A DNA stretch of 35,657 nucleotides from Candidatus Solincola daggyaiensis (GTDB lineage: Bacteria; Actinomycetota; Geothermincolia; Geothermincolales; RBG-13-55-18): contig JACVJD010000022.1 of NCBI GenBank assembly GCA_015711825.1, forward strand, positions 1 to 35,657, in the 5' to 3' direction. Under the pieces are notes generated by a model. That model did not search any database and had not been told where the DNA came from. It saw only the letters and a list, made by a program, of their open reading frames with translations. The translations under genes were made by a program, and so were the position numbers. Shown in pieces: positions 1-35,657 of the stretch. Positions within the stretch are counted from its first letter, which is position 1, and each line of letters opens with the position of its first letter.

Positions 1-67
1 TTCTATCCTGCACCTTACCGGCGGCTTTTCCTTGCCCTTCGTGGGCGTGGCCAACGTTCCTTCCGCT

Positions 68-76
68 TGCTATAAT
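68..76 (+). promoter_or_regulatory. Extended -10 promoter upstream of the GHKL-HTH gene
   Basis: The sequence TGCTATAAT is a perfect TG-N-TATAAT extended -10 element. No good -35 hexamer lies 16-18 bases upstream, as expected for extended -10 promoters. It points rightwards at the gene beginning near 335, leaving a leader of about 250 bases that carries the DnaA-box-like sites. DnaA bound there could repress or gate this promoter; that is an inference. Confidence 0.5.
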
Positions 77-112
77 GAGTGCTGTCGCTTGTACGTGCCT
101 TTTGCTGCAGGT

Positions 113-254
113 TTTTCAACAATTGTGGAAATTGCTGTGGATATCGTGGTGTTTTTCCTGCTAGGAAGGGGTTTTTTATGGGGCTTGCAGGCTCGGTGAC
201 TCTTTACGATCTAGCCTTTATCGCTTGCCCTTACTCGCATTGCCCTGTGTATAA
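113..254. promoter_or_regulatory. Upstream DnaA-box cluster (left part of the putative oriC)
   Basis: Four sites resemble the DnaA box TTATNCACA. TTTTCAACA is at 113-121 (plus). TGTGGAAAT at 124-132 and TGTGGATAT at 136-144 are minus-strand boxes, each with one mismatch to TTATCCACA-type sites or nearly so, and spaced 12 bases start to start. TGTGTATAA at 246-254 is the exact reverse complement of TTATACACA. The DNA between about 255 and 300 is pyrimidine-rich (CTCTTTCTTTCTTTTTAACG). Together with the sites after dnaA this resembles the bipartite origin layout of Bacillus subtilis, with boxes on both sides of a gene block including dnaA. Box identity comes from consensus matching by eye. Confidence 0.55.
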
Positions 255-334
255 CCGTATCTCTTTCTTTCTTTTTAACGTCTTTCCAGCCCTTTTTCCT
301 GGCCTTTTCCAATTTGCACAGGAAGGAGTGGAAG

Positions 335-1078
335 GTGGCTTCCGAGAGCGAAGAGCGCAAGCGGCATCCGGCGCTTAAGCCCCCGGCCACGCGCATCGCC
401 GTCCCCGACCTGGGTGGCGGCTACCGCGTATTGGACGTCCACGATCGCGATTTTGAGTCTTTCGTCCTTGGTGTAAGCGATATATTGAGCACCAGGCTTT
501 CCGCGGGCGGGGTACCCTTCCCCTCCGTCGCCCTGCGCGAGGTGCTTGAGAATCTTGTTCATGCGGTCCCCTGCTCGGCCAGCGTCGTTTTAGACCCCAC
601 ACTCTCTTTTATCTCCGTATGTGATAACGGCCCCGGTATGGAGCGCGCCGATATCGCGCTCGAGCTCGGTTTTACCACCGCCGATCAACGTCATCGGGAG
701 ATCATTCGTGGAGTGGGTATAGGCTTGAATATCGCCCTTGAGGAACTTCGCTCCCTGGGAGGAGAGCTGCTTCTCGACTCCCTTCCAGGAAGGGGCACCT
801 TTGTGAGGTTGGTCGTTTCTCCCCTTTCTAAAGGTCGCGGTCTCTCCGACGCCGTGCTCGAACTCACGCCGCGCCAGAACAACATTCTTTTCCTGCTTTC
901 CGAGGGCACGGTCATGGGCCCCTCCCAGATATCGTCGGAGCTCGGTATCGGCCTCGGAACCGCCCATCGCGAACTCGTGCGGTTACAGGAGCTCGGCTTG
1001 GTGGGCGTCGAAAAAAATGGTAAAAGATTCCTTTCAACCGCCGGGAAGTCCTACTTGCAGAGGCTTCTGTCGCTGTAA
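335..1078 (+). CDS. GHKL ATP-binding domain fused to a C-terminal winged HTH, next to dnaA
   Basis: A protein of about 247 residues. The N-terminal half has the GHKL (HSP90/histidine-kinase/MutL) nucleotide-binding signatures: an N-box (REVLENLVHA), a G1 box (DNGPGM) and a G2 box (GVGIGLNIA), ending with GRGTFVRLVV. No phosphoacceptor-histidine domain precedes it, so it is not an ordinary sensor kinase. The last 70 or so residues (from LTPRQNNILFLL) look like a MarR/ArsR-type winged helix-turn-helix with a recognition-helix-like segment (SQISSELGIGLGTAHREL). I chose GTG 335 because AGGAAGGAG lies six bases upstream; a TTG at 314 is in frame but lies upstream of that ribosome site. It precedes dnaA by 48 bases on the same strand. 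The likely role is a nucleotide-responsive DNA-binding regulator; the target is unknown, with the adjacent origin or dnaA as obvious candidates. Confidence 0.8.
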   Translation: MASESEERKRHPALKPPATRIAVPDLGGGYRVLDVHDRDFESFVLGVSDILSTRLSAGGVPFPSVALREVLENLVHAVPCSASVVLDPTLSFISVCDNGPGMERADIALELGFTTADQRHREIIRGVGIGLNIALEELRSLGGELLLDSLPGRGTFVRLVVSPLSKGRGLSDAVLELTPRQNNILFLLSEGTVMGPSQISSELGIGLGTAHRELVRLQELGLVGVEKNGKRFLSTAGKSYLQRLLSL

Positions 1079-1126
1079 TAGAATTGCCCTGTGTCGCAGC
1101 CTTAGACCCGCCCAGGGGATGATCCG

Positions 1127-2470
1127 ATGACTCATAAAATCGACCTGTTATGGCAAAAATGCTTGGATTCACTTCAGGAACGAGTTCCTGAGTCGTCTTC
1201 TATGTGGTTTAAGAACCTTCATGTCCATAAAGTTGAGGGTTCGACTCTTTTTATATACACGAACAATACCTTTACTAAAGAGTGGGTGGACAAACGCTTC
1301 CTGGGCCTTCTTCAACAAGCGGCCGCGGAAGTGTTTCCGGGAGTAGATGAGGTAAAGGTAGTCCTCAAGGACCGCAGAAAGAAACCGGGGCGCGATCCGG
1401 TTTACCTTGACGTCAACATCCTCTCTGAGTCGGAGGGTATGGACGAGGGTGGGGACCTAAACCCGAGGTTCACCTTCGAGACCTTCGTCATCGGTTCCAG
1501 TAACCGTTTCGCTCATGCCGCCGCTCTCTCGGTATCCGAGAACCCTACTTCTTATAACCCCCTGTATATTTACGGCGGTGTGGGACTCGGCAAGACCCAT
1601 CTCCTTCATTCCATCGGTCACTATACAAAACACCTCTTCCCCGGTTTTAAGGTGCTTTATCGGAGTTCTGAACAGTTCCTCAACGACTTTATCAACGCCC
1701 TTTCCTCCGGGCGCACCTCGGCTTTCCAGAAAAGGTATCGTTCCATCGATATGCTCCTGGTTGACGACATCCAGTTCCTCGCCAACAAAGAGAGGACCTT
1801 GGAGGAGTTTTTCCACACCTTTAACGAACTTTATAACAACAACAAACAGATCGTTTTGAGCAGCGACCGTCCTCCGGAGGAAATCGGCGGTCTGCAGGAC
1901 CGGCTGGTTTCGCGTTTTAAGTGGGGTTTGACGACCGATATCCAGCCCCCTGAGTTGGAAACCAGAATCGCCATCCTCCGCAAAAAATCCGCCCTTGATA
2001 AAAAAGACGTCCCGGACGACGTCATCGACTTCATCGCCTCCAAATTCGTGTCCAACATCAGGGAGCTGGAGGGGGCCCTCATTCGGGTGGTCGCTTATTC
2101 AAACCTCACCAAGGAACCGCTCTGTCTGGACATGGCGAAGGAGGTTTTACGCGATATCCTTCCCGCAGAAGAGGACAGAACTATAACCATCGAGCACATC
2201 ATGAAGACCACGGCCGATTTCTTCAATATCTCCTTATCTCAGCTTACCAGTCCTAATCGCTCGCGGCATCTCGTCACCGCGAGGCAGATATGTATGTATC
2301 TATGTAGGGAGTTGACCGACGCATCCCTTCCCGCCATAAGCGGCGCCTTCGGAGGAAGACATCATTCCACCACCATTCACTCCGTGGAAAAAATAAAGAA
2401 ACTCATGGAGGAGAAGAGGGATATTTACGACGCGGTGCAAAAACTGACCAACCGTATAAAACAGGGGTAG
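1127..2470 (+). CDS. dnaA: Chromosomal replication initiator DnaA
   Basis: DnaA binds DnaA boxes at oriC, opens the DNA and recruits helicase. The 447-residue protein has the normal domain order: domain I (residues 1-85, WFKNLHV), a short linker, the AAA+ domain III with Walker A at about 150-157 (GGVGLGKT) and Walker B at about 210-215 (LLVDDI), and domain IV with the signature region at 409-416. That signature reads GGRHHSTT where most DnaA proteins have GGRDHTTV, so the aspartate that contacts the box is replaced by histidine while the following histidine is kept. ATG 1127 is preceded by AGGGG at eight bases. The gene lies left of the composition switch, so it appears to be transcribed toward the origin spacer that separates it from dnaN. 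Confidence 0.97.
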   Translation: MTHKIDLLWQKCLDSLQERVPESSSMWFKNLHVHKVEGSTLFIYTNNTFTKEWVDKRFLGLLQQAAAEVFPGVDEVKVVLKDRRKKPGRDPVYLDVNILSESEGMDEGGDLNPRFTFETFVIGSSNRFAHAAALSVSENPTSYNPLYIYGGVGLGKTHLLHSIGHYTKHLFPGFKVLYRSSEQFLNDFINALSSGRTSAFQKRYRSIDMLLVDDIQFLANKERTLEEFFHTFNELYNNNKQIVLSSDRPPEEIGGLQDRLVSRFKWGLTTDIQPPELETRIAILRKKSALDKKDVPDDVIDFIASKFVSNIRELEGALIRVVAYSNLTKEPLCLDMAKEVLRDILPAEEDRTITIEHIMKTTADFFNISLSQLTSPNRSRHLVTARQICMYLCRELTDASLPAISGAFGGRHHSTTIHSVEKIKKLMEEKRDIYDAVQKLTNRIKQG

Positions 2471-2720
2471 AAAAAGTGTTGCTTAACGGTCGTTATGGTG
2501 TGCATAAGGAAGTATTTTTGGAGAGGGTTGTTTTTTGGTGTTTAAAAACTCTTTTTATTGTATCTCTTATCTACATCTTTTTAACAACCCTTATTACCTT
2601 TCCGCACCGTTCCGATCTGCTGTTTTATATTTATCCTATTTTTCAACACGCTTTAATACTTCTACTCCTATCCTTTCTTTTAAAGACTATTAGTTTTCGT
2701 AAGAGGAGGTGCTCAAAGAG
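2471..2720. other. Putative oriC core: T-rich dnaA-dnaN spacer with DnaA-box-like sites
   Basis: This 250-base spacer is far more AT-rich and T-rich than its surroundings, especially 2510-2700. It has a minus-strand box TGTGCATAA at 2499-2507 (TTATGCACA, an exact TTATNCACA match), TTATCTACA at 2567-2575 (one mismatch to TTATCCACA) and TTTTCAACA at 2640-2648, the same nonamer as at 113-121. Strand composition flips across it: C exceeds G in most dnaA rows sampled, whereas dnaN is strongly G-rich. The T-rich stretch is a plausible duplex-unwinding element. A hydrophobic open frame (2476-2724) runs through it but is best explained by T-rich codons. Confidence 0.65.
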
Positions 2721-3809
2721 ATGAGATTCGTCGTTCTGAGAGGAGACATCCTGGAGGCAGTGCAAAAAGTACAATATTCAGCAAGCGGAAAGGGGATAAT
2801 GCCCATACTATCGGGAGTGAAAATAGAATGTGAGGAAGGAAGGCTGGTTGTAAGCGCAACGGATTTGGAATCCTACACCGTTTCCCAGTGCACCGCCAGC
2901 GTGGAGGAGGCGGGGTCATGCGTGGTAAACCTCAAGACCTTACAGGATTATTTAAGGGATTCTGGAGCCGAGAAGTTGTCGATGACATACCTGGGGAACG
3001 AGTTGGAGATAGAAGGGGGAAAAAGTAATATAAGGCTTTTTACCATGCCCGTGGAGGATTTCCCCCAGCAACCGACGGTGGACATAGCGGTGGTAGAGGG
3101 TTTGGATGCGAAAAGCTTTTTCAGCGCGGTACACAAGGTGAGTAAAGCCGCGTCTAGAGATGATAAAAGACCGACTTTAACGGGAGTCTTTATGGAGATA
3201 AGAGAGGATCTCATAAGGTTGGTGAGCACGGATAGTTATAGGTTGGCACTAGAGGAGATAAGAGGGGGATTCGCGGTAAGAGAGGAAGGGGAATATATCA
3301 TACCGGCGACCGCGTTAGTTAACCTGGCGAGGGCGGCGGGAAAAGACGGATCGCTGGAGGTGAAGAGAGATGAGAACAGAGGACAGCTTCGGTTTGATGT
3401 GAACGGCATAATAAACGTTATACGACAGATAGAGGGGAAGTTTCCGAAGTACGGGCAGTTTATACCCGAGGAGACGAGAATACTGATAGAGGCCGATAGG
3501 AAAGAGCTTATAGAGGCATTAAAAAGGATATCGCTTATAAGCAGCACGGTGAAAATGAGCGCGAGGCCTGGGATACTGATACTTGAAGGGGAGTCTAGGG
3601 ATGTGGGAGAAGGTAAAGAGGAGGTGGAGACGGTTCACCAGGGAGAGGAGATAAACATCGCCTTCAACGCCTCTTTTCTCGAGGATGGGCTGCAGGCGCT
3701 GGAGGGAGAAAAGGCACTCATCGGAGTGAACGAATCCTTAAAACCCGGCATGTTAAAGGAAAAAGAGGAAAACGGTTTTAGATACGTTATCATGCCCATA
3801 AGGCTGTAG
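2721..3809 (+). CDS. dnaN: DNA polymerase III sliding clamp, beta subunit
   Basis: DnaN is the ring-shaped processivity clamp loaded around DNA for the replicative polymerase and many repair partners. The 362-residue product has the expected start (MRFVVLRGDILEAVQKV), the three-fold clamp architecture (second domain around PTLTGVFMEI) and the typical C-terminal ending (YVIMPIRL). ATG 2721 follows AGGAGG at 2704-2709 with 11 bases between; an in-frame GTG at 2709 overlaps that ribosome site and is less likely. The coding strand is very G- and A-rich (25 G to 5 C in bases 3241-3300), unlike dnaA just upstream. recF begins two bases after the stop, which suggests translational coupling. Confidence 0.96.
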   Translation: MRFVVLRGDILEAVQKVQYSASGKGIMPILSGVKIECEEGRLVVSATDLESYTVSQCTASVEEAGSCVVNLKTLQDYLRDSGAEKLSMTYLGNELEIEGGKSNIRLFTMPVEDFPQQPTVDIAVVEGLDAKSFFSAVHKVSKAASRDDKRPTLTGVFMEIREDLIRLVSTDSYRLALEEIRGGFAVREEGEYIIPATALVNLARAAGKDGSLEVKRDENRGQLRFDVNGIINVIRQIEGKFPKYGQFIPEETRILIEADRKELIEALKRISLISSTVKMSARPGILILEGESRDVGEGKEEVETVHQGEEINIAFNASFLEDGLQALEGEKALIGVNESLKPGMLKEKEENGFRYVIMPIRL

Positions 3810-3811
3810 AA

Positions 3812-4837
3812 GTGTTAGAGGAGATCGAATTAAAGGACTTTAAAAATTATCTGGAAGCGAGATTCGCGTTTAAAAACGGCATAAACGCCATAATAGGAAA
3901 GAACGGCCGCGGGAAGACGAATCTTCTCGAGGCCGTTTATTTTTCCATCCAGGGAAGAACGGTAAGAAGCGGGGAAGTAAAGGAACTGGTCAGGAGAGGT
4001 GGGGAAAGGGCGTGTATAAGAGTGGCCGCACGAGGCACGTCAAGGATGGAGAAGGGTGTGGAAGTAAGCGTGGAGGGAGAGAAAAAAGAGAGCGGATATA
4101 TAAGAGGAATCAGGGTGGTGATGTTTTATCCGGACGATCTCTGGATGGTAAAAGGGGGACCGGAGGCGCGGAGAAGACAACTTGACGAGGCGCTAGCGGA
4201 GATAAAGAAAAGCTATCGTGTCACCCTCAGGGAGTATCAAAAGGTATTAAGGCAGAGAAACGAGGCCATAAAAATGGTGAGGAGAAAGGAGGGAGAAAAG
4301 GAACTGATAAGAAGCTGGAACCCGCTTCTTTTGGAATGGGGGACCCAGGTGGTGAGAGAAAGAGCGGAGGGGCTACAGGAGCTCCAGCAAAGAATGTCGG
4401 GGAAGGGTGTGAAGTGGGGAGCGGGGGAAGTGACGGCAAAGCTGTACTCCTCTATGGGGGAGGGGTTATATGAGAAAGAGAGGGTGACGAGGAAGCTGGA
4501 GAGGATAGAGGACGCGGAGATAGGAAGGGGGACCACCCTGATAGGGCCCCACCGTGACGAGGTGATATTGGAGCTAAGGGGGAGAAACGTCAGGCGAGAG
4601 TGTTCGCAAGGAGAGCAAAAACTGGTCGCCTTGATGTGGAAGTTCTGCGTCGCGGAGACCATAAGGGATATCGCCGGAGAGCAAGTGATACCGCTGATGG
4701 ACGACTGCCTTTCGGAATTGGACAAGGAAAACCGCATGCGTGTTTTGGAGGAGATGCAAGGATGGGGACAGGTTTTACTTACCCACACGGAGGACCTTAC
4801 GGAGTTGAGCGGCGCGGAAAAGATCTTCTTAACATAA
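3812..4837 (+). CDS. recF: DNA replication and repair protein RecF
   Basis: RecF is an SMC-like ATPase that works with RecO and RecR to load RecA at gapped DNA and stalled forks. The 341-residue protein has Walker A near residues 26-35 (IIGKNGRGKTN), an ABC-type signature region (CSQGEQKLVALMW, about 265) and a Walker B/D-loop (IPLMDDCLSELD, about 295). The N-terminus LEEIELKDFKNY is typical of the family. The start is GTG 3812, two bases after the dnaN stop and without a strong ribosome site of its own, fitting translational coupling. Its position between dnaN and gyrB is the classic actinobacterial arrangement. Confidence 0.95.
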   Translation: MLEEIELKDFKNYLEARFAFKNGINAIIGKNGRGKTNLLEAVYFSIQGRTVRSGEVKELVRRGGERACIRVAARGTSRMEKGVEVSVEGEKKESGYIRGIRVVMFYPDDLWMVKGGPEARRRQLDEALAEIKKSYRVTLREYQKVLRQRNEAIKMVRRKEGEKELIRSWNPLLLEWGTQVVRERAEGLQELQQRMSGKGVKWGAGEVTAKLYSSMGEGLYEKERVTRKLERIEDAEIGRGTTLIGPHRDEVILELRGRNVRRECSQGEQKLVALMWKFCVAETIRDIAGEQVIPLMDDCLSELDKENRMRVLEEMQGWGQVLLTHTEDLTELSGAEKIFLT

Positions 4838-4922
4838 AGAATGAGGCGGACACGGCTGGAGGACAGCTTAAACGCACCCAAAGTCGGCCGGTTTTAAACG
4901 TCGAGCGACAATTGAAGGAGGG

Positions 4923-5237
4923 ATGTTGAAAGATATAAGAAGGACTATGGGGGAATTGCTGAGCGAGGAAGGACTGGACGATCTCACCCTCCTTCTAAAA
5001 ATAAAGGAAAGCTGGGAGGACATCGCCGGAAAGAGGTTCTCCAGCTACACCACGCCGTATCGACTGGATGGGGATAGGCTTTACGTGGGGGTTATTTCAC
5101 ACGCCGTCGCTCAGGACATCCATTACTCTGAGGAGAGGATAATAGAAAAGCTCCACGGTATGGGCATGAGAGGGATAAGTAAAATAATCATCAGAAACAT
5201 AAACCTTAACAGAAGGGTTAATAAAGAAAGGACATAG
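4923..5237 (+). CDS. DUF721/DciA-like protein, candidate helicase operator
   Basis: A 104-residue protein resembling the DUF721 family to which DciA belongs. DciA interacts with the replicative helicase DnaB in bacteria lacking DnaC/DnaI loaders. Visible family traits are an N-terminal helical segment, the central WEDIAGKRFSSYTTP region, the beta-strand pattern RLYVGVISHAVAQDI and a C-terminal helix plus strand. The position between recF and gyrB matches actinobacterial chromosomes. The ribosome site AAGGAGGG ends directly before ATG 4923, which is too close; the TTG at 4926 gives better spacing, so the true start may be one codon later. The assignment rests on pattern and context; the helicase role is inferred. 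Confidence 0.8.
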   Translation: MLKDIRRTMGELLSEEGLDDLTLLLKIKESWEDIAGKRFSSYTTPYRLDGDRLYVGVISHAVAQDIHYSEERIIEKLHGMGMRGISKIIIRNINLNRRVNKERT

Positions 5238-5366
5238 AGTCCCCTGCGTGCAAGCAGCTATTGGCGCACGTGAAACACTACGGACGGAAGCGTCATCTAA
5301 TAAGGCGCACCAAAATCACCCGTACAACTATAAGCGGAGCTCTGACGAGCCGCGCAGGCGATATAG

Positions 5367-5375
5367 TGATATAAT
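5367..5375 (+). promoter_or_regulatory. Extended -10 promoter for gyrB-gyrA
   Basis: TGATATAAT is a perfect TG-N-TATAAT in the 208-base dciA-gyrB spacer, about 70 bases ahead of the gyrB start. A partial -35-like CTGACG lies too far upstream (22-base spacer), so recognition would rest on the extended -10. It is the same architecture as the element at 68-76. Confidence 0.5.
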
Positions 5376-5445
5376 TGTTTATAGGAGAAAAGAGCAGATA
5401 AACCCCGGAAACACGGCTTAAAACCGCAGCGACGACGGAGGATAA

Positions 5446-7365
<1,920 letters not shown>

Positions 7366-7407
7366 CCTCTTCCGCGTCGGCGCGACGGTCAAGTAAGGGG
7401 AGGAAAA

Positions 7408-9906
7408 ATGGTACAAGCCCTTGCCGGAAAAGTAAGGCCGGTGGAGATAGACGAGGAGATGCGGCGCTCCTATATAGATTACGCCATGAGCGTCATCGTC
7501 GGCAGGGCGCTCCCAGACGTCCGGGACGGGCTGAAGCCGGTGCACCGCAGGATCCTCTACGGCATGTACGAGCAGGGGCTGCTGCCCAATCGCCCCCACC
7601 GCAAGTCGGCCAGGGTGGTGGGCGACGTGATGGGGAAATATCACCCCCACGGAGACGCCGCCATCTACGAGACCCTGGTGAGGATGGCGCAGGACTTCTC
7701 CTCCCGCTACGAGCTGGTCGACGGACACGGCAACTTCGGCTCGGTGGACGGCGACAGCCCCGCGGCCATGCGCTACACCGAGGCCAGGCTCTCTCCCATA
7801 AGCCTGGAGATGCTGCGGGACATCGAGAAGGAGACGGTGGACTTCGTGCCCAATTACGACGAGTCCCTCCAGGAGCCCTCGGTGTTGCCCTCGCGCTTCC
7901 CCAACCTCCTCGCCAACGGGTCCTCGGGCATCGCCGTGGGCATGTCCACCAACATCCCTCCCCATAACCTGGGGGAGATAATCGATGCCGCCATAGCGGT
8001 GATCGAGAACCCGGAAGTGGGAACGGCCGAGCTCATGAAGATGGTAAAGGGACCGGATTTCCCTACCGGCGGCATCGTGATGGGCCTGGAGGGCCTGAAA
8101 AGCGCCTACGAGACCGGGCGCGGGGTGATAAGGGTCAGGGGCAAGGCCCACATCGAGCAGGGCAAGTCCGGCAAAGCCAGCATCGTCGTCACCGAGATCC
8201 CCTACCAGGTGAACAAGGCCAGGCTTACGGAGCGCATCGCCGAGCTGGTGCGAGAGAAGAAGCTGGCCGGGGTGTCGGACCTGCGCGACGAGAGCGACCG
8301 GGCGGGGATGCGCCTGGTGGTGGAGTTGCGCAAGGAAAGCGTGCCCCAGGTGGTGCTGAACCAGCTATATAAGCACACGCAGCTCCAGGAGTCCTTCGGC
8401 ATCATCATGATCGCCCTGGTAGACGGGGTCCCCAGGCTCATGGGCTTGCGGGAGATGCTCTCGCAATACGTGGGTCACCAGATAGAGGTGGTTACCAGGC
8501 GCACGCGCTTTGACCTGGATAAAGCGGAGAAAAGGGCGCATATCCTGGAGGGGTTGCTCGTGGCCCTCTCCCACCTGGACGAGGTGATAGCGCTTATCCG
8601 CGCCTCCCGAACCGTACAGGACGCCAAAAACGGCCTGATGAAAAAGTTCAAGCTCAGCGAGGAGCAGGCTCAGGCCATCCTGGACATGAGGCTGCAGCGG
8701 CTCACGGGGCTGGAGAGGGAGAAGGTAAAAGAGGAGCACAAAGAGCTGAAAAAGGAGATCGCGCGCCTCAAGGAGATACTGGCAGACGAGAAAAAGCTCA
8801 GGGCCATTATCGTGGAGGAGCTGGAGGCGATAAAAAAACGCTTCGCCGATCCCCGCAGAACGGACATCGTCCCCGACTACGAGGACCTGGAGGTGGAGGA
8901 CCTCATAGCGGAGGAGGAGGTGGTGGTGACCATCACCCACTCCGGGTATGTCAAAAGGCTGCCCATAAACACCTACCGCACCCAGAGGAGGGGAGGGCGC
9001 GGCGTGGTGGGGATGAACCTCAAGGAGGGCGACTTCGTGGAGCATCTCTTCGTCGCCTCCACCCATCACTACATCCACTTCTTCTCCAACCGCGGCAAGG
9101 CATACCGGCTCAAGGTGTACGAGCTGCCCGAGGGGTCGCGCGCGGCGCGGGGGCAAGCCCTGGTCAACCTGCTTCCCCTCTCGTCGGGAGAGAAGATATG
9201 CTCGGTGATCGCCACCAGGGACTATCCGGACAAGGCCTACCTGGTAATGGCGACCAAGAAGGGCATGGTGAAAAAGACGCCCTTCAAGCTCTACGACACC
9301 CCGCGCAAGGACGGCATCATCGCCATCAGCCTGGTGGACGACGACGAGGTCATAGACACCCGGCTCACGGACGGCGCCTGCGACCTGGTGATGGTGACCA
9401 GAAACGGGCAGGCCATAAGGTTCCCCGAGTCGGACTGCCGGCCCATGGGAAGGGACACGCGCGGGGTCAAGGGCATGACCCTGACGGACGACGACGAGGT
9501 CATCGCCATGGGCATAGCGGCGGAGGACGCGGACCTCTTCGTCATCACCGAGCTGGGCTACGGCAAGAGGACCGCCATCTCCAAGTACCCGAAGCACCGT
9601 AGGGGAGGGAAAGGGGTGCGCACCATCTCCTTCTCGGGGGGAAGGGGCCTGCTGGTGGGGGCCCGCGTGGTGAAGGAGAACCAGGAGCTGATGGCGGTGT
9701 CGGTGGACGGCGTGGTGATCAGGATGGAGGTGGAGGAGATCTCGAGGCTGGGGCGCGCAACCCAGGGCGTGAGGATCATGAGGCTTTCCGAAAGCGACCG
9801 CGTCGCCTCCATAGCCCAGCTCGCGTCCAGGGAGGGCCTTCCCGAAGAAGAGCAGGGGGAAGAGGGCGTGGATGCGCCATTGGGGGGCGAGCCGGAGGGG
9901 GAATAG
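7408..9906 (+). CDS. gyrA: DNA gyrase subunit A
   Basis: GyrA carries the breakage-reunion tyrosine and the DNA-wrapping C-terminal domain. The 832-residue protein has the active-site region ([12 protein letters not shown], Tyr about 123), the winged-helix region [19 protein letters not shown], and the GyrA box QRRGGRG (about 527-533) that identifies it as gyrase rather than topoisomerase IV. The C-terminal pinwheel is followed by an acidic tail. At the positions equivalent to E. coli Ser83 and Asp87 it has Ala84 and Glu88. The ribosome site GGGGAGG is four bases before ATG 7408. The stop overlaps the likely start region of the archease gene. Confidence 0.97.
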
Positions 9907-9908
9907 AC

Positions 9909-10325
9909 CTGAGGCCCTTCGAGCAGGTGGAACACACCGCGGACGTGGGCATCCGCGCCTACGGAGCCGGCCTGGGCGAGGTGTTCAGGAACTGCGCCCT
10001 GGGCATGATGTCCCTCATGCTGGACCTCGAAAAGGTGAGGCGCGAGAAAAGGATCCGCATCGAGGCGGAGGCGGGCGATCGCGAGGCTCTGCTGGTGGCC
10101 TGGCTTTCGGAGGTGCTTTTCCACGTGGAGGCGGAGGGATTCGCGTTCGGCTGGTTCACGGAGGTGGAGCTGTCGGACGAAAAAGCCGCTGCGTGGGGAT
10201 GGGGGGAGCCGCTGGATCCCGCGAGGCACGGGCTCAAGCTGGAGGTAAAGGCGCCCACCTACCACGGCCTGGAGCTCAGGGAGGACGGGGGGATGTGGGT
10301 CGCGCAGGTAATATTCGACGTCTAA
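9909..10325 (+). CDS. Archease, RtcB activator
   Basis: Archease promotes guanylylation and multiple turnover of the RNA ligase RtcB. The protein has the family signature EHTADVGIRAYG at its N-terminus, the HVEAEGF middle region and the ending MWVAQVIFDV; a calcium/metal-binding acidic site is expected from the family. No ATG fits the family N-terminus. GTG 9927 would remove the conserved residues before EHTADV. CTG 9909 lies eight bases after GGAGGGG (9894-9900) and would give MRPFEQVEHTADVG, matching the usual length, so I annotate CTG; GTG 9927 is the conservative alternative. rtcB follows 39 bases downstream. Confidence 0.85.
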   Translation: MRPFEQVEHTADVGIRAYGAGLGEVFRNCALGMMSLMLDLEKVRREKRIRIEAEAGDREALLVAWLSEVLFHVEAEGFAFGWFTEVELSDEKAAAWGWGEPLDPARHGLKLEVKAPTYHGLELREDGGMWVAQVIFDV

Positions 10326-10334
10326 GGCAGGATT

Positions 10335-10350
10335 GCGGCATCGCTGCCGC
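10335..10350 (+). promoter_or_regulatory. Small perfect hairpin in the archease-rtcB spacer
   Basis: GCGGCA-TCGC-TGCCGC forms a six-pair stem with a four-base loop, eight bases ahead of the rtcB ribosome site (AGGAG at 10358-10362). No T run follows, so it is not a terminator. It could affect translation or mRNA processing; this is inferred from position only. Confidence 0.35.
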
Positions 10351-10364
10351 GCTGGGCAGGAGAT

Positions 10365-11810
10365 ATGGGCTACCTGGAAGTCGTAAGACAATTGGATGAT
10401 TTTACCTGGGAGATCCCGCGTGACGCCCAGGAGGGCATGCGCGTGCCGGGGGTCGTTTTCGCGGACCGCGCGCTGCTGGAGAAGGCCGACGCCGACAACG
10501 CTTTGCAGCAGGTGGCCAACGTGGCCTGCCTGCCGGGCATCGTCAAGGCCTCGCTGGCCATGCCGGACATCCACTGGGGATACGGCTTTCCCATCGGGGG
10601 GGTCGCCGCGACGGACGCCGAGGAGGGAGTGGTGTCGCCGGGAGGGGTGGGATATGACATCTCCTGTGGGGTGCGCCTGATAAAGACCGCGCTCTCGTAC
10701 CGCGAGGCGGCGGGGAAACTGCGGGAGGCGCTCGACCTCCTCGAGGCCGGAGTGCCCAAAGGGCTGGGCACCAAGGGCCGATTGCGCATGGGGCGCAGGG
10801 AGATGGAGCACATGATGGCGCGGGGCGCCAAGGAGCTCGTGGCGCGGGGCATAGGGTGGGAGGAGGATCTCGAGGCCATGGAGGAAAGGGGCTGCTACCC
10901 GGGGGCGGACCCCTCACGGGTCAGCGAGAAGGCCTACGCGCGCGGGCGCGACCAGGTGGGCACCCTGGGGGCCGGGAACCATTTCTTGGAATTGCAGGTC
11001 GTGGAGGAGGTATATCCGCTCGCGGAGCGCTTAGGGCTCTTTCCGGAGCAGTTGGTGATCATGGTACACTCGGGTTCGCGCGGCATGGGCCACCAGATAT
11101 GCACCGACTTCATCCAAATAATGGGATCGACGCTGGGGAAATACGGCTACCGGCTGCCGGACCGCCAGTTGGTCTGCGCTCCCGTAAAGTCCCGCGAAGG
11201 CAGGGAATACCTGGCGGCCATGGCCTGCGCGGCCAACTTCGCCATGTGCAACCGCGAGGCCATCACCCACTGGATACGAGAATGTTTTGAGCGAGCCTTC
11301 AGGGCGAGCGCGAGGTCGTTAGGCATGGAGGTCCTCTACGACGTCTCGCACAACCTGGCGAAGTTCGAGCCTCACGAGGTGGAGGGCAGGAACAGGATGC
11401 TGCTGGTGCACCGCAAGGGAGCCACGCGCGCCTTCCCCGCTAGCCGCCCGGAAGTGGCGGAGAGATATTCCCGCACGGGACAGCCGGTGATAATCCCCGG
11501 CGACATGGGTAGCCACTCTTTCGTTCTGGTGGGCACCGAGGAAGCGCTGCGCAAAAGCTTCGGCTCCACTTGCCACGGCGCCGGAAGGCAGCTGAGCCGG
11601 AAGGCGGCGAAGAAGAAGGTGCGGGGGGAGGAGCTGCGACGACGGCTGGAGGACAGGGGCATCATGGTGCGGGCAGGCCATCCCGCGGGACTGGCCGAGG
11701 AGGCCCCCGAGGCCTACAAGGACGTGCGCGAGGTGGTGGAGATATGCGAGGGGGCGGGCCTTTCGCGCCGCGTAGCCCGTACGCGCCCGGTGGCGGTGAT
11801 CAAGGGATGA
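10365..11810 (+). CDS. rtcB: RNA-splicing ligase RtcB
   Basis: RtcB joins RNA 2',3'-cyclic phosphate (3'-phosphate) ends to 5'-OH ends using GTP and manganese. The 481-residue protein shows the metal-binding GYDISCG (Asp about 98, Cys about 101), the histidine motifs GAGNHFLELQ and MVHSGSRGMGHQ, the ANFAMCNRE motif, DVSHNLAK, and STCHGAGR around 401-408, where His404 is the expected guanylylation site. ATG 10365 closely follows AGGAG. It sits between archease and a lipoprotein gene, and its stop overlaps the lipoprotein start. No RtcR-type sigma-54 regulator is in the window, so expression probably follows gyrA-archease read-through. Confidence 0.96.
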   Translation: MGYLEVVRQLDDFTWEIPRDAQEGMRVPGVVFADRALLEKADADNALQQVANVACLPGIVKASLAMPDIHWGYGFPIGGVAATDAEEGVVSPGGVGYDISCGVRLIKTALSYREAAGKLREALDLLEAGVPKGLGTKGRLRMGRREMEHMMARGAKELVARGIGWEEDLEAMEERGCYPGADPSRVSEKAYARGRDQVGTLGAGNHFLELQVVEEVYPLAERLGLFPEQLVIMVHSGSRGMGHQICTDFIQIMGSTLGKYGYRLPDRQLVCAPVKSREGREYLAAMACAANFAMCNREAITHWIRECFERAFRASARSLGMEVLYDVSHNLAKFEPHEVEGRNRMLLVHRKGATRAFPASRPEVAERYSRTGQPVIIPGDMGSHSFVLVGTEEALRKSFGSTCHGAGRQLSRKAAKKKVRGEELRRRLEDRGIMVRAGHPAGLAEEAPEAYKDVREVVEICEGAGLSRRVARTRPVAVIKG

Positions 11811-12412
11811 GGGTCTCGGCGAGGCGCAAGGCGGCCCCGGTCATACTGGCCGCGCTGGCCGCGCTGCTTATCGCCTGTGCGGGATGCGGGGGCGGCGGGG
11901 AGGAGAAGGGCTCCCTCTCGCCGCGGGAGAGGTCTATGCGCAGCACCTACGAGGGTCGTTACCAGGTGAAAACGCTGGAAGACGGGAAGACGCGCGGAGT
12001 GGGGATCTTCGACGGCGGGTCTTTCCGCATCGTTTCGGAGGAGACGAACCAGGTGATCGTCTTCAGCCGGGAAACGGGGGAGGGCTGGCTGGTGAGGCTG
12101 GCCCAGAGAACCTACGAACCCATAAGCCGGGACGCCGCCCTTTCCAGGGCGGGGTTCATGCCGGACGTGGTCATGAAGGCCTACTTCGACCTGGAGCAAT
12201 TCTGGGAGGGAGGGGAGTTTCGCATGGACACCTCGGACGGCAGGACCATACGCGCCGGCACGGGGGGACCCGAGGGCTTGCCCGATTACTGGCGGGCGGA
12301 ACTGGGCGGCAGGACGCTCAAGGAGATAAGGTGGGAATACCGGCGCGTGGGCGAGGTGTCCCCCGCCAACTTCCGGCTCCCCGAGGGCCTCAACCCGCGT
12401 CCCCAGGGCTGA
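11807..12412 (+). CDS. Lipoprotein with a possible LolA-like fold
   Basis: A 201-residue secreted lipoprotein. The N-terminus has positive charges (MRVSARRKA), a hydrophobic stretch and a lipobox LIAC giving Cys24 as the lipidated residue, then a Gly/Glu-rich linker. The mature part has a repeated beta-strand pattern (YEGRYQVKTLEDGKTRGVGIF, SFRIVSEETNQVIVFS, SFR-like VSPANFRLPEGL) reminiscent of LolA/LppX-type proteins; I do not recognise a specific family. ATG 11807 overlaps the rtcB stop in an ATGA, so the two are translationally coupled. A larger in-frame extension from 11570 lies inside rtcB and is not real. Its link to RNA repair, if any, is unknown. Confidence 0.75.
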   Translation: MRVSARRKAAPVILAALAALLIACAGCGGGGEEKGSLSPRERSMRSTYEGRYQVKTLEDGKTRGVGIFDGGSFRIVSEETNQVIVFSRETGEGWLVRLAQRTYEPISRDAALSRAGFMPDVVMKAYFDLEQFWEGGEFRMDTSDGRTIRAGTGGPEGLPDYWRAELGGRTLKEIRWEYRRVGEVSPANFRLPEGLNPRPQG

Positions 12413-12469
12413 AAGGACTACGGTTCCCCGAGCGCCTTAGGCACAATATATGGGGCATCAAGGTGATAG

Positions 12470-12491
12470 TTTCCACAACATGTTGTCGAAA
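12470..12491. promoter_or_regulatory. 22-base inverted repeat, candidate operator
   Basis: TTTCCACAACA is followed directly by TGTTGTCGAAA; the two 11-base halves are complementary except for one position, and the central 12 bases ACAACATGTTGT are a perfect palindrome. This looks like a binding site for a dimeric regulator. No promoter or gene start is adjacent in a clear way, so the regulated gene is unknown. Confidence 0.4.
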
Positions 12492-12860
12492 ATGTGCATA
12501 TCGGCCAGGCGCAGAAAGCCAGTCGGTGCCCTACCGAAAGATCCTTTGCGGCCGCCACGCATATCTACCACACCGGGCTGGCCCGCGATTCCACGGCTTG
12601 CTCCGGCGCCTTCCGGGTGGAAAAGGATCGAGAGAGGCCACCCCATCATCCTGCCAGCTCAAGCAGCTTCTTGTGCCCAGCCAAAAATCGACGAAAGGAA
12701 AAAGGTGACCTCCCAAACGCTCGATCCGTGAACCAGGCATGAAATTGCGTATGGCCGAGGGCGTGAAGGATAAAGAGAAGGCAGAGGCGAAAGCGGCCGA
12801 GGCGTGTTTGGGCTCGGCCAGTCGATGATGAAGATGATATTCGCCTACCAGGACGGTTTC

Positions 12861-12889
12861 TTGTGCGCCCGGGCCCTTGGGGCTATAAT
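12861..12889 (+). promoter_or_regulatory. Promoter of tRNA-Ile
   Basis: TTGTGC at 12861-12866 and a perfect TATAAT at 12884-12889 are separated by 17 bases. The predicted start of transcription, about 12896, lies a few bases before the mature tRNA. The -35 matches only the first three consensus bases. Confidence 0.6.
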
Positions 12890-12901
12890 CATTTTCTGCA
12901 A

Positions 12902-12978
<77 letters not shown>

Positions 12979-12987
12979 GTGCGTTGA

Positions 12988-13016
12988 GCCCGGGGATAAA
13001 GCGCCCCGGGCCTTTT
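12988..13016 (+). terminator. Rho-independent terminator after tRNA-Ile
   Basis: GCCCGGGG (12988-12995) pairs perfectly with CCCCGGGC (13004-13011) around an eight-base loop and is followed by CTTTTG. It starts ten bases after the tRNA end. Confidence 0.85.
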
Positions 13017-13600
13017 GTCGCGCCGCGCTTTTCCCGGCAAGGGCAGGGGGAGGCCGCCCGGCCCACACGCCCGGTCAACCACCTCGTTGTCGATGCCCCG
13101 GGCATCGATGTCGATGACGGCGGGCTCCCAGCCCGCCCCCTCCCTTCACGCCGCGGGGCCCAGCCTTCTTCGCCGCCGGGAAGGAACTCACGGGCGATGT
13201 CATACCTGGGGTGTAAGATGGGCGCGAAGGGTGAGAGCGAACGTGACTCGCAGGAGATCGGCTTAAACCGTTGTCTTGAAAGGTCGCGCACCGCTTGTCT
13301 GCGCCATCCACCGCAAGGGCGCGGTTTTCGTCGTGACCCGAGGCGGCATGGACCCCCGGGAATGAGGGGGGCGGGGTAACGAGATCGCGGTTGACGCCGG
13401 CGGCGTTTTGGCGGCGCGGTGGCTGCGAAAAAAGGTGTTGACGAAGGCTGAATGTCCCGGGCCCGCCGCGGAGGGGCGACCCGGCGGAGCGGGAGCCCTG
13501 ACCGCTCCCGACTCCGTCACGGCGCCGGGGGCGGTGGGCGGAGGAAAGGCCGCGAGGGGGGAGAAGAATACAAGGGAGAGGTAGAGAACTGGAGGCGGAC
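13017..13600. other. Gene-free stretch between the tRNA and the HD nuclease gene
   Basis: Several long open frames exist on both strands because the DNA is very GC-rich, but none has a ribosome site plus a protein-like sequence. A perfect inverted repeat TCGATGCCC-C-GGGCATCGA lies at 13090-13108. No promoter is evident for the downstream gene. Confidence 0.5.
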
Positions 13601-14596
13601 TTGTCAAAGCAGCTTGTCAAGGACCTACAGCCCGGCGAGGAGGTCAAGAGCGTTTTCGTGGTCACGCGCAAGGAAGTGCGCAAGACCAGGGTGGGCGCCC
13701 CCTACCTGGCGCTGGAGCTGGTGGACAGGAGCGGAAGGATAGAGGCAAGGATGTGGGACGGCGTGAGCCGCTACAAGGATGCCTTCGCGGAAAAGGACTA
13801 TGTGGCGGTGAGCGGGCGGGTGGAGAAATATCGCGACCAGCTGCAGGTTGTGGTGAGTTCCCTCCGCCGCTGCGATGAGAGCGAGGTTGACGCGGCCGAT
13901 TTCCTGCGCGTTGTGGAGACGGACCGCGTGGAGCTGGAGGGGGAGCTGCGCCTGGCGGCGGAGGAGGTGCGGGATCCCCACCTGCGCGCGCTGCTGCTGT
14001 CTTTTCTGAACGACCACGCCTTCATGCGCAGGTTCACCGCCGCGCCCGCTGCTAAAAATTACCATCATCCGTATCTGGGGGGCCTGCTGGAGCATACCGC
14101 CACCACGGTGCGCATCTGCCGCATGGTCAGCGACCTCTATCCCGACGTGGACCGCGACCTCCTGGTGGCCGCTGCGACCCTGCACGACATCGGCAAGATC
14201 GAGGAACTGGACTTCGACCGCGCCATAGACTACACCGATGCCGGCCGCTTCCTGGGCCACCTCTTGCTCTCGGACGAGATGATCAGGGATCGCATCGCCG
14301 GTCTGCCCGGGTTCCCGCCCGATCTCGCCATGCGGCTTCGTCACGCCGTCCTCAGCCATCACGGCGAGCTGGAGTGGGGCTCACCGAAGCGCCCCAAGAC
14401 CCTGGAGGCGGTCGTTCTCCACCATATCGACAACCTGGATGCCAAGGTGAACAGCTTCCGGGAGGTGGTTTCCAGGGCAGGCGCAGCCGATTCCCCGTGG
14501 ACGGACATGAAGAACCTCTTCAAGCGGCCGCTTTATGCGCCGAGGTCCATGAGCCAGGAAATGGAGCTGGACCTGGAGGAGGAGGTTCCCCGCTAG
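13601..14596 (+). CDS. YhaM-like OB-fold/HD-domain 3'-5' exoribonuclease
   Basis: A 331-residue protein with an N-terminal OB-fold nucleic-acid-binding domain (residues about 15-105: VFVVTRKEVRKTRVGAPYLA, VSGRVEKYRDQLQVVV) and a C-terminal HD domain with metal ligands in YLGGLLEHT, AATLHDIGK (about 190-198), GHLLLS and VLSHHGELEWGS. This two-domain arrangement is that of YhaM/CBF1, which trims RNA and DNA from the 3' end with divalent metal. The start is TTG 13601 with GGAGG five bases upstream. It converges on the transglutaminase gene, and the two stop codons overlap on CTAG at 14593-14596. Confidence 0.88.
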   Translation: MSKQLVKDLQPGEEVKSVFVVTRKEVRKTRVGAPYLALELVDRSGRIEARMWDGVSRYKDAFAEKDYVAVSGRVEKYRDQLQVVVSSLRRCDESEVDAADFLRVVETDRVELEGELRLAAEEVRDPHLRALLLSFLNDHAFMRRFTAAPAAKNYHHPYLGGLLEHTATTVRICRMVSDLYPDVDRDLLVAAATLHDIGKIEELDFDRAIDYTDAGRFLGHLLLSDEMIRDRIAGLPGFPPDLAMRLRHAVLSHHGELEWGSPKRPKTLEAVVLHHIDNLDAKVNSFREVVSRAGAADSPWTDMKNLFKRPLYAPRSMSQEMELDLEEEVPR

Positions 14597-16839
14597 GCGC
14601 GCGGCTTGCGCGCGCGCCTGGATCTTGCGGCCGCGGATGCCCCGCCCACCCTCGCGGCCAAGGTCGTCGCGGCCGCATCCAGCCCCCTGTTCAGTTTGCG
14701 CAGCTCCTCATCCGCCAACACCTGGTCGCCGTAACGGGCGCGCTGGAAAAGCGACAGCTCACGTCCTATGTCCAGGCCCGGGAGCAGGTCGCACAGCATA
14801 GAGGCGTATTCCTCCAGCGTCTGGCTTTGCTGCCGCGCCAAACCGAGCTCGCGCATCCTCTCCAGGAACTCGCGCATGATCTGCAGATGATCTCCTCCGC
14901 CCGGCGAGGAAGAAACGACCCGGCGCCTTTTGCGGCGCCCCGCCCAGGCGATGGGCAGCGCTGAGAGCAGCAGGGCCAAGAGGAGCGGCAACCAGGGAGC
15001 TTCCCTGGCGGAGTAGGCGACACCCCTCGCAAGCGCCGATGTGCCCGACGCTATGGCGGACAGGGTTCGCCTGGCGTAAGCACGCAACGCGGGCGGGAAG
15101 AGGGCCGACAGGTTGCGCCCCATCCAAGAGAAGAACTCCCCAAAGGCCCAGAGGGCCCCCGAGCCTCGGCCCGGATCGGGCATGGAGAAGCCGGGGGTGG
15201 GCTCGCGCGTGATCCACCCCACGCCCTCGAGGTAGATCTCGACCCAGGCGTGGGCGTCTCCCAGGCGCACCTCGTAAAGCCCCGTGAAGGGGTTGTACTC
15301 GCCGGTGGAATAGCCCGTGACCACGCGGGCGGGTATTCCGGAAAGGCGGCACAGCACGGCGTATGCGCTGGCGAAGTGCTCGCAGTAACCCGCCCTGGCG
15401 CCGAAAAGAAAGTGGTCCACGGCGTCCTCTCCCTGCGGCAGCGGCGGAATGTCCAGGGAATAACGGTAGTTGCCGCGCAGGTATTCCTCTATGGCCAGGG
15501 CGCGCCGGTAAGGGCCCGCGCCCGCGGGCGCGATCTCCCGCGCCAGCTCCACCACGCGGTCCGGGAGTGGCGGCAGCTCGAGGTAGGGCAGCATGGAGTC
15601 CGCCGGGACCTCGAGGAGCGAGGAGGAGAGGTGATCCCCGGGCGCTACGTAATGGGAGACGACGCTGTAGACCAGCCCGTCGTCCAGCTCGAAGGGGCTC
15701 TTTAGACCTGAGGAATCCCGGTAGATGAAATCGGAAGGGAAGTAAACGGTGGCAGGGCGGAAGGCGGCGAAGATCACGCTGGGCTGTGCGCGCTCCAGGT
15801 AGAAGGTCTGGATCACGGTGGCGGAAGCGAGGTGGGCTTCCGTGGGCGGGTAGTCCACCTCGAAGGGCTGCTCGGCGGTGCGCAGCCGCGTCGGCTCCTC
15901 CTCGGGCGCCAGCCAGGAATAGCCGTTGTAGGAGGTGAAGGTCATGCCCCGCCAGTACGCGGGTTCCGTGGAACGCACCTTCATGACCGGGGCATCCACC
16001 AGCTTCCCCCGGGCGCGCAGGTCCAGGTAGGGGCTGAAGCCGAAGTAGGCCTCGGGGTTGACCGGCAGCGGGCTGTCGGGTGGCCGGTAAGGCAACCCGG
16101 GGTAGCCGGGATTGGAAAAACCATAGGCGCTGGAGGAGGGAAGGGCGCGGCGAAGGGAGAAGGGCAGCGACCGCAGGTAGCTGGCGTTGACACGAGGCAC
16201 GAACGCGCCCACCGCCAGCCCGGCAAGGGAGATCGTCAAGACCAGCGCCACCAGCATGGTCAGCATCCCCTTGAGGGTCGGCGGGCGCACCACGGCTTTC
16301 TCGGGCCGGGTGGAGAGAAGCCGCATACGGGAGGCCTGGATAAAGTAAAGGGCGGGAAGCGCGGCGCCCAGCCAGGCCAGGACCGCCAGGCCGTAGGTGG
16401 CGGAAAGAGCGAAAGAGCCGGCAAGGGCTATGAGGATGAACGAGCTCACCAGCGAAAGCAGCAAATCCTTGGCGCGAGGCAGGTCGAAACCGTGCAGCAC
16501 CTGCACCCAAACGAACAGCTCCGCCAGGGGTATACGGGGATCGTAGGGTTGGAGATAAACCTGGCGCAGGAAGGAGACCAGGGCGGCCAGGGTAAGGGCC
16601 ATGATCGCCAGCTTGGCGGGGATGTTCGGCCGGTAGCGCCTCCGCCAGCTGACAAAATATCCCAGGGTGAGCAGGGCCATGGACATGGCCACCACCTGCG
16701 TGGAAGCCGCACCCTGCTGGGCCAGCGCCGCGAGGGAGATGCAAACCGCGGCCCATACCGCAACCCTGAGGGCTACGGAGTCCTCTACCTCGCGGGGAGC
16801 GTTGAGCCTGCGAAAGTAATCGAGGGCTCTTCCAAACAT
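14593..16839 (-). CDS. TgpA-like membrane transglutaminase (DUF3488 plus transglutaminase core)
   Basis: A 748-residue membrane protein. The first 220 or so residues hold several transmembrane helices (DUF3488-like), followed by an extracytoplasmic region with a transglutaminase/protease core: Cys in ARAGYCEHFASAYAVL (about 485), His in DAHAWVEIYL (about 528) and REPTPGF (about 546) at the position of the usual catalytic Asp motif, here Glu. A further transmembrane helix (WLPLLLALLLSALPIAW) and a cytoplasmic DUF4129-like tail follow. ATG 16839 lies inside the end of the DUF58 gene (55-base overlap), so it is last in the MoxR-DUF58-TgpA operon. The family is linked to envelope processes; the substrate is unknown. 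Confidence 0.9.
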   Translation of the reverse strand: MFGRALDYFRRLNAPREVEDSVALRVAVWAAVCISLAALAQQGAASTQVVAMSMALLTLGYFVSWRRRYRPNIPAKLAIMALTLAALVSFLRQVYLQPYDPRIPLAELFVWVQVLHGFDLPRAKDLLLSLVSSFILIALAGSFALSATYGLAVLAWLGAALPALYFIQASRMRLLSTRPEKAVVRPPTLKGMLTMLVALVLTISLAGLAVGAFVPRVNASYLRSLPFSLRRALPSSSAYGFSNPGYPGLPYRPPDSPLPVNPEAYFGFSPYLDLRARGKLVDAPVMKVRSTEPAYWRGMTFTSYNGYSWLAPEEEPTRLRTAEQPFEVDYPPTEAHLASATVIQTFYLERAQPSVIFAAFRPATVYFPSDFIYRDSSGLKSPFELDDGLVYSVVSHYVAPGDHLSSSLLEVPADSMLPYLELPPLPDRVVELAREIAPAGAGPYRRALAIEEYLRGNYRYSLDIPPLPQGEDAVDHFLFGARAGYCEHFASAYAVLCRLSGIPARVVTGYSTGEYNPFTGLYEVRLGDAHAWVEIYLEGVGWITREPTPGFSMPDPGRGSGALWAFGEFFSWMGRNLSALFPPALRAYARRTLSAIASGTSALARGVAYSAREAPWLPLLLALLLSALPIAWAGRRKRRRVVSSSPGGGDHLQIMREFLERMRELGLARQQSQTLEEYASMLCDLLPGLDIGRELSLFQRARYGDQVLADEELRKLNRGLDAAATTLAARVGGASAAARSRRARKPRA

Positions 16840-18137
16840 CTCCTTATGTCATCGCCTTTCCTGTATATGGCAACGCTGTGCAGGCCGAGGGGCGGCCTGC
16901 GGGTCAGGATCTCGAGGGCCCGCTGAGGCGTAGGGGCGGCATGGCGGGCGGATCCGTTGCGCGAATGGGAGTCGGGGTCGAGGAGGACGAGGGACATGCG
17001 GCACATGGGGGGAAGGACCGCCTCCAGCCCCTGCGAATCCATCTCCACTGCCGGGGTTACGCAACAGAAAAAGCATCCGGGCGTGAGCTCGCGGCCAAGG
17101 AGCCTTGCCTGCGGCGCCAACCCCAGCCTTCCCTCCGGGGCCAGGGTCGCCAGCCACCGCAAGACGGCGTGAAAGGCGCTTGCCCGCAAGGTCTCGAGGG
17201 TTCCGGCGCGGGATGCGGCCATGATCACGGGGTGCCCGGCATGGAGGGCGTAGAGCGCGATGCTCGCGGCAAGGCGAGCGCCGGAGTCAAGGAGCTCGGC
17301 GGCGAGATCGCCTCCGTCCAGCGCGCGGTTGTCCACCAGTACCACCAGGGGCGCCCCCGTCTCGCGCTCGAATTCCCTGACCACCAGCTCCCCGCGACGT
17401 GCCGTGGTCCTCCAGTGCACGTGGCGCAGGGGATCGCCGGCGCGGTATTCCCGCACCCCGAAGAACTCGCAGCCGCTTCCCTTGCTGGAGACCTCCTGCA
17501 GCGTCCTTTGGGGGTGGAGGAAGGAGTCGACCAGGGGCAGGCTGCCCAGCTCAACATAGCGTGGCAGCACGGTGAGGGTGGAGGATGCCCTGACCCTCCC
17601 CGCGTGCCTGGCCAGCCCGATGATGCCCTCGGAATAGAAGTACGCGGGCCAGTCACGGTAGACACCGCGGCGCAGTCCGCCACGCTGGTAGGTTATGGTA
17701 ACCATATCGCCTCTGCCGATGCTCGGCACCAGAAACGCCGCCCTCCCTCCCGACTCCGACGGGGCGCCGCCGCTGGGGGGGGAGGGATCGCGCAGGTACT
17801 CGGACAGGGTCTTGCGCGGGGCGCGCAGCCTCGGCTTGCGACCGCCGTCCCTGGTGCCGGGGTCCTCGTCGATGACCTCCAGGAGGTGGCGGGAAAACCG
17901 GCCGCGGTTGCGCACCTCCAGGGTGATGCGTAAAAGGTCGTGTTCCCCCACCTCAGGGGCGTGGCGTCGTGAAAGCACGAGGCCTCTCACCTGTAGCGCG
18001 GAAAGGACCCAGGAGACCAGGAGGGCGGCGAGGAGCAGCCCCGCCAGCCAGTACATCCACCCCGACTGGGAGTTGACCCCTATGAGCACCATGGCCATGG
18101 AGAGGGCGACCACCAACAGGGAACGGGAAAAGAGCAC
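16785..18137 (-). CDS. DUF58 family protein
   Basis: A 450-residue protein. Two N-terminal transmembrane helices (LLVVALSMAMVLIGV and MYWLAGLLLAALLVSWVL) precede an Ig-like strand-rich part, then the DUF58 signature GVREYRAGDPLRHVHWRTTA (about 225-245) followed by LVVREFERE and a VWA-like fold (PLVVLVDNR). The function is unsettled; DUF58 proteins nearly always accompany MoxR ATPases and transglutaminases. The start is GTG 18137 with GGAGG five bases upstream, and that ribosome site overlaps the MoxR stop. An unusually large insert of charged and Gly/Ser residues lies near 100-130. Confidence 0.9.
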   Translation of the reverse strand: MLFSRSLLVVALSMAMVLIGVNSQSGWMYWLAGLLLAALLVSWVLSALQVRGLVLSRRHAPEVGEHDLLRITLEVRNRGRFSRHLLEVIDEDPGTRDGGRKPRLRAPRKTLSEYLRDPSPPSGGAPSESGGRAAFLVPSIGRGDMVTITYQRGGLRRGVYRDWPAYFYSEGIIGLARHAGRVRASSTLTVLPRYVELGSLPLVDSFLHPQRTLQEVSSKGSGCEFFGVREYRAGDPLRHVHWRTTARRGELVVREFERETGAPLVVLVDNRALDGGDLAAELLDSGARLAASIALYALHAGHPVIMAASRAGTLETLRASAFHAVLRWLATLAPEGRLGLAPQARLLGRELTPGCFFCCVTPAVEMDSQGLEAVLPPMCRMSLVLLDPDSHSRNGSARHAAPTPQRALEILTRRPPLGLHSVAIYRKGDDIRRCLEEPSITFAGSTLPAR

Positions 18138-18146
18138 CGCGACCTC

Positions 18147-19100
18147 CTAGACCACGGGGACCGGCACGCGTGCCATAAGGCGCAGGATAGCCTCGCGTGC
18201 CCCCTCGGGACCGAGGGAGCGTGACGCGGGGATCACGCGGTGAGCGAGCACCGGCACCGCCAACGCCTTGACGTCATCCGGGACCACGAAGTCCCTGCCT
18301 CGAAGCAGGGCACGGGCCTGGGCCGCCCTTACCAGAAAGACCGAGCCGCGAGGGCTGGCGCCGAGCGCCAGGCCGTCGTCTTGGCGCGTGGCGCGCACCA
18401 AGCTGACGGCATATGACAACACGTCTGGGTCAACCCGCACGGAGCGCACGGCGCGCTGCAGGCCGGCGAGCTCGTCCGCGCGCAGCACCGGGCGCAAGGC
18501 GGAAACAGGGTGTTCCTCCAGCTGGCCTCCCACCACCAGGCGTTCCGTTTCCTCCGAGGGGTAATCGAGGGTCACGCTCATGCAGAAGCGGTCCAGCTGT
18601 CCCTCGGGGAGGGGATAAGTGCCATGGTATTCCACCGGGTTCTGGGTGGCGATGACGAAAAAGGGGCGAGGCAAGGGGTAGGTCACCCCGTCCACCGTCA
18701 CTTGGCCCTCATCCATGGCCTCGAGAAGGCTGGACTGCGTGCGCGGGGTGGCGCGGTTTATCTCGTCGGCAAGCACCACGTTGGCGAAGACGGGACCGGG
18801 GCGGAACTCGAACTCCGCCGTCTTCTGGTTGAACACCGCCGTCCCCGTGATGTCGGATGGAAGGAGGTCGGGGGTGAACTGGATGCGCCGGTAAGCGCCG
18901 GAAACGGAGAGCGCCAGGGAGCGGGCGAGCATGGTTTTCCCCACCCCGGGGACGTCCTCGATGAGAAGGTGGCCGCCGCTCAGCAGGGCGACTACCGCCA
19001 GGTCCACCTGTGTGTCCTTTCCCAGGATCACCCGACGGATGTTTTCCGCCAGCGCGGCGGCGCGTGCGCTCAAGGCCTCCACCTCTTCGCTGTGTTGCAT
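18147..19100 (-). CDS. MoxR-family AAA+ ATPase
   Basis: A 317-residue AAA+ ATPase of the MoxR (RavA-like) group. Walker A is in [16 protein letters not shown], Walker B/sensor in [22 protein letters not shown], the arginine-finger region in [10 protein letters not shown], and the C-terminal lid region in [20 protein letters not shown]. MoxR proteins act as chaperone-like remodelers for partner VWA/DUF58 proteins. I chose ATG 19100 because GGGAGG lies four bases upstream; an in-frame ATG at 19124 is less well placed. It is first in the operon with DUF58 and TgpA. Confidence 0.93.
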
Positions 19101-19137
19101 TCGTCCTCCCGCTCCGGCATGCAAGGGGCTACAACTC

Positions 19138-19168
19138 TATATATCGAGCATATGGCCACGCTTGTTAA
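19138..19168 (-). promoter_or_regulatory. Possible promoter of the MoxR operon
   Basis: On the minus strand TTAACA (complement of 19163-19168) resembles the -35 hexamer and TATATA (complement of 19138-19143 region) the -10, with a spacer of about 19 bases. The spacer is long and the match partial. TGTTAACA at 19163-19170 is itself an eight-base palindrome. Confidence 0.3.
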
Positions 19169-19674
19169 CAGGCAACGACGCCCGTCATACCTCGAAGGAG
19201 GCCGATGCGTGACCAAATGGGGTAAAATGCGGGCAGAACGGGGGAGCAATAACACGGGAAGGTGAGCCGGGACCGGGAACCATAAGGTCGGCGACGCCCG
19301 GGGGCTTTGCGGCGCGGCGTTGGCCGCGTCTTCGCGGTGATTTGCATGGAAAACACCGCGGAGGCGCCATCGGCCTACGAGCCGACGCCGGGCGGGCAGG
19401 GCGATGAGGCCTGCCGGGACCCGAGGCCTCGTCAGGCCCAAGGGACCTGAGGCTGAAGACGGGGGCGCAGTGGGAAGAAAGAGACTCGAGCCACTGAGAC
19501 CTCGCTGCCTACGAGCCGACGCCGGGCGGGCAGGGCGATGAGGGCCACTGGGGCCCAAGAATCCGTCAGGCCCAGGTGATGCGAAGGGTTGCGGCATGGC
19601 CGGCCCGACTCCAAGGGGCATAGCTGTCCCCGCAAGGGGGAGCTGGGCGAAGGCAAACGGAGGGAGATGCAGGA
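19169..19674. other. Gene-free stretch with a duplicated segment
   Basis: No credible gene. It holds two copies of a 37-base repeat (see separate entry) and a possible -10 (TAAAAT at 19223-19228) facing the PP-loop-like gene. The open frames on the minus strand repeat the same short peptide because of the DNA repeat. Confidence 0.5.
19373..19543 (+). repeat. Direct repeat, 37 identical bases, two copies 134 bases apart
   Basis: The segment starting GCCTACGAGCCGACGCCGGG occurs at 19373-19409 and again at 19507-19543 without mismatch. Weaker similarity continues to a shared CGTCAGGCCCA about 25 bases after each copy, so the ancestral unit was about 70 bases. In the first copy a GAGGCCT/AGGCCTC inverted repeat follows. 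No coding gene uses it. Confidence 0.85.
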
Positions 19675-20475
19675 TTGGACGGCGAGTTCCCCGCTCGCTT
19701 TTTCCAAAGGGAAGCGCTGCTCGCTTCGCTTCACGGGCTGGGCCTTGGACCCGAGGACGCGTTGGTGGAGCTGGCCGGCAGGGACAGCGTGGCGGCCGCG
19801 GTCGCGGTGGCGCGCGAGGGGCGCCTACGCCGAGCGCTCCCGGTGATCGCCTTTACCGGTACGGAGTTCGGCGAAATAGCCACGCTGGAACGGGCGGAGG
19901 GGCGCCTGCGCGAAGCGCTTATCCCCCTGGGGGTGGAGGTCTTGGAGGCGGCGATCGTCGGCTCGCCCCCGTGGTGGAGGGCTACGGTGGGGCGGCCCAA
20001 TGCCGTGCTGTCACGGCGTTACGGCCCTTGGCACATATGCGTGGGCTGTCATATGTACCTGCATGCCTGCCGCGCTCCCCTTGCCTGGGATTCGGGGGCG
20101 ACGCGCTTGGTGGCCGGGGAGAGATTGAGGCATGGGGGTAAGGTAAAAGTCAACCAGACCCCGGAGGCGGTGACGGCTTACCACCGCGCCATGAAGGCGT
20201 TCGGCGTGGAACTGGAGATGCCCCTGCTGTGCGTTGACGACGAAGAGGCCATCCTGTCGCTGGCGGGAAGCTGGCGCGAGGGCGAGGAACAACCGGAGTG
20301 CGTGCTGGCCGGGAACTACCGCCTCATGGACGGCAGAGCGGAGTATGATGCGGAAGCGCTTCACGCCTACCTGAAGGAATACCTCCTCCCGGTCACCCTG
20401 CGCATCCTGGGGGACCTGAAGGGGGGAGGAGCTGTGGACTATGAAGCAGCGGCGAGAGATGCATTGCGGGAGTGA
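19675..20475 (+). CDS. Predicted PP-loop superfamily ATP-utilising protein
   Basis: A 266-residue protein with a probable PP-loop near the N-terminus: LVELAGRDSVAAAVA (about 29-43), where AGRDS takes the place of the SGGxDS motif used by ATP pyrophosphatases (tRNA thiolases, QueC, asparagine synthetase-like enzymes). Strand-helix repeats follow (LPVIAFTGTEFGE), then a CxxC motif in HICVGCHMYLHA (about 122-133) that could bind metal or take part in sulfur transfer, and a NQTPEAVTAYHRAM segment. The start is TTG 19675, eight bases after GGAGGGAG. I do not recognise the substrate. It is not clearly in an operon; the next gene is 218 bases downstream. Confidence 0.6.
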   Translation: MDGEFPARFFQREALLASLHGLGLGPEDALVELAGRDSVAAAVAVAREGRLRRALPVIAFTGTEFGEIATLERAEGRLREALIPLGVEVLEAAIVGSPPWWRATVGRPNAVLSRRYGPWHICVGCHMYLHACRAPLAWDSGATRLVAGERLRHGGKVKVNQTPEAVTAYHRAMKAFGVELEMPLLCVDDEEAILSLAGSWREGEEQPECVLAGNYRLMDGRAEYDAEALHAYLKEYLLPVTLRILGDLKGGGAVDYEAAARDALRE

Positions 20476-20586
20476 CCGCCTGCGGACGGGTGGCGATGAA
20501 GAAAAGCTGGGTTAGGTGAGCATGCCGTCGATCCCGCAAGGCATGAAAAGAGATCCGGCGCGGCAAATTGCTCGCGCAATTACATA

Positions 20587-20690
20587 ACGCGGAAAAGGAC
20601 GGGAAAGAGGGTGGAAACATATAACAGCCGCCATAAAGCGAGGATGATACGGGGCTCGACACGCGGGAAAAGGATGGGAAAGCGGGTGAG
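20587..20690 (+). repeat. Duplicated leader segment before the phosphoglycerate mutase gene
   Basis: The sequence beginning ACGCGGAAAAGGACGGGAAA at 20587 recurs, with a single-base insertion and a few changes, at 20661-20690 (ACGCGGGAAAAGGATGGGAA), directly before the start codon at 20694. The copies are about 28 bases long and offset by about 74. The downstream copy contains the ribosome-site region. Confidence 0.7.
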
Positions 20691-20693
20691 GCC

Positions 20694-21914
20694 ATGAGGG
20701 CGCTGTTCCTGGTCCTGGACGGGCTGGCGGACGTCTCCCACCCGGAGCTGGGCTGGCGTACCCCGCTGCAGTCAGCGCGAACCCCCTGCCTAGACCGCCT
20801 AGCCGGGGAGGGCTGTTGCGCCATCATGTATCCCATACGGCCGGGCATATGCCCCTCCAGCGAGGTCGCGCACTGGACCATGTTCGGGTATTCCCCCGCG
20901 GAGTACCCGGGGCGCACATATTTCCACGCCCTTGCGGCGGGAATCCCGCTCGAGCGAGGAGATGCCCTGTACATGTTCAACCTGGTGCGGTTGGAGAATC
21001 GCAGCGGCGGCACCTATGTCCTTGACGGAGACGAGACTTCCCTCCGCAAGGTATGCGGCGCCTTGGCCGAGGAGGTCGTGGGCGCCGCGCCGGAGGGGGT
21101 CGAGGTGTTCTATATGGGAGGCATAGAGTTCATAGCGGTGGTAAAAGGAGGATCTCCCCACGTCACCTCCACCGATCCCTTCATCCACAGCTTTGCTGTG
21201 GGGGAGATGCGGGCGGCATGCGGCTGGGAGGAGGATGGCCGGACGGCGAGCACGCTGGCTCTGTTGAGGCATTTCGTGGAAGAGGCGACGGCGCGTATAG
21301 GTCTGCAGGAGGAGAAGGGTGGCGAGAGACTCGGCCTCATCGAGAAATGGCCTTCACTCGCGGGAGAAGTGGAGGCCTTCCGGTCGCGCCACGGCATGAA
21401 AGCGGCGGGGGTGGTATCTACCCCCTGCTTCATGGGCATGTGCGAGGCTCTAGGCATGCGTGTTGTGAGGACCGGCGATGCGGAGGCGGGGGCCGACCTG
21501 GAGGCGAAGTTGGCGGTTGCGGGGGAGCTGCTGAGCGGGGGCTGGGAATTCGTGTTTGTGCACACCAAGCACGCCGACGAGGCGGCGCACCGCGGCGATC
21601 CCACCGCCAAGGCGGAGGTGATCGAGGCCATGGACCGGGCGCTGGCAGGGGCCGGTCGTCTCTGGGACGACCCCGAGTTGATCGCGGTGGTCACCGCCGA
21701 CCACTCCACTCCCACTACCCGGGACGGCAGGGTTATACACGGAGGCGACCCCGTGCCGGCCCTCTTTCACGGGGCCACGGTTAGGAGGGACGCCCTGGAG
21801 CGCTTCGACGAGGTGGCTGCTGCAGGGGGCGGCATGGGGCAGCTGAAGGGAGAGGACGTCATGCCGTTGATCCTCTACCTCGCCCGCAAGGCGCCCTTTT
21901 TCACCTCTTGGTGA
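20694..21914 (+). CDS. apgM: Archaeal-type 2,3-bisphosphoglycerate-independent phosphoglycerate mutase
   Basis: A 406-residue member of the alkaline-phosphatase superfamily, most like ApgM (3-phosphoglycerate to 2-phosphoglycerate in glycolysis). Visible metal/active-site motifs are LVLDGLAD near the N-terminus, PSSEVAHWTMFGYSP (about 55-70, nucleophile Ser in the usual place), TSTDPF, FVHTKHADEAAHRGD (about 283-297), VTADHSTPT and HGGDPVP. The match to the N-terminal signature is a little relaxed, so a related enzyme such as a cofactor-independent phosphonopyruvate decarboxylase-like protein is possible. ATG 20694 follows a GTGAGG-type ribosome site. A terminator lies about 75 bases after the stop. 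Confidence 0.88.
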   Translation: MRALFLVLDGLADVSHPELGWRTPLQSARTPCLDRLAGEGCCAIMYPIRPGICPSSEVAHWTMFGYSPAEYPGRTYFHALAAGIPLERGDALYMFNLVRLENRSGGTYVLDGDETSLRKVCGALAEEVVGAAPEGVEVFYMGGIEFIAVVKGGSPHVTSTDPFIHSFAVGEMRAACGWEEDGRTASTLALLRHFVEEATARIGLQEEKGGERLGLIEKWPSLAGEVEAFRSRHGMKAAGVVSTPCFMGMCEALGMRVVRTGDAEAGADLEAKLAVAGELLSGGWEFVFVHTKHADEAAHRGDPTAKAEVIEAMDRALAGAGRLWDDPELIAVVTADHSTPTTRDGRVIHGGDPVPALFHGATVRRDALERFDEVAAAGGGMGQLKGEDVMPLILYLARKAPFFTSW

Positions 21915-22443
21915 GGCCATGGGTTAGCGAAGGTCGGCGAGCTGGGCGTGACGCCGGCAGCACGCCGCGACACCTTTCCCAAAAAAGAAGGCACCACGCG
22001 GGTGCCGTTCCTTTTCTCCCGGGCCCCGCCGGCCTGCGTCCCGGGATGATCCGGCCAGTCCCCAACTGCGACCCGATGCGTTACCCCTATAGTTATCTAC
22101 CCTGAGATACGAGGGGTTAAACCCCATGAAGACACCGGGCCACCCCCTTCACGCCTGTTCGAGGAAGGGAGGAGGGCGAGGGAGAATAAGGATAAGGCGA
22201 CGGAGATCAAGAGCGAGGCGAACGGCTCGAAGGGGACGCTTTCCCGCGCCCGCGCGGGTGGGCATGGCGGAAAGGAAGGCCACGCGCGACCAGGGCCGGC
22301 CCGACCGCCCATGCCGAGGCATTGGGGAAGGTCAGGAAAGATGCGCGAACGGGCAAAATGGTGCCGGATACCGGGGGGTGGTCCTGCGGGAAGGCGGGGA
22401 ATAATAGCCCCGGCCCAAGGCCACCGGGGAAGGGGAGGATAGG
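21915..22443. other. Gene-free stretch with a terminator and a tandem duplication
   Basis: No gene is supported. It holds the terminator at 21990-22016, a small GGGGTT-AAACCCC inverted repeat near 22112-22124, and the first copy of the duplicated hydrolase leader. A minus-strand open frame of 179 codons here is proline- and arginine-rich and is a shadow of GC-rich DNA. Confidence 0.5.
21990..22016 (+). terminator. Rho-independent terminator after apgM
   Basis: GGCACC (21990-21995) pairs with GGTGCC (22001-22006) around ACGCG, followed by GTTCCTTTTC. The preceding AAAAAAGAA can extend the stem against the T-rich tail, so it may work in both directions. Confidence 0.7.
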
Positions 22444-22497
22444 ATGCGCGAACGGGCAATGGTGCTGGATGTCGGAGGAGTGCTCCTGCGGGGAGAG
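22313..22497 (+). repeat. Tandem imperfect duplication of the hydrolase leader and gene start
   Basis: Bases 22313-22395 and about 22413-22497 are diverged copies offset by about 100-103. Both contain GGGGAAGG, then a ribosome-site-like AGGA, then ATGCGCGAACGGGCA (22341 and 22444), then similar sequence to TCCTGCGGG. The upstream copy has a two-base insertion that shifts the frame and soon meets stops, so it is a dead duplicate of the first 18 or so codons. Confidence 0.8.
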
Positions 22498-23217
22498 GTG
22501 ATATTGCCTCGGTCGGGTGAGAGGTGGCCCCTGGTGGTGCTCTGCCACGGAATTCCCAGCGGGGAATCGGTGCCCGGCGACCCCGGCTATCCCGCCCTGG
22601 CGGAGCGCTTCGCGGCGGCGGGTTGCGCGGCGGCATATTTCAACTTCAGGGGAACGGGTCTCTCGGAAGGAGATTTCTCGCTGGGGGGATGGGTTTCAGA
22701 CCTGGGGGCCCTGCTCGACGAGGTTGAGGCGGCGAGGGGGGCTTTCCGGGGCTGCGACCCCGGGCGCGTGGCCCTTCTCGGCTTCAGCGGCGGGGGCGCG
22801 GTGAGCATAATATGTGCGGCGCGCCGCGGAGCGCTTTGCGGGGTGGCAGCCGTCTCCTCTCCCGCCGACTTCTCGCGCCTTCTGCCGCGCGAGGGCATGG
22901 CGGCCTTCATCGCGCGCGCGCGGGAGATCGGCATTATCCGCGACCCCGCCTTCCCGGCCAGCGAGGAGGGATACTACCGGGAGATGCTCGCGCACAGCCC
23001 CGTCGCGGTGGTGGCCGAGGTGTCTCCCATCCCCCTGCTCATCGTGCACGGGGACGCCGACGACATGGTGCCGGTGGAGGAGGCCTACCGCCTGTACGAG
23101 GCCGCGCAGGAGCCGAAGGAGCTGTTCATCGTGAAGGGCGGCGGCCACAAATTGAGGCTGAACGAGGCGGCTATGGACAGGGCGGTTTCCTGGGTGCTGG
23201 AACGCCTGCGAGGCTGA
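22444..23217 (+). CDS. Alpha/beta hydrolase
   Basis: A 257-residue alpha/beta-hydrolase-fold protein. The oxyanion-region HG is in VVLCHGIPSG (about 31-40), the nucleophile elbow is LLGFSGGGAVS (Ser about 117), the acid is likely Asp in LIVHGDADDMVP (about 200-211) and the catalytic His is in VKGGGHKL (about 232). The sequence resembles small esterase/peptidase-like proteins such as DUF1749/FrsA-type or acyl hydrolases; the substrate is unknown. No signal peptide, so cytoplasmic. ATG 22444 has GGAGG four bases upstream. A degraded copy of its start lies upstream. It converges with argS. Confidence 0.88.
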   Translation: MRERAMVLDVGGVLLRGEVILPRSGERWPLVVLCHGIPSGESVPGDPGYPALAERFAAAGCAAAYFNFRGTGLSEGDFSLGGWVSDLGALLDEVEAARGAFRGCDPGRVALLGFSGGGAVSIICAARRGALCGVAAVSSPADFSRLLPREGMAAFIARAREIGIIRDPAFPASEEGYYREMLAHSPVAVVAEVSPIPLLIVHGDADDMVPVEEAYRLYEAAQEPKELFIVKGGGHKLRLNEAAMDRAVSWVLERLRG

Positions 23218-23351
23218 TGCCCGGCACGCACGCGGCTTCCCCGCGAGCCGGGGGGGCGCCGGTAGCCGGCTTCAAGGGTTGGGATCGGAGCGCCGTGGCA
23301 TACCCGCAAAACCGGGGGTGCCGCACGCGAGGACGGGAGCCGGGACTTGAC

Positions 23352-23377
23352 GGAGGGCGGCGATTCCCGCCGCTCCC
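23352..23377 (-). terminator. Possible terminator hairpin after argS
   Basis: On the minus strand GGGAGCGGCG-GGAAT-CGCCGCCCTCC forms a strong GC stem just after the argS stop. No T run follows, so intrinsic termination would be weak. Confidence 0.35.
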
Positions 23378-23381
23378 ATGC

Positions 23382-25073
23382 CTACATGCGCTCGGGCGCC
23401 GATACCCCCAGAAGCGAAAGCCCGTTGCGCAGCACTTGCAACACGCAGCGGCAAAGGAAAAGGCGGGCGGAGGTGAGCGCGGCGTCGTCGCTGATCACGC
23501 GGTGGCGGTTATAGAAAACGTGAAAGGCGGCCGCCAGCTCCTCCAGGTAGCGGGTAAGGCGGTGGGGGGCACGCCCCAGGGCCGCGTCACGGACCAGCTC
23601 CTCGAACTCGAACAGCTTTATGGCCAGGTCCCACTCCTCCTCCGCTTCCAGCAGGCGCAGCGTGTCCAGGCCCGGGATCTCCTGCGAGAGCTCGACTCCG
23701 CGCCCCTCGCCGTAGCGCAGTATGCTGCAGATGCGCGCGTGAGCGTACTGCACGTAATAGACCGGGTTCTCCAAGCTCTGCTCCACCGCGAGCTGGATGT
23801 CGAAGTCCAGGGCGGTGTCCTGGCTGCGGGTGAGAAAAAGGTAGCGCGCGGCATCCCTCCCAACCTCTTCCAGCAACTCGTCGAAAGTGACCATTTCCCC
23901 CGTGCGCTTGGACATGCGCACCGGCTCGCCGCCGCGCTTGAGGTTCACCAGTTGGCCGAGTATGACCTCCAGGCGGTCCGCGTGCCCGTTGGCCTCCATG
24001 GCCGCCTGCATGCGGCGCACATAGCCGTGGTGATCGGCTCCCCAGATATTGATGAGGCGGTCGTAGCCGCGCTCCATCTTGTTGAGGTGATAGGCGATGT
24101 CGGCGGCGAAATAGGTGGGGGCGCCGTTGCTGCGCACCAGCACGCGGTCCTTGTCGTCTCCGAAGCGCGAGGTGGCCATCCACACCGCGCCGTCCCGCTC
24201 GTAGGCGAGGCCCCGCGCCAGCAGCCCGGCCACCGCCTCGCGCACCGCGCCGCTGCCCTGCAGCTCACGCTCGCTGAACCAGATGTCGAAATGCACCCCG
24301 AAGGCGTCCATGCTCTTACGGATGTGCGAGAGCGCGATCCCGTAAGCTCGCTCGCCCAGCTCCGCGCGGCGCAACTGTGGGGGGGCGTCGGCGAGCCGAC
24401 CCTCGTCCTCTTCCATTATCTCCCTGGCAATATCCATCACATAGGAACCCTGGTAGCCGTCGGGGGGGAACTCGCAGGGGCGTCCTGCCAGCTCCAGGTA
24501 ACGCGCCTCCACCGAAGCGGCGAAGATCTCCATCTGGGTGCCGAAGTCGTTGAGGTAGAATTCGCGGTCCACCTCGAAGCCCACCGCCTCCAGAAGGTTG
24601 CACAGGGCGTCGCCCAGCGCCGCCCAGCGCCCGTGCCCCACGTGCAGGGGCCCCACGGGGTTTGCGGAGACGAACTCCACGTTTATGCGCATGCCCGCCC
24701 CAAGATCCCAGCGTCCGTAGGCGTCCCCCTCCCTTGCGACCCGCACCAGCTCGGAGAGCACGCGGTCTCGCTCCAGCGCGAGGTTGATGAAGCCTGGCCC
24801 CGCCACCTCCACCGCGCGCAACACCGAGCCGGCGGGGGGGCAGGCGCTCTTCTCGATAAGCCGAGCCAGGACCTCGGCCACCTCCCGCGGTTTGCGCCCC
24901 GAGGCGCCGGCCAGCACCATGGCCGCGTTGGTGGCCCAGTCGCCGTGGGCTTTGTGGCGTGGCCGCTCGAGGACGAAATCCGGCACCTCCGAAGCGGCTA
25001 TCTCGCCCCGCGACACCGCTTCCCTTATGGCCTCGTCTATGAGTCCTCGCAGCTCCCTGGCGATCAAGGTCAT
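23382..25073 (-). CDS. argS: Arginyl-tRNA synthetase
   Basis: ArgS charges tRNA-Arg with arginine. The 563-residue class I synthetase has the HIGH-type motif HVGH at about 144-147 within SANPVGPLHVGHGR, and a KMSKS-like RMSKRTG at about 380. An N-terminal Add-1 domain precedes, and the C-terminal DALR anticodon-binding domain ends with LSLLGVSAPERM. Length is normal. GGGAGG directly abuts ATG 25073, which is too close for usual spacing; the TTG two codons later would be better spaced. It follows htrA on the same strand with a 53-base gap, so the two may be cotranscribed. Confidence 0.96.
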   Translation of the reverse strand: MTLIARELRGLIDEAIREAVSRGEIAASEVPDFVLERPRHKAHGDWATNAAMVLAGASGRKPREVAEVLARLIEKSACPPAGSVLRAVEVAGPGFINLALERDRVLSELVRVAREGDAYGRWDLGAGMRINVEFVSANPVGPLHVGHGRWAALGDALCNLLEAVGFEVDREFYLNDFGTQMEIFAASVEARYLELAGRPCEFPPDGYQGSYVMDIAREIMEEDEGRLADAPPQLRRAELGERAYGIALSHIRKSMDAFGVHFDIWFSERELQGSGAVREAVAGLLARGLAYERDGAVWMATSRFGDDKDRVLVRSNGAPTYFAADIAYHLNKMERGYDRLINIWGADHHGYVRRMQAAMEANGHADRLEVILGQLVNLKRGGEPVRMSKRTGEMVTFDELLEEVGRDAARYLFLTRSQDTALDFDIQLAVEQSLENPVYYVQYAHARICSILRYGEGRGVELSQEIPGLDTLRLLEAEEEWDLAIKLFEFEELVRDAALGRAPHRLTRYLEELAAAFHVFYNRHRVISDDAALTSARLFLCRCVLQVLRNGLSLLGVSAPERM

Positions 25074-25126
25074 CCTCCCGTTTCGTGAGCGCGCCCGCAG
25101 GATGATCGGAAACGGCGCCTCGCGCG

Positions 25127-26296
25127 CTAGAACGCCCGCGCGGGTTTTTCCTCCAGCACCGCCGTGGTCTCCCGTTTCTCCTTGCCGCGGTAGTAGGTGA
25201 CGGTGACGCTGTCGCCCACTTTGCGCTTGCGTATCTCCAGCATGACCTGGTCCATGGAGTCCACCGGGTTGCCGTCGATGGCCACGATGATGTCCCCCGC
25301 CTGCAAGCCCGCCTTCTCCGCCGGGGTGCCGGAGATCACCTTGCGCACCAGGGCTCCTTTTTCGACCGGGAGGTCGTAGCTCTTGGCGGTCTCGGGATCC
25401 AGGGTACTGCCGTTGAACCCCAGCCAGGGGTGCACGGCGCTTCCCTTCTCGATCAGCTGCTCGATCACCGGCTTGGCGTTGTCGATGGCGATGGCGAAGC
25501 CGAGGCCGTCATATCCTCCGCTCTGGGAATAGATGGCGGTGTTGATCCCTATGACCTCCCCCACGCTATTACATAGGGGTCCGCCGGAGTTGCCGGGGTT
25601 GATGGCGGCGTCAGTCTGGATGACGTCGAGGAGCGGCGCCGCGTCGGGGACGTAGATGTTGCGGTTAAGGGCGCTGATGATGCCGCTGGTCACGCTGCCC
25701 TCGAAGCCCTCGGGGCTGCCCACCGCCACCGCCAGCTCCCCGGGCACCAGGTCTGAGGAAGTGCCCAGGGTGACTGGAGGCAGGTCGGACTCGTCTATCT
25801 TGATCACCGCCAGGTCCGTCTCGGGGTCGGTCCCCACCACCTTGGCGTCGTGAACGGATCCGTCGCGCAGGGAGGCCTTGATGGAGGAGGCGTTCTCCAC
25901 CACGTGATTGTTGGTTATGATGTAGCCGTCGGGTCGGTAGATGAAGCCTGATCCGATGCCCTTGCCCAGGATGCCGTACTGCACCTCGATGTTCACCACC
26001 GAGGGCAGGACCTTGGCGGCCACCTCCACCACCGCCTCTTGGCCGGCTTTTACCACGCGCTCCTCCACCGTCCTGACTTCCTGCACGCGCTCCGCGCCCT
26101 TGTTGCTCAGGACGTCCACGGGGTTGGCGCCGAACAGGAGCGGCAGCAAGAACATGGCCGCCACCGCGGCGACGATGCCTGCCGCCGCCGCCAGCGCCAC
26201 CATGCCCCAGCCGCCGCGAGCGCCTCGGGGAGGGGGGACAAACGGCGGCTGGGGAGGGATCTGCAGCTTGGGTGGGAGTGCGTGCTCCTCGGTCAT
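25127..26296 (-). CDS. HtrA/DegP-like membrane-anchored serine protease with PDZ domain
   Basis: A protein of 389 residues. A proline-rich cytoplasmic N-terminus is followed by one transmembrane helix (about 29-55, GWGMVALAAAAGIVAAVAAM), then a trypsin-like domain with His131 (NNHVVEN), Asp161 (ETDLAVIKID) and Ser237 (INPGNSGGPL), and a C-terminal PDZ domain (GALVRKVISGTPAEKAGLQAGDI). This is the HtrA arrangement of envelope protein quality control, with the protease domain outside the membrane. I start at ATG 26296, which the AGAGGTGAT ribosome site serves well; ATG 26302 is an alternative, and the longer frame from 26467 has no support. Confidence 0.93.
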   Translation of the reverse strand: MTEEHALPPKLQIPPQPPFVPPPRGARGGWGMVALAAAAGIVAAVAAMFLLPLLFGANPVDVLSNKGAERVQEVRTVEERVVKAGQEAVVEVAAKVLPSVVNIEVQYGILGKGIGSGFIYRPDGYIITNNHVVENASSIKASLRDGSVHDAKVVGTDPETDLAVIKIDESDLPPVTLGTSSDLVPGELAVAVGSPEGFEGSVTSGIISALNRNIYVPDAAPLLDVIQTDAAINPGNSGGPLCNSVGEVIGINTAIYSQSGGYDGLGFAIAIDNAKPVIEQLIEKGSAVHPWLGFNGSTLDPETAKSYDLPVEKGALVRKVISGTPAEKAGLQAGDIIVAIDGNPVDSMDQVMLEIRKRKVGDSVTVTYYRGKEKRETTAVLEEKPARAF

Positions 26297-26979
26297 ATCC
26301 ATCACCTCTGCTCTAGTCTGAAAAGCGGCATTACCGTCGCCCGGGGTGTCGTCGCTGCGGAACGACGTGCGCAAGCGGCCTAAACCAGTGTGGCGGAACG
26401 CGGAGCGCCCCGTCAACTCCCGGGCCACGCCGGGACGGACGCGCCGAAATGGAACGGCGAGCGACAAGCGCGGCTATAGGTGTCGGGCTCGCCTTGCCTG
26501 GCCGCGCCGGCCATACCCGTCCGCCGCCGTGGGGCCGTTCCGCCCCGGACATATCATAGCTTGATTAGACGCCGTTGACCGCCGCGCCAGTTCCTGGCCT
26601 TGAAGCCGCGGGACGGGGGGAGAGCGACGCGCGACCTGCGCCGCCACTGAGCGCGTCCCGCACCGGCCATCGGATGCGGCCTCCCGCCGGGGCGCCCTGG
26701 GCGCCGGCGATATCTTCAAACAGGTCTGCTGTCCCGGGATTGCGGGCGGAAGGACGAAGGCCATGGGATGGCATGGGATGGCGATCGGCAAAGAGCCGGT
26801 GGCGCAAAGGATAGGCCACGAGATGGAGCGTTCGTTGCGGCCGCAACACCCAAATATCGCCCCGAAGGACTTAAAATAGGATGGCACCGCGCTTACCCGG
26901 GTGGTCACGTGCCCGCTCCGTATGGCGGCAAGGGAAAGAGTTGCGGGCGGAGAAGTTTTCAAGCGTGGAGGTGATGTCC
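26297..26979. other. Divergent intergenic region between htrA and the membrane protein
   Basis: No gene is supported in these 683 bases. A minus-strand TATGAT near 26553-26558 could be a -10 for htrA, and TAAAAT at 26872-26877 a -10 for the plus-strand gene, both without good -35 boxes. A ten-base tandem repeat ATGGGATGGC occurs twice at 26763-26782. Confidence 0.45.
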
Positions 26980-27537
26980 TTGGACAAGAGGGATGAGAAC
27001 GAGGAAAGACGAGAGGTCGAGGGCGTGGAGGAGATGGAAAGGGCTCCCAGGCGGGCGGCCCGAGCGCAGGCTCCCGGGACGGAGAAGTCGCGACGCAAGG
27101 TGAGCCTGGTGGCGGCCATCGTGGTGAACGTGGTGACGCTTATCACCCTGGCCATCATCCTTCTGGCGGTGCTTCTACCCGGGTATCGCAGGTCCTTCAC
27201 GGTGGCGCGGGCGGTGGAGGGCGCGGAGGAGGTGTTCGTCGTGGTGCGCACCAGTGAATCGATGATGCGCCAGAAGAACACCGACTTCCTGCGCGCCCAG
27301 GACGGGCTGAGGAACGTTTTGCAGGAGGAGGTGGGTAAGGGGGAAACGGTTTGGGCTTACGTGCGCGACAACTTCCCCGACCAGGCCTGGGTGGAAGAGA
27401 ACCTTCCCGAGAACATGCTGCAGTGGCTGAGGGGACTCTATCCCAAGCCCGAAGCGGCGGATGGCCCGGGAAAGCCGGCGGAAAACGGCGTCACGCAGGA
27501 CGGGGAGGCAAAGGCCGCCGAGGAGAAAAGCAAGTGA
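26980..27537 (+). CDS. Single-pass membrane protein, unknown function
   Basis: A 185-residue protein with a highly charged N-terminal segment (DKRDENEERREVEGVEEMER), one long transmembrane helix (VSLVAAIVVNVVTLITLAII and following residues), an external region with an alpha/beta pattern (AEEVFVVVRTSESMM, LRNVLQEEVGKGETVW) and an Ala/Glu/Lys-rich tail. I do not recognise a family. TTG 26980 is favoured because the perfect anti-16S complement GGAGGTGAT ends four bases before it; an in-frame ATG at 26881 has no ribosome site. The MscS gene starts two bases after its stop, so the two form an operon and may act together. Confidence 0.65.
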   Translation: MDKRDENEERREVEGVEEMERAPRRAARAQAPGTEKSRRKVSLVAAIVVNVVTLITLAIILLAVLLPGYRRSFTVARAVEGAEEVFVVVRTSESMMRQKNTDFLRAQDGLRNVLQEEVGKGETVWAYVRDNFPDQAWVEENLPENMLQWLRGLYPKPEAADGPGKPAENGVTQDGEAKAAEEKSK

Positions 27538-27538
27538 G

Positions 27539-28372
27539 ATGATGACCGCCAACCTTTTTATAGATGCCCTGCGCGAGCTCTGGGAGGGTTTCGTCACCCG
27601 TCTCCCCTCCCTGGGGACGGGACTTCTGGTTTTTCTGGCCTTCTACCTGCTGGCGCGGGGGATACGTTTCGTGGTGGCTCGCTCCCTCGGGCACGTAAAA
27701 GCCTCGGAGCACGCGGCAAGGCTGGTCTCGCGGATGAGCTTCATGGCCACCATGGTGGTGGGCGTCCTGGTGGGCCTGGGGGTGATGGGAGTGAACGCCG
27801 GCGCCCTGGTGACCTCCCTCGGGCTGGTCAGCGTGGGCGTGGGCTTTGCCCTCAAGGACGTGGTGGAGAACTTCCTCGCCGGCATCATCCTTATCCTTCA
27901 GAGGCCCTTCGTGGTCGGCGACGTGGTGCGTTTCGGAGACGTGGAGGGCACGGTCATGGACGTCAGGGTCAGGGATACCGTTATCCGCACCTATGACGGG
28001 CGGCAGGTGTTCGTGCCCAACGCGAACATCTTCCGCACCGCGGTGATAAACAACAACCGCAACCGCCGGAGACGCCTGGACTTTCAGGTCGCCATCGCCT
28101 TCCCGCAGGATATCCCTTCCGCGCTGTCCACGGCGGCCGACGCCCTGGCGGGCTTGGGGGGAATCCTCCCCGACCCCGCGCCGCTGGTGGTGGCGGAGTC
28201 GCTGGCCGAGAGCTGCGTGTCCCTGCGAGCCTACTTCTGGGTGGACCCGGAGTGCGTGAGCATTCTGGAGGTCAAATCACAGGCCATAGCGGCCGTAAAG
28301 CGGGCCCTGGAGGAGGAGGGCATCGAGATCCCCTACCCTGTCCTTACGGTGAGGGGCCCGCAAAAGGGCTGA
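27539..28372 (+). CDS. Small-conductance mechanosensitive channel, MscS family
   Basis: A 277-residue MscS channel subunit, which opens under membrane tension to release osmolytes. Helices at about 20-36 and 62-85 precede the pore-lining TM3, GALVTSLGLVSVGVGFALKD, and the family motif VENFLAGIILILQRPFVVGD. The beta domain (VRFGDVEGTVMDVRVRDTVI, VFVPNANIF) and a C-terminal alpha/beta domain follow. The start is ATG 27539 or the adjacent ATG 27542, one base after the upstream TGA; it is probably coupled to that gene. Confidence 0.94.
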   Translation: MMTANLFIDALRELWEGFVTRLPSLGTGLLVFLAFYLLARGIRFVVARSLGHVKASEHAARLVSRMSFMATMVVGVLVGLGVMGVNAGALVTSLGLVSVGVGFALKDVVENFLAGIILILQRPFVVGDVVRFGDVEGTVMDVRVRDTVIRTYDGRQVFVPNANIFRTAVINNNRNRRRRLDFQVAIAFPQDIPSALSTAADALAGLGGILPDPAPLVVAESLAESCVSLRAYFWVDPECVSILEVKSQAIAAVKRALEEEGIEIPYPVLTVRGPQKG

Positions 28373-28424
28373 GGCGCGCCCGCACACGCCGCCTTCCGCA
28401 CCCGGCCCTCTCGCGCGTTCCCCG

Positions 28425-28458
28425 CTCCCCATGCGCCCATTCCAGGGAGTATGGGGAG
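28425..28458. terminator. Inverted repeat between convergent mscS and radical SAM genes
   Basis: CTCCCCAT (28425-28432) and ATGGGGAG (28451-28458) are perfect inverted repeats around an 18-base loop, followed by AAAAAGG on the plus strand. There is no T run on the exit side of either strand, so intrinsic termination is uncertain. Confidence 0.3.
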
Positions 28459-28482
28459 AAAAAGGACGAGGCGGGGATGCCC

Positions 28483-29502
28483 CTAATCGAGGGCGAGACC
28501 CAGTCGGCGCGCCAGCCCCAGGGCCTCGCGCTTTTCCTCGCCCGTGAGCCTGCGGTCCAGCTCGGGGTAGAGGGCGGCGCGGTACTCGGGCCGGTACTGG
28601 AACATGAGGTTGAAGTAGGTGCCGGGGATGTTCTCGGCCACCCAGGTCATGATCCTGGCCGTGCAGCATTCAAGGTGTCCGGGAAGGAGCAGTTGACGCA
28701 GCATGATCTCGCCCTGGCGGTGGGCGAGGAGGAAATTGCGGCTCACCACCTCAAAATATCTCTCCACTTCGGAATAGCGAGCGGCGCAGGCATCGTTGCC
28801 ATAGCGGAAATCCGCGAGATAGACGTCCATTACCCCGTCCAGGAGGCGCATGGCCTCTTTGGAGGTGTACATGTTCGAGTTCCAGACCATGGGAAGGCGC
28901 TTGCCATCGTCTCCCAACCAGGAAATCGTTTCCAGAATAACATGTAGGTTGGGGTCCGGATTGCCTCCCACGAAGTTGGCGTTGCGCGATCCCTGCCGAA
29001 GGCCCTCGCGAAGGCTGCGGGCGAGAAGGTCGGGGTCGGCGGGGCTTCCGGCGCGCGCGTCCATAGCGATGTCCCAGTTCTGGCAGTAAACGCAGCGGAA
29101 GGTGCAGCCGGAGAAGAAGATGGTATGCGAGGGGACCAGTTCCGGCTCCTCTCCGAAATGGAGGAACATCGAAGCCACGCGCGACTCGGCGCCCACCCCG
29201 CAGTAACCTCGTTCGCCCGCGGCGCGGTCGGCCCCGCAGCGCCGCTCGCACATGCGGCAGGAGGAGAGAATGCGGCGGGCAAGGACCACCTTGAGGTCCA
29301 GCAGCGAGGGACTCCGGACGGAACCGGGCTCTTTCTCCCCCCTCACCAAGGCCCTGTGTTCCTCCATGGCGGAGTGGTGGAGGGACCACAGCTCTTTCTC
29401 CGTCATGCCGGAGAGGTCGTCCGCTCCCGCGGCGACGCGGGAGGCGAGCCAGTGGCGCGCCGGCCTTTTGCCCTCCAGTACGGAAAGATAATAATCCAGC
29501 AT
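28483..29502 (-). CDS. Radical SAM protein, PflX-like (pyruvate formate-lyase-activating family)
   Basis: A 339-residue radical S-adenosylmethionine protein. The Fe-S binding CxxxCxxC is CTFRCVYC (about 131-138) in FFSGCTFRCVYCQNW, matching the PflX/COG1313 group. An upstream cysteine cluster SSCRMCERRCG with RGYCGVG (about 80-102) is also typical of that group. An additional N-terminal helical region of about 75 residues precedes it. The substrate is unknown; the family is named by resemblance to glycyl-radical-enzyme activases, but no such enzyme is in the window. ATG 29502 has GTGAGG five bases upstream. Confidence 0.88.
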   Translation of the reverse strand: MLDYYLSVLEGKRPARHWLASRVAAGADDLSGMTEKELWSLHHSAMEEHRALVRGEKEPGSVRSPSLLDLKVVLARRILSSCRMCERRCGADRAAGERGYCGVGAESRVASMFLHFGEEPELVPSHTIFFSGCTFRCVYCQNWDIAMDARAGSPADPDLLARSLREGLRQGSRNANFVGGNPDPNLHVILETISWLGDDGKRLPMVWNSNMYTSKEAMRLLDGVMDVYLADFRYGNDACAARYSEVERYFEVVSRNFLLAHRQGEIMLRQLLLPGHLECCTARIMTWVAENIPGTYFNLMFQYRPEYRAALYPELDRRLTGEEKREALGLARRLGLALD

Positions 29503-29862
29503 GAGGCCTCACCAGCTCAACTGTAAGGCAGGTGACCGCAAACGGCAACGCCGCCGCGGCGAAATGGGGCCGGAGACGGGGCGCCCGTGACCCTTGAGGC
29601 GGGGCGCATGTGTGCGGCCGGTTTGAGGCGCCGGGAGGCATAGGGGTCTGGGTCCGCCCGGGATTCTCCGCAGCCGCGGAAAGGCGGGAAACATGTTTGC
29701 GGCGGCAGAGCCGTTGCCCGATAATGGGTTTGCCCGCGGGGCAGCGACGGCGCCAGAAGGAGCGCCGGCCGCCCCAAGGCAGGCAGGGAAAAAGGAGCTT
29801 GCGGCGGCGGATATCACCGCGACTCGCAAGCTGCGCTCTAGCCGCGCCGAGATCGAAAGGAT
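29503..29862. other. Divergent intergenic region with a strong hairpin
   Basis: No gene is seen between the divergent starts at 29502 and 29863. It contains AAACATGTTT at about 29689-29698, a ten-base palindrome sharing the core AACATGTT with the inverted repeat at 12470-12491. It also holds a long hairpin with arms AGCTTGCG (29796-29803) and CGCAAGCT (29825-29832) and an inner GGCGG/CCGC pairing, about 30 bases before the next start codon. Confidence 0.5.
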
Positions 29863-30321
29863 ATGCCCGGGATGCTGGCTTGGGTGATGGTTCTGGGAAT
29901 GGTATCGCTGGTAAACGTGACCATGGTGGGCGCCACCGCCTCTCTCGCAGGCAGCATACCGGACAGCTCTTTCCTGGTCATCCTCTCGCGTTACCTGAAT
30001 AGAGAAAAGGAGCCGCCCCCGGCCCTGTTGTACCCGCTGGAGGCGGCGTCGAGGCTGGAGCGCCTGCGCCGTTCCCTTTCCATGCTCGCGGGCCTCATGG
30101 CGATGGTTGCGGCGGGGATGTCGCTCTGGGCCCTGGCCGCGGGCTGGGGCTTGCAGGCGGTGGTGGCGGTGAGTCTGTGGGTCCTGGCCGCCAACGCCGC
30201 CTTTCTGACCGTTCCCCTCGGGGTCTGGAGGAGGAGGGCGGCCCGCATGCCGGAAGGCGTACTGGAGGAGGCCGCGAAAAAGGCCGCGCCCCCGGCCAAA
30301 GGCGAGGACGCGGTGCCGTAG
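29863..30321 (+). CDS. Small integral membrane protein, unknown function
   Basis: A 152-residue protein with a transmembrane helix at about 4-30 (MLAWVMVLGMVSLVNVTMVG), an amphipathic segment, then two further helices at about 73-95 and 97-122, and a charged C-terminal tail ending KAAPPAKGEDAVP. No family is recognised. The start could be ATG 29863 (weak AAAGGA just upstream) or ATG 29872. It converges with the CDP-alcohol phosphatidyltransferase gene 77 bases away. GC-rich codon use is like its neighbours. Confidence 0.6.
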   Translation: MPGMLAWVMVLGMVSLVNVTMVGATASLAGSIPDSSFLVILSRYLNREKEPPPALLYPLEAASRLERLRRSLSMLAGLMAMVAAGMSLWALAAGWGLQAVVAVSLWVLAANAAFLTVPLGVWRRRAARMPEGVLEEAAKKAAPPAKGEDAVP

Positions 30322-30398
30322 CCGAGACCCAGGGAACGACCGGCGACGAGAGTCGCACAGGCCCGCAGCCGGGGTCGTCAAGCCGACAAGCGCCGAGC

Positions 30399-30950
30399 CT
30401 ACTCCCGCTCTTTCCCCCCGCTTTCCCTGCCCACAAGGACCGCGAGGATCTCGAAAAGGCGCTTGCGGTTCAAGGCGGCGGCGAAGGCGAGCCACAACAC
30501 GTAGAGCCAGCCCACAAAACGGGACGCCGCGAAGGCCATCACCGGGTGAAGGGCGAGAACGGGGAGCTCGAAATAGGTGATGACGGCGCGGGTATGCCTT
30601 ATCAGGATAACCGTGGCCGCAAGGAGAAGATAGCCGGCCCCGAGAACGGCGGGCACCATGCCGGCGAGGATGAAAAGGGCGAGGCCGGCCGCGTCGAGCA
30701 CCAGATCGACCGCGAGGTCCGCGTCCCCTAACCTGGTCGTGGCGCCCTCGGGGTCGAGGCGGGCAAGCCTTCCGTCCAAGATGTCCGTGGTCCAGCCGAT
30801 AAGGATCAAGAGGAGCCCTGCCCCGAGCGCCGATCTCCCGCCGAAAATCCCCAGGAGCACCACCACGAAGGCGATGGGCAAACGGGAGGCGGTGAGAAGG
30901 TCCGCCATCAGCTTGTAGCCGGAAAGCTTCTGCGTTTCGGAGCGGGTCAT
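30399..30950 (-). CDS. CDP-alcohol phosphatidyltransferase family protein
   Basis: A 183-residue membrane enzyme of the family that transfers a phosphatidyl group from CDP-diacylglycerol to an alcohol (glycerol phosphate, inositol phosphate or similar). The signature DILDGRLAR then GDADLAVD (about 54-81) gives the four aspartates, with one residue fewer than usual between the Gly and the third Asp. About five hydrophobic helices surround it. The start ATG 30950 has GGAGGTG seven bases upstream; the longer frame to 30998 begins upstream of this site and is unlikely. The alcohol used cannot be told from sequence. Confidence 0.88.
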   Translation of the reverse strand: MTRSETQKLSGYKLMADLLTASRLPIAFVVVLLGIFGGRSALGAGLLLILIGWTTDILDGRLARLDPEGATTRLGDADLAVDLVLDAAGLALFILAGMVPAVLGAGYLLLAATVILIRHTRAVITYFELPVLALHPVMAFAASRFVGWLYVLWLAFAAALNRKRLFEILAVLVGRESGGKERE

Positions 30951-30964
30951 CGGGCAACACCTCC

Positions 30965-31252
30965 AGGAAAGCGAGCAGCCTACGGAACTATAGGTCAAAG
31001 ATTATATGCGCCTGCAAACAAAAAGCAATCGAGGGGGCGGTTATATGCGCCTGCGCTCGGAAAACAACCGAGAGAGCGGCGCAAGCGCATGGATGCCGCG
31101 GCCTTTACCTGCATGTGGTGCTCGCTCGGTATGCACGCGGAGAAGCCGCGTCACGCCGCTGTCCGCGATCGTGAGCGCCCCCCGAACGGTTGGGTTAGAA
31201 TTAGGGTGCCGGGTGAGGCACTGGCGGGAAGAGAGACGACGCGGAGGAGAGT
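30965..31252. other. Intergenic region before the HD gene
   Basis: No gene is supported in this stretch, which separates the divergent phosphatidyltransferase and HD genes. It holds the 39-base tandem repeat at 31002-31080 and a candidate -10, TAGAAT, at 31196-31201 about 50 bases before the TTG at 31253, without a good -35. Confidence 0.45.
31002..31080 (+). repeat. Imperfect tandem repeat, two copies of about 39 bases
   Basis: TTATATGCGCCTGC begins at 31002 and again at 31041. The remainder of each unit also aligns (AAAAnCAAnCGAGnGnGCGG). Each copy carries a TTATAT that could serve as a -10 element, so the duplication may have doubled a promoter. As 39 is a multiple of three, a frame through it repeats a 13-residue peptide, but no ribosome site supports translation. 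Confidence 0.75.
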
Positions 31253-31999
31253 TTGCTGGAGGGAGAATACCTGGAGGCCCAGAGGCTTTCCCTGCGCATC
31301 GCGGCGGAGATGGGCGCCCCCCTTTTTTACGCCGAAAAGCGCGAGGAGGTGGAGAGGTCCAGGGAGAGCTTCGAGTTTGATCCCATGGTGGGGACCGCTC
31401 TATCCATGGTGGAGGAAAGGGGCGACGTTCTGGGTCACGGGCTTTCACACGTGCGCAAGGTCGCTGTGGACGCGGGGGCGCTGGTGCTCATAGACATGGA
31501 CAAAAAGGCGGGAGAGGAGGCGAGGTGCAGGGTTGTGCTCCTGGCTCACCTGGCGGGGGTGTTGCACGACATCAGGCGCGAGCAGCCCGAACACGCCCTG
31601 CGGGGAGCGGAGGAGGCGGAGAGGATCCTGGGGGGCTTCGACCTGTCGGCGCAAGAGCGGAGGGCCGTAGTGCAGGCCATCCGTAACCACGAGGCCTTCA
31701 AGCCCGCGACACCCCTGGAGGACGCCTCGCTGCAGATACTCTCGGATGCCCTCTACGACGCGGACAAGTTCCGCTGGGGGCCGGATAACTTCACCGAGAC
31801 GGTGTGGATGATGGTGGCGCCCCACCGCATACCGCTGGCGCTCCTGTTGGACAACTTCAAGGCCAGCATGCGAGGGATCGCGCGCATCAGCGAGACCTTC
31901 CGCACTCCCACGGGTCGCCTTTACGGCCCCGATTTCATCGCCCGGGGCTTGCGCATAGGCGAGAGGTTATACGCGGAGCTGACCGGGAAGACGATATAA
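31253..31999 (+). CDS. HD-domain phosphohydrolase-like protein
   Basis: A 248-residue protein with HD-superfamily metal ligands: His in LGHGLSHVRKV (about 60-70), the HD pair in HLAGVLHDIRRE (about 98-109), a further His in QAIRNHEAF (about 142-150) and Asp in SDALYDADKFRWG (about 163-175). This is typical of metal-dependent phosphohydrolases acting on nucleotides or signalling molecules; the substrate is unknown. TTG 31253 follows GGAGGAG at four bases. It is followed 73 bases later by a MoxR-type ATPase and then a VWA gene on the same strand. Confidence 0.85.
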   Translation: MLEGEYLEAQRLSLRIAAEMGAPLFYAEKREEVERSRESFEFDPMVGTALSMVEERGDVLGHGLSHVRKVAVDAGALVLIDMDKKAGEEARCRVVLLAHLAGVLHDIRREQPEHALRGAEEAERILGGFDLSAQERRAVVQAIRNHEAFKPATPLEDASLQILSDALYDADKFRWGPDNFTETVWMMVAPHRIPLALLLDNFKASMRGIARISETFRTPTGRLYGPDFIARGLRIGERLYAELTGKTI

Positions 32000-32072
32000 G
32001 TATGGCAGGGCCAAGAGGCGATGCGTCGCGGCGGAGGCGGAGCCCGAGGGGCTCGGGAAAGGGAAGGATGAC

Positions 32073-32987
32073 ATGTTCACGGCGATAGACGAGGTAAGGG
32101 AGAGGCTGGCGGAACAGAGGTACATCTGCAGCAAGGAGATCGCCACCGCAGTGTTTCTGGCCGAAAAGCTCGGCAAGCCCATCTTGGTGGAAGGGCCGGC
32201 GGGGGTGGGCAAGACCGACCTGGGCAAGGTCACCGCTGCGGCCCTGGATCGCGAGTTCATCCGCCTGCAGTGTTACGAGGGACTGGACGAGGCGAAGTCT
32301 CTCTACGAATGGGAATACTCCAAACAGCTCCTCTACACCCAGATCCTCAAGGACGTGCTGGCGGAGGAGCTGGCGGGAGCCAGGAGCCTCGCCGAGGCGG
32401 TGGAGCGTGTGGCGCGCCAGGACGAGGTCTTCTTCTCCCGCAAGTTCATCGTGCCCAGGCCGCTGCTGCGGGCCATCACCTCCGAGAAGCCGGCGCTCCT
32501 GCTCATAGACGAGGTCGACAAGTCGGACCCCGAATTCGAGGCCTTTCTGCTCGAGATACTCTCCGATTTCCAGGTCAGCATCCCCGAGCTGGGGACCATA
32601 AGCGCCCGCCACCAGCCCATGGTCGTGCTCACCAGCAACAACGCGCGCGAGCTCAGCGACGCCCTCAAGCGCCGCTGCCTGCACCTGTACATCGACTTTC
32701 CCGAGCGGGAGCAGGAGCTCGAGATCGTGCGCCTCAAGGTGCCGGGGATAGGCGAGCGCCTGGCCTCCCAGGTGGTGGAGGTGGTGCAACGCCTGCGCAA
32801 ATTGGACATCAAGAAGACCCCCGGCATCAGCGAGACCCTGGACTGGGCGCGTGCCCTGGTGGTGCTCAACGCCGACTCCCTGGATCAGGATCTCATCCGG
32901 GACACCCTCAACATCTTGCTCAAGTACGAGAAGGATATCAAGAAGGCGAAGGAAAACCTGCGCCAGCTGGCCAGCGGCGCGGCTTGA
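32073..32987 (+). CDS. CoxD-like MoxR-family AAA+ ATPase
   Basis: A 304-residue AAA+ protein. Walker A is in LVEGPAGVGKTDLGK (about 38-52), Walker B in ALLLIDEVDKSDPEFEAFLL (about 142-160), sensor-1 in MVVLTSNNARELSDALKRRC. The sequence around RLQCYEGLDEAKSLYEWEY is typical of the CoxD subgroup of MoxR, which with CoxE helps mature the active site of carbon monoxide dehydrogenase in CO-oxidisers. No coxMSL genes are nearby, so the client here is open. ATG 32073 has AAGG five bases upstream. A VWA partner follows 159 bases later. Confidence 0.9.
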   Translation: MFTAIDEVRERLAEQRYICSKEIATAVFLAEKLGKPILVEGPAGVGKTDLGKVTAAALDREFIRLQCYEGLDEAKSLYEWEYSKQLLYTQILKDVLAEELAGARSLAEAVERVARQDEVFFSRKFIVPRPLLRAITSEKPALLLIDEVDKSDPEFEAFLLEILSDFQVSIPELGTISARHQPMVVLTSNNARELSDALKRRCLHLYIDFPEREQELEIVRLKVPGIGERLASQVVEVVQRLRKLDIKKTPGISETLDWARALVVLNADSLDQDLIRDTLNILLKYEKDIKKAKENLRQLASGAA

Positions 32988-33146
32988 GCGGGAGCCGAAA
33001 GAGGGCCACACAGCTCTTTTCGCTAGCGGGATGGCGGGGGGAGAAACCGTGTACGCGAAGCGCGCGGACGCTCGCGAGCGGGTTTGGCCGGGATTGCACA
33101 CATGCCCCAGCGGCCTTTTAGCCGGGACACGGGAACGGAGGCGGGA

Positions 33147-34526
33147 TTGGAAGAAAGGGTAGTGGAGTTCGTGAACGCCCTGAGGGGCCGCGGAGTATCC
33201 GTCTCCACCGCCGAGAGCATCGACGCGCTGGGCGCCATCGCCGTAGTCGGCCTCGAGGACCCGGAGGCGTTCAAAGCGGCCTTGAAGACGGCGACGGTGA
33301 AACGACGGCGCGACGTGCACGTCTTCGAGGAGCTGTTCCCGCTCTATTTCTACGGGCTGGAGAGCGCCGGGGGCACCGACAGCCTGGAGGACGGCCTCCA
33401 GGCCCGCTTGGAGGAGGCGATGCGCGCCTTCGGGAGGGGGCGCGAGCTGAACCCCATGCTGCAGCTGGTGCTCACCGGCAGGGGAGGGGAGTGGGAGTCC
33501 TTCATCCGCATGGCGGCGGGAGAGGTAGGTACGGCCCAGCTTGCCACGCGCATGCAGGTGGGGATGTACACGCGGCGCATCTTCGATGCCTTCGATTGGG
33601 AGGAACTGGAAAGGCAGTTGGACGAGCTGCTGGAGCGCCTGCGCGATGAGGGTTGGGCGGAGGAGGAGCTGCTGCGCCTGGAGGAAGCCTTCCGGGCCAA
33701 CCGCGACGCCCTGCGCAAACAGGTGCGCCGCTACGTGGAGAGAGAGCAGGCGCGCAACGCGGAGCGGGTGCCGGGCGCGGAGCGCATGGAAAGGCTTATG
33801 GGCCGTCCCCTGTCCGGCCTGGACGAGTACGAGCTGCAGCAGATGCGCAAGGCGGTGGATATACTGGCGCGCAAGCTGCGCAACCGCATAAACCTGCGCG
33901 AGAAGCGCATGAAGCGGGGGAAGGTCGACATCAAGGCCACCCTGCGCCGCAACATGCAGCACGGAGGCGTCCCCTTCGAGCTGCGCCTCAAGCGCAAGCG
34001 CATGGAAAAGGCGGAGCTCATGGTGCTCTGCGACATCTCCTCTTCCGTCGCCAGGGTGAGTCAGTTCATGCTGCAGTTCGTGTACACCATCCAGGACTGC
34101 CTGGCCAAGGTGCGCAGCTTCGTGTTCGTGGACGACCTGGGGGAGGTGACGGAGTTTTTCCGCGACGAGGATATCCCCAAGGGGGTGCGTCGCGCCCTCA
34201 GCGAGGCGGGCATCGCCTATAACGCGCGCAGCGATTTCGGCGAGGTCTTCCGCCTCTTTTGCGAGCGCTACCTGCAGGACGTGGGCTACCGCACTTACAT
34301 CCTGGTCATCGGGGACGCCCGCAACAACTACAACGACCCCGGGCTGCGCCACCTGGAGCGCATCCGCGACCGCGCCAAGGGGATCATCTGGCTCAACCCC
34401 GAGACGCGCCCCTTCTGGGACACCGGGGACAGCGTGATGGGGGAATACCTGCCCTACTGCAGGGAAGCCCGGGTATGCCGCACCCTCAAGGATCTGGAGG
34501 ACGCCATCGGCTCGCTGTTGCTCTGA
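33147..34526 (+). CDS. CoxE-like VWA-domain protein
   Basis: A 459-residue protein. The N-terminal half is helical and charged (LEEAMRAFGRGRELN, WEELERQLDELLERLRDE), with a basic stretch near LNLREKRMKRGKVDIKATLRR-like segment before a von Willebrand A domain with the MIDAS motif DISSS at about 296-300 (LMVLCDISSSVA) and GDARNNY. CoxE-type proteins are partners of CoxD ATPases. TTG 33147 follows GGAGG (33137-33141) at five bases and gives MEERVVEFVNAL, the expected family start; the longer frame from 33084 is less likely. Part of its 3' end is duplicated after the stop. Confidence 0.88.
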   Translation: MEERVVEFVNALRGRGVSVSTAESIDALGAIAVVGLEDPEAFKAALKTATVKRRRDVHVFEELFPLYFYGLESAGGTDSLEDGLQARLEEAMRAFGRGRELNPMLQLVLTGRGGEWESFIRMAAGEVGTAQLATRMQVGMYTRRIFDAFDWEELERQLDELLERLRDEGWAEEELLRLEEAFRANRDALRKQVRRYVEREQARNAERVPGAERMERLMGRPLSGLDEYELQQMRKAVDILARKLRNRINLREKRMKRGKVDIKATLRRNMQHGGVPFELRLKRKRMEKAELMVLCDISSSVARVSQFMLQFVYTIQDCLAKVRSFVFVDDLGEVTEFFRDEDIPKGVRRALSEAGIAYNARSDFGEVFRLFCERYLQDVGYRTYILVIGDARNNYNDPGLRHLERIRDRAKGIIWLNPETRPFWDTGDSVMGEYLPYCREARVCRTLKDLEDAIGSLLL

Positions 34527-34635
34527 GGCGCGCTTGCGCCACCTGGAGCGCATCCGCGACCGCGCCAAGGGGATCATCTGGCTCAACCCCGAGACGCGCC
34601 CCTTCTGGGACACCGGGGACAGCGTGATGGGGGAA
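34345..34635 (+). repeat. Perfect 101-base direct duplication of a VWA gene segment
   Basis: Bases 34345-34445, inside the VWA gene, are identical to 34535-34635, just after its stop; the copies are offset by 190 bases and the flanking bases differ on both sides. The lack of any mismatch implies a recent event or ongoing correction, or an assembly artefact. Confidence 0.97.
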
Positions 34636-34659
34636 CGCGGGGCCTCCGTGACGGCTTGA
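34534..34659 (+). pseudogene. Truncated VWA gene fragment (41 codons)
   Basis: The duplicated segment opens with TTG 34534, preceded by GAGG at five bases, and reads in the original frame (LRHLERIRDRAKGIIWLNPE) through the copy, then adds RGASVTA and stops. It lacks the MIDAS motif and the rest of the domain, so any product would not be a functional VWA protein. I treat it as a gene fragment that may or may not be translated. Confidence 0.5.
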
Positions 34660-35249
34660 CGCCGAGGACAAAGGCGAGGGCTTGATGGGGGGCAAGAGGG
34701 AAAGCGAAGGCCGCCGGCGTTTTGCGGCAAGGAGTCGAGCCTCGCCGGCTCCTCTCCGGGAGCTTCAAGGGAGAAAGGGTTTCACCGCCGAGGTGGATCG
34801 GCGGCCGGAAAGCCACCCGCTTTCCTTCGCGTGGTCTTCGGGGAGCGCGTTGCGGCGGCAGGGGTTATAATCGGGGGAGGCGACAACGTAACCGGCGAAC
34901 GCGCGCTTCCCCCCTCGGAGATAAGGTGATTGGCGGCGGGGGTGATCGGGCCTGGCAAGCGCAACGGCGGTGGAAAGGGCATCTACAGAGGAACAGCGAC
35001 CGTAGAGCGCTCCCACCTTAAAGGCCCCGGCACCCGGCCGTCGCCAAGGCCTTCAGGCGGAGCGGCGGGCTTCATGGAGAGGGAGCATAGAACCCCGGCG
35101 CGATCGCGGTGATCGCAAGCCGCGGTTGAGCCGAACGGGTTGGAGAGGCTCTCGAGGCGCGCGGGGCCGAAACCATGGCCTTTAACCGAAAGGCCTGTCT
35201 CGTGGGTTGCAGAGGACCTATATCCTGTCAAGGTTGAACGGAGGTTGAA
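34660..35249. other. Gene-free stretch before the thioredoxin-reductase-like gene
   Basis: No protein gene is supported. A perfect TATAAT lies at 34866-34871 without a clear -35. Near 35177-35195 a hairpin GGCCTTT-AACCG-AAAGGCC precedes TGTCTCG, which lacks a T run. The segment between could encode a small RNA, but I recognise none of the standard ones (SRP RNA, tmRNA and RNase P signatures are absent). Confidence 0.4.
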
Positions 35250-35657
35250 ATGGCCGAGAAGATCTTGGACGTGGTGGTGGCGGGGGGCGGTCCGGCGGGA
35301 TTGACGGCGGGGCTGTACCTGGCTCGCGCCCGCATGGACGTGCTGCTGGTGGAGAAGCAGGCGCCGGGAGGCGCTCCCGCGCTCACCGAGAGGATCGAGA
35401 ATTACCCGGGGTTTCCCGAGGGCATATCCGGCTTCGAGCTCGTTGACCGCATGCGCCGCCAGGCGGAAAGCTTTGGCCTGCGCATAAGCTCCTTCAACCC
35501 TCTGGAGGGGCTGGAGGACGGGGGCGAGATCAAAAGGGTGCGCACCGCGGAAGAGGAGCTGTCGTGCCGCGCTGTGATCCTGGCCATGGGTATGCGGCCC
35601 GCGAAGCTGGGAGTGCCGGGGGAGGAGGAGTTCCACGGCCGCGGCGTATCCTACTGC
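35250..35657 (+). CDS. trxB: Thioredoxin-reductase-like flavoprotein, cut by window end
   Basis: The first 136 codons of an FAD/NAD(P)-binding reductase. The Rossmann motif VVVAGGGPAGLTAGLYLARA (about 8-27) is followed by LLVEKQAPGGAPALTERIENYPGFPEG, the typical TrxB FAD region, and by VILAMGMRPAKLGVPGEEEF, then GRGVSYC. The last Cys in the window is where the redox CxxC motif begins, so the active site itself is not visible. TrxB reduces thioredoxin with NADPH; a thioredoxin-reductase-like ferredoxin enzyme is possible. ATG 35250 follows GGAGG at five bases. Confidence 0.9.
   Translation, partial: MAEKILDVVVAGGGPAGLTAGLYLARARMDVLLVEKQAPGGAPALTERIENYPGFPEGISGFELVDRMRRQAESFGLRISSFNPLEGLEDGGEIKRVRTAEEELSCRAVILAMGMRPAKLGVPGEEEFHGRGVSYC

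Follow-up and report, generated by a model that had tools for sequence, protein, structure and literature searches.

A GHKL/winged-helix-turn-helix gene directly upstream of dnaA in several bacterial phyla, a candidate regulator of DnaA or replication start

Introduction

The coupling of replication initiation to the state of the cell is known mainly from Escherichia coli, Bacillus and Caulobacter. In Bacillota, DnaA-linked regulators include YabA, which is an inhibitor of initiation, as well as Soj, SirA and Spo0A. Gene order close to the origin is generally conserved.

The GHKL (Bergerat-fold) ATP-binding domain is found in proteins of very different function. In MutL, GyrB and SpoIIAB, the N box of this domain carries a Glu residue, which in SpoIIAB is the proposed catalytic base. 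SpoIIAB, the anti-sigma F factor, is a GHKL Ser kinase and the nearest well-studied relative, by fold, of the protein described below.

Here, we analyzed a 35,657-nucleotide stretch of DNA from Candidatus Solincola daggyaiensis (the window). An earlier note, made from the sequence alone, had reported that a gene immediately upstream of dnaA codes for a GHKL ATP-binding domain fused to a C-terminal winged helix-turn-helix (HTH), and had proposed a role at the origin. We employed comparative genomics, structure prediction and fold comparison to examine this gene, its neighborhood and its occurrence in other organisms.

Results

The gene occupies positions 335-1078 of the forward strand, begins with a GTG start codon preceded by AGGAGTGGAAG, and encodes a protein of 247 amino acids. 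Its reading frame ends 48 bp before the ATG of dnaA (1127-2470, forward strand), in agreement with the spacing given earlier. The two genes lie on the same strand, no intrinsic terminator is predicted between them, and their linkage is conserved, so that by sequence the gene appears to lead a dnaA operon. In Coriobacteriia, Aquicultor and relatives, gene and dnaA almost touch, which would fit a single transcript and translational coupling. The wider gene order is rpmH (divergent), DnaA boxes, the GHKL gene, dnaA and dnaN, usually followed by recF and gyrB; besides dnaA, no conserved neighboring partner gene was found (STAS and sigma factor genes lay outside the profile search).

Among 59 sampled relatives, most members of the family had the gene, and dnaA followed directly in those loci. 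A profile search of Actinomycetota detected it in 122 of 296 genomes, nearly always as a single copy. When 84,980 species genomes were scanned, 438 relatives were returned, and 80 of these were kept as loci. Their titles name Solincola, Aquicultor, Hakubella, Subteraquimicrobium, Coriobacteriia and Slackia, and further Armatimonadetes, Sysuimicrobiota/ANGP1, Zipacnadia, UBP13 and Bacillota MAGs. Three extra phylum samples, labeled as given in the record titles, contained the gene in 18/149 Bacillota-type, 38/43 Sysuimicrobiota-like and 3/61 Armatimonadota-like genomes. It is missing from many Actinomycetota and Bacillota.

Linkage was counted over 128 distinct loci, four of which had no room downstream. 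Among the 124 scored, 122 had dnaA downstream on the same strand, with a median gap of 37 bp. The other two were missed by the linkage script: the genome of L021 carries dnaA downstream, and in L179 dnaA was located 79 bp downstream with other DnaA queries. Thus, the 124 loci with room included no exception, and no copy elsewhere than before dnaA was found in the genomes searched. The earlier note had made its proposal depend on a linkage that extends beyond close relatives, and the linkage does so, across at least four phyla.

Pfam HATPase_c matched residues 66-161 above its cut-off (E 4.9e-10), and HTH_IclR and HTH_5 matched residues 179-223 with scores slightly below theirs. All NCBIfam models fell well short of their own cut-offs on the 247-aa protein, and the family therefore has no name there. 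The structure prediction that had been called for, with a 66-row alignment as input, gave a confident model (pLDDT 89.6, pTM 0.67), in which a GHKL fold extends to approximately residue 160 and is joined by a short linker to a winged HTH at residues 179-247; it contains no helical dimerization or His domain.

The predicted domains were compared with known folds by VIA-align 2. The N-terminal part matched DIP2311 (3lmm; Z 14.9, 146 residues) and SpoIIAB (1tid; Z 13.5, 2.3 A over 122 residues), and the C-terminal domain matched E. coli MarR (5h3r; Z 13.4, 1.1 A over 72 residues). From Pfam HATPase_c, conservation, predicted structure and these matches, the GHKL domain was assigned to residues ~18-160 (386-814, forward strand), with an alpha/beta sandwich and all three boxes of the superfamily: an N box (E69/N73/H76), G1 (D97-x-G-x-G101) and G2 (G126-x-G-x-G130). 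The C-terminal winged HTH, also noted earlier, is supported by predicted structure and superposition on MarR as a MarR-like domain of residues 179-247 (869-1075, forward strand).

The absence of a histidine kinase dimerization domain, noted earlier, was borne out as well: there was no HisKA match, and residues 1-60 are predicted to form a beta hairpin and a single helix. A sensor histidine kinase was ruled out, as the protein has neither a HisKA match nor a phospho-acceptor His domain ahead of GHKL.

Residue conservation was assessed in 66 aligned sequences, with relatives 30-63% identical to the window protein. The key residues of the three boxes, which the earlier note had recognized, are conserved: E69-x3-N73-x2-H76 of the N box and D97-x-G99-x-G101 of G1 are invariant, as are G126, V127 and G130 of G2, and G128 is conserved in >90%. 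H76, inside the N box, is the sole invariant His. Invariant residues of the HTH include P196, R212, L217 and the wing residue R231; the last three are, like the residues of the boxes, conserved across phyla. ATP hydrolysis or Ser/Thr transfer is possible by analogy, because the N-box Glu is common to this protein, MutL, GyrB and SpoIIAB.

In some Coriobacteriales copies (L021; e.g., in G090 and G130), the linker is long and of low complexity, and the C-terminal domain has diverged strongly. In a Solincola tengchongensis MAG (L012/L067), a low-coverage assembly, the gene is frameshifted within the winged HTH part, which may reflect sequencing error or decay.

The position at the origin, claimed earlier, is supported by GC skew: in two members of the family, G013 and G002, the gene is 0.8 kb and ~2.3 kb, respectively, away from the cumulative minimum, which places the locus at the origin. 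The reported clusters of DnaA boxes were also recovered. Allowing up to one mismatch, TTATCCACA occurs 11 times in the window versus 2.5 expected, and four of these sites are within 1-334 and 2471-2720. Upstream of the gene, a DnaA-box triad, TTTTCAACA-n2-TGTGGAAA-n4-TGTGGATAT, occupies positions 113-144. It lies ~220 bp before the gene, which is thus situated between the triad and dnaA. A further DnaA-box-like site, TTATACACA, is present on the reverse strand at 246-254, and its position is conserved within the genus.

Within 4 mismatches, the triad was detected in 54 of 81 loci and in 0 of 78 coding controls. With fixed 11/12-bp steps, it occurs across classes of Actinomycetota, with and without the gene (L061-L140, L141-L166). 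Judged by this sequence conservation, it is ancestral and part of the DnaA and origin, or dnaA regulatory, region; since many genomes that lack the gene have it as well, it cannot be claimed as a target of the GHKL protein. For the same reason, the near-palindromic TTTTCCACA-n2-TGTGGAAA was dropped as a candidate dimer operator. The upstream alignments revealed no operator specific to the protein and no palindromic operator apart from the DnaA boxes; only an extended -10 element and the DnaA boxes were conserved.

The dnaA-dnaN intergenic region (2471-2708) contains two DnaA-box-like sites (2499, 2567), has a GC content of 34% versus 63% for the window and is probably the second part of the origin. 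An 82-aa ORF in this AT-rich gap (2476-2724) shows no conservation in relatives and is probably spurious; the region of this ORF resembles an unwinding element.

Two putative promoters were assigned. P1 (48-76, forward strand) consists of TGGCCA, 17 nt and the extended -10 element TGCTATAAT at 68-76. Each of the 12 close relatives that carry the gene has a perfect TATAAT 41-51 bp upstream of the triad, and 11 of the 12 also have the extended TGn. P1 was not found in G006, a relative without the gene. The putative dnaA-proximal promoter P2 (1052-1084, forward strand), composed of ACTTGCAG followed by CTGTAATAGAAT, overlaps the last codons and the stop codon of the gene. The P2 elements ACTTGCAG and CTGTAATAGAAT, which were also noted at 1420-1455 of L141, are conserved across the order and are retained in G006. 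The Leu codon inside P2 is TTG in 8/8 genes, versus 13% of Leu codons elsewhere in those genes. P2 is likely a second promoter, for dnaA. No Rfam element was detected in the leader of the gene. The DnaA boxes 3' of P1 suggest that DnaA in turn controls the GHKL gene.

Patristic distances of the GHKL protein and DnaA are correlated (rho 0.61, versus at most 0.14 in 500 permutations), and the GHKL protein evolves ~1.5 times faster. When the gene was mapped on a 140-row DnaA tree, its distribution required 7 changes versus 25 in shuffles. In G006, which belongs to the same family, dnaA is present and the GHKL gene absent; in its dnaA leader, the triad remains, as does the promoter of the gene's 3' end with the region of the former stop codon, and the gene body and upstream TATAAT are gone. 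The few changes on the tree, together with this loss, indicate that the gene was inherited with dnaA, was sometimes lost and is not universally required. The clean loss shows, for this one lineage represented by a draft genome, that the gene is not essential and that initiation can go on without it; mis-assembly could conceivably account for the missing gene.

A phage or plasmid origin was also considered and rejected, as no match was present in the phage or plasmid collections searched. Fold matches among viral proteins were mainly to histidine kinases and generic HTHs.

In the Bacillota-type sample, 72 of 149 genomes had YabA. It was present in 0 of the 18 genomes with the GHKL gene versus 8.7 expected (Fisher p 3e-6, with kinship ignored), and lineage alone could be behind this exclusion. 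Most of these 18 genomes have Spo0A.

Discussion

The linkage in multiple phyla makes this protein a strong candidate for the control of DnaA or of replication start, because its gene directly precedes dnaA in every relative examined. Our preferred reading, to which we give a probability of roughly 0.55, is a DNA-binding regulator that responds to ATP, is made with DnaA and acts on the dnaA operon and/or on initiation. This reading draws on the predicted folds, the conserved ATP-site and HTH residues, the location at the origin, the tight linkage, the shared inheritance with DnaA and, subject to the reservation about lineage, the lack of co-occurrence with YabA. From its domains and location, we infer ATP dependence, a DNA target that includes the origin, an effect on initiation and coupling to energy state. 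In the proposed mechanism, the protein would be produced together with DnaA from the shared operon. Nucleotide binding would then change the pairing or conformation of GHKL domains, as in the N-box Glu proteins SpoIIAB, MutL and GyrB, and the state of this domain would set whether the winged HTH grips DNA of the origin or the dnaA promoter region. This grip could tune dnaA transcription or DnaA assembly. What speaks against a regulator is that no operator specific to the protein was identified: upstream, only DnaA boxes and a -10 element are conserved, and genomes without the gene still have the triad. The absence of the gene from many Actinomycetota and Bacillota also counts against it.

The invariant N-box Glu, and the position of SpoIIAB near the top of the GHKL fold matches, would also fit a kinase or partner switch of the SpoIIAB/RsbW type, in which the GHKL domain would phosphorylate or sequester a protein partner, be it DnaA, a sigma factor or some other regulator, and DNA binding would serve for recruitment only. 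However, this Glu equally serves the plain ATPases MutL and GyrB, and the only conserved adjacent partner gene is dnaA, so we regard such a switch as unlikely. P1 and P2, on either side of the gene, are conserved; in G006, where the gene was lost, P2 is kept and P1 was not found. These observations could point to a plain dnaA autoregulator, in which the winged HTH would act on P1/P2 as a repressor or activator and the GHKL domain would be a dimerization module with a structural nucleotide and no energy sensing. This possibility is rather doubtful, as an invariant N-box Glu with complete G1 and G2 boxes across phyla suggests that the role of the domain is not purely structural, and it would have to do without a palindromic operator besides the DnaA boxes.

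Finally, the gene might be a neutral passenger whose function has nothing to do with replication and which stays in the dnaA transcription unit because rearrangements at this site are harmful. The generally conserved order near origins and the fact that the gene can be lost are compatible with this idea, but hitchhiking should give occasional relocated copies, whereas the linkage is near-perfect in more than one phylum and no copy was found elsewhere in the genome; we consider a passenger highly improbable. A broader and more tentative version of the regulator reading is that the protein represents an ancient class of initiation regulators, in which a GHKL-ATP switch with a winged HTH would gate DnaA at the origin according to the ATP state that it reads; this class might extend from Actinomycetota to deep Bacillota, with YabA-type control replacing it elsewhere in Bacillota.

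Both domains were already known, and their fusion is in itself unsurprising. We found nothing relevant to this dnaA-linked gene in the open-access literature searched, in which its lock to dnaA over multiple phyla appears to be undescribed. That dnaA has kept such a partner gene in several phyla, although the gene is unnamed in NCBIfam and no paper on it was found, suggests a layer of control unseen in model organisms. Coriobacteriia include cultured gut species, and the role of the gene is thus directly testable.

Sensor histidine kinases, which provide the best Pfam and PDB sequence matches, have the GHKL catalytic-type domain in common with this protein. It differs from them in having no dimerization/phospho-His domain and no sensor, an N-box Glu where they have Asn, and an added DNA-binding domain. 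SpoIIAB is similar in its N-box Glu and Asn and in its lack of a His dimerization domain. However, SpoIIAB and RsbW are stand-alone GHKL proteins with sigma or anti-anti-sigma neighbors, and SpoIIAB pairs with SpoIIAA and sigma F, whereas the present protein is fused to a winged HTH, its gene always adjoins dnaA with no such partners adjacent (the conserved neighbors are rpmH and dnaA-dnaN), and its match to TIGR01925 is weak and far below the cut-off. DIP2311 of Corynebacterium diphtheriae, the best fold match of the N-terminal part, is much longer and only 14% identical in sequence; to our knowledge, its function is not established and it has no known link to dnaA. The C-terminal domain resembles winged HTH factors of the MarR/IclR/ArsR type, with weak Pfam IclR and ArsR matches, but lacks the dimerization helices of MarR and is fused to an ATP-binding domain. 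YabA, Soj, SirA and Spo0A have folds unrelated to that of the GHKL/winged HTH protein; what it would share with these DnaA-linked regulators of Bacillota is its proposed target, DnaA or the origin.

Follow-up and report, generated by a model that had tools for sequence, protein, structure and literature searches.

The 35,657-bp stretch of DNA analysed here (the window) carries, directly behind the stop codon of a VWA_CoxE gene, an exact 101-bp copy of a segment of the gene's own tail. We interpret the pair as a real and recent short-range duplication that was illegitimate, in the sense of not being driven by homology, with the copy being tolerated and the 41-codon open frame at that position arising as a by-product. 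We place the probability of this reading at about 0.75. The duplication belongs to an already known kind, and its wider setting is a genus in which short local repeats are frequent.

Both copies lie in direct orientation at an offset of 190 bp. They match at all 101 bases and the flanking base is mismatched at both ends, in agreement with the earlier note, which had described an identical, clean copy directly following the gene's stop codon. The second copy starts 8 bp past that codon. The pair is the longest exact direct repeat of the window, in which only two others of at least 18 bp were found (37 bp at 19373/19507 and 18 bp at 9336/9486). On sequence grounds, an exact match of this length at a distance of 190 bp cannot be due to chance. 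A search of the window's own assembly (190 contigs) with positions 34250-34720 returned this locus as the sole match. The VWA_CoxE gene is preceded by an AAA ATPase gene and followed by a trxB-like gene with matches to pyridine nucleotide-disulphide oxidoreductases. No tRNA or known RNA was found at the repeat site, the only tRNA in the window being tRNA-Ile at 12902. In a search for the source of the DNA behind the copy, no 15-mer of 34636-34760 recurred in the own sequence examined. Elsewhere in the window, 19373-19440 and 19507-19574 form a second, older intergenic direct duplication (68 bp, 85% identity, period 134) with a 37-bp exact core.

Table 1 Features of the VWA_CoxE repeat locus in window coordinates. 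G001 and G002 are relatives from the same genus.
Feature	Coordinates	Strand	Basis
VWA_CoxE gene, source of the copy	33162..34526	+	PF05762, E = 6.5e-33; span from a simple codon-usage gene finder, which leaves the exact start uncertain; conserved to the stop codon in G001 and G002
Donor segment, 101 bp, within the VWA_CoxE gene	34345..34445	+	Exact match to 34535-34635; flanks conserved in G001 and G002
Spacer, 89 bp: conserved gene end, stop codon (34524-34526) and 8 bp	34446..34534	+	G002, 90.2% over 82 bp; G001, 85.1% over 87 bp
Second 101-bp copy, downstream of the stop codon	34535..34635	+	Exact match; one match per locus in 19/19 relatives
By-product frame of 41 codons (TTG start, TGA stop), 33 of them from the donor	34534..34659	+	Translation; no Pfam match
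Remaining VWA-trxB intergenic region	34636..35249	+	Without match in the relatives' loci

Comparison with relatives identifies the older of the two copies. Among 39 genomes searched, the window's own included, 24 contained a match to the region. We examined the loci of 19 relatives, G001 and G002 among them, leaving out the matching genomes G021, G027, G029 and G031, and in every locus the 101-bp query found exactly one match. The segment is present as a single copy in G002 and G001, at 92.1% and 89.8% identity to our sequence, respectively. The VWA_CoxE gene aligns up to its stop codon in both (89.6-91.1%), and so do the 89 bp that separate the copies in the window (Table 1). Because both flanks of the donor segment and the gene tail are conserved in these two genomes, the in-gene site is ancestral and the second copy was added. 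The locus thus presents near-identical direct copies, one of them at the ancestral place, and relatives that lack the second, as is characteristic of a recent local segmental duplication. The copies differ at 0 of 101 positions, against 8-10% between species, which supports the very recent event proposed in the earlier note: by this sequence comparison, the duplication probably postdates the divergence of these species, barring later homogenisation of the copies. When 34636-35250 was used as the query, matches were found in own loci only and none in the relatives' loci. The relatives offer no ancestral form of the insertion site, since the intergenic region is unalignable between species. Local repeats were also seen around this gene in relatives. 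In G002, the beginning of this VWA gene is duplicated as an exact 83-bp copy lying 134 bp upstream (L210, 14832-14914 and 14966-15048), the VWA-trxB intergenic region of another relative has its own local repeats from ~4400 onward (L044; periods of ~102, 130 and 231 bp), and direct repeats of at least 14 bp occur in this region in 3 of the 10 distinct relatives measured (L043, L044 and L045).

An assembly artefact would offer a different account, in which strain variants were joined or a gap was misclosed, such that the 101-bp segment was written twice. The assembly is fragmented into 190 contigs, one own contig contains a 10-N gap that implies some scaffolding or gap handling, and a strain without the gene tail could yield such a join. 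The contig ends speak against it. Among the own contigs compared, four pairs share an end-to-end overlap of exactly 127 bp, another contig end coincides with an internal place over 127 bp, and a further three end matches measure 126 bp, from which we infer an assembler word size of 127. Since this word exceeds the 101-bp repeat, each copy should have been bridged together with its flanks. The word-size argument is good but not final. Contig-end matches of 104, 92, 77 and 52 bp are also present, and one exact local repeat of the own genome, at 130 bp, lies above the inferred word. A separate objection comes from the distribution of local repeats described below, which shun coding sequence and keep the reading frame when they fall within genes, whereas assembly errors would do neither, and the same pattern is found in the separately assembled G001 and G002. 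Judged from the assembly rather than from reads, we consider the misassembly raised in the earlier note unlikely. Two own contigs share a long, interrupted, inverted near-identical stretch with many exact pieces of 41-132 bp (L173, 1-920, and L176, ~580-1500), perhaps representing strain variants or a repeated element.

To place the pair in the context of its genus, we scanned for direct repeats with an exact 30-bp seed extended to at least 40 bp and lying within 400 bp of each other, and merged repeats within 1 kb into clusters. Genes were called with a simple codon-usage script rather than an established gene finder. The scan covered 1187 of 2996 kb of own sequence (101 loci, with 10 that consist wholly of N left out) and 400 kb each of G001 and G002, the latter two being non-random samples drawn mostly from contig starts, with some adjoining the VWA locus. 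It returned 32 own clusters, 32 in G001 and 29 in G002. Clusters with at least one mostly non-coding copy numbered 23 of 32 in our genome (8.3 expected), 29 of 32 in G001 (9.1 expected) and 19 of 29 in G002 (8.3 expected), and in none of the three did any of 2000 random placements reach the observed count. Pairs with two coding copies have a period divisible by 3 in 8 of 9 own cases, 3 of 3 in G001 and 9 of 10 in G002; many of these pairs, with periods of ~300 bp, may be ordinary protein repeats. Of 33 copies that overlap a gene by at least 20 bp, 29 do so at its 3' end (own 9/10, G001 17/19, G002 3/4), a count to which some clusters supply two copies. Centres of local inverted repeats were rare (own 2, G001 0, G002 0). 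The avoidance of coding sequence, the keeping of frame and the 3'-end bias together match the trace expected from selection on real duplications, unlike what assembly error would produce. With a gene tail placed after the stop codon of the gene it came from, the window's copy is typical of this genus pattern.

We compared the density of recent pairs, defined by an identity of at least 95% and a distance of 60-250 bp, with that in other genomes. There are 22 such pairs in 1187 kb of own sequence; the 400-kb samples of G001 and G002 contain 22 and 18, respectively, and ten family loci contain 2 in 67 kb. The pooled controls contain 4 in 866 kb: 3 in 466 kb from 70 loci of other MAGs, 1 in 200 kb of Rhodococcus pRHL1, and none in E. 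coli K-12 (100 kb), Thermus pTT27 (50 kb) or S. meliloti pSymB (50 kb). E. coli enters the per-kb count only, since the gene finder misjudged its coding sequence and labelled 73.6 of 100 kb as intergenic. Measured per kb against these small controls, G001 and G002 are enriched about tenfold, our genome only about fourfold. Per intergenic kb, our genome, at 9.8 per 100 kb, reaches only about twice the 4.8 of the MAG controls, which surround one conserved gene and are more coding than a genome average. The own count may be lowered by the loss of repeats of at least 127 bp, at which the own assembly breaks. A partial-coverage literature search on short or local bacterial duplications and on this lineage returned no report of the pattern in these organisms. 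A single copy of this sort is ordinary; it is the genus-wide excess that is of interest and merits a whole-genome count.

The open frame at the copy has the outward features of a small gene. As the earlier note had stated, it runs for 41 codons in the donor's codon frame from a TTG preceded by a GAGG site. The GAGG (34525-34528) overlaps the TGA stop codon of the VWA_CoxE gene, the TTG (34534-34536) follows at 5 nt spacing, and the frame ends at a TGA (34657-34659). The offset of 190 bp is not divisible by 3, so the copy lies out of the VWA_CoxE gene's frame, and the TTG restores the donor codon frame. This TTG arose at the junction, from a flanking T followed by the last two bases of a CTG codon. 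Because 33 of the codons are simply the donor's and the TTG is a product of the junction, the mini-ORF carries no independent evidential weight. It is conceivable that the copy is functional, either as a translated 41-codon peptide or as a 3' UTR element under selection, and the well-spaced GAGG and TTG would suit such a role. There is also a precedent in M. tuberculosis, where PMC2734929 links the length of an intergenic tandem repeat to a gene's expression. Against this, coding DNA copied in any register that keeps its codons gives an open frame anyway, the copy is absent from every relative examined, its product lacks a Pfam match at E 0.01, and comparable copies elsewhere differ wholly in sequence. 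We therefore regard a function as very improbable; as judged from its sequence, the 41-codon frame is a by-product of the copying of coding DNA rather than an element of demonstrated function. In genomes of this sort, a short open frame that follows a stop codon can be a copied gene tail instead of a gene.

A diversity-generating retroelement or other template-directed pair, which the ~100-bp repeat near the 3' end of a gene with a second copy close by might recall, can be dismissed, as the own assembly has no match to reverse transcriptase PF00078 (the control search was positive in 3 of 14 genomes) and the 0 differences in 101 positions leave no adenine-directed changes. We also searched for repair genes that could account for the duplications. 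Ku (PF02735) was found in 5 of 20 genomes searched and in none of the three genus assemblies (G000, G001 and G002), which are listed as 95-98% complete such that a Ku gene could have been missed; Ku-dependent end joining was rejected as the maker on this basis. Loss of exonuclease VII was rejected as a cause, because 17 of 20 genomes, the three of the genus among them, encode its large subunit. Two MutS_V matches occur in G000 (contig C15, 19070-21021; E values of 8e-23 and 1e-17) and none in the other 19 genomes. NucS is above the cut-off in 1 of 20 genomes (G022), with a weak sub-threshold match in G001. Among the sampled genomes, the distribution of MutS_V and NucS does not track the duplications, so that these results neither favour nor dismiss loss of mismatch repair as a cause. 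None of these repair-gene results, obtained from incomplete assemblies, identifies the maker of the copies. Since the lineage seems to be without Ku, NucS and, apart from the two G000 matches, canonical MutS, it is possible that it represents a natural duplication mutator with an uncharacterised enzyme set.

The anatomy of the pairs bears on how a short-range duplication of this sort might form. Periods of the recent own pairs range from 39 to 190 bp, the window's pair being the maximum. Head-to-tail copies whose overlap or filler does not exceed 3 bp account for 7 of the 20 recent own pairs and 6 of the 23 from G001, while spacers longer than 12 bp are present in 9 of 20 and 12 of 23, respectively. 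Of the 45 recent pairs in G002, 31 are separated by more than 12 bp and 11 overlap as parts of longer arrays; none is head-to-tail within the 3-bp limit, mostly owing to multi-copy arrays. The head-to-tail pairs with such short overlap or filler indicate that sizeable homology is unnecessary, and this anatomy, together with the scarcity of inverted repeats, is in line with local duplication of an illegitimate kind. Two duplicated G001 loci have unduplicated counterparts in our genome (L239 near 16822 compared to L189, and L240 near 19594 compared to L022); one of the two is a ~111-bp duplication and the other has 42 bp extra between the copies.

The window's pair is not head-to-tail. The 89 bp between its copies are unique, conserved gene end, which sets it apart from tandem and minisatellite repeats, and a plain tandem duplication is therefore insufficient to explain it. 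In a one-step route, a strand would switch back by ~190 bp, copy ~101 bp and rejoin; in a variant of this, a break would be joined with a patch of neighbouring DNA. In a two-step route, a 190-bp tandem duplication would be followed by a deletion that trims the second gene tail. We lean slightly towards a one-step patch over duplication and trimming, although the data do not separate them. The active template switching suggested in the earlier note is compatible with the pair and with the frequency of short local duplications in the genus, which stops short of proof. By any of these routes, the copy would have survived because it is located behind an intact stop codon.

Similar events have been described experimentally. 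According to PMC6954433, E. coli topA R168C mutants acquire head-to-tail duplications independently of existing repeats, of 2-19 bp in galK, and the mechanism by which tandem repeats form de novo from non-repeating sequence is called unknown. The topA duplications and the window's pair are both direct, local and not seeded by existing repeats, but the former are short and head-to-tail whereas the window's copy measures 101 bp and has an 89-bp spacer. A mechanism shown in plants, in a 2016 study cited by the same paper, could likewise duplicate the segment between two nicks locally and in direct orientation, independently of homology; its copies too are head-to-tail, unlike the spaced pair described here. 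The copy and the sampled genus offer natural material on how tandem or local repeats arise from repeat-free sequence, the question posed in PMC6954433, and single events could be caught here with their donor and, at some loci, with an unduplicated counterpart in a sister species. More tentatively, a process in this genus may be unusually active in writing copies of ~50-150 bp of neighbouring DNA into intergenic space without homology, steadily creating repeat loci and short frames. This broader proposal is doubtful at present; if it is true, the window holds one fresh product of that copying process in hot-spring-type Actinomycetota.

MIRUs are a dispersed family in which related units lie in tandem. 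By comparison, the window's 101-bp unit is unique in its own assembly and not in tandem, and a MIRU-type dispersed repeat was rejected for the pair since the assembly holds no other place with the sequence. The genus repeats do resemble the mycobacterial MIRU-VNTR minisatellites in being mostly intergenic and actinobacterial (PMC3635867, which like PMC2734929 concerns intergenic repeats of M. tuberculosis). Separately, local repeats at several loci (L150, 4054-4330; L200, 9790-9986; L204; L205; L214) match intergenic repeats of G002 at ~70-89%, which suggests a dispersed repeat family in the genus.
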